Shown: piece after piece, positions 1 to 64,000 of the stretch
How the letters are laid out: each line of letters begins with the position of its first letter
Position numbering within the stretch: the stretch's first letter is position 1
Assembly: GCA_030591685.1 (NCBI GenBank)
Contig: JAUVAX010000002.1
Location: forward strand, 62,001 to 126,000
DNA length: 64,000 bases
Origin: Pseudobdellovibrionaceae bacterium
GTDB taxonomy: Bacteria; Bdellovibrionota; Bdellovibrionia; Bdellovibrionales; UBA1609
Direction of reading: 5' to 3'
Translations under genes and position numbers: made by a program
The notes under the pieces: generated by a model
Databases searched by the model: none
What the model saw: only the letters and a program-made list of their open reading frames with translations
What the model was told of the DNA's origin: nothing

Positions 1-1
1 G

Positions 2-526
2 GGGAGCCTAAAAGAGGACCTCCCCCTTGTGCATTACTCATTGAGGCACGCCTTTTCACAAATCCAAAGATCCTTTGAGGGCATCCATGCAAATTTAGAA
101 GTTCCAGTCATTGGTTGGATTTTCAAATACCCTATTCGTTGGTTAAGTCGTTTTAATCGCTTTGACTCGGCCATTAGCGATAGTTTAGGGACTGAGGTTG
201 TTAAAATATACACTCAAGATAGCGCTCAACGGGATCGTTTAACGAGTGGTATATATATACCCACGGAGACGAGTGAAGCTCTTGGGTTTCAGGAGCAAGC
301 GTTTAAAGCAACTATGGCCTCAAAGCCCATTGTTAAAAAAATAAAGAAAGCCATGAGGGCCAAGCAGCTTAAAAAGGGCAGTATAACAGACGCCCTTAAA
401 GACGCAGTGAGTCAATCAATTATTACAAGCGACGAGATGCAAGCCCTTAAAAGGGCCGAGGAGCTTTGTTTTGAGGCCATCCAGGTGGATTGTTTTACTG
501 AAGAGGAGTACGTCTCTCGCGTGTAG
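2..526 (+). CDS. fadE: Acyl-CoA dehydrogenase, FadE type, C-terminal part (5' end outside window)
   Basis: The frame is open from base 2, so only the last ~174 codons are present; an internal GTG at 29 is not a likely start. The sequence matches the C-terminal region of long FadE-type acyl-CoA dehydrogenases (the DUF1974 part): a segment around FNRFDSAISD followed by RDRLTSGIYIP, and near the end a helical stretch where DEMQALKRAEE matches the family's usual ending. FadE catalyses the first, FAD-dependent step of fatty-acid beta-oxidation. The catalytic and FAD-binding domains lie upstream and cannot be checked. No terminator is obvious after the stop. Confidence 0.8.
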   Translation, partial: GSLKEDLPLVHYSLRHAFSQIQRSFEGIHANLEVPVIGWIFKYPIRWLSRFNRFDSAISDSLGTEVVKIYTQDSAQRDRLTSGIYIPTETSEALGFQEQAFKATMASKPIVKKIKKAMRAKQLKKGSITDALKDAVSQSIITSDEMQALKRAEELCFEAIQVDCFTEEEYVSRV

Positions 527-657
527 AGAGAAGCGCGTAATATAAGTAAACTTAAAAAGGTCACTTAGTTATAGATTTGACATATTTTTGTTGATCTTTA
601 GGCTCAAGTTCATTAAAACTCATTGGGTTAAATGAACAATAATATTGAGGCTATAAT

Positions 658-918
658 ATGAAAAAAGATATCCATCCAGATCTTAGAGAAGTCGTTTTTC
701 ACGATGTTTCCTGTGATTTTAAATACAAAACACTATCTACAGTTCGAACTAAACACGTTACCGACTGGGAAGATGGCAAAGAATACCCCTTAGTAAAGGT
801 TGATATTTCAAGTGCTTCACATCCCTTTTATACGGGTCAACAACGAATTATAGACACAGAAGGCCGAGCCGAGAAATTTAAGAAAAAATTTGGTTCGCGC
901 ATGTCTAAAAGAAACTAA
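658..918 (+). CDS. rpmE2: 50S ribosomal protein L31, type B
   Basis: 86 residues. It begins [16 protein letters not shown] and carries the L31 signature HPFYTGQQ, then a basic tail with a KKFGSR segment. Only one cysteine (in VSCDF) is present, so the CxxC zinc ligands of the zinc-binding form are absent. Together with the length this makes it the type B, zinc-independent form. Type B L31 often replaces the zinc form under zinc limitation; whether this genome has the other form cannot be seen. The gene stands alone and is followed by a strong terminator at 944-972. Confidence 0.93.
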
Positions 919-943
919 CAGTACTTTTAAAATTCAAAGATTT

Positions 944-972
944 AAGCCAGGCTTTTTGCTTGGCTTTTTTTT
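944..972 (+). terminator. Rho-independent terminator after rpmE2
   Basis: Stem AAGCCAGGC (944-952) pairs with GCTTGGCTT (958-966) with one G-T pair and a TTTTT loop, and runs into a T tract to 972. It sits 25 bp after the rpmE2 stop. Confidence 0.85.
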
Positions 973-1095
973 GTCCGAAAACCTCAAACATTATTCGTTT
1001 TTCGAACCTCTATACAGTAGAGTTCGCTAAAAAGTGCCCTCTTGGGCTTGGCCTGAATATTTCATAGAGCTAAAGGTTAAGTTGAATAATAAAAA

Positions 1096-1989
1096 ATGAG
1101 TGAGGCACTTATGGCAAAAAAATCATTACTTATCGCAACACTTCCATGGCTTGGGGTTTCACTAAGCGGTGAGGAGTATATTTACTTAACTCATTTGTCT
1201 GAAAACTGTTCGCTAGAAAACTTACCTCGTCTGATAAAAGCAGAGGGTTTAAAACAAAAGTTAAGAGATGAAAAAAAATGGTGGGTACAGGCTCAAGGGT
1301 TCATCGACGGCATAGAAAAGTTAGGAGTCTCTTATACCTTGTTTAACGACCCCGACTACCCAAAGGGCTTTAAGCTGCTAGAGAACCCGCCTTTGATTTT
1401 AACCTATTTGGGGCTGCCCTGCTGGAAGTCATTACAGCTTTTGGCCGTAGTGGGGTCTCGTCAACCTCAAGCGCAAACGATGATTTGGTTAGATGAGGAT
1501 TTAGGACACTTTTTAACCACCTATGATATAGCTACAATTAGTGGGGGCGCTCGGGGGGTAGACCAAAAAGTACACCAAGTGAGTATAAGGGCCTCTTGCC
1601 CCACGATTTGTTTTTTGCCCTCAGGGCTTGGTGATATGTATCCAAAGTCACTCATCAACTGGCATCACCATATCATTGAGCAAGGGGGGGCAGTGGTGTC
1701 GCAGTTTTCCCCGTTTCAGCCGATGTATAAATCTCAGTTTCACGCTCGCAATCGTTTAATCGCGGGACTTTCAGATTATATGCTGATCGCAGAGGCAAAA
1801 CGAAAAAGTGGTAGTTTAATGACGGCAAGAATTGCCTTAGACCTGGGGCGACCCATTGGGGTTCTCCCTTGCTCGCCTGTTGGTGATACAGGGCAAGGGG
1901 GGCTTGACCTTATATATGATGGGGCTCAAATGATACGGGACTACAAAGACTTATACTTATCTATGGGTCGAGAGGGATACTGTTACTGA
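1096..1989 (+). CDS. dprA: DNA-processing protein DprA
   Basis: 297 residues. DprA loads RecA onto incoming single-stranded DNA in natural transformation. The Rossmann-like core is clear: VGSRQP (119-124), SGGARGVD (149-156), FHARNRLIAGLS (215-226) and SGSLMTA (238-244). The N-terminal ~70 residues are a weak SAM-like region, and the protein ends soon after the core, so the C-terminal winged-helix domain of many DprA proteins is missing. An in-frame ATG at 1111 has a better Shine-Dalgarno (GTGAGG, 6 bp upstream) and may be the real start. The 3' end overlaps the convergent lptF-like gene by 7 bp. Confidence 0.88.
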   Translation: MSEALMAKKSLLIATLPWLGVSLSGEEYIYLTHLSENCSLENLPRLIKAEGLKQKLRDEKKWWVQAQGFIDGIEKLGVSYTLFNDPDYPKGFKLLENPPLILTYLGLPCWKSLQLLAVVGSRQPQAQTMIWLDEDLGHFLTTYDIATISGGARGVDQKVHQVSIRASCPTICFLPSGLGDMYPKSLINWHHHIIEQGGAVVSQFSPFQPMYKSQFHARNRLIAGLSDYMLIAEAKRKSGSLMTARIALDLGRPIGVLPCSPVGDTGQGGLDLIYDGAQMIRDYKDLYLSMGREGYCY

Positions 1990-3095
1990 GTAAAAATTTT
2001 ATACCGAGTTGAGGCTAAGGCTAGAAATATAATATTTGGCACCCATACCCCAATAATCGGGGGGATTGTCCCTTTTTTAGAGAGCCCCTCAAAGGTAACA
2101 TAGAGTATCCAGTAGGCCACGATGAGTGTGATTGAGAGGACTACTCCGTTTGATTTCCCCTGCCGGCTATTTGTTCGAATGCCAAAAGCTATCCCCACAA
2201 GAGAAAAAGAGAAACATGCAAAGGCCAGGGCCCACCGGCGGTAGAGTTCGGTTTCAAACCTCAGCGTTTGCTTTTTAGTTTTAAGTGACCCCCCCATAAG
2301 GAGTCGTTTAATGTCTTTTGATGAATGAGAAAGGGGGGACTTGCGGGCCTCTCTAATGGGGGCGTTGTCGAATAAATTTATATCATACGAATTAAAGTCT
2401 ATTTTAGTGTGTGAACTAAGGTCTGTTTTATGAATGTTGCCATTAGTAAGAAGTAGCTGGCTTTTTAATTTAGATTTTGAGTTATCAGAAAATATTTGCC
2501 CCGTTTTAGCAATAACTGTAATAGGGGATTTAGGGTTTCTCTCATCAAAGATAAATACTTTACGTAACTCACCCGATTCAGTGTCAACGTCATTGGCATA
2601 AATAACCATGTCGTAAAAGCCTTCTGAAAATACGCCGGCTTTAATATTCACACTGGCTTTTATATTTTTTAAATTATGTATAAGGACCTCAAAGGCTCTA
2701 TTTCCCCAGGGGGCGAGTTCAAAGGAAACCTGAATAGAGGCAAGGGTCGTTAAGAGCGCAAGTATAAGAGCCGGAAGGCTTAAGTGTATAGTGTTGAGGC
2801 CCAGCGACTTAAAGGCTACAATTTCAGAGTCTGAGCTAAACCGACCATAGGTTAGAAGTATTGCAAACAGTAAACTCATTGGGAAGAGTATGGGTAAAAA
2901 ACTAATAGTCATAAAAGACATCATTGAGAAAACGGCTACGGGGTCTACCCCATGTACTAGGACAAATTCTGTGAGTCGTAAAATTTGAAACATAAGTAAA
3001 ACAAAAATAAAAACGACAAGGCCTATTAAAAAACTAGGGAGCATTTCAAAAAATAAATATTTTAATGCAAGCTTTGCTCTCCAAACGTCAAACAA
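1983..3095 (-). CDS. lptF: LptF/LptG family permease (YjgP/YjgQ)
   Basis: 370 residues. LptF/LptG permeases form the inner-membrane part of the LptB2FG machine that extracts lipopolysaccharide for transport to the outer membrane. The layout fits: hydrophobic helices near 15-37, 55-78 and 98-120, a periplasmic beta-rich domain of about 130 residues, then three C-terminal helices from about 285. The start is TTG with AGGA about 7 bp upstream. F versus G cannot be settled from sequence alone. The neighbour is kdsA, also an LPS gene, 26 bp upstream on the same strand, so the two probably form an operon. Confidence 0.82.
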   Translation of the reverse strand: MFDVWRAKLALKYLFFEMLPSFLIGLVVFIFVLLMFQILRLTEFVLVHGVDPVAVFSMMSFMTISFLPILFPMSLLFAILLTYGRFSSDSEIVAFKSLGLNTIHLSLPALILALLTTLASIQVSFELAPWGNRAFEVLIHNLKNIKASVNIKAGVFSEGFYDMVIYANDVDTESGELRKVFIFDERNPKSPITVIAKTGQIFSDNSKSKLKSQLLLTNGNIHKTDLSSHTKIDFNSYDINLFDNAPIREARKSPLSHSSKDIKRLLMGGSLKTKKQTLRFETELYRRWALAFACFSFSLVGIAFGIRTNSRQGKSNGVVLSITLIVAYWILYVTFEGLSKKGTIPPIIGVWVPNIIFLALASTRYKIFTQ

Positions 3096-3121
3096 GTTTT
3101 ATCCTAGTGCATTGGGTGGGG

Positions 3122-4018
3122 TTATAAAGTAAAGGTTCCCACGTTTTCAGGCTTTCCGATGGCTTTTCTTACATTTTGGGCCATTTTTATCATGTTTTCA
3201 TAATATTTAAGGTCTAGCTGGCTGGCGGCATCGCATTTAGCAGACATGGGGTCAGGGTGAGTCTCTATAAACAGGGCATCAGCACCCGCAGCCACAGCGG
3301 CCATAGTTAGGTGGGGAACAAATCGAGGTTCTCCTCCGGCAGGGTCCGCACTTGAGATCCCGTACAGTCTAATGACATGAGTGGCATCAAAACACGCAGG
3401 AACCCCAAGCTCTTGCATGATTGGTATGGCTCTCATATCGGCGATAAGCCGATTATAACCAAAGCATGTTCCTCTGTCGGTGAGTAAGATATTTTTATTT
3501 CCTGTAGATCTAATTTTACTAATAACTCCAGAGAGTGTTTCTGGGGCTAAAAACTGCCCTTTTTTAACATTTATAGCCTTGCCTGTTTCGCCACAGGCAA
3601 TGGCCATGGAGGTTTGTTGGCACATATAAGCGGGGATTTGTAAAACATCAACATACTCGGCAACAGTGGGGACGTCCTCAACCCTATGTACATCGGTTAA
3701 TATGGGGATGCCAAATTCTTTACGAACTCCAGCGAGGATTTTTAGGCCTTCATCGGCTAAAGGGCCTTTCCAGTTTTTTTCAGACCCTCGGTTGTCTTTT
3801 TCATAAGAGCTTTTAAAAATAAGACCTATTCCGAGCCTCTGAGTAATGTCGACAAGTTGTCGAGCCGTGTTCATAATAAGCTCTTTGCTATCAATGACAC
3901 AGGGGCCAGAAATAATGGCAAGGTCCTTGCCCGAGCCCACTTCAATTTTGGTGTTTCCGGACTCTACAGTGAAACTGCGGGAGGGGAGCTCTATTGTTTC
4001 AATTCGTTTGTTTTCCAT
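3122..4018 (-). CDS. kdsA: 3-deoxy-8-phosphooctulonate synthase (KDO-8-P synthase)
   Basis: 298 residues. It condenses phosphoenolpyruvate with arabinose-5-phosphate to make KDO-8-phosphate, the precursor of the LPS inner core. Recognisable parts are ISGPCVIDS (36-44), KDNRGS, PILTDVH, LLTDRG, CFDATHV and IETHPDP. Cys40 in GPCVID is the position of the metal ligand in metal-dependent KdsA enzymes (metal-independent ones have Asn), so this is probably the metal-dependent class. Length is slightly above the usual 280 because of an N-terminal extension. GGAG precedes the ATG. It lies directly upstream of the lptF-like gene. Confidence 0.93.
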   Translation of the reverse strand: MENKRIETIELPSRSFTVESGNTKIEVGSGKDLAIISGPCVIDSKELIMNTARQLVDITQRLGIGLIFKSSYEKDNRGSEKNWKGPLADEGLKILAGVRKEFGIPILTDVHRVEDVPTVAEYVDVLQIPAYMCQQTSMAIACGETGKAINVKKGQFLAPETLSGVISKIRSTGNKNILLTDRGTCFGYNRLIADMRAIPIMQELGVPACFDATHVIRLYGISSADPAGGEPRFVPHLTMAAVAAGADALFIETHPDPMSAKCDAASQLDLKYYENMIKMAQNVRKAIGKPENVGTFTL

Positions 4019-4198
4019 ATATATTCTCCGAGTATTTAGCCACCTTAGTTTGATTCCTGTATAAAATCAATGAGCCAAACGGGAGTATTTTAATGTTATT
4101 AACGCTGCGCGCTTAGAGGGAACATTCAGGGTCCTAAAAATATAGAAAACTAAGAAGTTGAATTGACCTAAAAACTATCAGCTATAATAATATCATTC

Positions 4199-4900
4199 AT
4201 GAGAAGCTTAATAATAACAGACAACTTTGATGAACTGAAATACATAAAAGCCCTTTTTTCTAAACTAGGGTTGCCTCTAGAGGCGGCAACGACCTTGCAG
4301 CTCGTGCCAAACATACTTTCAAATTTTAAGCCAAATATTATAATAGTTTCAGGCCAGAGCAAAAAAATAAATGGCATAGAGACTGTTGAAAATTTAGACA
4401 GTAAAAATAAAGGTTATAAATTTATTTACTTAAAAAGTTTAACAGCTAAAATTGATGACCGATTTCAAATTGTAGATGTTCTTTTGGATTCACCGGTGAG
4501 CCCTAAAGGGCTGATTAAAGCACTTGTTAAAGTGTCTGATTATGATGTGAAAACTCTCGAACAAAAGCTCAGCACTTCAGAGAACTCCTCAGAGCCCAGG
4601 GAGAGCGACCGCTACCCATCAGTACTCAGTGAAGAGCCAACGGAGTACTCTAAGCAGTTTGTAGAGGGTCGATCTATGGATTATAATTTTTTAAAGAGCA
4701 ACAAAGACGAAAGAAAATTACGATATGATGAAATTTTAAAAAACTTAAAGCCCATTAACAAATCATCCCATTTTGAGGTTGATAAAATTAAAAAATCTAT
4801 AAAAGAAAATCAGTCTGAAGAGGTCTCAGAAGAAGAACACTCAATAAATGAGCAAAAAAAATTATTCGTTGATTCGTTATTTTCAAAAAAAGACAAGTAA
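4199..4900 (+). CDS. Degenerate receiver-like protein of unknown function
   Basis: 233 residues. Residues 1-115 follow the alternating beta/alpha pattern of a response-regulator receiver (LIITDNFDELKYI, then NIIIVSG), but the phospho-acceptor position is Ser51 and the usual Lys-Pro near the end is replaced (DSPVSPKG). It is therefore probably not phosphorylated. The rest is charged and probably unstructured, with a helical motif RYDEILKNLKP near 178-188. No Shine-Dalgarno is visible; a TATAAT-like box at 4183-4188 lies so close to the ATG that translation could be leaderless. It ends one base before the convergent receiver/J-domain gene. No family recognised beyond the receiver fold. Confidence 0.7.
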   Translation: MRSLIITDNFDELKYIKALFSKLGLPLEAATTLQLVPNILSNFKPNIIIVSGQSKKINGIETVENLDSKNKGYKFIYLKSLTAKIDDRFQIVDVLLDSPVSPKGLIKALVKVSDYDVKTLEQKLSTSENSSEPRESDRYPSVLSEEPTEYSKQFVEGRSMDYNFLKSNKDERKLRYDEILKNLKPINKSSHFEVDKIKKSIKENQSEEVSEEEHSINEQKKLFVDSLFSKKDK

Positions 4901-4901
4901 T

Positions 4902-6845
4902 TCACTTAATTTTTTTAAATATTTTTGTAACGGCATCAAGAGCCGTTAGGTCAAACAATAGAGTTTTCACCCCAATGCCGTCTTTCACCTTTGTATGAAA
5001 TCGTGAGCGTTCTCTTTTTGCTGGTATGTGTTTGGGGTCTAAAGAGATAGCTTGTGTAAAACACTTATAGGCTCTATCCCTATCACGAGACATTAACAGC
5101 AATAATCCCTTAGAGTAAAAGTAATTAGCACTATGGCGATCCTCTGTTGGTACTTCATTTAACAACCCTAAGCACTGAGTATGTAGCTTTTCTTTGCTTT
5201 CTTTAGTGTAACCTTTTTTTATTACGGCCCAGACATAGTAAATATTTATATCTGAACTCTTCTCTTTGGATTCAAAGATTTCCTTGAAAATCTTGTAGGA
5301 CTCCTTGTATCTACGGTTAAGCAGGGCCTTCTTGCCAGAGATAAAAAGGTCTTCGTTATGTATAATTAATTCGGATTGATTAACCTCTAGTTCGTGCAGG
5401 TATTTGCCACGGTTTTCGTCACTTTTAAGAGTCTGGTAGGCCTCAGTCATAAGTGTAAATATTTTTTCGTTAAGTTTAATAAGTTTAGAGGAGGCGTCGC
5501 CTGGAAGTTTATCAGGGTGTAGTATTTTTGCGAGTTCGTGGTAGGATCTTGAGACCTCTTTTGATGGAGTATTAGCATTAACGCCTAAGATCTCAAAATA
5601 GTTTTGAACTAGCATTTGTTTGTAAATAGTTTTATACCGTTTAAATTTATTGCGGTCTTTTGTATTGTCTACTTTTTCTTTTGAAAACTGAAAAACTCTT
5701 AAATTGAGTAAAAAGTAAAGGGCTCGGTGTAGTTCTTTTTCGTACTTGCTGTTTGCGTCCATGAGCTTTTGCAGAGCGGCACTAGAGTCGACGACTTTTA
5801 TGATTTTAGAAAACTTTTTTAAAACAGACTGATGTTCTAGATTTAAGAACTCACTGAAGTGAACCCCTTTTGAAAAACTTTTTTCAAAAAAGGGAGTAAA
5901 AAAAGTTTTCAACCAGGCCGGGGGTATTTTAGAAGAAATAATATCATTTAAGTAAGGTATAAACTGTTCTTTTGTGAGGTAAAACTCTTCAGGGGGAGTG
6001 TCTTCATCAGTGAAATTAATCTCGATAGAAGTGTTTGTTGTGCTTTTACTGAGTCTAATGGCCATTTGTTGTTTTTTTATGAGGCCAATGACGTGTGGAC
6101 TAATGGCATTGATGTCGACGAGGCGCTCACCTAATCTTTTATGAGAGTTATTTTTTAGTATTTGATCAATCTCCTCTCGGCCAGAGAAGCCCATTTCGAT
6201 AAGTAGTGACCCAAAGTATGAATGCTCATCTTTAAGGTTTATGTGAGTCATGTTCCCCTTATGAAAGACAACAGTAAATATTTCACCTTGCCCCATCATA
6301 ACATTTAAAGTTCCGGAGAGAGTTGAGTTTAAAATTAACGAATAAATCCAAGGTAAATCAAAACCGTGTGTAATTTTTGTGTCATTCAATATATTTACGA
6401 GTTCCTTGTTGCTTGGAGGGGGCTTGCTGAATAATTCATAAAGTAGAGAGGTATTATATGATTGGTAGGGTTTTAGGTTATCTTTAATAAGGTTGACGAT
6501 TTTTTGTAAATTTGCGGGTTTTTTAAAAAAACCCAAAGAGGGAACTTTTTGGAGAGCTTTTCTAACGAGCTGCTTATCTTTAAAAACCCCACTCATAAAT
6601 ACAAACACAGCCTCTCCGGCGCACTGAGCGTTTATTTTTTCAGCTAAATCAATACCGTTCATTGTTGGCAACAAGAGGTCTATAATAATAACTTGGAACT
6701 CACTAAATTTGATTTTTTCAAGGGCCTCATTGGGGTGATGAACAAGGGTTGGCTTCATATCAGCTCTTAGCAAAGTCTCGAAAAGTGCCTTACCTTGAGT
6801 TTTGTTATCTTCTACAATGAGAACACTAATATCTTCGCTGCTCAT
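4902..6845 (-). CDS. Response regulator with DUF4388, DnaJ J-domain and TPR region
   Basis: 647 residues in four parts. A receiver at 1-125 keeps the phosphorylation residues (E12/D13, D56, S85, K109-P110). A DUF4388/PATAN-like region covers about 155-270. A J-domain at about 413-485 has the HPD motif at 443-445, within NYFEILGVNA...LHPDK. A tetratricopeptide-like helical region follows at about 495-630. J-domains stimulate Hsp70/DnaK ATPase, so the plausible role is phosphorylation-controlled recruitment of DnaK or a co-chaperone function; the target is unknown. No DNA-binding domain is present. It converges with a pseudo-receiver gene one base away. Confidence 0.85.
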   Translation of the reverse strand: MSSEDISVLIVEDNKTQGKALFETLLRADMKPTLVHHPNEALEKIKFSEFQVIIIDLLLPTMNGIDLAEKINAQCAGEAVFVFMSGVFKDKQLVRKALQKVPSLGFFKKPANLQKIVNLIKDNLKPYQSYNTSLLYELFSKPPPSNKELVNILNDTKITHGFDLPWIYSLILNSTLSGTLNVMMGQGEIFTVVFHKGNMTHINLKDEHSYFGSLLIEMGFSGREEIDQILKNNSHKRLGERLVDINAISPHVIGLIKKQQMAIRLSKSTTNTSIEINFTDEDTPPEEFYLTKEQFIPYLNDIISSKIPPAWLKTFFTPFFEKSFSKGVHFSEFLNLEHQSVLKKFSKIIKVVDSSAALQKLMDANSKYEKELHRALYFLLNLRVFQFSKEKVDNTKDRNKFKRYKTIYKQMLVQNYFEILGVNANTPSKEVSRSYHELAKILHPDKLPGDASSKLIKLNEKIFTLMTEAYQTLKSDENRGKYLHELEVNQSELIIHNEDLFISGKKALLNRRYKESYKIFKEIFESKEKSSDINIYYVWAVIKKGYTKESKEKLHTQCLGLLNEVPTEDRHSANYFYSKGLLLLMSRDRDRAYKCFTQAISLDPKHIPAKRERSRFHTKVKDGIGVKTLLFDLTALDAVTKIFKKIK

Positions 6846-6999
6846 GCTGGACTTTTCGGCAAAATAAAGCCCTAACTTTAAGTATATTCAGATATTTACA
6901 AGCTCACTCGGGGCAGTTGCATTCAAACTATAAATTGTGTATGAATATTATATTCGACAACAACGAAAAGTAACATAATATTTATTTTAGGAGAGTTTT

Positions 7000-7320
7000 A
7001 TGGCAACAAAAAGTATTTCAGACGGTTCCTTTCAGCAGGATGTATTGCAATCATCGGGCCTGACCTTAGTCGACTTTTGGGCTGAATGGTGTGGCCCATG
7101 CAGAGCTTTAGGCCCAAAATTAGAAGAAATCTCAACGGAACTCAGTGAGCAGGTTTCTATCTCGAAAATAAATATTGATGAAAACCCTGAAACTCCGGCT
7201 AAGTACCAAGTGCGCGGGATTCCAACAATGATTTTATTTAAAGATGGTGAAATGGTAGACACCCTAGTAGGTAACCAAACTAAAGACGCTATTATTCAAA
7301 CCATCAACAAATACCTTTAA
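7000..7320 (+). CDS. trxA: Thioredoxin
   Basis: 106 residues, the normal thioredoxin length. Active site W30-C31-G32-P33-C34 and cis-proline P75 in RGIPTMILF are intact. It is a cytoplasmic disulfide reductase supplied by thioredoxin reductase. The ATG is preceded by AGGAG with good spacing. It stands alone, upstream of the convergent mre/rod operon. Confidence 0.95.
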   Translation: MATKSISDGSFQQDVLQSSGLTLVDFWAEWCGPCRALGPKLEEISTELSEQVSISKINIDENPETPAKYQVRGIPTMILFKDGEMVDTLVGNQTKDAIIQTINKYL

Positions 7321-7386
7321 ATAAACAGCCTCGAAGAATTTATATTTTTTTGTAAAAGCGAAAAATTGACCTAAGAGTTTTATAAA

Positions 7387-7400
7387 GGGCTCATGAGCCC
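7387..7400. repeat. 14-bp perfect palindrome in the trxA/rodA gap
   Basis: GGGCTCATGAGCCC lies between the two convergent genes. On the minus strand it is followed by TTTATAAAA, so it could act as a weak terminator for the rodA operon; it could equally be a protein-binding site. Confidence 0.4.
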
Positions 7401-7467
7401 AAACAGGCTTAGGCCTTAATGGTAAGGTTGTTTGATATAAAACGAAGTGGTCGACTGTGGCGAGTGT

Positions 7468-8601
7468 TTAAAATAAATACTTTCTATATGCGACAGATGA
7501 TATCAGTCCAAGCCCCGCCATGGTAGACAACAAGCTTGAGCCTCCGTAGGACAATAGGGGTAGGGGCACTCCAACAATGGGCAGTAACCCAATAACCATG
7601 CCTATGTTAACGGTCACGTGCCAAAAAAGATAAGAAAGAACACCGACTGTAATAAGCGCTCCAAATTTATCACGAGCCTGTCGCGCAATGCGAATCCCCA
7701 TAATATAAAGAATTAAAAACAGTATAAAAGTGGTGAGACTCCCGATAAAACCATGCTCCTCACTTAAGACTGAATAAATAAAATCAGTGTGCCTTTCTGG
7801 TAAAAATTCAAGTTGAGACTGAGTCCCTTTTCGAAAGCCCTTGCCAAGAAAGCGGCCACTTCCTACAGCAATTTTTGACTGAATGCTATTGTAGCCAGTC
7901 CCCCTTGGGTCTCTGCCGGGGTCAATAAATGTGAGGATTCTATTTTTTTGATATTTTTTAATGCCATAGTTCCAGACCACAGGAAGGGCAATCATAGTAA
8001 CAAGTGCCGCTGTCACCAGAAGTGATTTTTTGACTTTAACAAACAAGAGCATACTTAGTGAAATGATACCAATTAAAATAGCCGTTCCTAAATCGGGTTG
8101 TTTAACAGTAAGAATAAAAGGAATAAGGGTAATAACCCCAGGGACGAAGAGATCTTTAAAGCCTAGCCCCCCATATTTTACCCTTTTTGCTAGGTAACCA
8201 GCTAACACTAAAACGATGGCTAATTTTATGGTTTCTGAAGGCTGGTATCTAAAAAAACCTAAATCTAACCATCTTTGTGCCCCGTAATATTTTTTGCCCA
8301 CAAAGGGAACAAATAACATAGCGATCACATTTAAAAAATAAATGGGGTACGCAAGTCGAATAAAAAGCTTGTAGTCTATAAGTGTAACAACAAAATAAAT
8401 GGTCCACCCCACGCTGAGCCACATAATTTGTTGAGTAAAAAGGCGGATTAAGTGGTCAGAGGTGGTCACTCCATGGGTCGCACTATAAAGGTTAATAAGT
8501 CCAATAAGGTTTAAAACAAAAATGACCAAAGCAAAATTAACATCAAACCTTTTAAAAAAAGTTTTCTCTTGGACCTGCATGCCTGTGCTCGAAATTTTCA
8601 T
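7468..8601 (-). CDS. rodA: Rod-shape-determining protein RodA (SEDS glycosyltransferase)
   Basis: 377 residues with about ten hydrophobic helices, typical of SEDS proteins. RodA polymerises lipid II into glycan strands during elongation, with PBP2 as transpeptidase partner. Family features include RYQPSE, QPDLGTA, GTGYNSIQSKIAVGSG and, near the C terminus, PLPLLSYGGSS. It is the last gene of the mreC-mreD-mrdA-rodA operon, 7 bp after mrdA. Confidence 0.94.
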   Translation of the reverse strand: MKISSTGMQVQEKTFFKRFDVNFALVIFVLNLIGLINLYSATHGVTTSDHLIRLFTQQIMWLSVGWTIYFVVTLIDYKLFIRLAYPIYFLNVIAMLFVPFVGKKYYGAQRWLDLGFFRYQPSETIKLAIVLVLAGYLAKRVKYGGLGFKDLFVPGVITLIPFILTVKQPDLGTAILIGIISLSMLLFVKVKKSLLVTAALVTMIALPVVWNYGIKKYQKNRILTFIDPGRDPRGTGYNSIQSKIAVGSGRFLGKGFRKGTQSQLEFLPERHTDFIYSVLSEEHGFIGSLTTFILFLILYIMGIRIARQARDKFGALITVGVLSYLFWHVTVNIGMVIGLLPIVGVPLPLLSYGGSSLLSTMAGLGLISSVAYRKYLF

Positions 8602-8608
8602 GACTCCC

Positions 8609-10573
8609 TCACTGTGTGGTCACTTTTTTAATAGTTTTTTTTGCTTTCTTTTTAAGTAGTTCTGGGTGGTATTTTTTAAAATAAGCCTTCATGACATCTC
8701 GAACGACTGGTGCCCCTCCAGAGGACCCATGACAAGCATGTTCGGCAAACACGATAACGGTGATTTTGGGTTTATCAACGGGCGCAAAGGCTCCAAACCA
8801 GCCATGATGTCGTTTTTTAAAGGGCCTTTCAGAGCATTTACCATAAATTTCCTTTGCGGTGTACGCTTGAACCTGTACGGTGCCGGTCTTTCCGGCCATT
8901 TCTAACTTGCCAGGTAACTTATACCATCGTGCCGTGCCGTGATCGCCATTAGAGACCCTGCGCATGCCTTCTTTTACAATTTTAAAGTTCTTTTTTGAGA
9001 TAAAAATGTCATTACTCGGTTCAGAGGCATCTCTGACTAAAGAGGGTTTGAACTCTTTTATGACTTCACTATCTTGATTAATAATTTTTTTTACAAGAAA
9101 GGGCTTATACACCAGGCCCTCTTGACCAATGGCACTGTAGGCAACGGCCATTTGTAAAGGGGTGGTGAGTATGAACCCCTGCCCAATAGCACTTGAGAGG
9201 TTTTCACCGGGCTGCCACACCTCTCCGTATCGTTGCATCTTCCATTCTTTTGTGGGCATAAGGCCTGTTCGTTCATCGGCAAGGTTAATATTTGTTCGGC
9301 TACCGATACCTAGTAACTTACTGTATTTAGAAATATTATCAATGCCGAGTTCTTTACCCATTTTATAAAAAAACACATTACTTGATCTCTCAAGGGCCTC
9401 TAAAACATTTATTTTTCCGTAACCGTAACGAGTGTGGTCATGATAAGGCCGACCTTTATATTTAAAAACACCAGGGGAATGAATAAGCGTACTTGGTGAA
9501 ATGATTTTTTCTTGAAGTGCTGCAAGAGCGACAAAGGGTTTAAATGTAGACCCTGGCGAGGCGTGATCTTGTATGACTTTGTTTCTTAAAGGCTTGTTAG
9601 GGTCGTTTTTGATCTGGTTGTAGAGCTGTGTAGAAATACCTGTACTAAAAACATTGGGGTCATACGAAGGGGTGCTCACCCAAGCTAAAATTTCACCATT
9701 AGGTTTCATTGCGATAAGAGCGCCGATTCGCGGGCCAATTTTATCGTCACGATTCATGGCTAAAAAGGCGGCCTCGTGGATATCTTTGTCGATGGTTAAG
9801 ACTAAGTGGTTTCCGGTGCGAGCTTGTTTTTGTTTAAGCCCTAAAAAGCTGGCCGAAGAGGGGTCCTGCCCTCGGCCCCGCCCTCGAGCATCCACCTCGT
9901 TGAGTTTGATGCCATTGTACCCACGAATGGTGGTTTCCCAAACATCCTCAATGCCACTTTTACCAATAATATCACCTTGTTCAAACTGAAAGTCAGGAAA
10001 CTTTTTTTTGTAAGAGACGAGCTGTTTTTTAGAGATTTCACCCACATACCCAAATAATTGAGCCGCTGAGTGCTTCATCGAATAGGACCTCACATTTGTA
10101 GGCCTAATACTTAGTCCTGGATGGTGCAGGGTGAGCAGCTTTACTCTAGAAACATCACTGATTGATAAGTTCTTTTTAATGGTAACCGGCCTAAAGAGGC
10201 CGGTTTGGCGCTTGCTTTTTTTAACAAGCTGTAAGATTTCATGTTTTTTTATATTTAAAACCTTACTCAGTGCGAGAGCCATGCTTTCTAACTGAGTCGC
10301 GTATTGGGGGGTAATAGTAGCCTCAAAACCAGGGAGGTTTTCTACAAGAACTTGTTCATTTCGGTCTAAAATAAGGCCTCGTGGGGCTACTATTTTGGTT
10401 TCTTTAACACGGTTTCTGTCGGAGTAGGCTTTTAACTCATCACCTTTTATTATTTGCAAAAACCAAAGACGCCCAAACACTATTAGGGCTGTAATGGTTA
10501 CGGATATGTATAAGAGCTTATATCGGGATTCAAAGTCTTTCGCATTTTGCTCAGGGTTGGTGAGGGTTTTCAT
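8609..10573 (-). CDS. mrdA: Penicillin-binding protein 2 (peptidoglycan transpeptidase)
   Basis: 654 residues. One N-terminal membrane helix (about 22-41), a dimerisation/pedestal region, and a transpeptidase domain with the three active-site motifs S342-T-F-K345, S397-S-N399 and K562-T-G-T565. This is the class B PBP that cross-links side-wall peptidoglycan with RodA. Its ATG overlaps the mreD stop codon (TAATG), indicating translational coupling. The C terminus ends in a lysine-rich tail. Confidence 0.94.
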   Translation of the reverse strand: MKTLTNPEQNAKDFESRYKLLYISVTITALIVFGRLWFLQIIKGDELKAYSDRNRVKETKIVAPRGLILDRNEQVLVENLPGFEATITPQYATQLESMALALSKVLNIKKHEILQLVKKSKRQTGLFRPVTIKKNLSISDVSRVKLLTLHHPGLSIRPTNVRSYSMKHSAAQLFGYVGEISKKQLVSYKKKFPDFQFEQGDIIGKSGIEDVWETTIRGYNGIKLNEVDARGRGRGQDPSSASFLGLKQKQARTGNHLVLTIDKDIHEAAFLAMNRDDKIGPRIGALIAMKPNGEILAWVSTPSYDPNVFSTGISTQLYNQIKNDPNKPLRNKVIQDHASPGSTFKPFVALAALQEKIISPSTLIHSPGVFKYKGRPYHDHTRYGYGKINVLEALERSSNVFFYKMGKELGIDNISKYSKLLGIGSRTNINLADERTGLMPTKEWKMQRYGEVWQPGENLSSAIGQGFILTTPLQMAVAYSAIGQEGLVYKPFLVKKIINQDSEVIKEFKPSLVRDASEPSNDIFISKKNFKIVKEGMRRVSNGDHGTARWYKLPGKLEMAGKTGTVQVQAYTAKEIYGKCSERPFKKRHHGWFGAFAPVDKPKITVIVFAEHACHGSSGGAPVVRDVMKAYFKKYHPELLKKKAKKTIKKVTTQ

Positions 10574-11112
10574 TAAATCGGCCGTCCGGACTCAGTAGGG
10601 AGCTCTTTTTGGGTCAAGGCATCAAAAAACATAAATATTGTATATAAGGGGAGTGCCGCCAGTGTTGTAAGAAGGGTCGTGAAAATCCAATCAAAAAAAT
10701 GAATTTGTAACGTAAAATGAGCATTGTCTAAAACAAATGAAATCATATATCGAACAGGTACAAATAAAAAAGTTATAAGTCCAACGCTCATAGAGAAATA
10801 AATAGGCCCAGGTTGGTAAAATCTATTTTTAAAAGCAAGAACGACAATAACAAAAATGGTGTTTATAAACATAATCATACCGAGAGGGATAACAGTGAGT
10901 GGGGCCAGCAATAGCGAAAGGAGGTAACTCATAATAAGCCCCTCTTTTGGTGACCTATAAAGGTTCCAATAGGTCAAAACAGGGATCCAAAAATGAGGTG
11001 CTGGGATGTTCCCCGCATATTTTGGCCAAAGCGAAACTTGAAAACACGTAAGGGCTATGGCTGAGAGGTAAAATAAAAAGTAATTTTTAAAGGCACCCCT
11101 GTAGTCCCTCAC
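10573..11112 (-). CDS. mreD: Rod-shape-determining protein MreD
   Basis: 179 residues, almost entirely hydrophobic with five or six membrane helices. MreD is poorly conserved, so the assignment comes from size, topology and position between mreC and mrdA. The start overlaps the mreC stop by 4 bp and the stop overlaps the mrdA start. MreD belongs to the elongasome in the inner membrane. Confidence 0.85.
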   Translation of the reverse strand: MRDYRGAFKNYFLFYLSAIALTCFQVSLWPKYAGNIPAPHFWIPVLTYWNLYRSPKEGLIMSYLLSLLLAPLTVIPLGMIMFINTIFVIVVLAFKNRFYQPGPIYFSMSVGLITFLFVPVRYMISFVLDNAHFTLQIHFFDWIFTTLLTTLAALPLYTIFMFFDALTQKELPTESGRPI

Positions 11113-11999
11113 AAATCCCCCTTGGGGGAGGTCTTATTTTTTATTTCTTCAGGAGACCCTACGGGCTGGGGCTCGAAGTCTCTTAATTTTGCATCTAAAA
11201 TTACAAAAACTTCTTCTAGATTATTAGGGTTAATTACGGGGCTTAACTCGATGTCTTGTGTCGTGCCAAACCGACTCTTTTTAACGTTTGAGATGACCCC
11301 AACAGGAAACCCTTTGGGGAAAATATTATCAAGTCCACTAGTGATGACGAGGTCTCCGATGACGGCGTCATCCCCCCGCTTGAGATAGTTTAAATTTGCT
11401 TTGTCAGAATTATGTCCCTCAACAATGCCACGTGCCCGTGATCGCTGCACTAAGGCATCAATGGCCGCATAAGGGTCAGTGAGTAATATAATTTGAGAAG
11501 TAAACACCTCTGGAGACAGAACATACCCAACAGCCCCCGCGGCAGTAATCACGGCCATGTTCTTTTTTATCCCGTGACGTGTGCCAATGTTGATTGTCAC
11601 TGTGTTGTGTTCTGGAACGAGATCTTTACCGATGACCTTGCCAGCCATGAGTTTCATTTCAGATTTTTGCTTAAACTTTAGGAGGTTTCTGAGCCTTTCG
11701 TTCTCTAAGGTGAGCTCTGTCATTTCGATTAGTTTGGCTTTGAGCTTTGCGTTTTCTGTTGTAAGAGTCCTGTTTTTCTTGCTGATGCCGACGAGGTTTA
11801 AGTAAAGGGAAGTAGTGCCTTTAACGCCGGTGCTAAATGAATTGTAGCCGGTTAAAAAAAGACCTGTTGTAAAGCTAAAGGGTCTTAAGATCCATAGCGC
11901 TTCGCCACTTTTGCGCTCCATGTTGAACAGTAAAAAGGGTATAAATAGTGCAGTCATAAAGAGGGCCACTTTTTTGACATCAAAATTAAAGAAATTCAG
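11109..11999 (-). CDS. mreC: Rod-shape-determining protein MreC (probable CTG start)
   Basis: Membrane helix near the N terminus, coiled coil (the KNRTLTTENAKLKAKL region), then the beta-barrel-rich MreC periplasmic domain, with VTINIGTRHGI and GDLVITSGLDNIFPKGFPVGVI as hallmarks. MreC scaffolds the elongation complex. The first ordinary start is GTG at 11969, which has no Shine-Dalgarno. Extending in frame gives an N-terminal LNFFNFDVKKVALF, like other MreC N termini, and reaches a CTG at 11999 with AGGAG (12007-12011) 7 bp upstream. I chose that CTG; GTG 11969 or ATG 11957 are alternatives. No mreB is seen: the next upstream gene is divergent. Confidence 0.82.
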   Translation of the reverse strand: MNFFNFDVKKVALFMTALFIPFLLFNMERKSGEALWILRPFSFTTGLFLTGYNSFSTGVKGTTSLYLNLVGISKKNRTLTTENAKLKAKLIEMTELTLENERLRNLLKFKQKSEMKLMAGKVIGKDLVPEHNTVTINIGTRHGIKKNMAVITAAGAVGYVLSPEVFTSQIILLTDPYAAIDALVQRSRARGIVEGHNSDKANLNYLKRGDDAVIGDLVITSGLDNIFPKGFPVGVISNVKKSRFGTTQDIELSPVINPNNLEEVFVILDAKLRDFEPQPVGSPEEIKNKTSPKGDL

Positions 12000-12158
12000 C
12001 TTTAAGCTCCTGTAAATGAGTACGGTGTAAAGTGCTTACTAAAGAATTTTATGTTTTAATTTTTATCTTTGCAACGCAAAAAATAAACTTAAATTTAATC
12101 TAAAAGCTTGTAATATTATAATAAAATAGCGAAGCTAGGAGCCCTTAATGGAGGTTTT

Positions 12159-13667
12159 ATGTCGCAAACAGTGAGTGCTTGGGATAAATTTTTAGTTCTA
12201 TGGAACCGTTTTTACAAAAAATTTAAAATATTACTAATTTTAGCTATCGCAACCTTTGCTTTTGCAATTATGGGGATGCTACAGGGAGGCAGTAGTTTGT
12301 CTCAAGGCGGCGGCGCTGCTGCAGTAGTTAACGGTGAGGTAATCTCTGTTTCTGAATTTCGTTCTACATACAGTCGAATGGAACAAGAAATGGGTGGTTT
12401 TTTGCAAAAAATAGAAAACCAAGACTACCGCCGGCAGCTTACGATGAACCTTAAAAAGCAGGCCTTGGACCGATTAGTGTCTACAGAGTTGCTTGTGCAA
12501 ATGGCAAGTCATCAGGGCATCTATGCCTCTGACAAAGAGGTTTTAAGCTACATAGTGACAATCCCCTGGTTGCAGCGCGAGGGCTCGTTTAGTCATGAGG
12601 TTTACGAAGGTTTTTTAAAATCCAATCGAATGAGTGCCGGTGATTTTGAGAGTCGAGTTCGGAGGCAAACTATTATAACAAAAACACAAGGGCTGTTTGA
12701 CAAGTCTTTACAAGATACAAGTGTTGAAACCGAAATGCTCGCAACCCTCATGGGCACAAAAGCTGAAATTGAGTTTATTAAGTTTATTTCATCAGACTTA
12801 AAAGTTAAGGTCTCTCCGGCTGAAACTCAAGGGTATTTAAAGAGCCATTCTGTCGAAATCGATAAAAAATACAAAGAGAACCTTTCTAAGTACACCACTC
12901 CCGAGCAGGTGCGTGCTCGACACATATTAGTAAAATTCAATCAGCAAAAAAAGAAGAGCCAAGTGGCCGCCAAGGTTAAAATACAAAAAGCCATAGAGAG
13001 GCTCAAGTCTGAGAGTTTTGCGGTCGTAGCCAAAGATTTAAGTGAAGACCCTGGGTCTGCGAGTAAGGGTGGAGACCTCGGCTTTTTTAAAAGAGGCCAA
13101 ATGGTAAAAGCTTTTGAAGAAGTGGCTTTTAGTTTAGAAAAAGGCAAGGTGAGCTCTATTGTTGAGTCTGACTTTGGATACCACATTATTAAAGTTGAAG
13201 ATAAAAAAGACAAGTACGTTAAGCCTCTCAAAGAAGTAGAGCTATTGGTGGCGTCTGATTTATTAAGAGCCTCCCGGCTTAAAGGAGTCGAAGAGCAGTT
13301 GGGCGTTGTCATCGCCTCAGGCAAAAAGGCACAAATATCAAAGGCCTTGAAGTTGGCGGGTTTGAAGTGGGAGACCACTGGTGAGTTCACCCTTTCTCAA
13401 GATCAGATCCCAAAGCTTGGTGATGACGAGAGGTTAATTGCTGCAGCTTTAAAGTTAAAAAGTAAGAATACTTTTAGTAAAATTATAAAAAGCCGTGGGA
13501 AGAGTTATATATTGAGGCTAAAAAAACTAAAGTTTGCCAAAATTTCTGAGGCTTCTAAAAGTACCTTGCCCTCTAAGCAGGGGCAGGTGGCTTTAAATGA
13601 TTGGTTAGTGGCCGAGAGAAAACTAGCTAAAATTAAAGAAAACACAGGGCTCATTCGGGGTCGGTAG
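12159..13667 (+). CDS. ppiD: Membrane-anchored peptidylprolyl isomerase, SurA/PpiD type
   Basis: 502 residues. One N-terminal membrane helix (about 23-42), a SurA_N-like chaperone region (about 55-200), and one parvulin domain (about 246-347) with ARHILVKF, DLSEDPGSASKGGDLGFF and FGYHIIKVE. Membrane anchor plus one parvulin domain fits PpiD, a periplasmic folding factor acting near the Sec translocon. The ATG follows GGAGG. It is transcribed divergently from mreC. PpiD or an anchored SurA-like protein cannot be fully separated by reading. Confidence 0.82.
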   Translation: MSQTVSAWDKFLVLWNRFYKKFKILLILAIATFAFAIMGMLQGGSSLSQGGGAAAVVNGEVISVSEFRSTYSRMEQEMGGFLQKIENQDYRRQLTMNLKKQALDRLVSTELLVQMASHQGIYASDKEVLSYIVTIPWLQREGSFSHEVYEGFLKSNRMSAGDFESRVRRQTIITKTQGLFDKSLQDTSVETEMLATLMGTKAEIEFIKFISSDLKVKVSPAETQGYLKSHSVEIDKKYKENLSKYTTPEQVRARHILVKFNQQKKKSQVAAKVKIQKAIERLKSESFAVVAKDLSEDPGSASKGGDLGFFKRGQMVKAFEEVAFSLEKGKVSSIVESDFGYHIIKVEDKKDKYVKPLKEVELLVASDLLRASRLKGVEEQLGVVIASGKKAQISKALKLAGLKWETTGEFTLSQDQIPKLGDDERLIAAALKLKSKNTFSKIIKSRGKSYILRLKKLKFAKISEASKSTLPSKQGQVALNDWLVAERKLAKIKENTGLIRGR

Positions 13668-13803
13668 TTTTATTTAAATCAAAGTTTTTATGAAAAAATC
13701 TCATTTTAAGACATCAGGGGGGTGGCTGTTTAGCCCCTGTTTTCAAGAGTGTTCTAATTTGTAACTGTTTAAAATCTTTTAAAAAAAACAGCTTTAGCTT
13801 TCT

Positions 13804-13815
13804 GGACCTAGGTCC
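13804..13815. promoter_or_regulatory. 12-bp palindrome upstream of the protease-PilZ gene
   Basis: GGACCTAGGTCC is a perfect dyad ending 12 bp before the ATG of the protease gene, where the ribosome would bind. It is a candidate operator or a translation-blocking hairpin. No other Shine-Dalgarno is obvious for this gene. Confidence 0.4.
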
Positions 13816-13827
13816 GAAAAGCTATGT

Positions 13828-15663
13828 ATGCTAAGACCCTTAACTTTTATAGTGGCCGTAATTTTATTTGCCGTTTCGTCGCAAGCTCGTGAGTTTGTGA
13901 GCGGCGAACTTATTGTAAAATTAAAAGCCAACTCTAGTGAAAGTCAGTCGTATAAGTTTTTGGGTAAGGCTCAATTACAAAAAAACATGAAATTAAAGCG
14001 TTCATGGAAGCGCATGAAAATGTATCACTTTAACATTAGAAAGGGTCAAAGCGTTGATGAGGCCATTGCCGATTTGCAAAATGACCCTGATGTCGCCTAT
14101 GCAGAGCCAAATTTTATACTTAGCAAATCAGCCAGTGAAGTCCAGAACACTCTTTCAGCAGATGTGGTGCAGTCCATGGCTGCGGCGGGTGGGCTTTACT
14201 CTACAGGTGCAGATATTGGTATTGATCAGGTGATCCCCAATTTAACCCCATCTGGTAATAAACCCATAGTGGCTATTATAGATACGGGTGTTGATATAAC
14301 ACACTCTGTATTTACTCAAAGTAACTCTATATGGGTGAACGCGGGTGAAGTCCCAGGTAATGGTATTGACGATGATGGTAATGGATACATAGATGATGTT
14401 AATGGCTGGAACTTTATTAATAACTCTGGCGTTATGTTAGATGACGATGATCACGGAACACATGTTGCGGGAACCGTTTTAAGCGTAGGGTTGGATATTT
14501 TTCAGGGCACTGTTTCTGAGTCGAGTGTTAAAATTATGCCTCTAAAGTTTTTAGACTCTAACGGGCTTGGAACAACGGCGGATGCCATTGCGGCCATTCA
14601 TTATGCTGTTGATAACGGTGCTTCCGTATTAAATAACTCTTGGGGGGGGGATAGTTACAGCCTTGCACTGCATGAGGCCGTAACTTACACCTACACAAAA
14701 GGGGCTGTTTTTGTGGCCGCAGCTGGTAACTTGGCCGGTAATAACGATTATGCCCCTATATACCCAGCCAGTTATGATGTGCCTAATATTATAGCGGTGG
14801 CAGCGACGACTGACTCTGATAATTTAGCTTCTTTTTCAAACTTTGGTTATAATACCGTGAGCGTTGGTAGCCCGGGGACTGTGATATTAAGTACTATACC
14901 TGGTGGGAACTTTCTTAGAATGTCTGGTACAAGTATGGCCTCGCCGATTGTTTCTGGTATTGCGGGTATTATTAAAGCTCAATCACCGACAATGTTAGGC
15001 TACCAAATCAAGACAATAGTGGAGGACTCCTCAGAGCCTGTGATACCCCTGCAAGGCAAGGTGAGTTCAGAGTCAAGAGTGAACGCCTTTTCGGCTTTAA
15101 CAATGTCGGGGGCGGTCACTGTGTCCTCTTATCAGCCGACTTACTCTTTAGGGGGGCGAAGCTTGGCCTCAGAAGAGGGCGCTGCCGGCTGCGGAGTCGT
15201 GTCAAAATTTGTGGGTGACAAACTCGGTGGGTCTGGCGGCAACGGGTCCTCTGGCGGCTTAGGGTTTCAGTTATTAACCCTACTTATATTAATAGGCCCG
15301 CTTGTTTATATAACATATATGAGAACTCAAAACAGCACAGAACAAAGACGTAAGCATGAGAGGTTTTCTGTTGAGAGTGATGTTAAAATCAAAATTGGTA
15401 ATAAGGAGCTTGTTGGTAGTGTGTCGTCAATATCACTTGGAGGAGTTCAGATTAATACTGATGCCCTGTTAGAAAACGGGGGCATAGTGAAAATGTCTAT
15501 ATCTACCCCTGATGGTAAAGAGCAAATCCAAGTGGCCGGTAAAGTGGTATGGAGCCAAGAAAAAGAATCTTATGGGCTGCAGTTTTCTGAGCCGAACTCT
15601 AAAGCGCTCAATAAAATTTCAAATTGGGTTTCAGGTCTAAAAAAGTCGGCGGCTCAAACTTAG
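13828..15663 (+). CDS. Subtilisin-like (S8) protease with C-terminal membrane helix and PilZ domain
   Basis: 611 residues. Signal peptide 1-20 (cleavage near SSQA), inhibitor-like propeptide 22-98, S8 catalytic domain about 125-430 with D152 (IDTGVD), H209 (DHGTHVAGT), N301 and S369 (GTSMASP). Then a Gly/Ser-rich linker with Cys455, a membrane helix at about 480-498 followed by Arg499, and a PilZ-like domain (505-605): R508xxxR512 and S534-I-S-L-G-G539 match the c-di-GMP-binding RxxxR and (D/N)xSxxG motifs, except Ser for Asp/Asn. The topology puts the protease outside the inner membrane and the PilZ domain in the cytoplasm. The combination is unusual; the substrate is unknown. Confidence 0.88.
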   Translation: MLRPLTFIVAVILFAVSSQAREFVSGELIVKLKANSSESQSYKFLGKAQLQKNMKLKRSWKRMKMYHFNIRKGQSVDEAIADLQNDPDVAYAEPNFILSKSASEVQNTLSADVVQSMAAAGGLYSTGADIGIDQVIPNLTPSGNKPIVAIIDTGVDITHSVFTQSNSIWVNAGEVPGNGIDDDGNGYIDDVNGWNFINNSGVMLDDDDHGTHVAGTVLSVGLDIFQGTVSESSVKIMPLKFLDSNGLGTTADAIAAIHYAVDNGASVLNNSWGGDSYSLALHEAVTYTYTKGAVFVAAAGNLAGNNDYAPIYPASYDVPNIIAVAATTDSDNLASFSNFGYNTVSVGSPGTVILSTIPGGNFLRMSGTSMASPIVSGIAGIIKAQSPTMLGYQIKTIVEDSSEPVIPLQGKVSSESRVNAFSALTMSGAVTVSSYQPTYSLGGRSLASEEGAAGCGVVSKFVGDKLGGSGGNGSSGGLGFQLLTLLILIGPLVYITYMRTQNSTEQRRKHERFSVESDVKIKIGNKELVGSVSSISLGGVQINTDALLENGGIVKMSISTPDGKEQIQVAGKVVWSQEKESYGLQFSEPNSKALNKISNWVSGLKKSAAQT

Positions 15664-15862
15664 TTTAGATGCAGAGGGCCAGAATTGGACGAGCGCAATT
15701 CTTAAGAACTATATTTTTTTTGATAAGAGTACAAGCCTTAAAGGCTTAATTTTGCATTATTTTTTTGATTTTATATTTTTTTCATAAAATAATTTCATAC
15801 AATACTTCTCTTTTTTTCGGTGATATCCACTTGGTTTTAGTGAGCGAAAGGATGAGTAAAGG

Positions 15863-18208
15863 ATGTTGTTGAAACGACTCTTGGCCGTTTTTATATCTCT
15901 ACACTTTTTTTTAAATGCCTTCACCACCCATGCTTGGGCAAGGTCGAGGACGCGGTATAACGAATACGAAGTCCGATTATCCTACCCTGATCAAGTTTTT
16001 CAGTCTGAATATGAAAAACTACGCACTCACGCCAACCAATTTATTGACCAACTCACCCCCTCTCAAAAAACCACTTTTATAAGCTCATTAAAAAACACCC
16101 CTTATCACTTAAATATATATAAAGAAGTTTCTTCAGAAAACCTATTGTCTACAGGCAAAGAGGTTCTTGGGAGGGTGTTGTTTGTGGAGCATGAGGGCTC
16201 ACTAATTAGGCATTACATGCTCTCTTCAAACGATAGGCTAGTGATTTCTGTTAACAAACAGCTACTTAAAGATGCCGATATGGACTTTTTAGAAAGACAC
16301 CTTAAAGAGGTTTATAGTAAGTCTACAATAGCTCGGGAGGTTTCAATTACTTGGAACGGCTTTATACACTCTCAAGATGTTTATACTAAAAGCCATAGTT
16401 TAGCGGCCGAGGACGTTGATTTAATGGCCAAAGCCACTGTAATGAGTTTGTCATATAATAAGAGAGTTCATGAAATGAACGAAAGCACTTTTGATGCTTT
16501 TATTAATGGCTCTATAGAGGCAGAAATTGAAAGGGTCAATGGGCCTAACAGGAGCATTAGCCCTGAAACTTTGGGTTTAATTTTACCACTATATAATTTA
16601 GCGATTGAAAAGCTAGAGGACTTTTACCTCACCGAAGCCTATGAGTATGTTAAGGGGCGGTCTGCACCTAACCAGATGGGTTTAGAGCAAACAGCTGAGC
16701 TTATGCACGAGGCCCGAGAGGCAGCTCAAGAGAGTTTCTTAAAGGGTCTTCAGGAGACAGGTAATATAGAGTTTCACGATATAGAGCTTGGGAAAGTGGT
16801 GCTTACAACTATCGATGGGGAGCTTGTGTATAAAATCCGACCCAACGGAACTGAAAAGATCTTTTTATGGGCCCCAAAGGGTTTAATTTCTGCTGATTCA
16901 ACGCATTTGAGGCAATATATATCAAGGCAGTTTATTGATGCTGGGACTGATAGGTCCGACGGAGAGCGCGGCCGGGACGTTGTACTTATGTGGGCTGATG
17001 AACTCGGTCAAGGGCCAGATATTAAAACTGAGAAAACAACAAAATCAATACCTAAAGTCACAAATTCAAGTGTTCAATTTAATTACCATCAGCGCCCTCA
17101 AGCTTGGACGGCAGAGTATTTTAAGCACTATTGGCGAGCCACTTATAAGCCTACGAGTGCTTCAGATAAAAAATTAGGTATTTACTGCGCCGTTTTGCAG
17201 GGCCTCGTCATGGCCGGGGTCAATGTGATGAAGGTTTCACTCGGGTATGCTGAGGCCATTAACCCATGGACTATTGGTGTGATTATGGTGTTCGGCGGGG
17301 TTATAGGAGCTAACTCAAGTACATATGTAAATTGGAAGTACCGTAAGGGCAAAAAAACAGATTCAGAATTTAAGAACAAAGCCATTCAAACAGCCAAAGG
17401 GGCCACTATAAGTGTGATGTACTCCGTGTCAGTAGGGATTGTTGATAACTCACTTCATAGTTTATATCACATCGCTTACAAGGCTTATGATATAGTTATG
17501 AACTCTTATGGTAAAACTGAATTTGAGCAGTGGGCTGTTATTAAACGCGAAAAACGCGCCGATTTAAAGAGCGTTGGGCTCCCTTATATTGGTTTAAAAA
17601 AACAAAAATTTGTAAAACTAATGAACTTCGATACTGGTAAAAAAATTCTCGTCAATACATCAGAGGCTGAAGAGCTAGTTAAGTCAGAACAGGCTGAGTT
17701 TTTAGAGGCGGACAGTGAGAGAAGGGTTCGAAACAGGTACTCTATTGGCCTAAAATGGATCGATGTACCAGAAGGCAAGGTGAATTTTCAAATTAAAACC
17801 CAAAACGCTATTATAGCAGTAAGGTCAGTGTCTTTAATGATGCAGGTGTGGTGGGTGTGGGCCTCAATACCACTTGTAAAGTACTTAACGTTAAAGTGGG
17901 CTGAAAAAAACCACCCAGATATGGCCGAGAAACTTGAGCTCAGGCAAAAGTGGGATAATTTTATTTTTAACCCCAATCCGAAAAGATTGGTCTCTAATTT
18001 GTACAGAGTGACGATTTTAAAAGCCATGAATACTTACAAAGAAAAACAAATACAATCAGATTTTGTCAGGTCAGTTAACTCATGGAGCAATAAAGAGGGG
18101 CCACAAAAAATGACACCGGCACATAGGCCAGAGCAAAAACCTAAACGCAAGCCGGATTCAATTTTAAAAGAAAATTTATCTTGTCAGGGTTTGTTTGCCG
18201 CCGCTTAG
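15863..18208 (+). CDS. Large secreted/membrane protein of unknown function
   Basis: 781 residues, no family recognised. Signal peptide-like N terminus (1-26, ending THAWA), a mostly helical soluble region to about 430, then hydrophobic segments near 438-463, 466-488, 510-530 and 650-676. The last ~100 residues are basic and probably cytoplasmic. The start is one of two close ATGs; 15863 is in frame and GAAAGG lies 11 bp upstream. It follows the protease-PilZ gene by 199 bp on the same strand, so it might be functionally linked. The end is followed by a possible terminator. Confidence 0.75.
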   Translation: MLLKRLLAVFISLHFFLNAFTTHAWARSRTRYNEYEVRLSYPDQVFQSEYEKLRTHANQFIDQLTPSQKTTFISSLKNTPYHLNIYKEVSSENLLSTGKEVLGRVLFVEHEGSLIRHYMLSSNDRLVISVNKQLLKDADMDFLERHLKEVYSKSTIAREVSITWNGFIHSQDVYTKSHSLAAEDVDLMAKATVMSLSYNKRVHEMNESTFDAFINGSIEAEIERVNGPNRSISPETLGLILPLYNLAIEKLEDFYLTEAYEYVKGRSAPNQMGLEQTAELMHEAREAAQESFLKGLQETGNIEFHDIELGKVVLTTIDGELVYKIRPNGTEKIFLWAPKGLISADSTHLRQYISRQFIDAGTDRSDGERGRDVVLMWADELGQGPDIKTEKTTKSIPKVTNSSVQFNYHQRPQAWTAEYFKHYWRATYKPTSASDKKLGIYCAVLQGLVMAGVNVMKVSLGYAEAINPWTIGVIMVFGGVIGANSSTYVNWKYRKGKKTDSEFKNKAIQTAKGATISVMYSVSVGIVDNSLHSLYHIAYKAYDIVMNSYGKTEFEQWAVIKREKRADLKSVGLPYIGLKKQKFVKLMNFDTGKKILVNTSEAEELVKSEQAEFLEADSERRVRNRYSIGLKWIDVPEGKVNFQIKTQNAIIAVRSVSLMMQVWWVWASIPLVKYLTLKWAEKNHPDMAEKLELRQKWDNFIFNPNPKRLVSNLYRVTILKAMNTYKEKQIQSDFVRSVNSWSNKEGPQKMTPAHRPEQKPKRKPDSILKENLSCQGLFAAA

Positions 18209-18275
18209 TGTAAAAAACACGAATCATAGTGTTGCGCTAGCACTTAAATACATTTTTATAATCATTTTTTTTAAG

Positions 18276-18300
18276 AGCACCTTCAGGGTGATGTTTTTTT
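18276..18300 (+). terminator. Possible terminator after the unknown membrane protein
   Basis: Short stem GCACC...GGGTG followed by ATG and seven Ts. The stem is only 4-5 bp, so this is tentative. Confidence 0.45.
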
Positions 18301-18312
18301 ATCGAGGTGTTT

Positions 18313-18335
18313 AAAAAAGGCCTCTAATAGAGGCC
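18313..18335 (-). terminator. Terminator overlapping the last stop codon of the small-gene operon
   Basis: Stem GGCCTCT (18319-18325) and AGAGGCC (18329-18335), followed on the minus strand by six Ts. The TAG stop of the 18324-18671 gene lies inside the stem. Confidence 0.8.
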
Positions 18336-18671
18336 CCATGAAAGAGTAAGTTCTTTTTGCTCTCGCCATTTTCGGTGGCGTAAATTTCTTTTTTTGTGTT
18401 TTTCAATTTGTATAATTATTTTTTTTTGGGCCTTTTGAATGGCCGTCAACAAACAATTATTTGTAGACTTAGTCACCGCTGCACTTGCGAGCCCATTGAC
18501 CATGATCCGAACACTGTAGAGACCTCGCTGAGGCTCCGGGTGAATCACTACAAATACGCGGTGGGACTCTTCATTATGCAGGTGAGACTTTATATTGCAG
18601 ATGCTTTTATTGATTTCTTTTTTTAGACGAACAGGGTTGTCAACCCCGTTAATTGTGATTTGATCGTTCAT
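18324..18671 (-). CDS. HPF/YfiA-like (ribosome hibernation fold) small protein
   Basis: 115 residues. The order of elements matches hibernation promoting factor: strand ITINGV, helix LKKEINKSICNIKSHL, strands VFVVIHPEP, YSVRIMVNG and AAVTKS, then helix TAIQKAQKKIIIQIEKHK and a basic tail. HPF proteins bind the 30S decoding region and idle ribosomes. Similarity is at the pattern level, so the fold is inferred, and the long basic tail is unlike standard short HPF. GGAG precedes the ATG. Last gene of a three-gene operon whose first gene looks related. Confidence 0.6.
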   Translation of the reverse strand: MNDQITINGVDNPVRLKKEINKSICNIKSHLHNEESHRVFVVIHPEPQRGLYSVRIMVNGLASAAVTKSTNNCLLTAIQKAQKKIIIQIEKHKKRNLRHRKWREQKELTLSWGLY

Positions 18672-18694
18672 TTAATAGGCTCCTTTTTTATAAA

Positions 18695-19045
18695 TTAATA
18701 ATACTTTTTTAGTTCATTAGATTCATAATCGACGCTCTCGTAGTAGGATTCGAAGGGGAGGGTGGACTCTCTATCATCCTCATCACAGGTGTAGTGATCA
18801 ATTTGTATCACCTTTCGGCCGTCAATATCATCGACTAAATATCCAAAGACATCGATGAGGGACCAGGTGAGGTGCCCTAGGTACCTCGTGGCATCTGTTG
18901 TTAGTAGGGTATACTCCTTTCCATCATTTGTGGTCAAAACGTGGTGAGACTCTAACTGACCATTTGATTGGTAAAAGGGGACAAGCACCCCTTTTATTTT
19001 CATGTAAACATGTGAATCTTTTTTTAATTTTTTTGATGTGTTCAT
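18695..19045 (-). CDS. Small acidic protein of unknown function
   Basis: 116 residues. After a basic start it is rich in beta strands (HVYMKIKGVLVPFY, EYTLLTTDATRYLG, GRKVIQIDHY) with an acidic C terminus (DEDDREST, ESVDYESNE). The strand pattern is like small OB-fold domains, but no family is recognised. GGAGG precedes the ATG. It sits between two HPF-like genes, 23 bp upstream of the next one, so a shared function is likely. Confidence 0.65.
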   Translation of the reverse strand: MNTSKKLKKDSHVYMKIKGVLVPFYQSNGQLESHHVLTTNDGKEYTLLTTDATRYLGHLTWSLIDVFGYLVDDIDGRKVIQIDHYTCDEDDRESTLPFESYYESVDYESNELKKYY

Positions 19046-19121
19046 AGACGGCCTCCGTTATATTTTTAATTAAATAAGTTATAATATTAGTTATGCCTAT
19101 AAATTTAAGTTTTATGATTGA

Positions 19122-19436
19122 TCACGAGATATCTTCTTTAACTTTTAAAGAAAACCTATGATCTCTCCAGGGCTGTAGTTGTTGCTTTATGTTTTTTGTG
19201 AGTGAACTAATGAGGCTCCTAATGTTCCGACCGTTCTCTTGGCATTTAAATACCCCACATGTTGATACAATTTTTACGTTGATTAAAAAAATATTATTTG
19301 GGTTTTTATTTAAATGAATCTTTATATAGGAGTTGCTTGGGGATATGTTCTGTAAATACTCAGCCGCTGAAACAACAGCGTCCTGAAATTGAGAAGATTT
19401 TTTGTCATAACTTAGGTCGCAATTTTTTAAAAACAT
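19122..19436 (-). CDS. Second HPF-like small protein, more degenerate
   Basis: 104 residues. Helix QFQDAVVSAAEYLQNI, strands YIKIHLNKN, IFLINVKIVS and GVFKCQE, then helix IRSLISSLTKNIKQQLQ and HRFSLKV: the same order as the HPF-like gene at 18324, suggesting paralogy. The start has GGAG in CGGAGCCGTCC-ATG. It is the first gene of the operon; 76 bp separate it from the next. Assignment to the hibernation fold is tentative. Confidence 0.5.
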   Translation of the reverse strand: MFLKNCDLSYDKKSSQFQDAVVSAAEYLQNISPSNSYIKIHLNKNPNNIFLINVKIVSTCGVFKCQENGRNIRSLISSLTKNIKQQLQPWRDHRFSLKVKEDIS

Positions 19437-20114
19437 GGACGGCTCCGTTTTTTAATGAATATTTTTTTACCTGAGTTGTTTTCCCTTTTGTTTCCTATTC
19501 GTGTTTTAAGAATGAAGGAGTTATCTAATTATTATTTTTCTGCGGCAATATAATTTTTTAAATTTGTAAATGTTTTCATCGTAAGTGTTTGTTTATACTT
19601 ATGTTTTTGTTAAGCCCCCGTTAAGTTTTTATCAATTAAAAATTAACAAAAGTCATAAGTTATTGAATTATAAAATAAATCTCACTTTTATTATTTATGC
19701 ATAACGTATTGTTATTTAAAATATAAAATTAAATGTATTGCCAGCAACCTTTAATTAAACTTTTGAGTTTGTAGTTTTAGTAAGTACATATTTTTTTAAG
19801 TAGAGCTTCAATTAAAGTTATTTTTATCAGCACAGTAGGTTAGGTTAGGTTAGGTTAGGTTAGGTTAGGTTAGGTTAGGTTAGGTTTGCGCTTTGAGGCT
19901 GCTTATGCAGGACTGACCGCTCACTCTATTGTTAATGTCTAAATTTTAAGTAGATTTTTATTAAACAGTTGCTGAGCACATATTTACTAAGTTCGCTTCA
20001 TAGGGTGTGCCCTTTTTGCATTAACCTTTAGCTATCGCCCAACTATGAGTCGATACTGTTTAAACTTGAGTCACTCGTAGTTAAGTAGATAAAAAATTAT
20101 GTCGATATAAAATT
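19437..20114. other. 678-bp AT-rich intergenic region with (TAGGT)10
   Basis: It contains the pentamer repeat at 19836-19885 and otherwise very AT-rich DNA. I see no convincing gene, no DnaA-box cluster and no RNA gene. AGGG-TGTG-CCCT followed by TTTT near 19998 is only a 4-bp stem. Confidence 0.6.
19836..19885. repeat. Pentanucleotide tandem repeat (TAGGT)10
   Basis: Ten perfect, uninterrupted copies of TAGGT (50 bp), about 230 bp upstream of the first pseudopilin gene and outside any reading frame. Such repeats change length easily by slipped-strand replication. Confidence 0.97.
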
Positions 20115-21077
20115 ATGAATACTCAATGGGGTTTTACTATTAAATCAAACAGAGGTGCTTCACTGATACAGGTCATGATTGCCTCTGCCGTTGCGGGTAT
20201 TGTAAGTTTACTTATTGTCAGTGTGATGCAAAACCTTTTAAAGATGAACAAACAGATTAATGTAAAAACTAATGCTATAATGATTAAGCAATCCATTGTT
20301 TCAATACTCCAAAACTCCGAATCTTGGGAGCACACACTTGATGCAAACACTGTTAAAATGGGTTGTATAAAAAACGGTGTGTCGTGTGCGGCGTATGCTG
20401 ATTTAGATGAGGTAGATCCAGATAAAAGAGAGGGAGAGCTTTTTGTGCTTAAGGACTCTCATAACAACACAGTTAGAGGTTTTACAAGTAATGGTGTGCC
20501 CTGCACAGGTTTCGTAGACCCTACGGCGGGTGCTGACGGTCCCTTGCCCGGAGTAGATAGTTGCCCTTTTGGAGTTGTTTTAAAATTTCTTGCGGACTGC
20601 CCTGACGCTAGTAACTGTATTAAGCCCCTTGTAAAGATCTCAGGATATATTTATTATAACTCTCGTAAACAGAAATTCCCTTATAACCCTGAAAATAATA
20701 AAATTGACTTCATTAGGTCGGGGGATTCAGTGGCTTATATGTGTGCTCAGTTTGGTGGTACTTATAACAGTGCGGCTAAAACATGTGGCGGCGTAGGAAA
20801 CACTGTTGCTGTGGCACCTGTTGTGGCAGCTGGTAATCCGTGCCCTCTTGAGCATGCTTTCTCAGCTGGGAATTCTCCAATTACCATGGTTGATGACGGT
20901 ACGAGGGAGTTTGGAATACGAAGAGGCATAGGTCGTCGACTTGTGAAATGGTATTTGCAAGGTAACAATCTATGGTGTTCTGTAAATAAATCAAGACGTA
21001 AGTTTCACAAGTGTAATAATGGCGTATGGGACTGTGATACGGGAGCAAGCACCTGCTTGACTGTGACGTCGTGTTGA
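20115..21077 (+). CDS. Type IV pilin-like protein (pseudopilin) with Gln at position 5
   Basis: 320 residues. A short basic leader ends in RG before ASLIQVMIASAVAGI, the prepilin-peptidase pattern and first hydrophobic helix of type IV pilin-like proteins. Mature position 5 is Gln, not the usual Glu. After the helix: a conserved SWEHTL, a Cys-containing DxCPFG segment and late cysteines (CxLTVTSC). It shares these blocks with the next gene (a tandem paralogue) and more loosely with 44650-48594. Probably a minor pilin or pseudopilin; the pilus assembly genes are not in the window. Confidence 0.75.
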   Translation: MNTQWGFTIKSNRGASLIQVMIASAVAGIVSLLIVSVMQNLLKMNKQINVKTNAIMIKQSIVSILQNSESWEHTLDANTVKMGCIKNGVSCAAYADLDEVDPDKREGELFVLKDSHNNTVRGFTSNGVPCTGFVDPTAGADGPLPGVDSCPFGVVLKFLADCPDASNCIKPLVKISGYIYYNSRKQKFPYNPENNKIDFIRSGDSVAYMCAQFGGTYNSAAKTCGGVGNTVAVAPVVAAGNPCPLEHAFSAGNSPITMVDDGTREFGIRRGIGRRLVKWYLQGNNLWCSVNKSRRKFHKCNNGVWDCDTGASTCLTVTSC

Positions 21078-21116
21078 TAGGTTGTAAATTTAGTTATTGA
21101 TTAATTTGAGGGGTCG

Positions 21117-21782
21117 ATGGAGCTATTAATTAAATCTAATAAGGGTTTTTCACTGATACAGGTTATGATGTTAGCTTCTGTTGCAGGCATATTAAGTTTT
21201 ATAACAGTTAATATGATGCAAAATAATTTAAAAATAAATAAGCGCCTTAACGCTAAAGTTAGTGCTGGGATGATTAATGCGTCTGTAATTGCCATATTAA
21301 ATAACAGTAAATCATGGGAGAACACACTGAGTGCAAATCAGACAATGACTTGTTTAGAGGATAGTGCGGACTGTAGTAGCTTTGGTGATCTAGCTGAACC
21401 TTTTGAGCTCAGGGATGTTCACGACAATATAGTAAAGGGCTTTACGAGTACTGGGGCAGCATGTACAGGCTTTGTGGGCCCTTCAGTGGTGGGGCCTAAT
21501 GGCCCATTGCCAGGTGTTGACCATTGCCCCTTTGGAGTTGAACTTAAGTTTCTTCCGGATTGTGTAGATGACGCTTGCGAAAACCCTTTAGTTGGGATTA
21601 CGGGGGTTGTTTATTATAACCCCAGTAACAGGTCGTTTTCGTTTAACCCTGAAAAAAATAAAATTGATATTACTCGCACGGCTCTCGGAGGCAGTTTCGC
21701 CCTTCTATGCAATAGGTTTTTAGGAACATACATTCATGCGAGCCAATCATGTACACTGGCTGATATCATTCAACAACCGTAA
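21117..21782 (+). CDS. Type IV pilin-like protein, tandem paralogue of the preceding gene
   Basis: 221 residues. Leader ends KG, then FSLIQVMMLASVAGIL; mature position 5 is again Gln. It shares with the upstream gene SWENTL, GFTSTGAACTGFV, GPLPGVDHCPFGV and a late NPEKNKIDITR block. Shorter C terminus than its neighbour. Start ATG with GAGGGG upstream. 39 bp from the previous gene, so co-transcribed. Confidence 0.75.
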   Translation: MELLIKSNKGFSLIQVMMLASVAGILSFITVNMMQNNLKINKRLNAKVSAGMINASVIAILNNSKSWENTLSANQTMTCLEDSADCSSFGDLAEPFELRDVHDNIVKGFTSTGAACTGFVGPSVVGPNGPLPGVDHCPFGVELKFLPDCVDDACENPLVGITGVVYYNPSNRSFSFNPEKNKIDITRTALGGSFALLCNRFLGTYIHASQSCTLADIIQQP

Positions 21783-22092
21783 TGGTTATGGCACATCTTT
21801 TTCTTATTAAAAACAATTCGCTCTGAGTGCTTAGTAGACCAAAAAAATAAAAAAGTTCGGTATTTTTTTCGATTCATGAAAGCCCCAAATAGGCATGTAG
21901 TTTTTACCTTAAGTTGTAAGCTTGTGGCGCTTAACCTTGTGAAATAAAGTCATGCAGCCCCCGTAGGTCTCTACGGGGTGGTTTTACCTTGGCATATAAC
22001 TTGCTGCTGTGTTTTAGTGCGTACGAGTATTAAATTAATGGGCTTCATAAAAAATTTACTTTATGGGGCATGAACCTTTTGGGGGAGCATAA
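21783..22092. other. 310-bp gap after the pseudopilin pair
   Basis: It contains one clear hairpin (21959-21978) and no convincing gene. Confidence 0.5.
21959..21978 (+). terminator. Perfect 8-bp hairpin, possible terminator
   Basis: CCCCGTAG (21959-21966), loop GTCT, CTACGGGG (21971-21978), followed by TGGTTTT. The T tract is short, so it could also be a regulatory hairpin upstream of the small secreted gene. Confidence 0.5.
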
Positions 22093-22536
22093 ATGCATAA
22101 ACAATTAGTGATGATTTTATCTTTATTAGTTTTCAATACAGCTTTAGCCTCTGTTTCAGAAAAGGGTGTGAAAAGTGAATTGAGTGGTGAGTTAGTCTAT
22201 TATGAGCAATCTGAGAGCTATCTGGTTAAAATTACGGGACTCAGTGCTGAGAGGCTTTATATGGCCGGCTTAAGTCAGCTAGGTGATGTGGAGCCGGAGG
22301 TAATAACTTCAACAGAAAATGGCGTTCGGGCCGAACAATTATTGCGGCAAGTGGCGTTTGGCTCATGGGTGTGTCTTGAGTATTTAAGGCGCTCTTATTT
22401 TAAAAGTGATGAAGAGCGTGAAAAAAGTTTAGCCTCACGAGTTTACGATATGGCTCTAGAATTGGCTAGAAGAGCTAAAAAGCGCTACGTAGTGCCCACA
22501 GGTAAGTATGCCTGCTTAATGTCAACACCCCTTTAA
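22093..22536 (+). CDS. Small secreted protein of unknown function
   Basis: 147 residues. Signal peptide 1-20 (MHKQLVMILSLLVFNTALAS). The mature part has a strand region (GELVYYEQSESYLVKITGL) and a helical end rich in Arg/Lys (LELARRAKKRYV), with two cysteines (VCLEYLR, YACLMS). No family recognised. GGGGGAG precedes the ATG. Likely periplasmic. Confidence 0.65.
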   Translation: MHKQLVMILSLLVFNTALASVSEKGVKSELSGELVYYEQSESYLVKITGLSAERLYMAGLSQLGDVEPEVITSTENGVRAEQLLRQVAFGSWVCLEYLRRSYFKSDEEREKSLASRVYDMALELARRAKKRYVVPTGKYACLMSTPL

Positions 22537-22770
22537 ACGAAGTGTTCAGGGCTCTATTATAATCAGCTCTTAATGGGCACGAGTTAAAGCTTTAAAAACT
22601 CATTTTTTGAGTACTTACCCTTTTAAAGCTCTTAGGTTTAAACCGGGCTGTTTATTTTTGCGGTTTTGTGAAACGGGTGTCTAACAAAAATTGTTACATT
22701 TTAAGTATTCCTTAGTAGGCCACCTCTAATATTGATTTGAGCGGGTACATTACTTGCTTTGACTGTACTT

Positions 22771-24474
22771 ATGAGCCAGATCCTGAATTTTTTAATACCA
22801 ATAAATAATCAATGGTTACCACAAGTTATTATGGTTTTAGCCGTTAGTTTTTTATTTGCTCCTTTGGTCGCTAAAGCGCCTGAGGCGACAAAGAAGCTAT
22901 GTAGAAATATATTTTTATCATTATCCCAATCAAACTCTTATGAAAATGTAAGGCAGCAGCTGTTTAGAGTTCGCCCCCATATTAATGAGCTTCAGGGTGC
23001 AGAGGGTGATATGGTTTTTAACCACCTATTAGAGCCTCAAAAGTTACTTGAAGTTAAGGTGCCAGTATTAATGGACTCTGGCGAGGTAAAGGTATTTCAT
23101 GGGTGGCGGTCGTTACATAGCTCGTATAGAGGTCGCTCGCAAGGCGGGACTCGCTTTAGTAATGACGTTGATAAAGACGAAGTCAGAGCTCTCTCGGTTT
23201 TAATGAGCTTAAAAACAGCAGCAGCAGGTATACCATTTGGAGGAGGCAAAGGGGGGTTAAAGATAAACCCTCGTGATCTTTCTTTAAGAGAGCTAGAGCT
23301 AGCGGCTCGAGGGCTCATGAGTGAGCATTTAAAAGCAGATTCGTTTGCGTTTCACCCTGAAGTAGATGGTACAGCCTCAGACAGGGGGACTAACGGTCAG
23401 ATAATGAACTGGATGCTAGACACCTACTTGCACTATAGGGCGACTCATAACAGTTTGTCAGATAAAAAATTACAAGAGTATGTGAATAAAAATTTTGACC
23501 TTGAGGCTATGTATCGTTTAAAGAAAGTCGGCGAAGCCCCTTTGCTTGAAATTTTTAATGGTCTACGAGGCCAATACAGCATACCTGAGTACGGGGTTAT
23601 TACGAGTAAGAGTATTGAGGACGGTGGCTCCCAGGGGCGCACAGAGGCTACAGGGCTTGGGGTTTATTACTCCATAAGAGAGTCTGTAGATCATTTTTTA
23701 GGATTTAGTAAGCATAAAACAAATCAGCTATCAGATTTAACCTTTGCCATCCAGGGTTTTGGTAACGTGGGCTCTCACGCGGCCCTTTTTATCTCAGAAA
23801 TGGGCGCTGGTAAGGTGACTCAAGTTGTGGAGTATGTAGGTAAAGGTAATCCAAAAGAAGAGTTTATTGTTTTCTCTAACCCCTTAGGGTTACCTGTAAA
23901 AGAAATGTTTGAGCATGCGGTCACTCAAAAGCTGCCTTTGGCGCAATTTAAACACCCTGGAGCTAAAATTTTTAGAACAGACGAATCCGGAGCAAAAAGC
24001 TTGTTTGTCTCAAGTCATGTTGATGTGCTTGTGCCCGCCGCTAAGGAGAATCAAATCACCAGTGACAATGCCTCACAGGTAAAGGCTAAAATAATAGTTG
24101 AAGCCGCTAATGGGCCCACGACCCCTCAAGCGGACCTAATTTTAGAGGAAAAAAAGATAATTGTTGTCCCAGATATACTGGCCAACGCAGGTGGCGTGAG
24201 TGTGAGCTATTTAGAGTCACAGCAAAATGCGAACAACACATTTTTAAAAAAACAAGTTGTGTTTGAGCGTTTAGATAAAATAATGACCAGGGCATTTAAA
24301 AACGTCAGAGATGTTTACGAAAAACACGGTAATATAAGCCTGCGTGATGCGGGTTACATTGATGCTGTTGAAAAACTAATTAAAGCTCGAAACACTCAGG
24401 GTAAGGTGAAGCGCCTTACAGAAGAGCTAGACACTCCAATGAGAACCCTTCATAAAAAACAACTCATAAATTAA
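22771..24474 (+). CDS. Glu/Leu/Phe/Val dehydrogenase family enzyme with N-terminal membrane segment
   Basis: 567 residues from ATG 22771 (an upstream TTG at 22759 is also possible). Family motifs are intact: PFGGGKGGLKINP (substrate-binding Lys), QGRTEATGLGV, FGNVGSHAAL and ANAGGVSVSYLE. NAD(P)-dependent oxidative deamination of glutamate or a related amino acid is expected. Two oddities: an N-terminal extension of about 50 residues with a hydrophobic helix (about 15-33), and about 35 extra residues before the GGSQGRTEAT segment, making it roughly 150 residues longer than standard enzymes. No clear Shine-Dalgarno. Confidence 0.82.
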   Translation: MSQILNFLIPINNQWLPQVIMVLAVSFLFAPLVAKAPEATKKLCRNIFLSLSQSNSYENVRQQLFRVRPHINELQGAEGDMVFNHLLEPQKLLEVKVPVLMDSGEVKVFHGWRSLHSSYRGRSQGGTRFSNDVDKDEVRALSVLMSLKTAAAGIPFGGGKGGLKINPRDLSLRELELAARGLMSEHLKADSFAFHPEVDGTASDRGTNGQIMNWMLDTYLHYRATHNSLSDKKLQEYVNKNFDLEAMYRLKKVGEAPLLEIFNGLRGQYSIPEYGVITSKSIEDGGSQGRTEATGLGVYYSIRESVDHFLGFSKHKTNQLSDLTFAIQGFGNVGSHAALFISEMGAGKVTQVVEYVGKGNPKEEFIVFSNPLGLPVKEMFEHAVTQKLPLAQFKHPGAKIFRTDESGAKSLFVSSHVDVLVPAAKENQITSDNASQVKAKIIVEAANGPTTPQADLILEEKKIIVVPDILANAGGVSVSYLESQQNANNTFLKKQVVFERLDKIMTRAFKNVRDVYEKHGNISLRDAGYIDAVEKLIKARNTQGKVKRLTEELDTPMRTLHKKQLIN

Positions 24475-24603
24475 TAACAAATCCTAGAGTTGGATAAAAA
24501 GAAGTTCTTTCTTCTGTTTTTTTTGAGAAGAAGACTCATAGCTGATTTAGAGCGCCCGACTTAGCCTTTTTGAAATCTAAAAAGTGCATTAGACAGACGA
24601 AGA

Positions 24604-25335
24604 CTACTTTTTTGTCCCTATAAAAATAAGGTGGGGGTCTTTACGGAAAAACCTTTTGAGCTGAGACTTAATCCAAAGCGTGCTAAAAACACGGCCTTCA
24701 TGACGCCAAAAATCAGTTGTTTCACAGTGCAGAGTCTGAAAGGAGTGTTTTTTCATAACTTCAACTAGGGAGTGTTGGTCAAAGCTTCTAACGTGCTGAA
24801 AGCGGTGAAAATACGCTCCACACTCTGCACATAAAACTTTTGCAGAGGTTAGGTTTTCATTATTAGGGGTTGTAACAATCACTCTTCCGCCGGGTTTAAG
24901 TATCCGACATATTTCTGTAAGCGTTGAGCTCAGGTCTGGGTCAAGCAGGTGCTCAATGGTTTCAATAAAAAATAAATTATCAAAGGAGTTTGATTGCAAC
25001 TCAGTTGACGGTAGGCCAGAGAGGGTAACCCCTTTTGTAAAATTACTATATTTAGTGAGCTTACCCTCAACAAGTTCCACAGACTGGGCTGAAAAATCAC
25101 AGATGGTGAGTTTAACTAGTGGTTTTTTAATGAGCTTCTCTGAGAGGTACCCATGTCCAGCCCCAAAATCGAGCACGTCGCCAGAAATAGAGAACTTGTT
25201 ATTAACGTATCTAATGAGGCCAGTGCCAACCTGCTCTGTAAAGTAAGAGCTAGATAAGAAGGGTATTTTTTCAATATTATCCCAAAAAAATTTAATCTTT
25301 TCATGATCCCATTTTATGTCATGAAGTTGAGCCAT
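24604..25335 (-). CDS. SAM-dependent methyltransferase (class I)
   Basis: 243 residues. Motif I LDFGAGHGYLSEKL, then the ICDFS acidic loop, and later LKPGGRVIVTTPNNEN. Class I Rossmann methyltransferase; the substrate cannot be predicted. Cysteines at CAECG in the second half could bind metal. Start ATG 25335 on the minus strand. Confidence 0.8.
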   Translation of the reverse strand: MAQLHDIKWDHEKIKFFWDNIEKIPFLSSSYFTEQVGTGLIRYVNNKFSISGDVLDFGAGHGYLSEKLIKKPLVKLTICDFSAQSVELVEGKLTKYSNFTKGVTLSGLPSTELQSNSFDNLFFIETIEHLLDPDLSSTLTEICRILKPGGRVIVTTPNNENLTSAKVLCAECGAYFHRFQHVRSFDQHSLVEVMKKHSFQTLHCETTDFWRHEGRVFSTLWIKSQLKRFFRKDPHLIFIGTKK

Positions 25336-25394
25336 AGGGCCTCCAAGCTAAAAAATCCATTTAAAGGGGTTTTGACCCCCTACAATGCTCTCAG

Positions 25395-25423
25395 AAAAAA
25401 ACCACCCTGTCAGGTGGTTTTTT
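25395..25423. terminator. Bidirectional-looking terminator
   Basis: AAAACCACC, a 6-base loop, then GGTGGTTTT, with A runs on one side and T runs on the other. It lies in the gap upstream of the methyltransferase and downstream of the lipoprotein gene at 25508. Confidence 0.7.
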
Positions 25424-25444
25424 ACAGACTCAACAAACTAGTGC

Positions 25445-25488
25445 GATATAAAAAATTATGGCTTAGACCCATTGTCACTTATTTTTTT
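25445..25488. repeat. Dispersed intergenic repeat, copy A
   Basis: ATAAAAAATTAT hairpin, then GGCTTAGACCC-ATT-GTCAC and a T tract. It is the most divergent of the four clear copies and lies 20 bp after the 25508 gene stop. Confidence 0.6.
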
Positions 25489-25507
25489 GTTAAGTAAAGG
25501 GCCATAG

Positions 25508-26206
25508 TTAATTAAGAGTGCCCGACACAGAATCTCTAAAACGACCTGAGAAAGTCCCGCCCTCAAAAGCACTGCTCACTGTGCCTGAGTTAATTTTATA
25601 AGCATCTAACGTTACGGCGACGTTTCCAATGGCATCGATAAATGAGGTTTGAGAGCCTGAGTATGTGCAGCTATTAGCTGCGGCAGCGATTGTTAGGGTC
25701 CCCGTCGTGCTTCCGCCAGCAGAGTTGTAGGAGTAATTCATGGAGCATGAGGAGCTATCCCCAGCCACAGCATTCCATGTGGAGTTCAGTACGGCCCCTT
25801 TGGAGCTAGTAAAGCTATTAGCAGGGGTGGCTATCGTTATGGCCGCAGGGAGGGTGACGCTTGATGTATGTGCGGCTTCGTCTACTCTATTTAATGTGAT
25901 CGTTACCGTGTCACCAGCAATGGCTGTAACTGTAGCGCTGTAGGTATAAATCCCAATAATTTGGGATTCTGTCAGTATGGTGGGGGTCCCGCCGTTGACA
26001 CTCACTTCAACGTTGTCACCTGAGGAGAGCTGGATTGACGACCCTCCGATGCCACACCCCACGGTATAGTGAACTGAGATAGAGGCCGAAGCGCCTGTTG
26101 TCGTCGCTGTGTATTGGGCACAAAACCCACTTGTTTTTATATTTGCAGAGTCCGTATTTGCACAACTGATTGCAAATACAGAGAAAAAAAATAAACAAAT
26201 CCTCAT
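25508..26206 (-). CDS. Lipoprotein, Thr/Ser/Ala-rich, unknown function
   Basis: 232 residues from ATG 26206. This internal ATG is preferred over an earlier one at 26269 because AGGGGA lies just upstream and the N terminus becomes a clean lipoprotein signal (MRICLFFFSVFAIS-C). The mature protein is very rich in Thr, Ser, Ala and Gly, with beta-strand repeats (VTITLNR, ITIATP, VTLDAYK) and several Cys. It may be a surface beta-sandwich protein. No family recognised. Confidence 0.7.
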   Translation of the reverse strand: MRICLFFFSVFAISCANTDSANIKTSGFCAQYTATTTGASASISVHYTVGCGIGGSSIQLSSGDNVEVSVNGGTPTILTESQIIGIYTYSATVTAIAGDTVTITLNRVDEAAHTSSVTLPAAITIATPANSFTSSKGAVLNSTWNAVAGDSSSCSMNYSYNSAGGSTTGTLTIAAAANSCTYSGSQTSFIDAIGNVAVTLDAYKINSGTVSSAFEGGTFSGRFRDSVSGTLN

Positions 26207-26557
26207 CACTGCATCCCCTAATCTAAGTGTCTCATTTTGAAACACAATACTAAGCCTCTTACTTAACACTTCGGCATCTTTACTTAAATATTATATCACT
26301 ACTATACTTAAATAAGACTAAAAATCAATATCACCTCTTCACAGGAGGTCTGCAATAAACCATGACCTAGTATCGCTCTCAATACTAAACGACAGGCTTT
26401 TTAATGTTACAGTGACAGCCCGGACCCAGAAAACCAGCGCCACATAAAAAGTTATGATTTAGAGTCTCCGTGCCCCATTTTTATTGAGGGGGTTGAAAGC
26501 AAAGGGGAGCATATATTTTTTAAGTGAATTTGTGGAGCTTAAGCCGACAAAGGATGG
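26207..26557. other. 351-bp gap between lipoprotein and cytochrome genes
   Basis: It contains repeat copy B (26443-26482). No convincing gene or RNA seen. Confidence 0.5.
26443..26482. repeat. Dispersed intergenic repeat, copy B
   Basis: ACATAAAAAGTTAT, then GATTTAGAGTC-TCC-GTGCC and TTTTT. It lies 75 bp after the cytochrome gene stop at 26558. Confidence 0.75.
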
Positions 26558-27550
26558 CTATGGAGTGCCGAGGCTTCTGAAGTAAAGGCTTAAGTTTTCA
26601 AGGTCCTCTTTACTGAGTGGGTTAGGTGCTGACTTTAAAATTCCAGGCATAAAAAGCCCATTGGCTCTATCTCCGGTAAGAAAGCCATTTAATTGGTTAT
26701 AAGTAAATGTATGATCTTGCCCGGCTAAATTTGGCCAATTAGGGTTGGTGGCAACAAAAGAGTCATTTGCGTGGCAGTTTCGGCAAGAGAGCCTGTTGCT
26801 GAGTTCAGCTCCTTTAGTTATTTTTTCTTGTATATCCTCTATGTGTGTAAGCATAGGCTGCTTTTTTACAGGGAGCTCATTAAAAAAAGTTAAAATCATT
26901 TGCTCGTCTTCTTCTGTTAAATTAACCGCGTAATTCTTCATGGCCCTCATGCTTAAATCTAATCGAGCCTCCGTGCGAAAATCATTGAGTTGCGCTTTCA
27001 TATAGTTAATATTTTGCCCCGCTAAATTGGGGACCCCAGGGATAGAAGATATGCCGTCAGCTCCATGGCAATTGGTGCATTTGTCTTGTGCCTGAGTAAT
27101 GGGCCTGTCAGGTAGTGGTAGGGGCTCATCGATGGTCGTTAGCGCTTGATCATCGGGGGTTGACTCGTCGTTACGGTTTTTATCTTTAACAGATTGGATC
27201 CAGTTTTTAATGGCCAGTCTGTCTTCTTCTGTAAATTCCTTTGCTTGAGGGCTACCGGATAAAGGCATAAGTTCATCTGTAACAGCCCTTAAAAGCTTTC
27301 CGTTTTCAACGTACAAGAGAACGTCGGTTTGGTTTAATAAGTTAGGTGGAGAGAGAGAGGGGTGGCAGGCTGAGCAAAATTTTTCAAAAGTGGGTCGAAT
27401 TGACTCGTAAGAATAGTTTTCATTTAGGCCTGGGGCCTCATTAAATGGCTCTTTAATAGGCTGATGGGGCCCTGACCTTTGGCAACTTGCTAGTGTAAAA
27501 AAGACTATTACTAGCAATAGGTTAGCCCAATTTTGTAATTTAAAAACCAC
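26558..27550 (-). CDS. Triheme c-type cytochrome lipoprotein
   Basis: 330 residues. Lipoprotein signal with C23 (LASC). Three haem sites: C59xxC62H63, C158xxC161H162 and C256xxC259H260. The second and third parts form a tandem class I cytochrome c pair (c4-like, each with GVPNLAGQ or NWPNLAGQ), and the first is a separate N-terminal cytochrome domain with MPLSG as possible distal Met. It is expected to carry electrons in the periplasm or on the outer membrane. It is divergent from the haem-barrel gene, sharing an 85-bp promoter region, so the two may be partners. Confidence 0.85.
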   Translation of the reverse strand: MVFKLQNWANLLLVIVFFTLASCQRSGPHQPIKEPFNEAPGLNENYSYESIRPTFEKFCSACHPSLSPPNLLNQTDVLLYVENGKLLRAVTDELMPLSGSPQAKEFTEEDRLAIKNWIQSVKDKNRNDESTPDDQALTTIDEPLPLPDRPITQAQDKCTNCHGADGISSIPGVPNLAGQNINYMKAQLNDFRTEARLDLSMRAMKNYAVNLTEEDEQMILTFFNELPVKKQPMLTHIEDIQEKITKGAELSNRLSCRNCHANDSFVATNPNWPNLAGQDHTFTYNQLNGFLTGDRANGLFMPGILKSAPNPLSKEDLENLSLYFRSLGTP

Positions 27551-27635
27551 CTTTTTAACTCCAGATCAACGTAACAAACATAGACTTTAAAGTTATTCCT
27601 TGTTATTTAACTAAGCAAAATTCAAGCCAATAATA

Positions 27636-28883
27636 ATGAAAGGCCTCCTGCCAGTGAATATCTCTACAGCTTCTTTTTTGAGGCCATTTTTTTTAACAGT
27701 ATATATGGTTTTACTACAAAGTTTTTTTCTCAACTCTGGGGTGCAGGCACGCCCTGAGTTTGCTGTTCGGCATGGCTTTACCAGCTGTACAGCATGTCAC
27801 GTATCGCCATCAGGGGGCGGACCTAGAAATATTACGGGCAAGGCTTTTGGGTTGAATGGTTACGCTCCAGGGCCTTATAGCGGCCAAGATGTTTGGTCCA
27901 TAGATGCTCGTGGGCTTTTTTACTACCCAGAAAAGCCGACTGTAGACAGGGGCGGGCTAGGGTTGATGGCGGGCATAGTGAGTGCAAACCTCCCGATCAC
28001 CTCCAATGAAGAGGGTAAAGCTAAACTGCGAGCCGTTCTTTCTCATAACATTGGTGGGTATCCTGTTGGGGCGGGGAGCCCTCGTGAGACATTTTTGCGT
28101 TGGGAGTTTGATAGAGAATCAAAAACAAGTTTATTACCTCAGCATATTATTTTAGGGAGATTTGTCCCCCCTTTTGGTTTAGTTACCGATGAACACCGTA
28201 CTTACACAAAGCTTCAAACTAAGAGCACATGGAATGACCTAGATGCCGGTGTTATGTTTTCAGGGGCCCCATTAAGTTTTTTACATTATGATTTGGCCCT
28301 TGTTAACGGGCAAAAAACAGCAGGAGCGGGCATGGGTGTGGGCGATGCCAACGTATGGGGAGGGGTTTTAAATTTACGTTTTCTTTCACCTAGTCTGCCA
28401 GTTAGTTTTGGTTTAAGTGGATTACATTATGAAGAGGGGCCGGGTAAAGAGTCGCCTTCAGCGAGTTCGATGTATGTTTTGGTGAACTTAAAAAAGTTAT
28501 CTTCGGGTTTTATCAATGCGGTACTACTTGCTGAATATGTTGTGGCTCAGGGGTGGAATTCGACGATCAATGGTTTTTTTACGGACCCGAACTATAAAGC
28601 AACGGTAGCTGAGTCGGAGTCACGAGGGGTGTATGCTTTTTTGAATTTAAAGATAACTCAAAAATTAAGTTTCATTTATAAGTACGATGAGTTTTCGCCT
28701 AATCAGAGCTTTCCTTCGGATTATTACTCACGCCATGGATTGGGGTTTAAATATTACCTGGGGCCTAATGTGTTTGCTCAGGCGAGGTGGGAAAAGGCGC
28801 ATGCGACTCACCCTAGTGAGGATAATGGCACTGGGATGGGATCTGAGGGCGCCACGTGGGCCTACCTGCAAATGTCCATATAG
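27636..28883 (+). CDS. Monohaem N-terminus fused to outer-membrane beta-barrel (Cyc2-like arrangement)
   Basis: 415 residues. Signal peptide-like N terminus (to about 38), then ARPEFAVRHGFTSCTACH with haem site C51xxC54H55, a CHVSPSGGG segment, and a long beta-strand-rich C-terminal region ending in an aromatic residue pattern (WAYLQMSI). One N-terminal haem followed by a porin-like barrel is the layout of Cyc2-type fused cytochrome-porins, which move electrons across the outer membrane. Resemblance to Cyc2 is by architecture and local motif, not alignment. It pairs divergently with the triheme cytochrome. Confidence 0.72.
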   Translation: MKGLLPVNISTASFLRPFFLTVYMVLLQSFFLNSGVQARPEFAVRHGFTSCTACHVSPSGGGPRNITGKAFGLNGYAPGPYSGQDVWSIDARGLFYYPEKPTVDRGGLGLMAGIVSANLPITSNEEGKAKLRAVLSHNIGGYPVGAGSPRETFLRWEFDRESKTSLLPQHIILGRFVPPFGLVTDEHRTYTKLQTKSTWNDLDAGVMFSGAPLSFLHYDLALVNGQKTAGAGMGVGDANVWGGVLNLRFLSPSLPVSFGLSGLHYEEGPGKESPSASSMYVLVNLKKLSSGFINAVLLAEYVVAQGWNSTINGFFTDPNYKATVAESESRGVYAFLNLKITQKLSFIYKYDEFSPNQSFPSDYYSRHGLGFKYYLGPNVFAQARWEKAHATHPSEDNGTGMGSEGATWAYLQMSI

Positions 28884-28895
28884 CCACACCGTCCT

Positions 28896-28916
28896 CCTGG
28901 TGCCAGGCACTTTTTT
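28896..28916 (+). terminator. Probable terminator after the haem-barrel gene
   Basis: CCTGG-TG-CCAGG stem followed by CACTTTTTT; the T tract continues into a palindromic TTTTTTAAAAAA. Confidence 0.6.
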
Positions 28917-29421
28917 AAAAAAGTAAATACTTTAAAAATAATTTACGATGCTGAGATTGTCTTGAGCGGGGTGTTTTACCTAAATCAACATACCAATCGG
29001 GCAAAGTTAATAACTTTGCCCAGTTGTCTTTAGTGCCGTGAGTAAAAAAAATGTAACTCGAATGCCTGTAAAACTTTAAGTTCTCTAAACTCACCATATT
29101 GAGTGTCCAGAGGGATGGGGGGCGGACTCCGCCCCTATTTGAGTCACTTTTCCTGAAAAGTAATAGGCAGACATAATCTCTGAAAAATTTCAAATTAAGA
29201 CATATTTTTGAAAGTGTAAATTTATTAGATACCCTATGGCTCCGCCGTACAGAAAAATCTCTGTACTAGGGCTAAAGGTGAGCTGACAGGGCATGGTCAT
29301 TGCAGAATAATAGATAATGACATGCTTGGGGGCATTGTCTACAGCAGAGAAGACAAAGAACTTCACACTGCTGTGAGGCCGTTAAGGGATAGAAACAGTA
29401 TTAATGAAGAGGGGATATCTA
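28917..29421. other. 505-bp gap with two hairpins and no accepted gene
   Basis: Hairpins: GGGGCGG-ACT-CCGCCCC (29119-29135) and GTACAGA-AAAATC-TCTGTAC (29247-29266). A stretch with no stops runs from about 29227 into the next gene in another frame, but it has no start context and no recognised family. A minus-strand open frame at 28915-29193 also looks non-coding. Confidence 0.5.
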
Positions 29422-30336
29422 ATGAAAATGCAAAGTGGAGTATATTTATTTATCTTAGGAGCAACATTAGTTTTATTTCAGAATTGTAGCCAGTCATCAT
29501 CACCTGAGAGTAGTGATGCCACATCATTAACTGATGAAATAAATAACAGTATATTAGTAGACGCCCAGCCGGCCCCAGATGATACGCCGGGCGCGACTCA
29601 GAGTGAACTTGATAAAAACATATATGATTCGAATTCACAGTTTTACACAACAACCTTTAATAATTTAGAGGCCTTTTTGCAGGTAGATATGAATTATTGT
29701 TATGACAATCAAAACATCGTAAGTACCTGCATCACTCGGAGCTTTGGTTTTATTGCAAGGCCTCAGTTTTATGATCGATCAACAGCTGCTGATAATCAGC
29801 ATTTAAGAGGTTTTAATGATGCAGCCGTTAAGCCATGGGATGTTATGGAGAATAGCACAGGTACTGGCTCATTATTTTTTAATTCAGCAGGCAGGGGTCT
29901 AGAAATTGATATGAACCGAAACTTTCCTGTTAAATTTTTAGTGGCCGGTGCAGATAACTCTATAGAGTTTAAGGTGTCTTTTAACCCGGAATTTGTAGTC
30001 AATGTAGAGTGGCAAATGTACTCTTTAAATTGTTTAGGTAGCAGTGATTTTACTGAAGCGAATGAGGCCGGAACTGCAGGGTTAGACGGTAACGGCCTCG
30101 TCTATGAGAGTTTACTAGATCCCTATAATAATGATGATAAATGTTTTAGAATAACTCATATTGGTGCCTATAAAGATTCAGACAATAATTATAAACTTGT
30201 TATTAAGTCCCCTCCGGTAGGGTTTCAGGGAGTTCTTTGGTATCGCTTAATCTTGAGCGATGAGTATGCCGCAGGGGTGGGTTTCAATGCCTATAGCTCA
30301 ATTAAGGATGAAATTGTATATGTGTACTCACAATAA
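29422..30336 (+). CDS. Lipoprotein of unknown function
   Basis: 304 residues from ATG 29422, which is preceded by GAGGGGATATCT; the upstream ATG at 29404 has no ribosome site. Lipoprotein signal ending LVLFQNC, an FQNC lipobox seen in many Bdellovibrio lipoproteins. The mature part starts with a Ser/Asp-rich linker, then a beta-rich domain with several Cys (MNYCYDNQ, SLNCLGS, DDKCFRI). No family recognised. Probably outer-membrane anchored. Confidence 0.7.
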   Translation: MKMQSGVYLFILGATLVLFQNCSQSSSPESSDATSLTDEINNSILVDAQPAPDDTPGATQSELDKNIYDSNSQFYTTTFNNLEAFLQVDMNYCYDNQNIVSTCITRSFGFIARPQFYDRSTAADNQHLRGFNDAAVKPWDVMENSTGTGSLFFNSAGRGLEIDMNRNFPVKFLVAGADNSIEFKVSFNPEFVVNVEWQMYSLNCLGSSDFTEANEAGTAGLDGNGLVYESLLDPYNNDDKCFRITHIGAYKDSDNNYKLVIKSPPVGFQGVLWYRLILSDEYAAGVGFNAYSSIKDEIVYVYSQ

Positions 30337-30512
30337 AGAAGCAAAAATAACAAATATTTATAGTTTCAATTACCAATTTTGTTTTAAAGTTACACGGCTC
30401 TTTTTCTAAATTGGTCCTAATTAGGGTTTTAAAATATTCTATAAAAAATAATAAATTGATATGTTTATGGAATAGTTATATTCTCAACTGAACATGAGCC
30501 TGGAGGCTAATC

Positions 30513-30800
30513 ATGAAAGGACTTTCAAAGCTCATCATACTAATTCTCATAAGTATTGGTACGGGGTATTTAACGGGTAAATACATTGTTCAGCCTAATA
30601 ACACTGTTTTTTTAGTTCTTTTTTTAGCGACACTCTTTTTGGCGCTGCCCTTGATGTGTGAACTTTTATATAAAGTACTGACGACAAATAAGAGTGAAAA
30701 AAACAAAATAGTACTTTCTAAATTTACAGGGTATACATTTTTATTTTCACTAATAATATTTTTCGGAACATTCGGATGTCTTTACGCTTTGTCGAACTAA
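30513..30800 (+). CDS. Small three-helix membrane protein
   Basis: 95 residues with three hydrophobic segments (about 5-22, 31-54 and 71-92). CTGGAGG precedes the ATG. No family recognised. Free-standing gene. Confidence 0.6.
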   Translation: MKGLSKLIILILISIGTGYLTGKYIVQPNNTVFLVLFLATLFLALPLMCELLYKVLTTNKSEKNKIVLSKFTGYTFLFSLIIFFGTFGCLYALSN

Positions 30801-30834
30801 TACCTTGAGCATGGACAGGTGCTTTTATAAGTAT

Positions 30835-30875
30835 GACATAAGAAATTTATGACTTAGAGTCTCTATCCTTTTTTT
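30835..30875. repeat. Dispersed intergenic repeat, copy C
   Basis: GACATAAGAAATTTAT, then GACTTAGAGTC-TCT-ATCC and seven Ts. It lies 43 bp after the NnrS gene stop. Confidence 0.75.
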
Positions 30876-30918
30876 GTATACGATTTGAACCATCGCTTTT
30901 TTACATAAATTAACAGAA

Positions 30919-32025
30919 TTACTTTTGTAAATTTGGACCAGTTAAGATTTTATAATATTCTATAAAAAATAATAAAAAAGACAAACACCACAGAACTCCA
31001 GAGGTTTGCAGCAGAGTTAGGTAAAAACCAGGCACAAAAATTGGTAAAAAAGATCGAACGATAACTGCAATATTTAGTAAAACATAACTAAATACCATTA
31101 GTGAACTGGCTTTAAGTGGCCTGCCAGTGTGCCCAAGGCTTACCCTGGTCATCATACCGAACATTACAATACCAAGCGCTCCCATAGTAAAGTAATGAGT
31201 GCTTAATGCGGGTAAGAGCTTTAAAAATGGGTTTAATGCAGTGCTGAGATACCCTATTATCAACCATAAATACCCCATATATAAAACAGCGAGTATTGGC
31301 TTTTTAAATGCACTCAAGGGGTGCCAGCGGGACCAGCGAACACATTGTAATACAAACATTAAGGCCGCTAAAAGAGGTCGTACTAATTGTATGTCGACAA
31401 GGGAGCTTAATACAAACGCGACAAAGCACACCCCTGTTGATACCTCTAACCATTTAAGGCTGCCTACTGAAGGCACCTGAAGGGCTTTTGCTCTAAAAAA
31501 GGGTATAACTCGCCCTGAAATTAAAAGAACAAATCCGACTAAGGTATCAACAGCCATTGTCCTGCCCAGTAAAGGGTCATAAAAATGAATAATAAGATCA
31601 CTAATATATAAGGCGAGTAGCATAAACAATATTTTTTTATTTCTAGGTTTTTCTTTTATCCATAAGGTGGGGATGAGAAACCAAATAAGTGCGGGGATAG
31701 TTATTAGGTCATATACGTTAGCGCCGCCTATAAAAATAAAAATTCGACCCAAAACCCATATTAAAATAAGGGCAAAAAGTTTTCTACCATGAACCCCTCT
31801 GACGCCTGACCAATTTTGACTAGCGGTGAGTAAAAAGCCCATAAGAACGGCTAATGAAAACCCAAAGATCATCTCATGAGCATGCCAAGTCACGGGGTCT
31901 AAGGTGCTCGGTAGCTGTAAGTAGCCAGAATAGCTAATAACCCAAACGCCAATAGCTGCCGTAGAGAAAAGTGCCGCGAGTAAAAAAAAGGGTCGAAACC
32001 CAAGATGTAAGAGGTGCTGTTTCAT
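30919..32025 (-). CDS. nnrS: NnrS family membrane protein
   Basis: 368 residues, roughly ten membrane helices. The N terminus GFRPFFLLAALFS and the WHAHEMIFGF motif are hallmarks of NnrS, a haem- and copper-containing membrane protein linked to resistance to nitric oxide stress. GGAGAG precedes the ATG. No denitrification genes are nearby, so its role here (perhaps NO tolerance) is inferred. Confidence 0.9.
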   Translation of the reverse strand: MKQHLLHLGFRPFFLLAALFSTAAIGVWVISYSGYLQLPSTLDPVTWHAHEMIFGFSLAVLMGFLLTASQNWSGVRGVHGRKLFALILIWVLGRIFIFIGGANVYDLITIPALIWFLIPTLWIKEKPRNKKILFMLLALYISDLIIHFYDPLLGRTMAVDTLVGFVLLISGRVIPFFRAKALQVPSVGSLKWLEVSTGVCFVAFVLSSLVDIQLVRPLLAALMFVLQCVRWSRWHPLSAFKKPILAVLYMGYLWLIIGYLSTALNPFLKLLPALSTHYFTMGALGIVMFGMMTRVSLGHTGRPLKASSLMVFSYVLLNIAVIVRSFLPIFVPGFYLTLLQTSGVLWCLSFLLFFIEYYKILTGPNLQK

Positions 32026-32301
32026 TATTACTCTCCGTTAAAAAAAATGTTTGACCTGCTATTGGCCGAACCATTAAGTTGAGTTAATCAAAAGAAATAT
32101 GATCCCTAGAAGACACGGCTATCTAACAGCCGTTGTAGGGTGAACGGCGTGCCAAGCGCATGGTTAACTTTAATTTTTTCACATAAATATAAGTAATATC
32201 AAAAGTATTTTTATCAATGTACTCCTCTGTAATTATCGGTGGATGAAAAGAATCAAACTTCATGCTGACCCCAAAAGGCTAGCACTATCGAGAGGGACAA
32301 T

Positions 32302-32556
32302 TTATTTAATAAAAAGCCACTTACCATCCACTTTTGAGAGATAAATATTAACATGATTAACTCCCCATTTGTCTTTTAGCATCAGTGGGCTCATATTCTT
32401 TTTATTTACTATATTAATAATTTTCCCATTACCAACGATTTTGTATTTTAACCCCTCGGCGGACAACTTTAATACTTCTTTATCTTTTTCGATCAAGCTG
32501 AAGGTTTCTGAAAATTCAAAAGCTTTGATTAAGTTTGGAATATGATAGGATGTCAT
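32302..32556 (-). CDS. Small protein of unknown function
   Basis: 84 residues. Alternating beta strands (LKYKIVGNGKIINIVN, VNIYLSKVDGKWLFIK) suggest a compact beta domain. It follows the secreted protein gene by 16 bp on the same strand, so they are probably an operon. No family recognised. Confidence 0.5.
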   Translation of the reverse strand: MTSYHIPNLIKAFEFSETFSLIEKDKEVLKLSAEGLKYKIVGNGKIINIVNKKNMSPLMLKDKWGVNHVNIYLSKVDGKWLFIK

Positions 32557-32572
32557 CGTTTCTTCTGCCGAT

Positions 32573-33025
32573 TCAGTTGCCTAGTTTTGTACAATTAAAG
32601 ACGATTACTTCTGCTACACCATCTTTGTACGTTCTCGATTCAAAACCTGTCCCAGTACTCAAATCAATTTCAATTCTTGTTTCTTTTGTTCTTGCGGCAT
32701 AACTATAATCATTTTTAACATATAGAAATTGTATTCCATTATCTATTACTAAATTTTGGAGCAATCCCTCTTCAGTGCTACCATAAACGACTCCCCCCGC
32801 TGAAGGACTCGGGTACTTTGTTCCTGTATGAAGCCGGTGGTTTCTACTAAACTCATCAGCAACTATACACATATCTTCACCCAAAGACTGCGGAGACTTG
32901 AAACCTGAAGAATAGCTACATCGATATCCATGGTTTAATCCAAATCTGTTTTGACAGAGGTCTCCAAGTGCGGCAACGGATGGCAGGGAACTTAAAAGTA
33001 TTAATCCAGACAATAATTTTTTCAT
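32573..33025 (-). CDS. Small secreted cysteine-containing protein
   Basis: 150 residues from ATG 33025, chosen over the ATG at 33040 because GGAAGG precedes it and the N terminus is then a clean signal peptide (MKKLLSGLILLSSLPSVAA). Four cysteines (DLCQNRFG, YRCSYSSG, MCIVADE, FNCTKLG) may form disulfides. No family recognised. First gene of a two-gene operon with 32302. Confidence 0.6.
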   Translation of the reverse strand: MKKLLSGLILLSSLPSVAALGDLCQNRFGLNHGYRCSYSSGFKSPQSLGEDMCIVADEFSRNHRLHTGTKYPSPSAGGVVYGSTEEGLLQNLVIDNGIQFLYVKNDYSYAARTKETRIEIDLSTGTGFESRTYKDGVAEVIVFNCTKLGN

Positions 33026-33337
33026 ATTTTTTCCTTCCATCGGTCATAATTGAAATGGTTTTCTGAAACCAGCTCATCATATATTCGACTACGCTCTAAT
33101 ACCTCTGCTCGCTTCAGTTAGCCAGATCAGCTCTAAAACAGTTAGTTAATAAAATTACGAAGTGCATTATATCACAGAAATGTGGGAAATAGTCATACCG
33201 TGAAAAAAGGTTATAGTGTTAGACACTTTTTTATCATTTCAGCGTGATATAAGAAACTTATAATTTAGAGTCGCTGTCACTTTTTTTAGTCCCTTTTTTT
33301 CTATGTGAAAATGACAAAGCCCCTAAGGGCCTTATGC
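33026..33337. other. 312-bp gap with repeat copy D
   Basis: It contains AGTGT-TAG-ACACT followed by TTTTT (33215-33232) and repeat copy D (33246-33288). No gene seen. Confidence 0.5.
33246..33288. repeat. Dispersed intergenic repeat, copy D
   Basis: GATATAAGAAACTTATAA, then TTTAGAGTC-GCT-GTCAC and seven Ts. Its ATAAG-AAA-CTTAT hairpin is perfect. It lies 50 bp after the DUF2608 gene stop. Confidence 0.75.
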
Positions 33338-33880
33338 TTACCTAAAAATTCGATCCCATACCATTTTAAGTTGCTGCCACTGATTGATCACGCGGGATTT
33401 ATCGGAAGCCAAAAACTTTTCGATTCGTTTATCCATTTTTCCATAACGATAAACGCTTAAGTCAGAACCCATAAAGCCAAAAGTCTCCTGCATGTGATCA
33501 GTGTGCTTTGTTAAATCGTCCACAAAGATAATAGCCTTGTATCGCTGCCCCAGTCTTTCGAGTAAATCTTTCAGCATTAATCCTTTGTGTTGCCCAGCTG
33601 TCATATAAACCCCTCTTTGAAAGCTCACTTGGCGTTGTTTGCCATACTGAGGAACATAAAGACCGGGAAACCCGGAAGGAGTGTTGTAATCTAAGTGGAT
33701 TTTATTATTCATTAATACCCGCTCAGTGGTGCTACGCATCTGCGGCCCACGTGAGGTTAATGCTATAACCGGTAGACCTAAGAGTTGCAGTTTGTAGACC
33801 TCCATGGGGACAAAAGCCTCTGGCGGATGCATGTTAGCCATGCTAAACAGCACATTCTCAATTTCATAAAACTTTATCAT
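33338..33880 (-). CDS. DUF2608 (HAD-like) protein, probably 5'-truncated
   Basis: 180 residues. It contains DUF2608 features: IALTSRGPQMRSTTE, TAGQHKGLMLKDLLE and AIIFVDDLTKH. The HAD-type N-terminal DxD motif expected in a full protein is missing, and the ATG at 33880 follows a stop directly, with no Shine-Dalgarno. The 5' edge lies where a LysR remnant on the other strand also begins, so both look cut at the same point. Likely a remnant; a short active form is not excluded. Confidence 0.55.
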   Translation of the reverse strand: MIKFYEIENVLFSMANMHPPEAFVPMEVYKLQLLGLPVIALTSRGPQMRSTTERVLMNNKIHLDYNTPSGFPGLYVPQYGKQRQVSFQRGVYMTAGQHKGLMLKDLLERLGQRYKAIIFVDDLTKHTDHMQETFGFMGSDLSVYRYGKMDKRIEKFLASDKSRVINQWQQLKMVWDRIFR

Positions 33881-34058
33881 TCAGGGCTTAGGCGTGGGTT
33901 TTGTGCCTGATTACCTCATCAGAAAAGAGCTTAAGTCCGGAGACCTCAGAATTATAGACAAAAAAAATTATTCTATTCCTTATGAGATTATTCTGATCAC
34001 CCCAAAGGGTAAATATATTTCGTCAAAAGTTAAGGCGGCTATTGCGGCGTTTGTTTAA
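33870..34058 (+). pseudogene. LysR-type regulator C-terminal remnant
   Basis: Frame from 33870 to a TAA at 34056-34058, with no start and an in-frame stop directly upstream. It encodes GLGVGFVPDYLIRKEL, then SGDLR, IPYEIILITPK and VKAAIAAFV, matching the C-terminal part of a LysR substrate-binding domain. The DNA-binding N terminus is gone. Its 5' edge overlaps the 5' edge of the DUF2608 gene. Confidence 0.75.
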
Positions 34059-34247
34059 GAGGGGTTCTTCCCGGTTCATGGTGAAGTGCTAAGTGTCATT
34101 TGGTGCCCGCCAAGCGATAATGGTTGAACCAAGTACAACGAGCAAGGAATATTCGGTAGTTTGGAGACGACCTAGAATTGACCTTGATAAAAAAAGGACG
34201 GAGACCGATTTGCTGTCTCAAGCCCTCCAATGATTATCTAAAATATT

Positions 34248-35027
34248 TTATGAGGACTTGCTCAGTGAATCTGATTTTTTCTCAGCAGATTTGGCCATAG
34301 CAAAGATAGTTTGGTAGGGCAAAATCAATGAGCTTTGGATTGAATCTCTAGAGAGCTGAAGGTGCATGATAATATCACTAGGGGCAAAAAAGATTCCAAC
34401 ATCCTCCTTTTCAATAAGTTGAGGTGGGTTTCCATCAAATATACCCCAACACTTATTAGCTGCTTTACAGAAGTTAGCCATGAGGGTTTCTAACTCCTCT
34501 TTATCGTCCTTTCGTTGTCCAAGGAGAAGGTAAAATGCTGACTGATATATCATCTCGCCAATCATTGAGAACTCAATATCTATATGCTCTTGTAACTCTG
34601 AAAAACGAAAATAATCAAAGCTTGTATTTTGGAAGCCCATACTTTCAAGCTCATCAACAACGTTGACCATCTGGGGGACTGAATGTGCCACACGGTTCTC
34701 ATAGTAGGGGTGTTTCTTTCCGGTTAAACGTTCTCTGAGATCTTGAAGAGATTTTTGTTTCATCAAATAAAGTTCTCGTTCTCGCTGAAAAACTTGTTCA
34801 ATAACAGGCTCTGCATGCTCGGGATTATCTACCAATGTCTTGATTTCTTTGAGAGTGAGGCCCAGCCGTTGCCATTCGCAAACTTTGAGAACTTGTTCTT
34901 GGTGCTCAGAGTTATAAGCTCGATACTTGTTATCATTACGAGCTGGCTCTAGGAGAGCCTGTTGCTCAAAATAACGTAACATTCGAGGACTAACTCCTGT
35001 CTTTTTACTCAGTTCAGAAATATTCAT
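34248..35027 (-). CDS. MerR family transcriptional regulator
   Basis: 259 residues. N-terminal MerR helix-turn-helix (ISELSKKTGVSPRMLRYFEQQALL) and wing, then a coiled linker; the remaining 150 residues are an uncharacterised effector domain without the usual metal-binding cysteine pattern. GGGGG precedes the ATG. Inducer and targets unknown; none of the neighbours is an obvious regulon member. Confidence 0.85.
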   Translation of the reverse strand: MNISELSKKTGVSPRMLRYFEQQALLEPARNDNKYRAYNSEHQEQVLKVCEWQRLGLTLKEIKTLVDNPEHAEPVIEQVFQRERELYLMKQKSLQDLRERLTGKKHPYYENRVAHSVPQMVNVVDELESMGFQNTSFDYFRFSELQEHIDIEFSMIGEMIYQSAFYLLLGQRKDDKEELETLMANFCKAANKCWGIFDGNPPQLIEKEDVGIFFAPSDIIMHLQLSRDSIQSSLILPYQTIFAMAKSAEKKSDSLSKSS

Positions 35028-35151
35028 ATGTCCCCCTTTTCCATCTTAGTATCAGGGTTGACATATTGTTAAGGTCAATAGGGGCATCTAAGAAAATATT
35101 ATTGCTCGACTTTGGTGTATCGGTTCAAGAACGACCGATAAGGGTATCAAT

Positions 35152-35238
35152 TGGTGCGCCAGAGAGGACTTGAACCTCCACGTCCTTGCGAACACCAGCA
35201 CCTCAAGCTGGCCTGTCTACCAATTTCAGCACTGGCGC
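35152..35238 (-). tRNA. tRNA-Leu (anticodon GAG)
   Basis: 87 nt on the minus strand. Acceptor GCGCCAG pairs with CTGGCGC. The anticodon arm CCAGC-TTGAGGT-GCTGG gives GAG, reading CUC. Long variable arm as expected for leucine, T-loop GGTTCAAGTCC, and CCA encoded. Confidence 0.95.
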
Positions 35239-35342
35239 ATAATACTTAACTCAAATGAGCGAGGCGAAGAATAGGCATTAATTTAATGTCCAGAGGGCTG
35301 TAGTGTCAATTTAAAATCAGCACTAGAGTCTGAAGCTTCAGT

Positions 35343-35376
35343 AAAAAAGGCGCTTTTATTTTTTAAAGCGCCTTTA
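35343..35376 (-). terminator. Terminator after the 35391 gene
   Basis: Perfect 11-bp stem AAAGGCGCTTT (35346-35356) with AAAGCGCCTTT (35365-35375), followed by T residues on the minus strand. Confidence 0.85.
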
Positions 35377-35381
35377 GCACG

Positions 35382-35400
35382 ATTAATTAATTAATTAATT
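35382..35400. repeat. Short tetranucleotide repeat (ATTA)4.75
   Basis: 19 bp of ATTA units containing the stop codon of the gene at 35391-35720. Confidence 0.85.
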
Positions 35401-35720
35401 TTAACTTGGACTGTTGCCTGCGGTTTTTTATGTTCAGGGCTCCAGATTTGGACCTCGGCTCTTCCGCTGCGGGTTCTAATGACCTGGCAAAAGTGGCCGG
35501 TTTGGCTGGGTAAAGTGACGTACTTGCCAGGGTTTCTGTCAGGGTCTGACGTGATAACAATTTTATCATGGTGCCCGGGCTCGCCCTTAATAACCCCACA
35601 GAGTTCTGCGGCTTCGTTTTTTAAGTTGTCGCTGACGCGAACAAAGCTTGAGATTTCAATGGATTTTGCATGTAAGCTAAGGCTTGTTAGTAAGCCTAGA
35701 ATTATTAATGTAGTTTTCAT
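35391..35720 (-). CDS. Small secreted protein of unknown function
   Basis: 109 residues. Signal peptide 1-18 (MKTTLIILGLLTSLSLHA), then a beta-rich mature domain with two cysteines (ELCGVIKG, HFCQVIRT) that may form a disulfide. No family recognised. The stop codon falls in an ATTA repeat and a strong terminator follows. It is divergent from queA. Confidence 0.65.
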   Translation of the reverse strand: MKTTLIILGLLTSLSLHAKSIEISSFVRVSDNLKNEAAELCGVIKGEPGHHDKIVITSDPDRNPGKYVTLPSQTGHFCQVIRTRSGRAEVQIWSPEHKKPQATVQVKIN

Positions 35721-35819
35721 AGTATCTCCCTTTTTTTAATATGCTAGGCTGTTGTAGTGCTTACAGCCAAGAGATTCTTTAATGACTTTATGCATCGCCA
35801 TGAGGTAAGTCTCTAGCCT

Positions 35820-36836
35820 ATGAACCTAACAGACTTAGATTACCCCTACCCCAAGTCACTCATTGCCACAGAACCGCAAACCCAGTTTCGGACCCTTTTG
35901 TCCTCAAAAGACCAAGTGGGTGAGCTGAGTCAGCAAGAGATTTTTGAGCTCTTTAGGCCTGGAGATGCCCTTGTTATTAACGACACCCGTGTTTTAAAAA
36001 GGCGCACCTTTACGGAGAGCGGCATAGAGGTGTTGTTTTTAAATCAACTGGAGGGCAACAAGTGGGAGGTGCTCTTCCCTGCCAGAAAGCTTAAATTGGG
36101 GCAAACCCTTTGCTTGCCCGGTGGGGTTACTATGACCCTTGAAAAAAAGGGCCTTCCTCAAACAGTCTCAGTTAATCGACCCATAGATGAGGCCTACTTT
36201 GAAGAGCACGCAGAGCTAGCCTTGCCCCCGTACATTCAAGCCGCGCGGGACTCTAGACATAATATAAAAAGCGACGACCACTGGTATCAAACAGCCTGGG
36301 CCAAGCATAAGGGGAGTTTTGCGGCCCCTACGGCAAGTTTACATTTTTCAAATGATGATTTAGAGCAGTTAAAAAAAAGGGGCGTATTAGTTTTGCCCAT
36401 AACACTCCACGTGGGGTTGGGTACGTTTTTGCCCATTAAGGCTAGTGACCTCTCAGACCACATAATGCACAGCGAGTGGTGCTCAATACCAGCAAACACA
36501 GTACTTGAGCTAAATAAGGTAACTCATGGTAAACATAGGGTTTTTGCCCTTGGGACCACTGTGGCGAGGGCGCTCGAGAGTTGGGCTCATGGTTATTTAA
36601 AGTCCTCTGACAGTGGCGATATTTGTGGTGAGACTGATGTTTTCATCCAACCGGGCTTTGAGTTTAAATGTGTAGATGTATTGATGACTAACTTTCACCA
36701 GCCTCAGTCGACACTTTTAGCTTTAGTGGCGGCCTTTTCTGGGTTAGACACTGTAACTGCTGCGTATAAATGGGCAATTGATAAAGGTTTTAAATTGTTC
36801 TCATACGGTGATTTTTCAATATGGAGGAGGGGCTAA
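35820..36836 (+). CDS. queA: S-adenosylmethionine:tRNA ribosyltransferase-isomerase
   Basis: 338 residues. It transfers and isomerises the ribose of SAM onto 7-aminomethyl-7-deazaguanine in tRNA, giving epoxyqueuosine. Family features: DYPYPKSLIA near the start, VINDTRVLKRR, AAPTASLHF, LHVGLGTFLPIK, GTTVARALE and a C-terminal TNFHQPQSTL. tgt follows 57 bp downstream. Confidence 0.96.
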   Translation: MNLTDLDYPYPKSLIATEPQTQFRTLLSSKDQVGELSQQEIFELFRPGDALVINDTRVLKRRTFTESGIEVLFLNQLEGNKWEVLFPARKLKLGQTLCLPGGVTMTLEKKGLPQTVSVNRPIDEAYFEEHAELALPPYIQAARDSRHNIKSDDHWYQTAWAKHKGSFAAPTASLHFSNDDLEQLKKRGVLVLPITLHVGLGTFLPIKASDLSDHIMHSEWCSIPANTVLELNKVTHGKHRVFALGTTVARALESWAHGYLKSSDSGDICGETDVFIQPGFEFKCVDVLMTNFHQPQSTLLALVAAFSGLDTVTAAYKWAIDKGFKLFSYGDFSIWRRG

Positions 36837-36875
36837 TAGGGGCTGGAGTGATTCAGTTATTGTAACCTTAAGTAA

Positions 36876-38060
<1,185 letters not shown>

Positions 38061-38218
38061 AAATTAGATAAAACTAACGCCCTAAATATGTATTTTATAA
38101 GCATAGTATAGATAAATTTAAATCTAAGTGATGTTGTAAAGCGTTCTGAGTTGTTTCTACCGTGTTTTTGTGTCATCAACGAGTAGCTAAAACTATAAAA
38201 TATTAAAGGAGCCTTTTG

Positions 38219-38545
38219 ATGTTATTCACAAGTACCGTTGCCCATGCTGAGTCGTCTGGAGCTAAATCGCCACAACCAGGTTTTATGGACATGATGCCTA
38301 TGTTTGTGATGCTTATATTTATTATGTATTTTTTGGTCATTCGACCTCAAAGCAAAAAAATGAAAGCTCACCAAAGTTTTGTGACAGCATTAAAAAAAGG
38401 TGATTCTGTTTTGACAACCGGTGGTATTTTAGGAACCATAGCAGGTCTAACCGATCAATATATAACCCTTGAGGTTAATGATGGGTTTAAACTTCGCGTA
38501 TTAAGAACTCACATTGCCAGCAGCAGCAAAGAGGAGCAAAAATGA
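38219..38545 (+). CDS. yajC: Preprotein translocase subunit YajC
   Basis: 108 residues from ATG 38219, with AAAGGAG 7 bp upstream (an in-frame TTG at 38216 is less likely). One membrane helix (about 25-43), IRPQSKKMK, the KKGDSVLTTGGILGTIA signature. Auxiliary part of the Sec translocon, with SecD and SecF. Its stop overlaps the secD start (ATGA). Confidence 0.95.
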   Translation: MLFTSTVAHAESSGAKSPQPGFMDMMPMFVMLIFIMYFLVIRPQSKKMKAHQSFVTALKKGDSVLTTGGILGTIAGLTDQYITLEVNDGFKLRVLRTHIASSSKEEQK

Positions 38546-40245
38546 TTGAAAGCCTAAAAGCCAGAATAACAATCACACTGACCATACTATTTATCGCCGT
38601 CGTGTGGATGATGCCAAACCTCGTCGATTTTGGTGATAGCTGGTGGTTCTCTAAAGAAAAACTAAATTACGGTTTAGATATTAAGGGGGGGTTACATTTA
38701 GTTTTAAAAGTCGATGTAGACTCTGTTTTAGAAGAAAAAACCTTAAGGCAAGCCAAGTCTTTAAGTGCCGACATGAAAAAACAAGGTGTTAAGTTTGTAA
38801 GTGTAGAGCCTTCAAAAGAAAAAAACACAGAGTTTTATATTTTTGTTTCAAATGCTGATGACGTTAAAGACGTCTCAGGGTTTTTAGACAAAAACTATGG
38901 CACCGACCTACAAGTGTTAGACTCGACTAACGATAAAATTAGGGTGAGGTATTTAGACCTCGCCGTGGCTAAGTATACAAAACAAGTCATTGATCAAGCC
39001 ATTGAAGTCATCCGAAACCGTGTAGATGAGTTCGGTGTGGCTGAGCCAAGTATAACCGCACAGGGCTCAGATCGTATATTAGTTCAACTCCCCGGTATCG
39101 AAAACGCCGAGAGCGCAAAGGCTCTTATCCACAAAGCAGCTAAACTAGATTTCAGAATTGTTAATGATGAGTTTGAAGCCGAAAAACTACAAACCCTTAT
39201 TATTGAGGCCGAAACAAAGGGTAATTACACTTTGGGTAAAATAAAGTACTCAGCCTATGTTAAAAAATTAAATAACGACTTAAAGGGTAAAATCCCAAAA
39301 GGGTGGCAGGTTTCTTTTGAAAAGGTCCCTTCGGCGAAAACTCTTGAGGCGGGTAAAACTCCACTTTTAGTCAGCTCTGATGCTATGCTTACAGGTGATC
39401 TATTAGACGATGCCTTTGTGGGCGCTGGTGAGTACAACGAGCCAGAGGTTGTTTTTAGTTTCAACATGGAGGGGCGTCGTAGGTTTTCAGAGGCCACCGG
39501 TAAAAACATAAAAAAACGCATGGCCATTGTTTTAGATGACATTGTTAAATCAGCCCCTGTGATCCAGGGTAAAATTGACTCCCCCACAGCAAGGATCACT
39601 CTCGGTGCTGGTGGCAACTACCAAGAAACCATCGCCGAGGCTCAACTCATTGCCACGGCTTTACGGGCCGGAGCTTTACCCGCCCAGCTGGAGCAACTAG
39701 AAGAGAGAACAGTGGGCCCCACTCTAGGTGCCGACTCTATTGCTAAGGGTAAAAAAGCAGGGCTCATAGGCTCTATGTTAGTTTTGCTGTTTATGCTGTT
39801 GTACTACCGAAGACTTGGTATTGTGGCTGATATTGCTTTGTCCATGAACGTCTTATTAATACTTGCGGTATTAACATCTCTTAAAGCCACGCTGACTTTA
39901 CCTGGTGTGGCGGGTATTGTGTTAACAGTTGGTATGGCTGTTGATGCAAACGTTATTATTTTTGAGCGCATTAAAGAAGAGCTCATGAAGGGGGCCGGGT
40001 TAAAGTCTGCAATTAAAGACGGGTTCGGCCACGCCTTTTCGGCTATTTTTGATGCCAACGTCACAACAGCTGCTGTTTGTGCGGTACTTATGTACTTTGG
40101 CACAGGCCCAGTAAGAGGCTTTGCTGTTACACTTATTTGCGGTATCGCCACCTCAATGTTTACAGCCATCTTTGTTTCAAGGACGGTCATAGAGGTAATG
40201 GTTAATAAATTTAACATGAAAAAGCTTTTAAGCGTTAAAGGGTGA
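38542..40245 (+). CDS. secD: Protein translocase subunit SecD
   Basis: 567 residues. N-terminal membrane helix, LDIKGGLHLVL, the large periplasmic P1 domain, then five C-terminal helices with GMAVDANVIIFERIKEE. SecD/SecF use the proton gradient to assist Sec export. Overlaps yajC by 4 bp; secF starts 4 bp after its stop. Confidence 0.97.
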   Translation: MIESLKARITITLTILFIAVVWMMPNLVDFGDSWWFSKEKLNYGLDIKGGLHLVLKVDVDSVLEEKTLRQAKSLSADMKKQGVKFVSVEPSKEKNTEFYIFVSNADDVKDVSGFLDKNYGTDLQVLDSTNDKIRVRYLDLAVAKYTKQVIDQAIEVIRNRVDEFGVAEPSITAQGSDRILVQLPGIENAESAKALIHKAAKLDFRIVNDEFEAEKLQTLIIEAETKGNYTLGKIKYSAYVKKLNNDLKGKIPKGWQVSFEKVPSAKTLEAGKTPLLVSSDAMLTGDLLDDAFVGAGEYNEPEVVFSFNMEGRRRFSEATGKNIKKRMAIVLDDIVKSAPVIQGKIDSPTARITLGAGGNYQETIAEAQLIATALRAGALPAQLEQLEERTVGPTLGADSIAKGKKAGLIGSMLVLLFMLLYYRRLGIVADIALSMNVLLILAVLTSLKATLTLPGVAGIVLTVGMAVDANVIIFERIKEELMKGAGLKSAIKDGFGHAFSAIFDANVTTAAVCAVLMYFGTGPVRGFAVTLICGIATSMFTAIFVSRTVIEVMVNKFNMKKLLSVKG

Positions 40246-40249
40246 TTTG

Positions 40250-41167
40250 ATGAAAAATAATGAAGCTGGAAAATACGATTTTTTATCTAAAGCCAAGCTC
40301 TTTGGTATTGCATCCACTGTAGTTGTCGCTTTAGCTTTATTTTTAATATTTACAAAAGGTTTTAACTACGGGATAGATTTTTCAGGGGGGACTGAGGTTC
40401 AAATCCAGTTCAACTCTGAGGTGAGCCCCGAAAGAGTCCGTGCTGTTACCGAGAAATTAGGGTTTAAAAAGGCTACAGTACAATCTTTTGGAGAGGCCAA
40501 TGAGTTTTTAATTCGCTTAGCCTCTGTTAAGGGTAAAACTGACAAAGAAACAAATGAAATGCTAAACACCATGATCGCAACGGTAACTAATGGGTTTAAA
40601 AACACATTTAAAGACAGTGGGGTGACCATTCGTAGGGTCGATTCAGTGGGGCCTCAAATAGGCTCTGAGCTTAAGCGAAACGGTTTACTAGCTACTTTTT
40701 ATGCACTGTTAATTATATTAATATATGTAGGCCTTCGTTTTGATTATAAGTATGCCCCGGGTGCTGTGATTTGTTTATTTCATGATGCTATTATAACAAT
40801 GGGTATTTTTGCTTTATTTCAAAGAGAGGTGAACGTTCAAACCATGGCGGCTATTTTAACCATCATTGGTTATTCACTTAACGATACTATTGTGACCTTT
40901 GATCGAATCCGTGAAAACGTAAAAGTCTATAGAGACGGGGCCTTTAAAGCCGTGATTAATAGGTCTTTAAATGATGTTCTCTCAAGAACACTTTTAACTT
41001 CAATAACAACTCTTTTAGCTGTTGCTGCGATGTACATTTTTGCCACAGGGGTTATTAAGGACTTTGCATTTACTCTAGGTATTGGGGTGATTGTTGGGAC
41101 TTACTCTTCGATTTATATTGCTTCACCGCTTGTGTTGTTTGTAGATAAGCTGCAGTCAAAGTCGTAG
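40250..41167 (+). CDS. secF: Protein translocase subunit SecF
   Basis: 305 residues from ATG 40250 (the earlier TTG at 40247 is less likely). N-terminal helix, FNYGIDFSGGTEVQIQF, then five helices with GYSLNDTIVTFDRIREN. The third member of the yajC-secD-secF operon. Confidence 0.97.
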   Translation: MKNNEAGKYDFLSKAKLFGIASTVVVALALFLIFTKGFNYGIDFSGGTEVQIQFNSEVSPERVRAVTEKLGFKKATVQSFGEANEFLIRLASVKGKTDKETNEMLNTMIATVTNGFKNTFKDSGVTIRRVDSVGPQIGSELKRNGLLATFYALLIILIYVGLRFDYKYAPGAVICLFHDAIITMGIFALFQREVNVQTMAAILTIIGYSLNDTIVTFDRIRENVKVYRDGAFKAVINRSLNDVLSRTLLTSITTLLAVAAMYIFATGVIKDFAFTLGIGVIVGTYSSIYIASPLVLFVDKLQSKS

Positions 41168-41192
41168 TAAATTATTTTAAGAGGGGTGAGCT

Positions 41193-42914
41193 ATGTATCA
41201 ATGGCAAGCAAAGCATGAGAGTTTGTTGCCACCACCCCCTTTGCCTATGCCCACCCTTTTGTGGGGGGTACTCAGTGCGAGGGGTTTAAAAACAGCCTCT
41301 GAGGTGGAGTCTTTTTACTCCCCTAAGTTAAAAGACCTAACAAATCCATTTAAATTAGATCATATGAAAGAGGCTGTCGACAGGCTTATCAAGGCTTTTA
41401 TTAATCAAGAGTCAGTTTGTATTTACGGAGACTTTGATTTAGACGGCACCTCAGGCATTGCTATTTTAACAAAAGCCTTTAAAGATTTAGGGTATAAAAA
41501 CATTTCGTATTACCAGCCCAAAAGGTTGAGCGAGGGGTACGGGGTGCATGCTAAGGCTTTAGAGACCCTAAAAGCCTCAGGTGTAAATCTTGTTGTAACC
41601 GTTGATGTGGGTATAACGGCTGTTGAGGCTATAGACCGTGCTCATGATATAGGTTTAGATGTTATTGTTACCGACCATCATTTGCCAAAGGCTGTTTTAC
41701 CAAATGCTGTTGCCATCATAAACCCCAACAAGGGCACGTGTAGCTCAGGGCTAGGCCACTTGTGTGGGGCTGGGGTGGGGTTTTACTTATGTTTAGCACT
41801 CAAGTCTCAGTTAGAGCAGCGGGGGCTAATAACCCATGGCTTTGATGCTAAAGAGCTTTTAGATTGTTTTGCTATAGGGACTCTCACCGACCTCGTCCCC
41901 TTAGTTAAAGAAAACCGCGTACTTGTAAAACATGGTTTAAGACAATTACAAAACACTAACAGACCAGGGCTTAAAGCCCTTATGCATGAGTTAGGGTTAG
42001 GGGACCAGCCCTTAACAGCCAGTGATGTTGCCATTCGTTTTGCGCCTAAACTTAATGCCTTAAGCCGCCTTGAAACAAGTATTCTGCCTGTAGATATTTT
42101 TTTAGAAGAAGACGAGTTTAAGGCTCAAAAGCTAGTGAGCGAAGTCATAGAAATAAACAATAAAAGGGTTGAGCTTCAAAACAAGGCCCAGCTTGAGGCA
42201 GAAGCTCACTTAAGTCAGTCAGCACAAAAAAGATTTATTTTTATAGCGTCTGATAAATTTCATCAAGGCGTTGTGGGGCTTGTGGCCACTCGTTTAGCTC
42301 AAGCCTATAATGTGCCGGCCTTTATAGGGGCAATTAAAGAGGGCGGGGTCATTGTGGGCAGCGCTCGTTTACCGGGCGATGGGCAGCCCAGTTTATTAGA
42401 CGCTTTTGAGTGCGCCACCAAGGCCCTTACAAAATTTGGTGGTCATGCACAGGCCGCAGGGTTTGAAATGAGCATTGAGAACATGGCCCTTTTTGAAGCC
42501 AAGCTAAGTGAGCACTACGAAAACACACAATCAAATAACGGGCCTAATACGGGGCCTATTTGTGTGTACGAAAGCCCTGCTTTTTTTAAACAAATTAACC
42601 CTGAGTTTATGAGCTGGCTTGAGGGCCTAGAGCCTTTTGGCAAAGAGTTTGAAACACCAATATTTTGTTTTAATAATTTAATAGTAAAGTCAGTTAAAAA
42701 CTTAAGAGGAGGGCATTTAAAACTATCCCTCCAGTGTTCAAAGTCTAAGGTTTTAAGAGATGGCTTGTGGTTTTCACCCCCGGCACACCATGAGCTTATT
42801 AAGTCGGGGCTAAAGCAAGGCATACAGGTCAGCATGTTAGCGGGCCCTCAGTGGAACCACTTTAACGGTAAAAGCTCAATACAGTTTTTAATCAAAGACC
42901 TTAAGCTCAGCTGA
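41193..42914 (+). CDS. recJ: Single-stranded-DNA-specific exonuclease RecJ
   Basis: 573 residues. DHH-family nuclease: motif DFDLDGTSG (the DHxxxD-type set), VTVDVGI, VTDHHLP, GLGHLCGAG and, in the DHHA1 part, FGGHAQAAGFEMS. 5'-3' degradation of single-stranded DNA in repair and recombination. GAGGGG precedes the ATG. Probably co-transcribed with secF, 25 bp upstream. Confidence 0.95.
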   Translation: MYQWQAKHESLLPPPPLPMPTLLWGVLSARGLKTASEVESFYSPKLKDLTNPFKLDHMKEAVDRLIKAFINQESVCIYGDFDLDGTSGIAILTKAFKDLGYKNISYYQPKRLSEGYGVHAKALETLKASGVNLVVTVDVGITAVEAIDRAHDIGLDVIVTDHHLPKAVLPNAVAIINPNKGTCSSGLGHLCGAGVGFYLCLALKSQLEQRGLITHGFDAKELLDCFAIGTLTDLVPLVKENRVLVKHGLRQLQNTNRPGLKALMHELGLGDQPLTASDVAIRFAPKLNALSRLETSILPVDIFLEEDEFKAQKLVSEVIEINNKRVELQNKAQLEAEAHLSQSAQKRFIFIASDKFHQGVVGLVATRLAQAYNVPAFIGAIKEGGVIVGSARLPGDGQPSLLDAFECATKALTKFGGHAQAAGFEMSIENMALFEAKLSEHYENTQSNNGPNTGPICVYESPAFFKQINPEFMSWLEGLEPFGKEFETPIFCFNNLIVKSVKNLRGGHLKLSLQCSKSKVLRDGLWFSPPAHHELIKSGLKQGIQVSMLAGPQWNHFNGKSSIQFLIKDLKLS

Positions 42915-42954
42915 GGTTTATAAATATTTAGAGACTCTCAATAAAGCAGTTCAG

Positions 42955-43604
<650 letters not shown>

Positions 43605-43667
43605 ACCATTTGATATCTCATGTAATCTTGAGGGATTAATGGGGGCGAGTGTAATTTGTAATCTTTA

Positions 43668-43739
43668 TAGAGTGTAAAAAATATTTCTATGCTCATTTAG
43701 TTTTAAAAGTTATCTTAATTATTAAATCTTTACACTCTA
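43668..43739. promoter_or_regulatory. Long-range inverted repeat in the queC leader
   Basis: TAGAGTGTAAA (43668-43678) and TTTACACTCTA (43729-43739) are perfect complements 50 bp apart. The right arm ends just before the Shine-Dalgarno AAAGAGG and ATG of queC. It could control translation or bind a dimeric repressor. It does not match any preQ1 riboswitch consensus I recognise. Confidence 0.5.
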
Positions 43740-43751
43740 AAGAGGCTTTTT

Positions 43752-44402
43752 ATGAAGTGTGTAGTATTATTGTCATCAGGTTTAGATTCGACAGTAAATT
43801 TATATAAAGTTTTTCAAGACCACAAAGTAGAGTTAGTGATTACTTTTGATTATGGTCAAAAATCAGCAGCTCAAGAGATAAAGCACTCTAAAAAAACCAC
43901 TCAACATCTAGGTGTTAAGCATAAAATTATTGATTTAACTTGGTTTAAAGATTTTACTTCAACAAGTTTAATTAACCCCTCTCATAATGTCCCGGTTGAT
44001 GAAGCAGTAAGTATTAACGATTTAGAGGCCTCAAAAGAGTCATCAAAATCTGTCTGGGTGCCCAATAGAAACGGGATTTTTTTAAACATAGCTGCGGGCT
44101 TTGCTGAGGGGCTCGGAGCCGAGGCTGTAGTCCCTGGGTTTAACCTCGAAGAGGCCGCGACTTTTGATGACAACTCAAAAGCCTATATAGACAGCCTCGA
44201 GGCTTCTTTTCGTTACTCCACCAGAAATAATACAAAAGTAGTATGCTTCACTGATCAACTCTATAAAAACGAAATAGTAAAACTAGGTAAGAGCTTAAAT
44301 GTAAAGTTTAATTACATATGGTCATGTTACCTCGGTGGTGAGAGTCCTTGTGGGCAGTGCGAGTCTTGCAAAAGATATAAAAGAGCTATTGACTCAAAAT
44401 AG
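43752..44402 (+). CDS. queC: 7-cyano-7-deazaguanine (preQ0) synthase
   Basis: 216 residues. ATP-dependent conversion of 7-carboxy-7-deazaguanine to preQ0. PP-loop SSGLDS (8-13), VPNRNGIF, PGFNLEEAATFDDN, and four zinc cysteines C192, C200, C203, C206. Good Shine-Dalgarno AAAGAGG. queA and tgt lie 6-8 kb upstream in the window. Leader carries a long-range inverted repeat. Confidence 0.95.
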   Translation: MKCVVLLSSGLDSTVNLYKVFQDHKVELVITFDYGQKSAAQEIKHSKKTTQHLGVKHKIIDLTWFKDFTSTSLINPSHNVPVDEAVSINDLEASKESSKSVWVPNRNGIFLNIAAGFAEGLGAEAVVPGFNLEEAATFDDNSKAYIDSLEASFRYSTRNNTKVVCFTDQLYKNEIVKLGKSLNVKFNYIWSCYLGGESPCGQCESCKRYKRAIDSK

Positions 44403-44649
44403 AACTCTCATATTTTTTTTAAAACCCATTTTTTTACTTCAAGGTGATTTTAAGAGCTCATGAGTATAAGGTTCGTTAGGCTTCATGTGGTGTAACAGGC
44501 CCTGTATTAAATTGATATTATGCCGATCCATTTTAAGCCTTAAATAACTAGAAAATATCAAAAAAACCAGTTCACAAAATACGTGTAACTACCGATGAGT
44601 ACTTAAGAATTTAGCTTACAAAAATGTTTAGAGTTAAGTTTTTAAAGGT

Positions 44650-45426
44650 ATGGGACGTATGCTAGGTAAAAATTCAGGTATGTCACTTGTTGAGGTGATG
44701 GTGTCTGTGAGCATTTTAGGTATTGTCAGTATGGGGTTTAGTTCCTATTTCTCTGTATTAAAGTCTCAACATAAAAAGTTAGAGAGTCAGGTTATCAGCA
44801 CCCTTGCTATTGCAAAAGTTAAAGAGCTTATCAAAAATGAGGCCAAGTGGGCTGAGACATTAAATAGCTCTACAAACTATAATCAATTAAAATGCTTAAA
44901 AATTAAAACTGACTACTTATCTGTTTGTACCGAAGGGGTTTTAAAAACGGGTAGTGATTTTGATGGTTTGAATTTTTATGAAAAAAACGCCTCAGGTAAC
45001 ACGGTGTTAGTGTATAGCTCTAAAGCTACTACTTCGCTTTGGGGTATCAACTGGGAGGGTGATTTTTGCCAAGGCTATGATGCCGTAAATGGTAACGACG
45101 ATTGCCCCTTTCGAATCACGACTGAGTTGAGCTTACAGTGCTCTAATGTAGTGCCGGACTGTAAAATTAGAAATTTACATATTGTTGGTCGGCTTCTTTA
45201 TCGCCCATCCTCGGGACGAATGCAAATGAACTTTGACGCCTTAACTTTTTTTGAAAACAGACTTCAGCACTCCGTAGTAGACGCCACTAACTGTACTGAT
45301 TTTGGTGGAGTCTTCAACGTCACTCAAAACACATGTGTTTTACCGACGATATCTTCTGCCTGCGCAGGAGCTAACCAAGTATTAACAGGGTTTACCGGGG
45401 GGGTCGCACAATGTACAAATATATAA
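44650..45426 (+). CDS. Type IV pilin-like protein (pseudopilin)
   Basis: 258 residues. Short leader ending SG then MSLVEVMVSVSILGIVSM; Glu is at mature position 5, as usual. The rest has KWAETLN, CQGYD..DDCPFRI and several cysteine pairs, similar to the pseudopilins at 20115 and 21117. ATG at 44659 is an alternative with AAAGG 10 bp upstream. First of a three-gene cluster. Confidence 0.75.
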   Translation: MGRMLGKNSGMSLVEVMVSVSILGIVSMGFSSYFSVLKSQHKKLESQVISTLAIAKVKELIKNEAKWAETLNSSTNYNQLKCLKIKTDYLSVCTEGVLKTGSDFDGLNFYEKNASGNTVLVYSSKATTSLWGINWEGDFCQGYDAVNGNDDCPFRITTELSLQCSNVVPDCKIRNLHIVGRLLYRPSSGRMQMNFDALTFFENRLQHSVVDATNCTDFGGVFNVTQNTCVLPTISSACAGANQVLTGFTGGVAQCTNI

Positions 45427-46328
45427 TTAAACCTTTTAGGGACAAGCATGTAATTAGTAACTCCTCTGGTAACTTAGCTCTTACAATGGTTGTAGCACTA
45501 AGTTTTTTTGCTTTGACATCTTATTCAGTAAACCTACTTCAAAATCAGCTGCAACAATCAAAAAGAATTGTGTATAAAAGTAAGCTAAAAGCAATTTCAG
45601 ATAACATTAAATCACAAATTCTCAATGAGGCCGCTTGGAACAACACCCTGCAAGCTCCAGCGAATCAATTAAGTCTCCAGTGCATTGGTGACACAGCCCC
45701 CTCGTCAGGAGTTAAGGACTCCTGTGCTGAAACCATTTACTATGATGGTGGTGGAACTTTTGTTGTACAGCCCGGTAAATCTGAAAATAGCCTTAACGCA
45801 GGCAATCCATATGGGCTATTAAAACAGGTGAACAGTACTATCTCAGGGGGGATCGAAATATACTCTGCTGAAAGAGATTCTGGCGGCGCGGCTCAGTTAT
45901 ACTATAATGGGCTTGATGGGAGTAGTGGTGGGTTCACCTTAAATGGTCAACCCTGCACTGGGTTTAATGCAACCGCAGGCTCAGGTAGTGATAGTTGCCC
46001 CATACGTATAAATATTGAATTAAGAAAGCGCTGCGCGATGGTCAATGGTGACCCTTGTGGGATTAATAGTATAGATGTGGTTGGGAGCTTTGTTTTTAAC
46101 GCTAAAACACTAAGCTTTGGCTCTGTAAACTATGATAACGTTAACTTTGAAGTCAATCGCACTAAACTTATTAAATTAAATGACTTTAGTTGTTTAAATA
46201 TGGGTGGTGATTATACAAATAATAATAGCAGCGAAGTATGTGCATTAAAAGTAGCTGAGATGCAATGTGCAGATGGTAATTATATTAAAGGATTCTCAAA
46301 CGGCAGCCCAATATGCGAAAAGTTATAA
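45411..46328 (+). CDS. Pilin-like protein lacking Glu5
   Basis: 305 residues. N-terminal segment SSG then NLALTMVVALSFFALTSY, with Thr at mature position 5 instead of Glu; a second-half pattern similar to its neighbours (NEAAWNNTL, GFNATAGSGSDSCPIRI). A member without Glu5 is reminiscent of the GspK-type tip subunit of type II secretion. Overlaps the previous gene by 16 bp, so translationally coupled. Confidence 0.65.
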   Translation: MYKYIIKPFRDKHVISNSSGNLALTMVVALSFFALTSYSVNLLQNQLQQSKRIVYKSKLKAISDNIKSQILNEAAWNNTLQAPANQLSLQCIGDTAPSSGVKDSCAETIYYDGGGTFVVQPGKSENSLNAGNPYGLLKQVNSTISGGIEIYSAERDSGGAAQLYYNGLDGSSGGFTLNGQPCTGFNATAGSGSDSCPIRINIELRKRCAMVNGDPCGINSIDVVGSFVFNAKTLSFGSVNYDNVNFEVNRTKLIKLNDFSCLNMGGDYTNNNSSEVCALKVAEMQCADGNYIKGFSNGSPICEKL

Positions 46329-46350
46329 ACCCTTATAAAGGCAATATAAA

Positions 46351-48594
46351 TTGATAAAGGTATTGAAAAGACTATTTCAAGTTAAATTAAAATATTTTGG
46401 GTTATTAAACTCAAAAGGTTTTTCATTAATTGAAGTCACTGTTACTATGGGGATCATGTCGATTGTTGCCGTTACCGGTACCTATATGTTGATACAATCT
46501 AGTCGGCAGTCTAAAAATTTAGAGGTTAAACTTAATGCCTTTCAGTTTCACTCAATCTTACACCAAGTCATGTTAAACAGTGCGGCTTGGACAAATACAG
46601 TCGAAGATACAGCTAACGCTAAACTTAATAACTGTTTAAGGTTGGTGGATAAAGATTTCACAGCCTGTACAGATACATTAAAAGACGACCCAGCCGCAAA
46701 CCTTGATGACCCCGAAAGAGGGTACCACTTGGTTCTTCGGGGCAGCAATAACACTGTATTTTTAGACTCTACAGATAACAATTTAGGCATGACAGCTCAA
46801 GGTACTGTTTGTAATAATTTTTCAAACACTAATGAGGACTGCCCCTTTAAACCTGAGGTTTTTTGGCGTTTTGAGTGCATCCAAAAAGATTTAAATGTAA
46901 ATGCTAGTTGTGCTGACCCAATGGTCGTATTAACAGCAAGGATACGTAATGAATCAAAAAAATATAGAGGGTTAAATTTTTCAGCCTATAATGTTGCTGT
47001 GGTTAAAGACTACTCAAAGCCTAATGACCCGTCTGTAGTTGTTTGTGATAGTGTTAATGGTAAATTTGATTCTGTATTGGGGCAGTGTGTACAAAATTTA
47101 AATGCCACCTGCCCTAGTGGTTACTTTGTACACGGAGTAAAATCAGATGGCACTTTAGACTGTGTGGCCGCCGGTCAGCCAAAGTGCTCATTTTCTTTAT
47201 CAACATCAAGTTTAAATGAGCCCGCCGCAGATGAGGATTTTCTGTTGCAGGTAGATTTATCAAATGCTTCAACGAAAACTGTTTCAGTGAACTACTCTGT
47301 AAACACCGAAAATACGACAGCTACTTCAGGCGGAGAAACCCCCGATTTTGTTTTAGCCTCAGGGACTTTGACTTTTGACCCTGGTGATGTGCAAAAATCA
47401 ATTACTATTTCAGTTCTTGAAGATACAACCTCTGAAGAGGATGAAACTATTGATGTTATTTTAGACTCGCCTGTAAACTGTGACACCATCGCGCCGGATA
47501 GTCATACAGTAACTATTGTTGATGACGATAACAACGAAAAGCCCACAGTTTTTTTTAGTACACTAAGAAACATTAACGTGAGTGATGTGGTGGATTCAAC
47601 CGTTCAAATGAGCATTATGTTATCAAAGCCATTATCGGTATCTTCAAGTATTACATATTCGAAAACATCTGGTTCAGCAGGTGAAGGTACTGATTTTACA
47701 TTAAGCGGTGGCGGGTCAGTGACCTTTTCACCTGGGGAGACAGTTAAGACCATTGATTTTAATGTTCAAAAGGATACTTTATTAGAGGGTATTGAAGAAG
47801 CCACAATTACACTCTCAGACCCTGTTGAGGCTGATTTAGGATCATCGGAGCAGATTAATTTTACTGTAACAATCTCAGAGACACCGACCATTAGCTTTGT
47901 AAATGCCACTAAGAGTGTTTCTGAGGCTGATGGTGCAATCACTGAAACAGTACATCTTTCAAACTCATCAACGTCAGTGATTAGTGTTAGCTATGAGCTT
48001 GATAATATGAGCTCCTCTGCGGCAGAGGGCAATGATTTTGATTTTATAAATGGTACTTTAAATTTTCCAGCAGGGGCCACAAGCCAATCTATCACTTATA
48101 CGGTAAAAAAAGACTCTATAGCTGAGGGGGCCGAGACCATTAAAATTGATTTGATCAATATTGTAGGGGCTCAATTGGGGTACCCAGGCTCACATGTAGC
48201 TACACTCAGTGACTCTTCAACGTCACCGCTAGACGGTGTTACAGGGGGGTGTTACGTCAACAGCCCAACGCCTGATAGCACAACCCCATCGAGTTGTATT
48301 TCAGAGGTTTGTTCTGAATCTAAGTTCACTCAATTTACAATGTTTAGTGTAGGAAGTCTTTTAGGGTCTGGTGGTTATGAGTTTACAAACATAGATGAGT
48401 GGACCATTGTATGGGCCGGGGATGGGGCCTGTGATAAAAGTGTAAAGGACCCCATGTACTGCAAAGTAAAAAATATGGGCGATTATGCAATGTCTGCAAC
48501 AGTGACGCACAAATTAAGTGGAGAGAGCAAAGCCTTCTCTATAACCAGTCAGGATAAAACTGTAATCATGAATGGAAACAATAAGTGCCCTTAA
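46351..48594 (+). CDS. Pseudopilin fused to three Calx-beta domains
   Basis: 747 residues; start TTG with AAAGGC upstream. Leader ends KG then FSLIEVTVTMGIMSIVAV (Glu5 present), followed by the same pilin-like body as its neighbours (SAAWTNTV, NTNEDCPFKPE). Three Calx-beta domains follow at about 275-394, 396-510 and 511-628, each with the typical E..G.DF and GT..F.PG..S..I pattern, then a Cys-rich C-terminal domain. Calx-beta repeats bind calcium and often mediate adhesion, so this may be a tip adhesin. Third gene of the cluster. Confidence 0.8.
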   Translation: MIKVLKRLFQVKLKYFGLLNSKGFSLIEVTVTMGIMSIVAVTGTYMLIQSSRQSKNLEVKLNAFQFHSILHQVMLNSAAWTNTVEDTANAKLNNCLRLVDKDFTACTDTLKDDPAANLDDPERGYHLVLRGSNNTVFLDSTDNNLGMTAQGTVCNNFSNTNEDCPFKPEVFWRFECIQKDLNVNASCADPMVVLTARIRNESKKYRGLNFSAYNVAVVKDYSKPNDPSVVVCDSVNGKFDSVLGQCVQNLNATCPSGYFVHGVKSDGTLDCVAAGQPKCSFSLSTSSLNEPAADEDFLLQVDLSNASTKTVSVNYSVNTENTTATSGGETPDFVLASGTLTFDPGDVQKSITISVLEDTTSEEDETIDVILDSPVNCDTIAPDSHTVTIVDDDNNEKPTVFFSTLRNINVSDVVDSTVQMSIMLSKPLSVSSSITYSKTSGSAGEGTDFTLSGGGSVTFSPGETVKTIDFNVQKDTLLEGIEEATITLSDPVEADLGSSEQINFTVTISETPTISFVNATKSVSEADGAITETVHLSNSSTSVISVSYELDNMSSSAAEGNDFDFINGTLNFPAGATSQSITYTVKKDSIAEGAETIKIDLINIVGAQLGYPGSHVATLSDSSTSPLDGVTGGCYVNSPTPDSTTPSSCISEVCSESKFTQFTMFSVGSLLGSGGYEFTNIDEWTIVWAGDGACDKSVKDPMYCKVKNMGDYAMSATVTHKLSGESKAFSITSQDKTVIMNGNNKCP

Positions 48595-48800
48595 TTTAAA
48601 ATTAGGGTCATTTTTATTTTAGATTCAAGGACTACTTGCAGCCTTTGGTCTGGAAATTTACAGTTTTAAACCCCAAAAATTGAATTACTTTAAATGAAAG
48701 TCGAGTTCTTTGTGTATATAAGATCGGTCATTAAATAAACGCTCAAAAATTCCGAAAAGTTAATTAATCACAGTCAGTTAACTTAAAAATGAAAGTAGTT

Positions 48801-49370
48801 ATGCAGCTTAGATGGTTAGAGCAACAGTTTAAATACGATGGCACTCAATTGCGATCACTATTTGGTTATTTAGGTTATGGGCTTCTAGGTGATTCGGTCG
48901 TAGCTTGGGCGGGCCCTTGTGATATACCTCCTGAGCACATGGTCGACGGAGAGGACCTCAATAACGACGCTAAAATTTGCGGTGATTTAATGGTGCATAT
49001 GATTATTGAACGCTTTGATTGTGATTTGTTATTTGGCGTGAGTATGCAAAGAATATTAGCCAGTCTTGCTATTGATGTGCTTCAAGAGTTATCCCCTCAG
49101 AGTGAATTATCAAGCAAACTTTATAGAGAGGGTGATGATATTTTTTGTGACTATAAAAAAATAAGCATCAGTGTGGCCACTAAAAGCCCTGTATCTACCT
49201 TGGTTCATTTTGCAGTGAATTGTGTCAACACAGGCACGCCGGTAGATACAATGTGTTTACAAGATTTTCAGGTAGATATACAAATGTTTGCAAAGCACTT
49301 AATGCAAAACTTTATTCACGAAATGCAATCCATTAAAGATGCCACTCATAAAGTTAAATGGGTAAAATAA
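48801..49370 (+). CDS. DUF366 family protein
   Basis: 189 residues from ATG 48801, which fits the usual start of the family (MQLRWLE..YDGTQLRS); ATG 48789 is possible. Conserved parts: GDSVVAWAGPCDIPPEHMVDGED, HMIIERFD, ISISVATKSPVSTLVHFAVN. DUF366 has no assigned function. No operon partner is clear. Confidence 0.85.
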   Translation: MQLRWLEQQFKYDGTQLRSLFGYLGYGLLGDSVVAWAGPCDIPPEHMVDGEDLNNDAKICGDLMVHMIIERFDCDLLFGVSMQRILASLAIDVLQELSPQSELSSKLYREGDDIFCDYKKISISVATKSPVSTLVHFAVNCVNTGTPVDTMCLQDFQVDIQMFAKHLMQNFIHEMQSIKDATHKVKWVK

Positions 49371-49428
49371 ATAGCTTTAAAGTAAAAAGTTCTTAATCTT
49401 GAATTTAGCTCTTAAAGGGCGACAACCA

Positions 49429-49989
49429 CTAATTAATAGCGATGACGTCTTTGATCTCAGGCAGTGCCGCTTGCATTCTGGCTTGTACCCCTTGTTTTAA
49501 GGTCATTGTAGCACTTGGACAACCATTACAAGCCCCGTGCATTTCAACGTATAAAATATTTCGCTCGTACTTGTGAAACATAATATCACCGCCATCAAGG
49601 GCCACCGCCGGGCGAATTTCATTATTTAAGATAGTTTTAATTTTTTTAACTATGGCTGAGTCATCCTCATTAAAGTCCTCGTTGCTATTAAGTGTTGGTT
49701 CTAACAAAATAGGCTCATTGCTTTCGATGTGCTCTTTGATGAGGTGGCTTAACGGGTCAGCTAAAATGCCCCAGTCTACCCAGTCTTGCTTGGTGACTGT
49801 AACAAAGTTTGGGCCGATCATAACGGCCGAGGCCCAGGGAAAGCCAAAAATTTTACTGGCCAGAGGGGACCTTGTAGCCTCAAGAGGTTCACTAAAGCTA
49901 ACAACCTCATCACAGATGGTTTTAGTAATGGTAAATTTCATGGACTCAGGGTTAGGTGTCGCTTGGTATAAAACTTCAACATCACTCAT
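49429..49989 (-). CDS. nfu: Nfu-type iron-sulfur scaffold protein
   Basis: 186 residues. N-terminal Nfu domain (TPNPESMKFTI, KIFGFPWASAVMIGPNFVTVTK) and C-terminal NifU-like domain with CNGC (C154, C157) that holds a transient [4Fe-4S] cluster for target proteins. GGAGAG upstream. Stands alone. Confidence 0.92.
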   Translation of the reverse strand: MSDVEVLYQATPNPESMKFTITKTICDEVVSFSEPLEATRSPLASKIFGFPWASAVMIGPNFVTVTKQDWVDWGILADPLSHLIKEHIESNEPILLEPTLNSNEDFNEDDSAIVKKIKTILNNEIRPAVALDGGDIMFHKYERNILYVEMHGACNGCPSATMTLKQGVQARMQAALPEIKDVIAIN

Positions 49990-50087
49990 TTAAAGGCTCT
50001 CCTTAGTTAGGCCTATTTATAAACTAAATCTCTAAATTTGGCTGGTGTTTTTTGTGAAACTTAGCCATAAATGTATATTCTTCAGCC

Positions 50088-51329
50088 TTAAGTTGTGGCA
50101 GCGGGTCTAGAGACAGATTTTAAGTGGTGGTGGCGTAAAGCTAAGAGGGTCGAAAACAAGAAAAAAGCACCACCAAGTATATAAATACACGTATCGTAGC
50201 CATATTTGTCAGCAAAAACTCCGACGGGGTAACAGGCCAGTGGCCCTACGCTAATAAAACAAAGGCTCACTATGGAGGACAATCGACCTCGATAGATATC
50301 ATTCACGTAGGTGTGTAGAGAAACAGTTATTGCTGAAAAACAAATGTAGGCAAAAACGCCTCCAAAAAATAAGGCTATGGCAGTGAGCTTTAAACTCGTC
50401 AATGAGGGCACAGTAAATATAGTGAGAGTCACTAAGGGGACTGAGGCCCATAAATACTTCATAGGGTTTTTAGGGCTAATAAGGACAAAAATTAAAGCGC
50501 CCACAAAGGCCCCCGAGGCTGAAAACGAAAACAAAAGACCAAACTGATCAGGGGTGAGTTGAAATTTAATTTTTAAGTATGTTCTGTAAAGTACAATGCT
50601 TAAGGGTAAAAATAAAATAACGCTTAAAAAAAGCTGAATTAATCGAAACCGTAAGCTTAAGGTACTAAAGAGGTACTTCATGCCCTCTAAAAGGGCTGCA
50701 AAACTAGTTTGTTGCAATGAGCTTTGCGGGCGCTGAAACAACTGAACTTTACTAAGAATTAATAGTAAAACTACATACGTTATGGCATCAAATAAAAAAA
50801 CAAGGCTTGTCCCGTACCAGTACATGAGCAGGGCGGCTACACCAGGGCCAATGGCTCGTCCCATATGAAAGTTCATAGTGTTTAATAACAAGGTAGGGGT
50901 AAACTCGCTTTTAGGGACAAGTCTGAGGGTTAAAACCTGAAAGGCCGGGCCACTAAAGCTAGCGACAGAGCCCTCAATAATACCAAAAATAATAAGATGC
51001 CAAAGTTGAACTTGGTAAAACTCAACTATAAAAGCAAGACAAAGTGCACTTAAAGCAAGCACTGAATTTGTTAATAGCAGCACCTTTTTTACATTTACAC
51101 GGTCTACTAAAACCCCAGAAGGCAGCGAGAGGATAATGTTTGGGATAGCGGCCATTAAAACCACCAAACCCAGAGCCCAGGCTTTATTGTCGACCAGCTC
51201 TAATATAAGCCAAGATCGAGCCAGGTCGTGGGACCATTTGCCGGTTTGTGACAGGGCTTGAACAATATAGAAGTTTCTAAAGTGAAGGTGCTTAAATGGT
51301 GATAAGCGTCGGGCAAAAAAGTCTCTCAT
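50088..51329 (-). CDS. MFS transporter, probable exporter
   Basis: 413 residues with about 12 membrane helices. Opening RNFYIVQALSQTGKWSHDLARSWLILEL and GVLVDRVNVKKVLL (motif A-type loop) resemble the EntS-like efflux group (MFS_3). Substrate unknown. Confidence 0.85.
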   Translation of the reverse strand: MRDFFARRLSPFKHLHFRNFYIVQALSQTGKWSHDLARSWLILELVDNKAWALGLVVLMAAIPNIILSLPSGVLVDRVNVKKVLLLTNSVLALSALCLAFIVEFYQVQLWHLIIFGIIEGSVASFSGPAFQVLTLRLVPKSEFTPTLLLNTMNFHMGRAIGPGVAALLMYWYGTSLVFLFDAITYVVLLLILSKVQLFQRPQSSLQQTSFAALLEGMKYLFSTLSLRFRLIQLFLSVILFLPLSIVLYRTYLKIKFQLTPDQFGLLFSFSASGAFVGALIFVLISPKNPMKYLWASVPLVTLTIFTVPSLTSLKLTAIALFFGGVFAYICFSAITVSLHTYVNDIYRGRLSSIVSLCFISVGPLACYPVGVFADKYGYDTCIYILGGAFFLFSTLLALRHHHLKSVSRPAATT

Positions 51330-51459
51330 TAGGCGAACCTTACACTAGGGCCAAGGGATGTTGCAAGGTGTGAAGCTTGAATCTACTTGGGTGTCATAAA
51401 AAGAAGTGGTAGAAATAATCGTTAAATATTTAATGAAAAGTGATAATCGAGGTATTCTA

Positions 51460-52377
51460 ATGACACCAAGAGTAAGAGAAATTTTAAACTGGTATGGGGC
51501 AGATAACCCGGGCGTTTTAACTAACATGTCCAGAATGTTAAATCAGGGGCGCTTATCGGGTACAGGTAAACTTGTTATACTCCCTGTCGATCAAGGTTTT
51601 GAGCATGGACCGGCGAGAAGTTTTGCTAAAAACCCCATAGGTTATGACCCCAGCTATCACTTTGAACTGGCCATTGAATCCGGTTGCAATGCCTATGCCG
51701 CTCCCTTAGGTTTTATTGAGGCGGCCGCAAGGGATTATGCTGGCGAAATCCCCTTGATTTTAAAAATTAATAACTCTGATAGTTTGTTTTCTGATTCCAA
51801 CGCTCCCATATCAGCCATGACCTCTAGTGTAGAAGACGCCTTAAGGCTTGGCTGTGCGGGTATTGGTTTTACAATTTACCCCGGCAGCCAAGAGAGAAAG
51901 CAAATGTATGAAGAAATAGCCTTTGCTGCCAGCGAAGCTAAAAAGGCAGGACTGGTGGTTGTGGTGTGGTCATACGCTCGAGGAGCAGGCTTATCAAAAG
52001 AGGGCGAAACCGCAATTGATGTTATTTCATATGCGGCTCAAATTGCATGTCAACTGGGGGCCCATATAGTTAAAGTAAAGCCCCCAAGTGCTCATATCGA
52101 ACAGGCCGAGGCGAAAAAAGTATTTGATGCTCAACAAATAAAAATCACTAAATTATCTGACAGAACAAAGCATGTTGTTGAATCTTGTTTTAATGGTCGA
52201 AGAGTTGTGATTTTTAGCGGAGGAGCCGCAAAGGGTACAGAAGACGTTTTAGACGAAGTTAAGCAACTCGCTGCGGGCGGGTCATTTGGTAGCATAATGG
52301 GTCGTAACGCCTTTCAAAGGCCTAAAAAAGAGGCCATAGAGTTACTAAATAATATTATGGATATATATAAAGGCTAA
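51460..52377 (+). CDS. fbaB: Class I fructose-bisphosphate aldolase (DhnA/FbaB type)
   Basis: 305 residues from ATG 51460, with CGAGGT upstream; an earlier ATG at 51406 would add an unlikely 18-residue tail. VILPVDQGFEHGPARSF, ILKINNSDSL, IGFTIYPGS, VVWSYARG, and a HIVKVKPPS segment with the Schiff-base Lys are family features. Cleaves or forms fructose-1,6-bisphosphate. Confidence 0.92.
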   Translation: MTPRVREILNWYGADNPGVLTNMSRMLNQGRLSGTGKLVILPVDQGFEHGPARSFAKNPIGYDPSYHFELAIESGCNAYAAPLGFIEAAARDYAGEIPLILKINNSDSLFSDSNAPISAMTSSVEDALRLGCAGIGFTIYPGSQERKQMYEEIAFAASEAKKAGLVVVVWSYARGAGLSKEGETAIDVISYAAQIACQLGAHIVKVKPPSAHIEQAEAKKVFDAQQIKITKLSDRTKHVVESCFNGRRVVIFSGGAAKGTEDVLDEVKQLAAGGSFGSIMGRNAFQRPKKEAIELLNNIMDIYKG

Positions 52378-52449
52378 CGAGTATTAGCTTATATATTTGA
52401 AAAATTAATATAATAAAGCTCTAACTTTTTATACAGGGGCCCGGTTTTT

Positions 52450-53316
52450 ATGAAATTAACATTTTTTATGGTTTTAATGTTTGTCTTTACGGGGTGCCAA
52501 ACTCTGCCTCCGACTACGGTACGTACAATAAGTGATAAGCGTATTAAAATTTTAGTTGAGGGGGCCAGAAGCCCGCTCGTTTTAAGTAAAGATACAATTG
52601 TTTTAGACTCTCGCTCGGCCTTTGATTATTCGTTACTGCATTTACCTGAAGCTATAAATATAAGTTGGCGCGAGTTTTCAGATGTTCAAGGCCCCTACCC
52701 GGGGGTGATTAAAAAAGACCTCTATTTTATGACGGCTCGTTTATCAAGGTTGGGGATTGGCCCGAACAGCCCGGTTATAGTGGTGGGTTATGGCTCAAAG
52801 GGGCATGGGGATGAGGCTCGACTCGCTTGGATGCTTTATTACTTGGGAGTTAAAAACATTCAGTTTTCAGGGTTAAATTACTTTAAAGCCCGAGTCGTAC
52901 AAAAAATACCCCCTCCTCGAAAAGCACAAACCATTTGGAGCCCAAGGCCCCAAACCTCTACGCTGACAAGTACAAAAGAAATAAAAAAAATATTAAAATA
53001 CCCACCCAAAAATGTTCATATTATAGACGTGAGAACCTCAAAAGAGGCTTTAAATGATGGGGGCTCTTCGTGGATAAAAAAAATTAACATTCACAGTCAC
53101 GAGTTTATCACTCAAAAAGGAAGACCCGACTTAAAATTAAAATCAAAACTTAAAAGCGTTGGTATATTGCCCACCCACAGAGTTATAGTGATAAGTAATA
53201 AGGGGTTAAGATCCTCAACGGCTTTAATGTCGTTACTGTCAATGGGGTATAAAAAGGCCTCACATTTTGTAGAGGGTTGGAAATGGATAAAAAAACTAGA
53301 GAGAGGTCAAAAGTGA
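52450..53316 (+). CDS. Double rhodanese-fold lipoprotein, probably inactive
   Basis: 288 residues. Lipoprotein signal ending VFTGC16. Two rhodanese-like domains: the first (about 45-150) has VLDSRSAFDYSLLHLPEAI and a GYGSKGHGDEAR loop; the second (about 175-285) has IIDVRTSKEA and SNKGLRS, where the catalytic Cys position is Ser249. Neither active loop has a cysteine, so no sulfurtransferase activity is expected; a binding role is more likely. Its stop overlaps the GTG start of the outer-membrane protein gene. Confidence 0.8.
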   Translation: MKLTFFMVLMFVFTGCQTLPPTTVRTISDKRIKILVEGARSPLVLSKDTIVLDSRSAFDYSLLHLPEAINISWREFSDVQGPYPGVIKKDLYFMTARLSRLGIGPNSPVIVVGYGSKGHGDEARLAWMLYYLGVKNIQFSGLNYFKARVVQKIPPPRKAQTIWSPRPQTSTLTSTKEIKKILKYPPKNVHIIDVRTSKEALNDGGSSWIKKINIHSHEFITQKGRPDLKLKSKLKSVGILPTHRVIVISNKGLRSSTALMSLLSMGYKKASHFVEGWKWIKKLERGQK

Positions 53317-54206
53317 AAACAAAGATCATTTTATTTATGTTTGTTTCAGGGTTTAGTTTATTGGCTTCCGCAAAAACAATATATGTATTAAAAACAAAAG
53401 GCACAGTCGATTCACGTACTCATTTAAGTGCTATCACAGAGCTTATTGAGGCCTCTGTAGAGGGTGAAAAAGGGTTTTCTGTTACAGGTAATCGCTGGAA
53501 GGCTGATTTCGAGTTAAGGTCCAGGCTCACTCAGTTGGGATCAAAGTACATACTTACAGTTTTTAAGAGCCATAATAAAAAAACTCTGAACTCTCAAAAA
53601 ATGACCTCTCGGTCTTTAGAAGATATGGATGTTGTTGTTGCCCGAGTTGTGCGTGCTGTTTTACGGGGCGAAGAGGCGGCTGCAAACTCAAAGGTGAATG
53701 AGGTCACCGAAGAGGAGCAGGTAAAAAGCTCTCGTCGCTTTAAGGCCCATAAACAATGGGTGTTTGCTCTGGGGGCGTCTAGTGCAACAAATCTAAATGA
53801 ATCGGGTAGTTTTAAAAGTTTTGGCTTTGGTCGTAACTGGAATATTGACCCCGATTATGACTTAGCTTTTTTGTGGACCACTCATATATCTCCCTCAGGT
53901 AGCGCGGCTTCTCTTGTAAATTTAAGTATAGACTTACTCTATTATTTTAATAAAAATAAATCAGCACCCTTTTTAGTGGGTGGTATAGGGTATGCGGGGG
54001 CTGCGGCCGATGATGATGCGGTCTTGTTTTTTTCAGACGACACAGCCGGAGGGTTTAGTGCTAAACTGGGGGGCGGTATGAGGTTTTTTAGGACATCTAC
54101 TGTAAACCTTGGGGTTTCACTCACTCACACAATGATGTTTGCCGACACTACAAAAAGTAATAAAAAACCCGCAGTCACAAGCTTTCAGCTACAAATATTT
54201 TACTAA
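53313..54206 (+). CDS. Outer-membrane beta-barrel protein
   Basis: 297 residues from GTG 53313, chosen because GAGAGG lies just upstream and the stop of the preceding lipoprotein overlaps it (GTGA). Signal peptide (to SAKA), a soluble N-terminal domain to about 110, then a beta-strand-rich C-terminal domain with a terminal aromatic residue (SFQLQIFY). Coupled translation suggests it works with the rhodanese-fold lipoprotein. Family not identified. Confidence 0.65.
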   Translation: MKTKIILFMFVSGFSLLASAKTIYVLKTKGTVDSRTHLSAITELIEASVEGEKGFSVTGNRWKADFELRSRLTQLGSKYILTVFKSHNKKTLNSQKMTSRSLEDMDVVVARVVRAVLRGEEAAANSKVNEVTEEEQVKSSRRFKAHKQWVFALGASSATNLNESGSFKSFGFGRNWNIDPDYDLAFLWTTHISPSGSAASLVNLSIDLLYYFNKNKSAPFLVGGIGYAGAAADDDAVLFFSDDTAGGFSAKLGGGMRFFRTSTVNLGVSLTHTMMFADTTKSNKKPAVTSFQLQIFY

Positions 54207-54250
54207 TAGTTTTTTAGAAAATTTACTTTTTGATTTGAATTATTTAGGGC

Positions 54251-55201
54251 TTAATAGTTGGTAGAACTAGAGTAAGCCCTGAACATGACTTCGTTCATGG
54301 CCTCCATGAGGTCTGGGTCATATTTTTTACCTAACTTGTGGGTCATAAATAACATGGCGTCTCGTGGAGACATTGGCTTATTGTAAGTTCGTTTGGTAGT
54401 GAGGGCATCGTAGGTGTCTGTAATAGCGACAATTCGGGCCATAGGGTGAATGTCTTCACCCTCAAGCTGCTGTGGGTAACCATTGCCTAAAAAACTTTCG
54501 TGATGCTCAAAACAGCAGGCTTTAACGCTCTCGGCGACATTTTCGTCATTTAAAATTTGCAGGCCAAACTGTGGATGCTTTTGCATTTGAGCCCATTCAA
54601 TGTCATTTAAGGGGCCTGATTTTGTGATTATGCTCGTGCTGACGTTGCGCTTGCCAATATCATGAAAAAGAGCACCTGTGCCGAGTTCTTTGAGGTCCAA
54701 CCGTGAGTAACCGGCAACACTCCCAAGGCCAATGCTGTAAATACTGACATCTAAAGAGTGATTATAGGTATAAAAATCATGGGAGGAGAGGCTAATTAAG
54801 TGGCTCATTGCCGTAGGCTCATCATCTATAAGTTCAACAAAGTTAGTGATTATTTGTTTGGATTCTTCAAGAGCCTGGCCTATGTCGGGGCTTTCAAAGA
54901 GCTCTTCAACTAAGGCAATCGAACACTCGCGTAAAACAACAGCCTTTTCAATGGAGGAGAGCTCCCCGCTAGAGATCCTGTTATGAACATAGCTCTTATA
55001 ATCCGGTCGTTGCTCAACAGGGACATAAAAGGGGTTTGAAGATTTAGATTCAAAATTTAAAATTTTCTCTACTGAAATAGCATTACCTCTTCTTAAGTAA
55101 TGGACCATTTTATTATTAATATTTATAAAGATATCAAAAGGGATAGGCTTTGATGGATGAATGGAGTTAATGCGTATTTTAAAGTATTTTTCTAGATCCA
55201 T
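54251..55201 (-). CDS. HD-GYP domain protein (c-di-GMP phosphodiesterase family)
   Basis: 316 residues. N-terminal region without a recognised sensor domain (1-130), then HD-GYP: H180-D181 in FHDIGK, H209, H233-H234-E235 and GNGYP (239-243). The usual HHExxDGxGYP has Leu238 in place of Asp, but the catalytic HD and GYP residues remain. Probably hydrolyses c-di-GMP; the same window holds a PilZ-domain protease. Confidence 0.85.
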   Translation of the reverse strand: MDLEKYFKIRINSIHPSKPIPFDIFININNKMVHYLRRGNAISVEKILNFESKSSNPFYVPVEQRPDYKSYVHNRISSGELSSIEKAVVLRECSIALVEELFESPDIGQALEESKQIITNFVELIDDEPTAMSHLISLSSHDFYTYNHSLDVSIYSIGLGSVAGYSRLDLKELGTGALFHDIGKRNVSTSIITKSGPLNDIEWAQMQKHPQFGLQILNDENVAESVKACCFEHHESFLGNGYPQQLEGEDIHPMARIVAITDTYDALTTKRTYNKPMSPRDAMLFMTHKLGKKYDPDLMEAMNEVMFRAYSSSTNY

Positions 55202-55260
55202 GCCCTATAGTTTGCCACGATTTTGTTGACTGTCCAACGAAAGATGTTAACTAGAGACCT

Positions 55261-57387
55261 ATGGCTATTCATATTGACACGCCCATACAATTTTTAAAAG
55301 GAGTTGGCCCAAAGTTAGGGGACGTCCTTCGAAAACGTCAAGTCGAGACGGTGAGTGACTTGTTGGAGTGGTACCCGCGAGGCTACCAAGACCAGAGGGC
55401 CTGTTGCTCAATAAGTAGCCTTGAAGTAGATCAACATGTGTCCTTTCAGGCGCAAGTTTATAGGGTCAACTCTGTGAACATTGGTCGAAGTCGACGACGT
55501 ATGCATGAAATCATTGTTTCCGACTCTACAGGTAAGATCAGTTGTAAATACTTTCGTTCACCTTATAGGGGATACTTTGAAAGGTTCTCGGCGGGGCAAC
55601 AAGTAAGGGTCACGGGGAAAGTCATTGAATACAGGGGTGTAAAGCAATTTCAACACCCTGTTGTTGAGCCCATTGAGGACACCTTACAGGAAGAAAACAA
55701 ACTACTACCATTATACACAGACACTGAAGGGATTAACCCCGGCCGGTTAAGAAAAATAATAGCTCTAGCCATTGAGAGCTTAATTGAAAACCCTGCTCCG
55801 GCAAAGTTAGATGTTCCAGAGAAGTTTCGCCGCCCCGTAGGAGTCCCTGACCCCTTGCCCGATTGGTTAAAGGATAAGTATAACCTATTAACAAAATCAA
55901 AAGCCCTTCAGTTGATCCACCAGCCCCCACCAGAATTAGGTGAAGAGTATTTAAAATTTACATCAAATGCCCAAAAAAGGATTATTTTTGAAGAGTTGTT
56001 TTGGCTTGAGCTACACCTGGCCTTTAAAAGAGCCGGAATAGTTAAAGAAAAGGCCTATCAGCTGCAGCCAAAAATGGAGATGGTTCAAAAAATACTCTCT
56101 ACACTTTCATTTGAACTCACCTCTGCCCAAAAACGCTGTTTACAAGAAACAATAACAGACTTAACTAAACCTCACCCTATGCACAGGCTGCTTCAAGGGG
56201 ATGTAGGTAGTGGTAAAACCATGGTCGCCCTCTTGGCATGTGCTTGTGTCATTGAAAACGGGTATCAAGCCTGTGTAATGGTTCCTACTGAAATTTTAGC
56301 CGAGCAACATTATAAAAATGCAAAAAAATTATTTGCACCCTTTAACATAGACGTTGAATTATTAACCGGCCAAATGAAGGCTTCAGACAAGGCCAAGGTT
56401 TACGAAAAAATAAACACAGGTAAAACCAAGCTTTGTATTGGCACCCATGCGCTGATACAAAAAGAAGTTCAGTTTGAAAAGCTAGGTTTTGTAATTATTG
56501 ATGAGCAACATCGCTTTGGGGTCGACCAAAGGTTGTCACTTCGAAAAAAGGGCATAAGCCCCCATTTTTTGGTAATGACAGCGACCCCTATACCCAGAAC
56601 TTTAGCCATGACCGTTTATGGGGATTTAGACGTGTCAGTCATAGATGAAATGCCAAAAGGTCGGCAGCCCATAGTGACCAGAAAGGTCTTTGATAATAAA
56701 AGATCAAAGGTTATGGGGTTTATGTGTGATCAAGTTAAAAAAGGTCGACAGGCTTACATTGTTTACCCTTTAGTTGAAGAGAGCGAAAAAATAGATTTAA
56801 AAAATGCTGTTGATGAGTTTGAAAATTTAAAATTACAGTACCCACAAATTCGTTTTGGGCTTTTGCACGGTAAAATGAAATCTGCAGAAAAAGAAACCAT
56901 CATGAGGGCCTTTCGTGACGGTGATATCCAAGCTCTCGTGTCGACCACTGTTATTGAAGTGGGGGTGGATGTTGCGAATGCTAATTTAATGATTATCGAA
57001 CATGCGGAGCGCTTTGGGCTCTCACAACTGCACCAATTAAGGGGCCGAGTGGGTCGTGGTGAGCATAAGTCTTATTGTGTTTTAATATTGGGGTATGCTG
57101 TTTCAGAAGAGTCAAAACAAAGAGTCGAAGTCATGGAGCGGACCAATGATGGCTTTAAAGTATCAGAAGCAGATTTAGAAATCCGGGGGCCGGGGCAGTT
57201 TTTAGGAACTAAACAATCGGGCCTTCCTGGGTTTAAAATGGCCAACTTAATTCGTGACTTAAAGGTTTTGCAATTGGCAAGGCAGGCGGCCTTTGAGCTT
57301 GTGTCGTTAGACCCTGAGTTATCAAGAAAAGAGCACCAGCTGATTAGTGAAAACATAAAGTTAAATAAAGATAAGATTGTCGGGTAA
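55261..57387 (+). CDS. recG: ATP-dependent DNA helicase RecG
   Basis: 708 residues. N-terminal wedge/OB region (to about 250), helicase motifs QGDVGSGKTMV, DEQHRFG, TATPIPRTLA and a C-terminal helicase part with EVGVDVANA and QLRGRVGRG. Remodels stalled replication forks and branched DNA. Start ATG 55261; Shine-Dalgarno weak. Adjacent divergent gene is the HD-GYP protein. Confidence 0.96.
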   Translation: MAIHIDTPIQFLKGVGPKLGDVLRKRQVETVSDLLEWYPRGYQDQRACCSISSLEVDQHVSFQAQVYRVNSVNIGRSRRRMHEIIVSDSTGKISCKYFRSPYRGYFERFSAGQQVRVTGKVIEYRGVKQFQHPVVEPIEDTLQEENKLLPLYTDTEGINPGRLRKIIALAIESLIENPAPAKLDVPEKFRRPVGVPDPLPDWLKDKYNLLTKSKALQLIHQPPPELGEEYLKFTSNAQKRIIFEELFWLELHLAFKRAGIVKEKAYQLQPKMEMVQKILSTLSFELTSAQKRCLQETITDLTKPHPMHRLLQGDVGSGKTMVALLACACVIENGYQACVMVPTEILAEQHYKNAKKLFAPFNIDVELLTGQMKASDKAKVYEKINTGKTKLCIGTHALIQKEVQFEKLGFVIIDEQHRFGVDQRLSLRKKGISPHFLVMTATPIPRTLAMTVYGDLDVSVIDEMPKGRQPIVTRKVFDNKRSKVMGFMCDQVKKGRQAYIVYPLVEESEKIDLKNAVDEFENLKLQYPQIRFGLLHGKMKSAEKETIMRAFRDGDIQALVSTTVIEVGVDVANANLMIIEHAERFGLSQLHQLRGRVGRGEHKSYCVLILGYAVSEESKQRVEVMERTNDGFKVSEADLEIRGPGQFLGTKQSGLPGFKMANLIRDLKVLQLARQAAFELVSLDPELSRKEHQLISENIKLNKDKIVG

Positions 57388-57957
57388 AAACACAAGGGCT
57401 GATGGATTGTCATAGAGTACTCTTAAAGGGCCTCGTCGTAAAAAAAAGGCATCAAAAGTTTGTCTTCGAATTAAGTCAAAAATCATTTAAAAAAATAATC
57501 GGTCAATAAGAGGGGACTTTAACTATAATAATAGTTGAAGCTTCTAGTATAAAATTTTAAAGGGCAATTTTAGTGGGTTATAAAAGTAAAATTTAACTCG
57601 AGCTAAAGTGGTTGTTGTGTGGCAAGAATATTTAACGCAGCGATCACAAGGGCAACGTAATTTTTTATGGTACTCATAAGAGCTTTTTTGTAAGTTAATG
57701 TAAGATTTAAGAGGCGCCAGTTTCAGAAAAATGTTTATAATCCAGGTAACTCACTAAATTCACTAATTAATCCCACTAAATGACCAACTGTTGCCCTCTT
57801 TTTTAGGTGCTCAAATTTTATGAGCTGTTTATTCAAGACCCCTTAAAATCCTTTAAATTTAGGTCAGTTAGCCTTTTTGGCCATAGTTGTTTGTAATTTT
57901 TACTGTATAAAAATTACCAACCATGATTCAATACTTCACGAAAGCTATGGAGGGAAT
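57388..57957. other. 570-bp gap between recG and the second subtilase
   Basis: AT-rich DNA with TATAAT-like boxes but no clear promoter pair, no gene or RNA recognised. Confidence 0.5.
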
Positions 57958-60069
57958 ATGAGTCATAATACGTACATAACAAAGATGGTTGTGGTATTAA
58001 CTTTGGTTTTGGGTATCACCCAGGCCCACTCAGGGACAGTACTACATTTTAAAAAAGGGGCATTGAATACGGATTCTCAGGCTTCTTTTTCACAGTTGGC
58101 AACAGGCCAATCTACAGTGCAGCAAAAGACTAATTTTTTTGTTGTACAGTTTAAAAATAAAATCACAGTAGAAAACAAAAAGTTTTTAAGGCGACACGGC
58201 GAAATAATTAACTATGTGCCCGAGGATGCATATTTAATTAAGGCCTCAGTAAATAGCATAAATAAAATAAAGGTCAGTACCGACATTCAGGCGGTTGTGC
58301 CGTTTTTCTCAAGCTTCAGAGTGAGCGATCAATTTGCCTCTTTGAGCGTATTTAATGCGTCAAACAAGGCTCGTGTGGTTATAAAGCTGACGTCTAATAA
58401 AGAGTTAGAGCCTGTATTGTCTCAACTCAAAGGGCACAGTATTGTCGCTTCTCAGGGTAAGACTATTTATCTTGATATTAAACTTCAAGACTTACCGGCC
58501 CTATCTATAATTGAAGGGGTCGAGTGGATTGAGCCTTACTCTCAGCCAAAGCTTATGCATATAGACCTACAAAATGCCACAGGGTTCGAAAATCAAGGCC
58601 AAAAAACCATGGACGATATTACAGGGTTTGAGTCCGGCACAAAAATCATGAACTTTGATACGGCTTGGGCCAGAGGCTATACAGGCTTAAACCAAATTGT
58701 ATCTATGGCGGACACGGGGTTAGATAGTGGTAAAGTCTCAACCTTGCACTCTGACTTTCAAGGAGTTTTATCGGGGCAAGCTTTTGGTATGTTTGCTCGC
58801 GATTGGAGTGACCCTATGGGGCACGGTACGCATGTTGCGGGTTCAGTTATTGGTAATGGTTCGAAGTCTCAGGGCCTTATAAAAGGCGGGGCTTATAACT
58901 CAAGTATGATTGCACAAGGTATGTGGTCTCCAGTTATGGAGAATTTATCTGTACCCCCAGAATTAAGCACCATGTTTCAGGCCGCCTATGATTTAGGGGC
59001 ACGAATACATACCAACTCTTGGGGGAGCCCAAAAAATTTAGGAGTCTATGACGTTTATGCAGGACAGGTTGATGCTTTTATGTGGGAGCATCCTGATATG
59101 TTGATACTTTTTGCTGCTGGCAACAGTGGGCAAGATTTAGATAAGGATGGCCGCATTGATCCGGGCTCTGTAAGCTCACCAGCTACGGCAAAGAACGTAC
59201 TCGCAGTTGGGGCTTCTGAAAATTACTTACTCAGTGGTGGCAACCAAACCCCATTAGGTAAACTAAGACCGGGACCGACTAAGTGGTCTGCTGAACCTAT
59301 TAGTACAGATTTACTTTCAGATAACGCCAATGGAATTGCGGCCTTCTCTTCAAGAGGCCCAGCATTAGATGGCCGTCTTAAGCCAGAAATTGTAGCTCCA
59401 GGTACTAACATAGTTAGCCTTTGCTCTACAGTTGAGGGCTCAAGCCCTTTATGGGGAGGCTTTAACGAAGACTACTGCTACTCTGGTGGGACATCAATGT
59501 CGACACCACTTGTTGCCGGTGCTGCTGCCGTGGTGAGAGAATTCTTAATTTTCAATATGGGTATTGCGGTCCCTTCAGCATCGCTTATTAAAGCTGTTTT
59601 AATGTCTAGTACTGATGATTTGTTCCCTGGTCAATTTGGGTTTAGAAACCAAGGGCAAGAACTATTAGTGCCCGGCCCTAATAACGATCAAGGTTATGGC
59701 CGAGTAAACATGGAAAAGGCCACCCAAAGAGGCAAATTTGTGTCGGTTGTTGATGATGCGGTTTCATTAGAGAAAGACTATGAGTATAATGTGCCAGTAG
59801 GCGGATCCGGGATGTTGAACTTTGTTTTAGTATACACCGACGCGCCTTCGAGCATTTCAGCCTCAAAAGCTCTTGTTAATGACATTGATATGTACATTCA
59901 AGACCCTGACACTGGGGTGACCTATGGGGTCAGTGACCGTGTTAATAATCATGAAAGTGTTATTCTTACAGGTATACAGTCAAGTTACGTTAAGGTCATA
60001 ATTAGAGGTCATAACTTGCCAGTAACAAAAAACGGCAAAGTACCGTTTTCAGTGGTAGTTACACGGTAA
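57958..60069 (+). CDS. Subtilisin-like (S8) secreted protease
   Basis: 703 residues from ATG 57958, which has GGAGGG 6 bp upstream and gives a good signal peptide (MVVVLTLVLGITQAHS). Propeptide to about 200, then the S8 domain: D252 (MADTGLD), H289 (GHGTHVAGS), N389 and S513 (GGTSMSTPL). The C-terminal domain (about 540-703) with FVLVYTDAP and LVNDIDMYIQDP is a beta-domain of the KP-43 protease type. Probably degrades extracellular or prey protein. Terminator follows at 60091. Confidence 0.9.
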   Translation: MSHNTYITKMVVVLTLVLGITQAHSGTVLHFKKGALNTDSQASFSQLATGQSTVQQKTNFFVVQFKNKITVENKKFLRRHGEIINYVPEDAYLIKASVNSINKIKVSTDIQAVVPFFSSFRVSDQFASLSVFNASNKARVVIKLTSNKELEPVLSQLKGHSIVASQGKTIYLDIKLQDLPALSIIEGVEWIEPYSQPKLMHIDLQNATGFENQGQKTMDDITGFESGTKIMNFDTAWARGYTGLNQIVSMADTGLDSGKVSTLHSDFQGVLSGQAFGMFARDWSDPMGHGTHVAGSVIGNGSKSQGLIKGGAYNSSMIAQGMWSPVMENLSVPPELSTMFQAAYDLGARIHTNSWGSPKNLGVYDVYAGQVDAFMWEHPDMLILFAAGNSGQDLDKDGRIDPGSVSSPATAKNVLAVGASENYLLSGGNQTPLGKLRPGPTKWSAEPISTDLLSDNANGIAAFSSRGPALDGRLKPEIVAPGTNIVSLCSTVEGSSPLWGGFNEDYCYSGGTSMSTPLVAGAAAVVREFLIFNMGIAVPSASLIKAVLMSSTDDLFPGQFGFRNQGQELLVPGPNNDQGYGRVNMEKATQRGKFVSVVDDAVSLEKDYEYNVPVGGSGMLNFVLVYTDAPSSISASKALVNDIDMYIQDPDTGVTYGVSDRVNNHESVILTGIQSSYVKVIIRGHNLPVTKNGKVPFSVVVTR

Positions 60070-60090
60070 TTTAATATTTTTTTTCAAAAA

Positions 60091-60119
60091 AAAAGGGTCA
60101 CTAAAAGTGGCCCTTTTTT
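60091..60119 (+). terminator. Terminator after the second subtilase
   Basis: AAAAGGGTCACT (60091-60102) with AGTGGCCCTTTT (60106-60117), followed by a T tract. Confidence 0.85.
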
Positions 60120-60357
60120 GTCACAATTTTAAAAAATTGAAAACAATTTATACTATGAGTTTACCTCTATTGATAAAGGCTTTTTTATGAGCCTTTATTT
60201 ACTTGGCATGGTGGTTTGAGTGCTTTTTTTGTAATGATTACCAGGAGGGGGATTGTCTCCATTTGCATTGATTTAGCGTGTCAAAGGTGCTATAAAGATT
60301 ATAAGTTTATTTAAGTGTAAGTGATTATTGTTTGCATATTTCCGGAGGTCAAAGACG

Positions 60358-60843
60358 ATGGTTGAATTTAAAACAGGTGATAATGCTGTATATCCTGGTT
60401 ACGGTGTTGGTAAGGTCACTGCCGTTGAGACTAAAGAAATAATGGGTACATCTCAAACATTTTATGTCATTAAAATAGAAGAAACAGGTATGAAAGTACT
60501 TGTACCAAAAGATAATAAAAACTCTTCAGGCTTGCGCCATATCATATCCTCAGGTGAAGCTGAGAAGGTGATTAGCATTTTAAAGCAAGATAAAGTTAAA
60601 ATTGACAAGCAAACATGGAACCGTCGCTACAGAGAGTATGTAGAGAAAATCAAAACAGGGTCTATTTACGAAATAGCAGAGGTTTTAAGAGACCTATTTG
60701 TACTTAAAGTAGACAAAGAGCTCAGTTTTGGAGAACGGCAAATGCTTGAAAAAGCAAGAGGCCTACTTTTAAAAGAGCTCACCTTAGCTACAGACACTAT
60801 GAACCTTAAAGAGTCTGAAGTGGGTAGTATTTTAGGCCTTTAA
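60358..60843 (+). CDS. carD: CarD family transcriptional regulator
   Basis: 161 residues from ATG 60358, with GGAGGTC upstream; an earlier ATG at 60328 is unlikely. CarD_CdnL features: VYPGYGVGKV near the start, KVLVPKDN, and a helical C terminus with GERQMLEKARGLLLKEL. CarD binds RNA polymerase beta and stabilises open complexes. Confidence 0.92.
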   Translation: MVEFKTGDNAVYPGYGVGKVTAVETKEIMGTSQTFYVIKIEETGMKVLVPKDNKNSSGLRHIISSGEAEKVISILKQDKVKIDKQTWNRRYREYVEKIKTGSIYEIAEVLRDLFVLKVDKELSFGERQMLEKARGLLLKELTLATDTMNLKESEVGSILGL

Positions 60844-61018
60844 GCCTAGGGATCTTTAAACCAAAGTCTCTTTAAAGCATCACACTAAATTTTAAGCCTC
60901 AAAAATTTAAGCCCCTTCAAGCTTTTTATTTGCTTCGTATTGGTATATGTTGACCCCCCTTAAGAGAATTTATAAAACAAACATTTGAGCCCTGCTCTTG
61001 GGCCTTAAAGGTGAGTCT

Positions 61019-62488
61019 ATGAGTCAGCAAGTTCGAGTACGTTTTGCCCCCAGCCCAACAGGGTTTTTACATGTCGGAGGAGCCAGAACAGCTCTTTATA
61101 ATTATTTATTTGCCAAAAAAAATAACGGAACATTTATAATACGAGTTGAAGACACCGACCTAGAGCGCTCCACTGAAGAATCCTTAAAAATGCAGTTGGC
61201 TGATTTAAAGTGGCTGGGCTTAGACTGGGATGAGGGCATAGACCCTGACACCCTTAAGGACTTTGGCGAGCATGGCCCTTACCGCCAAAGTGAGCGCTTA
61301 GAAATATATAATAAGCACGCTCAAGAGCTTATAAGTAAAGGCAAAGCTTATTACTGTTTTTTAACAGATAAAGAGATAGACGCTCAAAGAGAAGAGCAAA
61401 AATCAAAGGGCCTACCGCTGCAGGTAAATAGCCCTTACAGGGATCAAGAGCTAGCGCAGGCTTTAGAAAAAATTGAATCGGGCGAGAAGCCAGTGATTCG
61501 ATTTAAAACTAACCCCGAAAAAAAGACCTATGTTGTTGATGATTTAATACGTAATCAGGTGAACTTTCCGTCAGATATGGTGGGGGACTTTGTTTTAATG
61601 CGCTCAAACGGTATGCCTGTTTATAACTTTTGCTGTGCGATTGATGATGCTTTAATGAAGATCACACATGTGTTTAGGGCCGAAGAGCACCTTAATAACA
61701 CTCTCAGGCAAATGATGGTCTACGAGGCCCTTGGCTTTGCACTGCCAAAATTTGGTCACCTTTCCATTATTTTAGGTGAAGATAAGCAAAAACTCTCTAA
61801 ACGGCACGGGGCTACAAGTTGCCACGAGTACAAATTAAGAGGTTTTTTACCGGAGGCTTTATTAAATTTTATAGCCCTTTTAGGTTGGAGCCACCCGGAG
61901 GGTAAAGAGATTATTTCAAAAAAAGAACTCTGCGAGACCTTTTCTGAAGAGAGGCTAAACTCAGCCTCTGCGGTGTTTGATGAAACCAAACTCACCTGGG
62001 TCAATGCCATGCACTTAAGAGCATTAAGCGATGATCAACTTTGGGAGCTCATAAAGCCATTACTAAACAACGAGGGCATTAGTTTACCTGAGGACTCTGA
62101 TTGGAGAAAACAGGCCTTTGAATTATTTAAGCCCTATATGGAGACTTTAACAGATGCTATCGAGTTGTTTAGGCCGCTTTCTAAGGGAGAGTTTAAAATT
62201 TTACCCGACTCTAAAGAGGCCCTTTCGTGGGAAAGTACAAAAAGTGTTTTTCAAAAATGGATTGAAATTTTAAACGCTCACCCTACTGAAGCTTTAAGCG
62301 AAGATGATTTTATGTCCGCTCAAAACAAGGTTAAAGTAGATTGTGAAGTGAAGGGTAAAAAGCTTTTCATGCCCATTCGGGTTGCGATTATTGGTAAACC
62401 CCACGGGGCTGAGCTTAAATTATTAGTCCCATTAATGAGCAAAGAAACATTAATTCAAAGAGCAAAAGCAGCACTAGAAAGCATTTAA
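61019..62488 (+). CDS. gltX: Glutamyl-tRNA synthetase
   Basis: 489 residues from ATG 61019, preceded by AAGGTGAGTCT. HIGH-type motif PSPTGFLHVGGART (12-25) and KMSKS-type KLSKRHG. Family VFRAEEHLNNT, GHLSIILGED. Charges tRNA-Glu (and perhaps tRNA-Gln). cysS follows 22 bp downstream. Confidence 0.96.
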   Translation: MSQQVRVRFAPSPTGFLHVGGARTALYNYLFAKKNNGTFIIRVEDTDLERSTEESLKMQLADLKWLGLDWDEGIDPDTLKDFGEHGPYRQSERLEIYNKHAQELISKGKAYYCFLTDKEIDAQREEQKSKGLPLQVNSPYRDQELAQALEKIESGEKPVIRFKTNPEKKTYVVDDLIRNQVNFPSDMVGDFVLMRSNGMPVYNFCCAIDDALMKITHVFRAEEHLNNTLRQMMVYEALGFALPKFGHLSIILGEDKQKLSKRHGATSCHEYKLRGFLPEALLNFIALLGWSHPEGKEIISKKELCETFSEERLNSASAVFDETKLTWVNAMHLRALSDDQLWELIKPLLNNEGISLPEDSDWRKQAFELFKPYMETLTDAIELFRPLSKGEFKILPDSKEALSWESTKSVFQKWIEILNAHPTEALSEDDFMSAQNKVKVDCEVKGKKLFMPIRVAIIGKPHGAELKLLVPLMSKETLIQRAKAALESI

Positions 62489-62510
62489 ATTATTTTTAAG
62501 GATCAGACTC

Positions 62511-63968
62511 ATGGCACTTTATATTTACAATACAATGACTCGAACAAAAGAGCAGTTTAAACCCCTAGTAAAGGGTCAGGTGCGAATGTACGTGTGCGGC
62601 CCTACGGTGTACAACTTATTACATGTGGGTAATTTTAGAGGCGCAGTATTTTATAACTTAGTTAGAAACTGGCTTGAAAAGTGTGGCCATGAGGTGAACT
62701 ACGTATTTAACTTTACAGATGTAGATGATAAAATAATTAACCGAGCCCAAGAAGAGGGCGTGACCGCTCAAGAGATCTCAGAGAAATATATCACTGAATT
62801 TAAAAAAGACTACAAAGCCCTAGGGTTAAGGCCTCATACAAGTAACCCTAAAGTATCAGATAACATGGACGCCATTGTTGATTTTATTAAAGAACTTATC
62901 GAAAAAGAAAAGGCTTACGACGTAGATGGAGATGTTTATTATTCTGTCTCATCCTTTGATGATTATGGTAAATTAAGTAATAAAAAAATAGATGAGTTAG
63001 AGTCGGGACACAGAATAGATGCGGACGATAATAAAAAAGCTCCTGAGGATTTTGCTTTATGGAAAAAGTCAAAACCAGGGGAGCCTGAATGGGATTCTCC
63101 GTGGTCAAAAGGTCGCCCAGGTTGGCACATTGAGTGCTCTGCAATGAGTAGAAAGCTATTAGGGGACTGCATAGATATACATGGTGGGGGTTTAGATTTA
63201 GTGTTCCCGCACCACGAAAACGAGATTGCACAAAGTGAAGGATGCTCAGGGCATACCTCAGTGAAGTACTGGGTGCATCATAATATGATTGAATTTGATA
63301 AACAAAAAATGTCTAAATCTCTTGGTAATATAAAAACTTTGAGAGATTTTTTAAAAGAGTACAATGCTGAAATTTATAAATACTTAATGAGCACCTCTCA
63401 TTATAGAAGTATTATAGATTTCTCTCCAGACCAGGTGGACCGGTCCATACAGTCATTAGCTAAATTTTACTCAGCCCTTAAGCTCGCTAAAGATTGTATG
63501 TCTTTAGATCAGGGTTTGGTGCCGGTGCCAGATAAGTTTCACAAAATTATTGATGAGGCTGATGATAAAATCACCCGTGCACTTAATGATGACTTTAATA
63601 CCCCAGAGCTTTTTGCAGCCCTTTTTGACGTTACAAGAGAGTTTAACAAACGAGTTCGCACCCCAGGGGCTGTGAGCCCTGAAAAATCGGCTATCAGTGA
63701 AGTGTATTATGCCTGGATACGATCACATGGTGAGTTGTTAGCACTTTTTCAAAAATCAGCTGGCGAGTTTTTAATGGAGCTAGATGATATGCTATTAGCC
63801 AAAAAAGGGCACAGGCGTATAGAGGTCGACAAGCTAGTGGATGAACGAACTCAGGCTCGACACAATAAGGACTATGCAAAGTCAGACGAAATCAGGGCAC
63901 AGCTTCAAGCCCTAGGCATTGCGGTTCAGGATACAAAAGACGGCAGTGTGTGGGAAGTGGCGAAGTAG
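62511..63968 (+). CDS. cysS: Cysteinyl-tRNA synthetase
   Basis: 485 residues. HIGH-type CGPTVYNLLHVGN with zinc ligand C29, GWHIECSAMS, HHENEIAQSEG, and KMSKSLGN. Ends TAG at 63966. Probably co-transcribed with gltX. Confidence 0.97.
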   Translation: MALYIYNTMTRTKEQFKPLVKGQVRMYVCGPTVYNLLHVGNFRGAVFYNLVRNWLEKCGHEVNYVFNFTDVDDKIINRAQEEGVTAQEISEKYITEFKKDYKALGLRPHTSNPKVSDNMDAIVDFIKELIEKEKAYDVDGDVYYSVSSFDDYGKLSNKKIDELESGHRIDADDNKKAPEDFALWKKSKPGEPEWDSPWSKGRPGWHIECSAMSRKLLGDCIDIHGGGLDLVFPHHENEIAQSEGCSGHTSVKYWVHHNMIEFDKQKMSKSLGNIKTLRDFLKEYNAEIYKYLMSTSHYRSIIDFSPDQVDRSIQSLAKFYSALKLAKDCMSLDQGLVPVPDKFHKIIDEADDKITRALNDDFNTPELFAALFDVTREFNKRVRTPGAVSPEKSAISEVYYAWIRSHGELLALFQKSAGEFLMELDDMLLAKKGHRRIEVDKLVDERTQARHNKDYAKSDEIRAQLQALGIAVQDTKDGSVWEVAK

Positions 63969-63969
63969 A

Positions 63970-64000
63970 ATGTCTACAGGTTTTTTAAAACTAAGAGAGA
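63970..64000 (+). CDS. Possible start of a following gene (cut by the window end)
   Basis: ATG one base after the cysS stop, reading MSTGFLKLRE in frame to the window end. Too short to name; it may be the start of the next gene or a coincidence. Confidence 0.3.
   Translation, partial: MSTGFLKLRE

What the first reader, a model, noticed from the sequence alone, without database searches (positions are those of the whole stretch)
13828..15663. Serine protease with a transmembrane helix and a cytoplasmic PilZ domain
One protein carries an intact S8 catalytic triad (D152, H209, S369) on a secreted N-terminal side, a single membrane helix, and a PilZ-like domain with R508xxxR512. PilZ domains bind c-di-GMP in the cytoplasm. 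If correct this is a protease whose activity or position could be set by c-di-GMP from across the membrane. The (D/N)xSxxG motif has Ser534 at the first position, so binding may be altered. I do not know of a described protease with this layout.
Basis: partly seen in the sequence, partly recalled or inferred. Interest (0 to 1): 0.75.

Follow-up and report, generated by a model that had tools for sequence, protein, structure and literature searches.

The report
Membrane-tethered protease with c-di-GMP-sensor domain
A class-wide conserved protein of Bdellovibrio-type bacteria joins, in one chain, a protein-cutting enzyme outside the inner membrane to a PilZ sensor domain of the kind that binds the signal c-di-GMP inside the cell; the layout was listed twice before in surveys, but its conservation, likely attack-phase promoter and gene neighbours had not been worked out in anything I could read.

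Summary
ORF 13828-15663 (611 aa) encodes signal peptide, Fervidolysin-type prodomain, intact S8 protease, a Cys/Gly-rich linker, one membrane helix and a PilZ domain (Pfam 7.5e-19; all top structural matches are PilZ, mostly c-di-GMP complexes). It is not a chance fusion: 103 aligned proteins from all 11 families of the class (Bdellovibrionia) share the layout. D152/H209/S369, a lone periplasmic Cys455 and both PilZ arginines are invariant; the Asp/Asn of (D/N)xSxxG is Ser/Thr in 95 of 103. Outside the class, related proteases end after the Cys-helix tail, so PilZ was probably added once and lost a few times. The gene lies beside ppiD and mreCD-pbp2-rodA in most families, and many orthologues have a sigma28-type promoter matching the published attack-phase consensus. 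The HD100 orthologue is probably Bd2545, reported as down-regulated on leaving attack phase. Best reading: an attack-phase, inner-membrane-tethered periplasmic protease whose position or partners are set by a cyclic dinucleotide through PilZ. Ligand binding, activity and substrate are untested. A 2008 survey and a 2020 review already list the domain pair.

The parts
13793..13819 (+). sigma28 (FliA)-type promoter element TTTAG-N16-CCGAAA with inner GGACC; ends 8 bases before the ATG
   Evidence: Same element within about 200 bp upstream of 61 of 111 genes incl. the window (60 of 110 fetched orthologues at up to 3 mismatches, 1.8 expected); published HD100 attack-phase consensus TTAAG-N16-CCGATA (PMC3627812)
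13828..15663 (+). S8 protease-TM-PilZ gene, 611 aa
13828..13887 (+). Sec-type signal peptide (about residues 1-20, ...SSQA|R)
   Evidence: read from the sequence; AF2 helix 2-15 with lower confidence; no dedicated signal-peptide program was run
13894..14154 (+). inhibitory prodomain (residues 23-109), Fervidolysin_NPro-like
   Evidence: Pfam 6e-11 for 17-95; AF2 pLDDT above 90
14254..15033 (+). Peptidase_S8 domain (143-402); D152 at 14281-14283, H209 at 14452-14454, N301 at 14728-14730, S369 at 14932-14934
   Evidence: Pfam 5e-45; triad invariant 111/111; nearest structure deseasin MCP-01, Foldseek E 3.7e-31
15190..15192 (+). Cys455 of G-C-G-[L/V/M/T]-V, the only Cys of the window protein
   Evidence: invariant 111/111; one Cys in the protein; only ectodomain Cys in 69 of 103 orthologues
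15202..15258 (+). Gly-rich, variable, disordered linker (459-477)
   Evidence: mean entropy 2.98 bits for 459-478; AF2 pLDDT about 50 in 452-476
15259..15330 (+). single membrane helix (478-501) with conserved Pro491
   Evidence: AF2 helix 478-501; P491 in 109/111
15343..15630 (+). PilZ domain (506-601); R508 at 15349-15351, R512 at 15361-15363, S-x-S-x-G-G motif 534-539 at 15427-15444
   Evidence: Pfam 7.5e-19; AF2 PilZ barrel, all 32 Foldseek hits at E <= 0.001 are PilZ domains or PilZ-bearing proteins; R508/R512 105/105
12159..13667 (+). PpiD/SurA-like membrane-anchored periplasmic prolyl isomerase, upstream neighbour conserved in most families
   Evidence: Pfam SurA_N_3 1e-31, Rotamase_3 2e-29; adjacent in 36 of 59 loci outside family f3, many of them with only 1.5 kb of flank
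7468..11969 (-). rodA - PBP2 (mrdA) - mreD - mreC operon, divergent from ppiD-protease
   Evidence: Pfam FTSW_RODA 2e-98, Transpeptidase 4e-62, MreD 1.6e-5, MreC 5.5e-41; mreC found beside the protease in 15 loci of 7 families

Best explanation
An inner-membrane-tethered periplasmic subtilase of the motile (attack-type) phase, read out by a cyclic dinucleotide. The chain is exported by Sec, anchored by one helix, folds with its prodomain, and keeps a PilZ domain in the cytoplasm. Cyclic dinucleotide (most likely c-di-GMP) binds the RxxxR arginines and the S/T-x-S-x-G-G loop. Because a disordered Gly-rich linker separates the protease from the helix, binding most likely changes where the protein sits and with whom (clustering, recruitment to polar or wall-synthesis complexes) rather than switching the active site by a rigid conformational signal. 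Likely substrates are envelope proteins in the cell's own periplasm. Shown by computation: anatomy, intact active-site residues, predicted PilZ fold, class-wide conservation, conserved neighbours, conserved promoter element. Inferred: ligand binding, topology, attack-phase expression, positional control, substrate class.
For: Domains and predicted folds. Triad and both PilZ arginines invariant; only six positions of the PilZ domain are strictly invariant in the 88-row alignment, and two of them are the ligand arginines. c-di-GMP synthases are present: 6 GGDEF and 10 PilZ in this genome, GGDEF in 142 of 144 class genomes. Positive-inside charge in 102/103. Disordered variable linker. A promoter element matching TTAAG-N16-CCGATA upstream of many orthologues. 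HD100 orthologue inferred to be Bd2545 from its position among PilZ genes; Bd2545 is reported as down-regulated on the shift from attack phase (PMC2797640). Neighbourhood with ppiD and mreCD-pbp2-rodA in seven families, including the other order f11, and in one family a place directly behind rodA on the same strand.
Against: No ligand-binding, activity or localisation data exist here. The D/N of the second PilZ motif is replaced in almost all members. Bdellovibrionaceae (f3) lack the ppiD/mre neighbourhood (DUF502 instead in 40 of 50), so that link is not universal. The Bd2545 identity rests on coordinates, and on my memory that HD100 is 3,782,950 bp, not on a named record. The window organism's life style is unknown. 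In the window the promoter ends 8 bases before the ATG, which would give almost no leader.
Confidence: 0.45

Rival explanations
1. Inside-out allosteric control: ligand binding to PilZ changes the helix or a Cys455-linked dimer and so turns the protease on or off across the membrane, as LapD does for LapG but within one chain.
For: Same logical wiring as LapD/LapG, where c-di-GMP controls periplasmic proteolysis (PMC3032553). Invariant Cys455 and Pro491 could serve a covalent dimer and a kinked helix.
Against: Residues 452-476 are disordered and the linker is the least conserved mature part, of variable length, a poor relay for a rigid signal. A Cys455-Cys455 link is only a possibility; 34 of 103 orthologues have further ectodomain Cys with which it could pair instead.
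Confidence: 0.2
2. Shedding or sorting: the Cys-Gly-helix-basic segment is a C-terminal sorting tail (like MYXO-CTERM or GlyGly-CTERM) that is cut or lipidated at Cys455; the protease is released or moved outward and PilZ gates or marks the uncut form.
For: Short paralogues (L049-L053) and proteases of another class (L142, L143, L147) end right after Cys-helix-basic residues, as sorting tails do. The tail seems older than the PilZ addition. Cys455 is invariant.
Against: No NCBIfam CTERM model matched the tails. In the whole genome only this protein carries the GCG[V/L/I][V/I]-plus-helix tail by a strict pattern search. The Cys lies a median 22 residues before the helix, further than I recall for MYXO-CTERM. 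No sortase search was run.
Confidence: 0.2
3. The PilZ domain no longer binds a nucleotide and serves only as a protein-interaction or localisation module.
For: The D/N of (D/N)xSxxG is replaced in nearly all members, and PilZ domains lacking the motifs can act without c-di-GMP (PMC12943098).
Against: Both RxxxR arginines are kept in 105/105, and S536, G538, G539 in at least 98 %; in that paper the arginines are the criterion for loss of binding. Structural neighbours are mostly c-di-GMP-bound PilZ domains.
Confidence: 0.1
4. The PilZ domain reads 3',3'-cGAMP, alone or besides c-di-GMP.
For: Ser/Thr replaces the base-contacting acid in 95/103; the same kind of change, Asp to Ser/Thr at a guanine contact, makes Hypr GGDEF enzymes accept ATP, and Bdellovibrio makes cGAMP (PMC9140294). 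This genome has a GGDEF (L137) with Ser at that enzyme position.
Against: An analogy between unrelated folds. Ser/Thr at this place also occurs in a few other PilZ domains of the class. No cGAMP-binding PilZ is known to me.
Confidence: 0.05

Closest known systems
Subt-PilZ protein NP_969350.1 of Bdellovibrio bacteriovorus (PMC2605481, Table 3, 2008)
   Same: Same domain pair; the only such protein in the surveyed genome, so almost certainly the direct orthologue.
   Different: Listed as one of many architectures, module of unknown function; no mention of the helix, Cys tail, class-wide conservation, promoter or neighbours in the passages I read.
LapD-LapG (c-di-GMP controlled periplasmic proteolysis; PMC3032553)
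   Same: Cytoplasmic c-di-GMP reading coupled to a protease in the periplasm.
   Different: LapD is a separate receptor with degenerate GGDEF-EAL, LapG a cysteine protease; here sensor (PilZ) and serine protease share one chain.
Deseasin MCP-01 / subtilases with Fervidolysin-type prodomain
   Same: Catalytic domain (closest solved structure) and prodomain type.
   Different: Secreted free enzymes; no membrane helix, no PilZ.
Membrane PilZ effectors Alg44 and BcsA
   Same: PilZ attached to a membrane protein acting on the far side of the inner membrane.
   Different: Output is polysaccharide secretion or synthesis, not proteolysis.
Proteases with Cys-helix tail and no PilZ in another class of the phylum (L142, L143, L147)
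   Same: Same S8 domain, Cys motif, Gly-rich linker, helix, basic end.
   Different: End after the helix; no PilZ.

Membership tests
Peptidase S8 (subtilase), PF00082 | Asp-His-Ser triad in the S8 fold above the curated score | tested here: met
   154 bits against cut-off 21.8; triad invariant; Foldseek 3.7e-31 to deseasin
Peptidase S8 (subtilase), PF00082 | Proteolytic activity | not testable with these tools
   needs expressed protein
PilZ domain, PF07238 | Six-strand barrel plus C-terminal helix; Pfam score above cut-off | tested here: met
   68 bits against 22.5; AF2 and Foldseek
PilZ domain, c-di-GMP-binding class | RxxxR before the first strand | tested here: met
   R508/R512 invariant 105/105
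PilZ domain, c-di-GMP-binding class | (D/N)xSxxG motif | tested here: not met
   first position Ser here, Thr/Ser in 95 of 103; Ser536 and Gly539 kept
PilZ domain, c-di-GMP-binding class | Binds c-di-GMP | not testable with these tools
   needs ITC, DRaCALA or similar
LapD/LapG system | GGDEF-EAL receptor plus LapG-type cysteine protease | tested here: not met
   S8 and PilZ only; functional analogy only
MYXO-CTERM / GlyGly-CTERM sorting-tail proteins | Match to a curated CTERM model at the C-terminus | tested here: not met
   no CTERM model matched, also not in PilZ-less paralogues
MYXO-CTERM / GlyGly-CTERM sorting-tail proteins | Cognate sortase in the genome | not tested
   no sortase search was run
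sigma28 (FliA) attack-phase regulon | TTAAG-N16-CCGATA promoter | tested here: met
   class consensus in 61 of 111 genes; window TTTAG-N16-CCGAAA is 4/5 and 5/6
sigma28 (FliA) attack-phase regulon | Transcription dependent on FliA | not testable with these tools
   no start-site or RNA data for this organism

The most novel reading that the evidence does not exclude
A single-chain transmembrane protease through which a cyclic dinucleotide inside the cell directly sets proteolysis outside the inner membrane, tuned by its Ser/Thr substitution to 3',3'-cGAMP or to both nucleotides, and used across a whole class to remodel the envelope around attack and growth switches.
Probability: 0.12. Interest if true: 0.88.

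Novelty: new variant of a known kind. Interest (0 to 1): 0.62.

Why it matters
Bdellovibrio has about 18 PilZ domains, but for few is the output known; here the output domain is in the same chain and is an enzyme with a readable active site. Control of periplasmic proteolysis by c-di-GMP is known through the two-protein LapD/LapG pair; a fused PilZ-subtilase would be a simpler, independently evolved solution. It is conserved across the class, could be deleted in laboratory strain HD100, and makes the question 'what does c-di-GMP change outside the inner membrane of a predator' directly testable.

Tried and rejected
Chance fusion or frameshift: rejected, layout kept in 103 proteins. General sorting tail in this genome: a strict GCG pattern found only this protein with a helix behind it; looser forms were not searched. 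Spread outside the class: 369 genomes of the phylum gave no full-length match outside the class among the listed matches, and a peptide-pattern scan of 84,980 species genomes gave only two Bdellovibrio MAGs at the top, but that scan is of low sensitivity, so rare fusions elsewhere are not excluded. Loss together with c-di-GMP synthesis: reduced genomes that lack the gene have fewer GGDEF genes, but genome size confounds this and no test was made. The gene downstream (15863-18208) is not conserved beside the protease and has no Pfam match. Promoter pattern elsewhere in this genome: 12 matches at up to 2 mismatches against 4 for the reversed pattern, genes behind them mixed, so regulon membership in this organism is not proven. 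The paper on the extended c-di-GMP network (doi 10.1128/JB.00422-15), which may hold binding data for this protein, is not in the library.

Full report
What is there. ORF 13828-15663 encodes 611 aa. Pfam finds a Fervidolysin-type prodomain (17-95), Peptidase_S8 (143-402, 5e-45) and PilZ (506-601, 7.5e-19), all above curated cut-offs. AlphaFold2 on 88 orthologues gives mean pLDDT 91: prodomain, protease and PilZ are each mostly above 90, the helix is 478-501, and residues 452-476 are around 50. Foldseek matches the whole model to deseasin MCP-01 and pro-subtilisins, and the PilZ domain folded alone (pLDDT 86) to Alg44, MapZ, MotI, VCA0042, YcgR and BcsA, mostly c-di-GMP complexes. By sequence alone the PDB match of the PilZ part is weak (best E 0.005).

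Conservation. A whole-genome search of the class gave matches at E <= 1e-60 in 129 of 144 genomes; some of these are PilZ-less paralogues or contig ends. I aligned 110 fetched proteins with the window: 102 plus the window carry the full layout. D152, H209, S369, N301 and Cys455 are invariant in 111; R508 and R512 in all 105 that reach them; Pro491 of the helix is in 109. Position 534 is Thr 55, Ser 40, Cys 5, Asp 2, Asn 1. The linker between Cys455 and the helix is the most variable part of the mature chain.

Origin. Related proteases in another class of the phylum end right after a Cys motif, Gly-rich linker, helix and basic residues, and so do a few short paralogues inside the class. In a quick tree of the protease part the class forms one group (SH-aLRT 97), with PilZ-less rows L051, L052 and L053 nested inside it; L049 and L050 sit near the base on long branches and are uncertain; the trait needs at least five changes. 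The simplest reading is that a tail-anchored protease gained PilZ once and lost it several times. No full-length match was listed in the rest of the phylum.

Neighbourhood. Upstream lie a PpiD/SurA-like isomerase and, divergently, mreC-mreD-PBP2-rodA. The isomerase is adjacent in 36 of 59 loci outside family f3 and mreC is nearby in 15 loci of seven families, including the other order f11; in f9 the protease follows rodA on the same strand, in f4 and f5 the block lies on the other side. In f3 a DUF502 gene is divergent instead in 40 of 50. Keeping company through rearrangement suggests a link with the envelope or elongation machinery, but gene order alone can also persist by descent.

Promoter. 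Upstream of many orthologues lies TTAA(G)-N16-CCGATAAG with an inner GACT: 43 of 110 at up to 2 mismatches against 0.2 expected, 60 at up to 3 against 1.8 (position frequencies). The pattern was drawn from these same sequences, so the counts are biased upward, though the background was counted with the same pattern. Position and spacing equal the published HD100 attack-phase consensus TTAAG-N16-CCGATA (PMC3627812). The window has TTTAG-N16-CCGAAA at 13793-13819, leaving almost no leader before the ATG at 13828.

Link to HD100. One genome (G004, 3,782,950 bp, which I recall as the HD100 length) has 18 PilZ matches; two lie at 2.431 and 2.455 Mb, the latter being this protein. Interpolating between the positions that would fit the PilZ genes Bd1482 and Bd3100 places them at Bd2524 and Bd2545. 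PMC2797640 reports both as down-regulated on leaving attack phase. This is an inference from coordinates.

Mechanism. c-di-GMP is very likely present (6 GGDEF genes). The kept arginines argue for a ligand. The review I read says that the aspartate, serine and glycine of DxSxxG bind the base and pentose (PMC7288161), so Ser/Thr at the first place may weaken or alter recognition. Control of position or partners is preferred over rigid allostery because of the disordered linker; this is a judgement, not a result.

Prior knowledge. The domain pair was tabulated in 2008 and named in passing in 2020. I found no functional study in the open library; subscription papers, including the 2015 c-di-GMP network paper, could not be read.

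Noticed in passing
L137 = G000:C73:59388-59861 (about 2.1 kb before the window start): GGDEF protein with Ser where PleD has Asp344 (DHLFGS), the signature of Hypr enzymes that make 3',3'-cGAMP.
   Followed up: partly
window 4902-6845, minus strand: Protein combining a response-regulator receiver and DnaJ, with weak DUF4388 and TPR matches, in one chain.
   Followed up: no
window 15863-18208: 781-aa protein with a signal-peptide-like start and several hydrophobic stretches, no Pfam match, not conserved beside the protease.
   Followed up: partly
window 18324-18671, 18695-19045 and 19122-19436, minus strand: Three small ORFs in a low-GC stretch (34 %); the first and third look to my eye like ribosome-hibernation-factor relatives; no search was run.
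   Followed up: no
window 20115-21077: N-terminus resembles a type IV prepilin (GASLIQVMIASAVAGIVSLLIVSVMQ).
   Followed up: no
L131, L199, L202, L204, L212: Other PilZ domains of the class with Ser/Thr at the D/N position, so the substitution is not unique to the protease family.
   Followed up: partly
L142, L143, L147: Subtilases of another class with a Cys-Gly-helix-basic C-terminal tail and no PilZ.
   Followed up: yes

Follow-up and report, generated by a model that had tools for sequence, protein, structure and literature searches.

The bacterial hibernation factors named in PMC10901736 are few, namely RaiA/HPF, RMF, and Balon. Among the described systems closest to the locus reported here is the short form of HPF/RaiA (YfiA), which is represented by the curated models PF02482 and TIGR00741. 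A stress-linked S30AE protein is also known from mycobacteria, the hypoxia-induced dual-domain HPF termed RafH. According to PMC10799931, basic residues in helix alpha-1 of RafH contact h44 and those in alpha-2 contact C1382-G1384, and mycobacteria also keep another HPF, MPY. Stress operons combining baeRF/Balon with RaiA form a third system of this kind. Gene neighborhoods of baeRF and HPF were treated in a 2019 study (PMC6514570), and Balon genes are grouped with RaiA, Hsp20, and MarC (PMC10901736).

The locus lies in a window of 64,000 nucleotides, the whole stretch of DNA that was analyzed, from a Pseudobdellovibrionaceae bacterium. This window belongs to contig C73; the genome measures 2.66 Mb, and its completeness is estimated at 100%. 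The operon in the window appears to be a form of ribosome-hibernation system that has so far not been described; no description of such a system was found in a literature search whose coverage mostly excluded subscription journals. Its features are as follows.

19122 to 19436, minus strand: gene A, 104 aa, an A-type protein of predicted S30AE fold with the signature P-S-x-S, S..G.F, and Q-L-x-x-W-[KR]-x-x-R
18695 to 19045, minus strand: gene B, 116 aa, a small predicted OB-fold protein, acidic in the window genome
18324 to 18671, minus strand: gene C, 115 aa, a divergent HPF-like protein whose C-terminal tail is basic
18317 to 18337, minus strand: predicted terminator hairpin with U run, containing the stop codon of gene C (18324 to 18326)
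19437 to 19449, minus strand: Shine-Dalgarno leader of gene A, AACGGAGCCGTCC, near-identical to the leader of gene B
19046 to 19059, minus strand: Shine-Dalgarno leader of gene B, AACGGAGGCCGTCT

With the short HPF/RaiA proteins, gene A shares its predicted fold and gene C a profile match over its length. Unlike them, A and C of the window stay below the curated cutoffs, A-type proteins form a separate clade with invariant residues of their own, the basic contacts of alpha-1 are mostly missing, and two copies are encoded in one operon together with an OB protein. In RafH, a single chain includes a linker and a second domain (PMC10799931), whereas the window encodes two separate single-domain proteins. 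The baeRF/Balon and RaiA operons (PMC6514570 and PMC10901736) are similar in joining an HPF-type gene, a second ribosome factor, and Hsp20/MarC-type genes, but the partner in the window has a predicted OB fold and is not baeRF. The model of B has the topology of SSB, PriB, and LysRS-anticodon-type OB folds, which are its best structural matches; B differs from these in being acidic and without a sequence family match, and its nucleic acid binding is putative.

The genes are transcribed in the order A, B, C, with intergenic gaps of 76 bp (A-B) and 23 bp (B-C). Each is preceded by a GGAG or GGAGG Shine-Dalgarno sequence, which for gene C reads AAAAAAGGAGCCTATTAA before the ATG. The leaders of A and B are almost alike, following AACGGAG(G)CCGTC(C/T)ATG (19437 to 19449 and 19046 to 19059), and the hairpins predicted over their Shine-Dalgarno sequences were not better than those of shuffles. 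Spacing and strand suggest that A, B, and C share one transcript. This agrees with the preliminary description of the region as a three-gene operon, inasmuch as three consecutive minus-strand open reading frames, each with a Shine-Dalgarno sequence, end at a terminator hairpin. RNA folding of positions 18345 to 18300 yielded a 9-bp hairpin at 18337 to 18317 (-13.3 kcal/mol) followed by a U run, and its stability was equalled by 2 of 200 shuffles. In the UAG stop codon of gene C (18326 to 18324), one base is the final base of the loop and the other two belong to the 3' arm, so that the codon does lie, as had been noted, within the predicted terminator. The hairpin was absent from the output of a consensus terminator scan, probably because its closing G-U pairs consume part of the T run. 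Rfam had no match in 17800 to 20200. The sigma-54 promoter pattern was matched 41 times in the window, compared with a shuffle mean of 50, and not once between 14940 and 20179.

The operon is flanked in the window by a gene for a 781-aa protein and by two pilin-like genes, none of which matched Pfam. The latter (20115 to 21077 and 21117 to 21782) are adjacent, have pilin-like N termini as judged by eye, and share 51% identity over 219 residues, representing a tandem duplication. Between the operon and the pilin-like gene, TAGGT is repeated in perfect tandem with 10.2 copies (19836 to 19886); three consecutive copies occur nowhere else in the window.

Both flanking proteins of the operon had been proposed to be HPF-like. 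For gene A, structure prediction gave a model with a pLDDT of 90.7 and the b-a-b-b-b-a order of solved HPFs, rather than a fold unlike HPF. The best 28 Foldseek matches of this model were HPF/RaiA/pY proteins or chains from hibernating-ribosome entries, and the best structural match was V. cholerae HPF (Z 11.6, rmsd 2.0 over 88 residues). Solved HPF/RaiA chains were also the best matches of the A-family profile in the PDB, at 4.4e-6 and weaker. Gene A is predicted with high confidence to adopt the S30AE (HPF/RaiA) fold, and its earlier assignment is borne out by both the model and the family profile. Searched alone, gene A had no S30AE match in Pfam or NCBIfam, reaching neither the PF02482 nor the TIGR00741 cutoff. 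The A-type clade as a whole mostly escapes these libraries: 9 of 27 members matched PF02482 at an E value of ≤0.1 (best, 2.3e-6), and 2 of 27 matched TIGR00741 at ≤0.01. In the tree, the A-type proteins formed one clade of their own with support of 99/92. P33 was invariant in the 27 aligned proteins, and S58, F63, and W90 were nearly so (window numbering); counted at the corresponding YfiA positions, these are P32 (27/27), S56 (25/27), F61 (26/27), and W88 (26/27). Relatives of gene A were present in 39 of 58 genomes, its own included, in a single-protein search at ≤0.1. Within the order, 101 of 140 genomes had an A-type match at ≤1e-4; across the phylum, 123 of 368 genomes had one at ≤1e-10.

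Gene C matched PF02482 with 19.6 bits (cutoff, 23.7; E value, 0.0016; residues 4 to 95) and TIGR00741 with 21.2 bits (cutoff, 40.9; E value, 3e-4; residues 4 to 100). Judged from these profiles, which it matches along its length though below the curated cutoffs, gene C is an S30AE (HPF) relative, as the preliminary description had supposed. A five-row C-family profile likewise found solved HPFs as its best matches in the PDB (5.4e-4), three of the five members, window C among them, matched PF02482 at ≤0.05, and a comparison of the A-type and C-type profiles gave an E value of 4.1e-9. A single-sequence search with C detected 5 of 58 related genomes at ≤0.01, its own included, and in the genome contigs such a search detected nothing. 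Nine C-like proteins formed a separate clade in the tree (98/97), with which window C was grouped at a support of 74/64 only. The topology joining window C to ordinary HPFs was not rejected (p-AU 0.394). Window C was considered as an ortholog of the paired C clade, and this assignment was dropped, with neither window C nor the protein of locus L126 placed firmly inside the clade. Because its placement is not firm, window C is named "C-like" and orthology is not claimed.

The model of gene B was less certain, with a pLDDT of 71.8 and a pTM of 0.56; residues 5 to 7, 90 to 94, and 100 to 108 scored under 50. It shows the OB order, a barrel of five strands in which strands 3 and 4 are separated by a helix. 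Structural matches (Foldseek, VIA) were mostly OB-containing proteins, including LysRS, RPA, SSB, and PriB. PriB was matched with a Z score of 9.0 and an rmsd of 3.7 over 79 residues; in this comparison a Z score below 8 may reflect a common arrangement, and 20 of 998 chains reached 8 or more. We assign gene B a predicted OB fold with moderate confidence, in line with the OB-like middle protein proposed earlier. Gene B matched no named sequence family in Pfam or NCBIfam, none of 12 family members matched Pfam at ≤0.05, and PDB sequences gave two weak matches only. The protein had also been called acidic. This is true of window B, which has a pI of 5.08 (net charge -7) and lies between the basic products of A (pI 9.55) and C (pI 10.18), but it is not a trait of the family, since only 6 of the 12 aligned members have a pI below 6.

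A single-sequence search with B returned its own locus and one weak match inside a 626-aa frame (E value, 0.039), and nothing in the genome contigs. The view of B as an orphan was discarded once relatives emerged among the genes beside A-C pairs. Against a profile of four such OB proteins, from which B itself was excluded, B ranked first in a comparison with 5,000 shuffles (E value, 0.0017; best shuffle, 0.058), and in a small set of open reading frames it scored 3e-4 with a profile built from these four. When the B-free profile was searched across the order, B itself was missed (no match in the window genome).

Of 140 genomes belonging to the order, at least 8 (G000, which is the window genome, G006, G007, G045, G050, G056, G057, and G084) carry an A-type gene adjoining a C-like gene; they represent seven genera and four families, as counted by eye from two listings of places. 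A was upstream of C on the same strand in all eight pairs. The A-C gap was measured in six pairs, those of the window and G084 not being among them, and ranged from -34 to +13 bp. B stands between A and C in the window; elsewhere, OB genes follow C or lie apart. Among the places listed, the pair was not seen in the other 132 genomes, and most A-type genes therefore seem to stand without C. The profile of alignment A2 matched 91 of 140 genomes, which include ordinary HPFs; this is not a count of C-type genes, because the alignment contains ordinary HPF rows. The operon had been proposed to be a lineage-specific module. "Module" is the right word, since the grouping recurs in other families, but for the same reason its distribution is wider than one lineage. 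In G084 (locus L115), a third HPF-fold-like gene (1128 to 1478) stands after A and C and before two OB genes; it gave a weak A-type match (9e-5) and no Pfam match at ≤0.01.

A search of 368 genomes of the phylum for the OB family (≤0.001) identified 14 loci, distributed over 13 genomes. An S30AE-fold gene lay within 5 kb of the OB gene at nine of these loci (G000, G056, G084, G097, G117, G132, G133:C65, G011, and G209), where G117 counts with a 72-aa A-type fragment and G133:C65 with an ordinary S30AE gene identified by Pfam. Leaving out the four loci that had led to the family (G000, G056, G084, and G097), the proportion was 5 of 10, with two of the five belonging to one genus. If a 3-Mb genome is assumed to carry 4 to 8 S30AE genes and shared descent is ignored, the chance of 5 of 10 is 1e-7 to 3e-6, and that of 4 of 9 is roughly 4e-6 to 6e-5. 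No other single finding speaks as strongly for the association as the C-OB pair of G209 (L147), which lies outside the order and contributed to no profile. Five loci (G081, G114, G214, G133:C46, and G215) had no S30AE gene in view. The OB genes of G081 and G114 adjoin Hsp20 genes, and that of G214 (L149) adjoins a weaker baeRF gene (26.2 bits; cutoff, 31.5), while G133:C46 and G215 had no S30AE, Hsp20, or baeRF gene in view. At G133:C46 (L127), two OB-family genes (600 to 1040 and 6717 to 7013) were present, one of which adjoins a sigma-54 activator gene, and no S30AE match was found within the 8 kb read. The OB gene of G011 (L148) likewise adjoins a sigma-54 activator gene.

No stress gene was found near the operon in the window itself, and the stress link therefore comes from relatives only. 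The richest of these neighborhoods is in G133:C65 (L113, 486 to 12991), where NhaA, a LysR-type regulator, S30AE, two Hsp20, OB, and an HtrA-type protease are followed by TrkH, a mechanosensitive channel, and MarC. This neighborhood may resemble transmissible stress-tolerance loci. Its S30AE gene was considered as C-like and is counted as ordinary, having passed the PF02482 cutoff (5.4e-10). Hsp20 genes are also found close to the module in G056 (L117) and G097 (L116), a CBS protein gene lies near the A-C pair of G057 (L123), and in G050 (L017) an A-type gene stands between LysR-type and NhaA genes. At L019, a baeRF gene directly precedes an A-type gene (PF18845 over cutoff, 1.4e-16). Judged by gene content, the neighbors in relatives (Hsp20, HtrA, baeRF, CBS, and NhaA) point to general stress. 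A role in the non-growing attack phase, which had been suggested for the operon, is neither supported nor excluded by the present findings; nothing ties the operon to it, and nothing on point was among the literature matches listed.

On balance, we lean toward reading the operon as an accessory, stress-linked ribosome-hibernation module that stands beside the ordinary RaiA-like protein of the genome and whose products would bind the ribosome. A, B, and C would be made together under stress. A and C would then act jointly on the 30S subunit, at the HPF site or close to it, and might do so as a heterodimer with each other. Their partner would be the OB protein, either filling a neighboring groove or aiding loading or release. 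The module would add to the RaiA-like protein encoded on contig C93 and would not replace it. We infer joint action of the three proteins on the ribosome from their gene order, folds, and neighbors.

The contact surface of the proteins bears directly on this reading. We aligned 47 sequences, comprising 3 solved HPFs, 6 ordinary paralogues of the order, 11 C-like proteins, and 27 A-type proteins, and scored YfiA positions R23, K26, and K29 of alpha-1, which, by helix register, probably correspond to the RafH contact positions. Basic residues at these three positions occurred in 3/3, 3/3, and 2/3 of the solved HPFs, in 4/6, 1/6, and 2/6 of the ordinary paralogues, in 0/11, 0/11, and 1/11 of the C-like proteins, and in 4/27, 6/27, and 5/27 of the A-type proteins. 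Window A carries A/Y/N and window C carries S/N/S. A- and C-type proteins thus appear, from the alignment, to be without most of the classical alpha-1 basic contacts to h44 of 16S rRNA, and they are therefore not simple HPF copies. It is above all because of this changed surface that a simple HPF mode is doubtful. The same change would also suit HPF-fold proteins that had been repurposed away from the decoding center and bind other RNA or protein, for example as part of a proteostasis response involving Hsp20 and HtrA; the OB protein would then be their partner. The new A-type invariants (P32, S56, F61, and W88), the separate A-type clade, and the Hsp20 and HtrA neighbors fit such repurposing. 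However, alpha-2 remains basic, and more so in C-like proteins, 10 of 11 of which have an extra basic residue at each of positions 76, 78, and 79 (K/Q/K in window C), and the baeRF neighbors belong to the field of ribosome hibernation according to PMC6514570. We regard repurposing as unlikely, if still a serious contender to hibernation.

Redundancy of an ordinary kind is a weaker explanation. The genome encodes further S30AE proteins, two over the PF02482 cutoff and one that narrowly misses it (22.6 bits; cutoff, 23.7), the RaiA-like gene on contig C93 being matched at 1.2e-15. A and C might accordingly be two extra fast-evolving short HPFs that act singly, with an unrelated OB gene sharing their transcript by chance, and the undecided position of window C between C-like proteins and ordinary HPFs in the tree would accord with this. 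Such an account is improbable in view of the recurrence and tight spacing of A-C pairs and of the OB relatives found within 5 kb of S30AE-fold genes at 5 of the 10 loci not used to find them. That the genes form a toxin-antitoxin-like or phage defence cassette, in which S30AE-fold and OB proteins control each other, is highly implausible, for although they are small and codirectional with basic and acidic neighbors in the window genome, neither gene order nor charge is conserved and PADLOC gave weak partial matches only (A to HamB, 0.01; B to Cmr5, 0.021; C, none).

A more specific form of the hibernation reading, which we put forward tentatively and consider rather unlikely, is a split three-part complex. 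It would consist of an obligate A-C heterodimer of S30AE proteins on the small subunit and a dedicated OB-fold subunit, encoded in stress neighborhoods across the phylum, beside ordinary RaiA and with no RMF or long HPF found. In the genome of the window, neither the C-terminal domain of long HPF (PF16321) nor RMF (PF04957) was matched at an E value of ≤1; the RMF search was a weak one, its control passing the cutoff in only 1 of 14 genomes. Formation of 100S particles by the known routes is therefore unlikely, and 100S, if formed here, may arise by another route.

Elsewhere in the genome, a 98-aa HPF is encoded between two CBS-domain genes (L002 on G000:C64, 1000 to 2246; PF00571 at 3e-12 and 3e-32). 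In the archaeal factor HibA, a CBS module is joined to an HPF domain in one protein (PMC13324472), and by analogy the CBS-HPF-CBS arrangement may be a split bacterial counterpart of HibA.

These findings delineate a large clade of predicted HPF fold that is mostly missed by curated libraries and that, in some genomes, is paired with a second HPF-like protein and an OB partner. If the hibernation reading is true, a multisubunit way of parking ribosomes would be added to the few known hibernation factors, and the several HPF-like genes kept by some genomes could be explained. The split A-C-OB complex, if true, would represent a new architecture for ribosome hibernation.

Follow-up and report, generated by a model that had tools for sequence, protein, structure and literature searches.

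RAYT-like HUH/Y1 genes that are flanked by terminal inverted repeats, rather than by GTAG REPs, have been described as TIRtrons (Di Nocera et al. 2013, PMC3733652), and the termini of these TIRYT elements also give rise to moderately abundant non-coding repeats, which occur single, paired or grouped (PMC3733652). REPs are found for the most part in gaps between unidirectional or convergent genes (PMC3733652). The repeat family studied here was met in a 64,000-nucleotide stretch of DNA from a Pseudobdellovibrionaceae bacterium (GCA_030591685.1 JAUVAX010000002.1:62001-126000), the whole of which is called the window, and it shares features with several of these systems. As in TIRtrons, RAYT genes with flanking inverted repeats (seven RAYT genes) occur in the same genome as non-coding repeats derived from the same termini, the ends of the non-coding element matching the RAYT inverted repeats (GGTGACGGAGC on the left, GTCTCCGTCCC on the right). 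The termini here are GTGACGGAG or GGGACGGAG, however, and do not fit the GGGGWSAS consensus exactly (PMC3733652); GGGGACGG(AG), found at some flanks, fits it at all but one position. Like the REP/REPIN sequences associated with RAYT (Nunvar et al. 2010, PMC2817692; Bertels and Rainey 2011, PMC3116915), the copies are short, intergenic, non-autonomous and RAYT-linked, and most of them share the REP preference for gaps between unidirectional or convergent genes (PMC3733652). They differ from the GTAG-tagged palindromic stem-loop of 20-40 nt that defines a GTAG REP, as the consensus has no tag, the 50-nt module has no stable palindrome or supported fold, and the copy number is 12 and not above 100. 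MITEs, as a general class, are likewise small, non-coding and TIR-bearing, and their ends match those of a resident transposase element, but the matching elements here are Y1/HUH and not DDE, and the inverted ends are imperfect; no target-site duplication was seen when the flanks were inspected.

Four clear copies had been recognised in the original prediction, and all four are borne out, at 25443, 26440, 30832 and 33243 (c25, c26, c30 and c33), all on the plus strand and far above chance. Their alignment gives about 50 nt in common, (T)CAGYRYGAYATAARAAAnTTATGAYTTAGAGTCTCYGTCmCTTTTTTT, and the likeness extends from (T)CAG through the T tract, with no flank homology among the four, left or right, beyond this shared 50 nt. 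A 40-column weight matrix, trained on the same four copies that it scores, sets these members (43-47 bits) apart from the rest of the 64 kb, where the runner-up reaches only 8.6, thus leaving no fifth copy in the window. An independent test used profiles made solely from copies outside the window, run on the window, the reversed window and 10 dinucleotide shuffles. The three best matches of the right-module profile were c26 (27.4 bits), c30 (21.9 bits) and c33 (17.6 bits), against 11.3 bits for the best of the 11 controls, and the full-length profile again placed these three at the top, aligned to its right end. The remaining copy, c25, was not recovered by these independent profiles and is tied in only through c26, c30 and c33. 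The looser match at 24535, which had been put forward beside the clear copies, was missed by every matrix, profile and covariance model and is no member. A weak match of the independent profile at 63143-63213 falls in apparently open coding DNA and was rejected as chance.

Each window copy corresponds to a right-end module. The most diverged, c25 (25440-25488, +), is found by models from known copies, and 19 bp separate it from the stop codon of a minus-strand ORF (25508-26269). The c26 module (26436-26484, +), which has the terminus GTCTCCGTGCCCC, matches the 129-bp element described below by BLAST (E 0.001), and a gap of about 75 bp lies between it and the stop of a cytochrome c gene (26558-27550, -). 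c30 (30830-30876, +) sits between convergent genes, at 30513-30800 (+) and 30919-32025 (-, NnrS), and c33 (33239-33288, +) is 49 bp from the stop of a DUF2608 gene (33338-33880, -). The spacing of 20-75 bp originally reported therefore holds, with the T-tract side 19-75 bp from a minus-strand stop in 4/4 copies; the other side faces the start of the next minus-strand gene in three and, for c30, the end of the plus-strand gene. Among the neighbours of the repeats are the cytochrome c and NnrS genes and one for a secreted protein of 415 aa that has a single CxxCH (27636-28883), and the gene set at 25508-32025 is possibly a respiratory or NO-related cluster. Two other features of this region were noticed. 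A perfect inverted repeat at 25395-25424, AAAAAACCACCCTGTCAGGTGGTTTTTT, is likely a bidirectional terminator, 15 nt from c25. A 71-nt direct repeat with 76% identity has its first copy (30385-30455) upstream of the ORF at 30513-30800, and its second (30906-30976) lies across the 3' end of NnrS.

The proposal that the repeat might be no commoner in the genome than chance would allow was examined in the 2.66 Mb (98 contigs) of the window's own genome and was not borne out: eight further copies were found outside the window. A covariance model built from just the four window copies returned the four, followed by sites at C55, C5 and C83 (E 0.013-0.023) and, lower down in the same search, C5b, C65, C80 and C87, and the sites outside the window strongly resemble one another by inspection. 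A sequence-only model of 11 copies gave 12 matches at E <= 8.5e-7, with the next at 0.07, a gap that is partly by construction because 11 of the 12 are training sequences. Applied to 140 further genomes of the order, the same model found no convincing copy (best E 0.004), and the weak matches in relatives were dismissed as chance or coding DNA; the exact core pattern had 0 matches in 84,980 species genomes, among which the records of the own genome may be absent. Judged by sequence comparison with the 140 other genomes of the order, the family would be species-specific.

Outside the window, the 50 nt form the right end of an element of about 129 bp, which is present in three full-length copies and in decayed ones. 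The full-length copies at C5, C80 and C55 show 99, 85 and 78% identity over 129/129 positions, to a query modelled on the C5 copy. Decayed versions at C83 and C44 retain a left half with significant similarity, whereas C65 and two tandem C87 copies form a third subgroup; module copies in tandem occur at C5 and at C87. The element starts with GGTGACGGAGCAAA and finishes with TTTAGCGTCTCCGTCCCTCTTTTT, so that its ends make an imperfect inverted repeat, and these ends differ, being GTGACGGAG on the left and GGGACGGAG on the right. With its conserved inner half and its 50-nt right module, this element appears to represent an undescribed family. In the window copies only the drifted right end is recognisable, with CATTGTCAC, CTCCGTGCC, CTCTATCC and CGCTGTCAC in place of CTCCGTCCC, and the left 85 nt bear no significant likeness to the elements or to one another; having one terminus instead of both, the four are classed as fragments, not as intact elements. 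Other sequences of about 120 bp, at L065:330-460 and at L073 (C47:121414), are bounded by GTGACGGAGC and GGCTCCGTCCC / GGCTCCGTTACC, and thus have RAYT-type ends with a different inside. Near the C65 and C87 copies, GCCAGGCAC / GCCTGGCAC (near 1461 in L011 and 1446 in L014) possibly mark another repeat family.

The same genome harbours full RAYT elements. A PF01797 search found five Y1 genes, and the own-genome RAYT alignment used as a query raised this to seven RAYT genes in all, plus a broken one inside the window. The proteins carry the HUH motif (DNHAH) and a tyrosine region (YIEANP), and the NCBIfam model of the REP-associated tyrosine transposase matches them at E 1.6e-10, under its cut-off. 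Five of the elements are of the GTGACGGAG type and two of the GGGACGGAG type. A GTGACGGAGTCCG left end lies upstream of 5/7 genes, and in four of these five elements GGCTCCGTCAC or GACTCCGTCAC follows 1.07-1.09 kb further on; the fifth, at C35, shows a left end only, being cut by a contig end. The elements at C4 and C94 have the form GGGACGGAG...CTCCGTCCC. Inverted termini 1.05-1.15 kb apart surround the RAYT genes at C47, C49, C50, C84, C4 and C94. GTGACGGAG occurs 32 times in the genome versus 10 for the reversed control, and it also marks the sequences of about 120 bp at L065 and L073. The RAYT left end GTGACGGAGTCCGCCTCCGGAC (L016-L020) opens with GGAG and continues into a GTCCG-CCTC-CGGAC hairpin, which recalls the layout of REPs; the right ends of these elements have no obvious hairpin. 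The same termini are found beyond this species. A RAYT of another family of the order (G015) has GTGACGGAGTC at both flanks, and in G037, which has four RAYT genes (L182, L186, L189 and L191), three have GGGACGGAGC at both flanks; the remaining related RAYTs, whether from a different family of the order or a different genus of the family, have one matching end or none. Extra solo GGGACGGAG/CTCCGTCCC copies lie near the G037 RAYT elements, and small elements may therefore exist there too. RAYT homologues of many other bacteria are flanked by inverted repeats of different sequence, like the TIRtrons of Di Nocera et al. (PMC3733652).

The broken RAYT element of the window (28843-29147, -) lies between c26 and c30, within the repeat cluster. 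Its coding part (28843-29103, -) is a C-terminal remnant of a RAYT (HUH/Y1) transposase with an internal stop, aligned to the own-genome RAYTs at E 2.1e-27 over profile positions 135-217. Next to it, at 29104-29147 (-), a left-end relic, GTGACtcaaatagGGGCGGAGTCCGCCCCCCatCCC...GGACAC, was read from the sequence by comparison with the left ends GTGACGGAGTCCGCCCCCCGGACCCATCCC, and by this reading GTGACtcaaataGGGGCGGAGTCCGCCCCCCATCCC, just upstream of the coding remnant, is a worn left-end copy; it has two mismatches to the 13-mer at 29123-29135, a level of match that chance also gives in this window. Beside the relic, a GTGCCAGGCAC-like hairpin at 28896-28912 possibly belongs to another repeat family.

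Of the functions originally suggested for the repeat, a small mobile element is the one supported, as the repeat forms the right end of an element of 129 bp with inverted termini that match those of resident RAYT elements. The window copies are homologous to that right end, the termini are shared with resident and related RAYTs, and the copies are intergenic at the loci examined. The left end of the element is that of the first RAYT type and the right end that of the second (GGGACGGAG...CTCCGTCCC), with a terminal match to the left end of the C4 RAYT element. Because the termini are those of resident RAYT (TIRYT) elements, movement of the element most likely took place in trans. We propose that the window repeats are probably solo or decayed right ends of a small non-autonomous element mobilised by RAYT-type transposases, a reading in which the mobility itself, the single-stranded DNA mechanism and the loss of left halves are what we infer. 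The link is one of termini and not of the 50-nt module: the window-copy model finds no match at the RAYT loci, and window copies compared directly with RAYT right ends show weak likeness (z 1.6-3.0). No single resident RAYT element has the exact pair of GTGACGGAG on the left and GGGACGGAG on the right, and four same-orientation copies within 8 kb are clustered more tightly than random insertion predicts. The window copies are old, with drifted termini and no recognisable left half.

Recognition, cleavage and phosphotyrosine joining on single-stranded DNA are the known way of the RAYT/HUH enzyme class. In the process proposed here, a RAYT/TIRYT transposase would recognise GNGACGGAG end sequences on single-stranded DNA, cleave the element end and join it via a phosphotyrosine, and acting in trans it would insert the short element into intergenic DNA. 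The window copies would then be elements that lost their left halves, or solo ends that moved. The latter idea can be taken further: the right module of about 50 nt may itself disperse as a single TIR/REP-like repeat, the 129-bp element being a pair of ends and the window copies never having had left halves. Only 50 nt are common to the four window copies, whose flanks share nothing, the module is in tandem at C5 and C87, and single, dimeric and grouped TIR repeats surround the TIRYT genes of Di Nocera et al. (PMC3733652). We nevertheless regard this account as unlikely, as C83 and C44 still show a decayed left half, which makes left-half loss by decay plausible. A more specific version, in which the module spreads as a solo end via one-ended RAYT transposition and repeatedly lands just behind stop codons with its T tract gene-ward, is a distinctly doubtful proposition; if true, the module would be a mobile unit with a single end, served by an HUH transposase that selects gene 3' ends as targets.

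A transcription terminator or a 3'-UTR RNA element of the minus-strand genes had also been considered, and the 4/4 window copies found 19-75 bp past a stop, with a T tract on one side, would suit it. The claim that the repeat is always 3' of minus-strand genes holds in the window but not genome-wide, where a stop codon is faced at 6 of the 9 loci with readable T-tract-side neighbours (at C5 and C55 a contig end next to insertion-sequence-like DNA interrupts the flank) and not at 3, a bias that is not significant; this agrees with the REP preference for unidirectional and convergent gaps (PMC3733652). The C65 and C87 copies are oriented opposite to their flanking genes, the C44 copy lies between divergent genes, and some copies outside the window are upstream of genes. 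Read on the strand of the gene, the tract consists of A rather than T. On neither strand does a terminator-like site overlap a window copy, none of the four has a GC-rich hairpin followed by a T tract on the gene strand, and c33 comes after a separate hairpin-like AGGCCCTTAGGGGCTTT. The predicted hairpin itself is not supported: over 11 copies its stem pairs in 68.8% versus 68.9% in shuffles, pairs changed on both sides number 1 versus 1.4 expected, and RNAalifold predicts no pair. The paired changes claimed for it survive at the outermost pair only, among the window copies, and show no covariation over the 11. Single window copies fold no better than shuffles, and among all copies folded only the C83 copy falls below -2 z. 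No Rfam family passes its gathering score on a window copy, the sole overlap being RNAI at 25393-25510 (26.5 versus 47 bits); between 22 and 36 kb only a tRNA (35155-35238) does so. With strand, terminator scan, folds, covariation and Rfam all against them, the known-RNA, terminator and UTR readings were dropped, and a terminator or UTR element is very improbable. Gene-cassette recombination sites, either attC-like or Xer/dif-like via ATAA-N4/5-TTAT, would likewise give same-orientation repeats after genes, as in the four copies within 8 kb, and the window copies do have a small palindrome like a Xer core. That palindrome is confined to the window subfamily, however, its left arm missing from the C65 and C87 copies, and a dif/Xer-like site was rejected on this ground. 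An integron attC was rejected as well: the best integrase match in the genome reaches 65 bits against the TIGR02249 cut-off of 265, a score on a par with Xer-type recombinases, the same search gives below-cut-off matches in 14/14 controls, and inspection showed no GTTRRRY/RYYYAAC core. Some intervals between copies also hold genes on both strands, and cassette sites of either kind are extremely unlikely. Finally, chance similarity of AT-rich intergenic DNA, which the low-complexity A/T stretches of the consensus might suggest, is negligible as an explanation, given the matrix gap (43 versus 8.6 bits), and is refuted by the 12 copies across the genome and by the recovery of window copies with independent profiles.

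A small element mobilised by RAYT-type transposases thus remains our preferred reading, and it adds an undescribed, apparently species-specific, non-autonomous family to the RAYT/TIRYT elements. In this order, RAYT elements that end in GTGACGGAG or GGGACGGAG are conserved from family to family. The combination of GTGAC on the left and GGGAC on the right in one element, with both RAYT types in the genome, would provide a neat test of how strict transposase end choice is. There is no need to annotate the repeat in the window as a regulator; most likely it represents the worn right end of a small hitch-hiking transposon, and not a new terminator or gene regulator.
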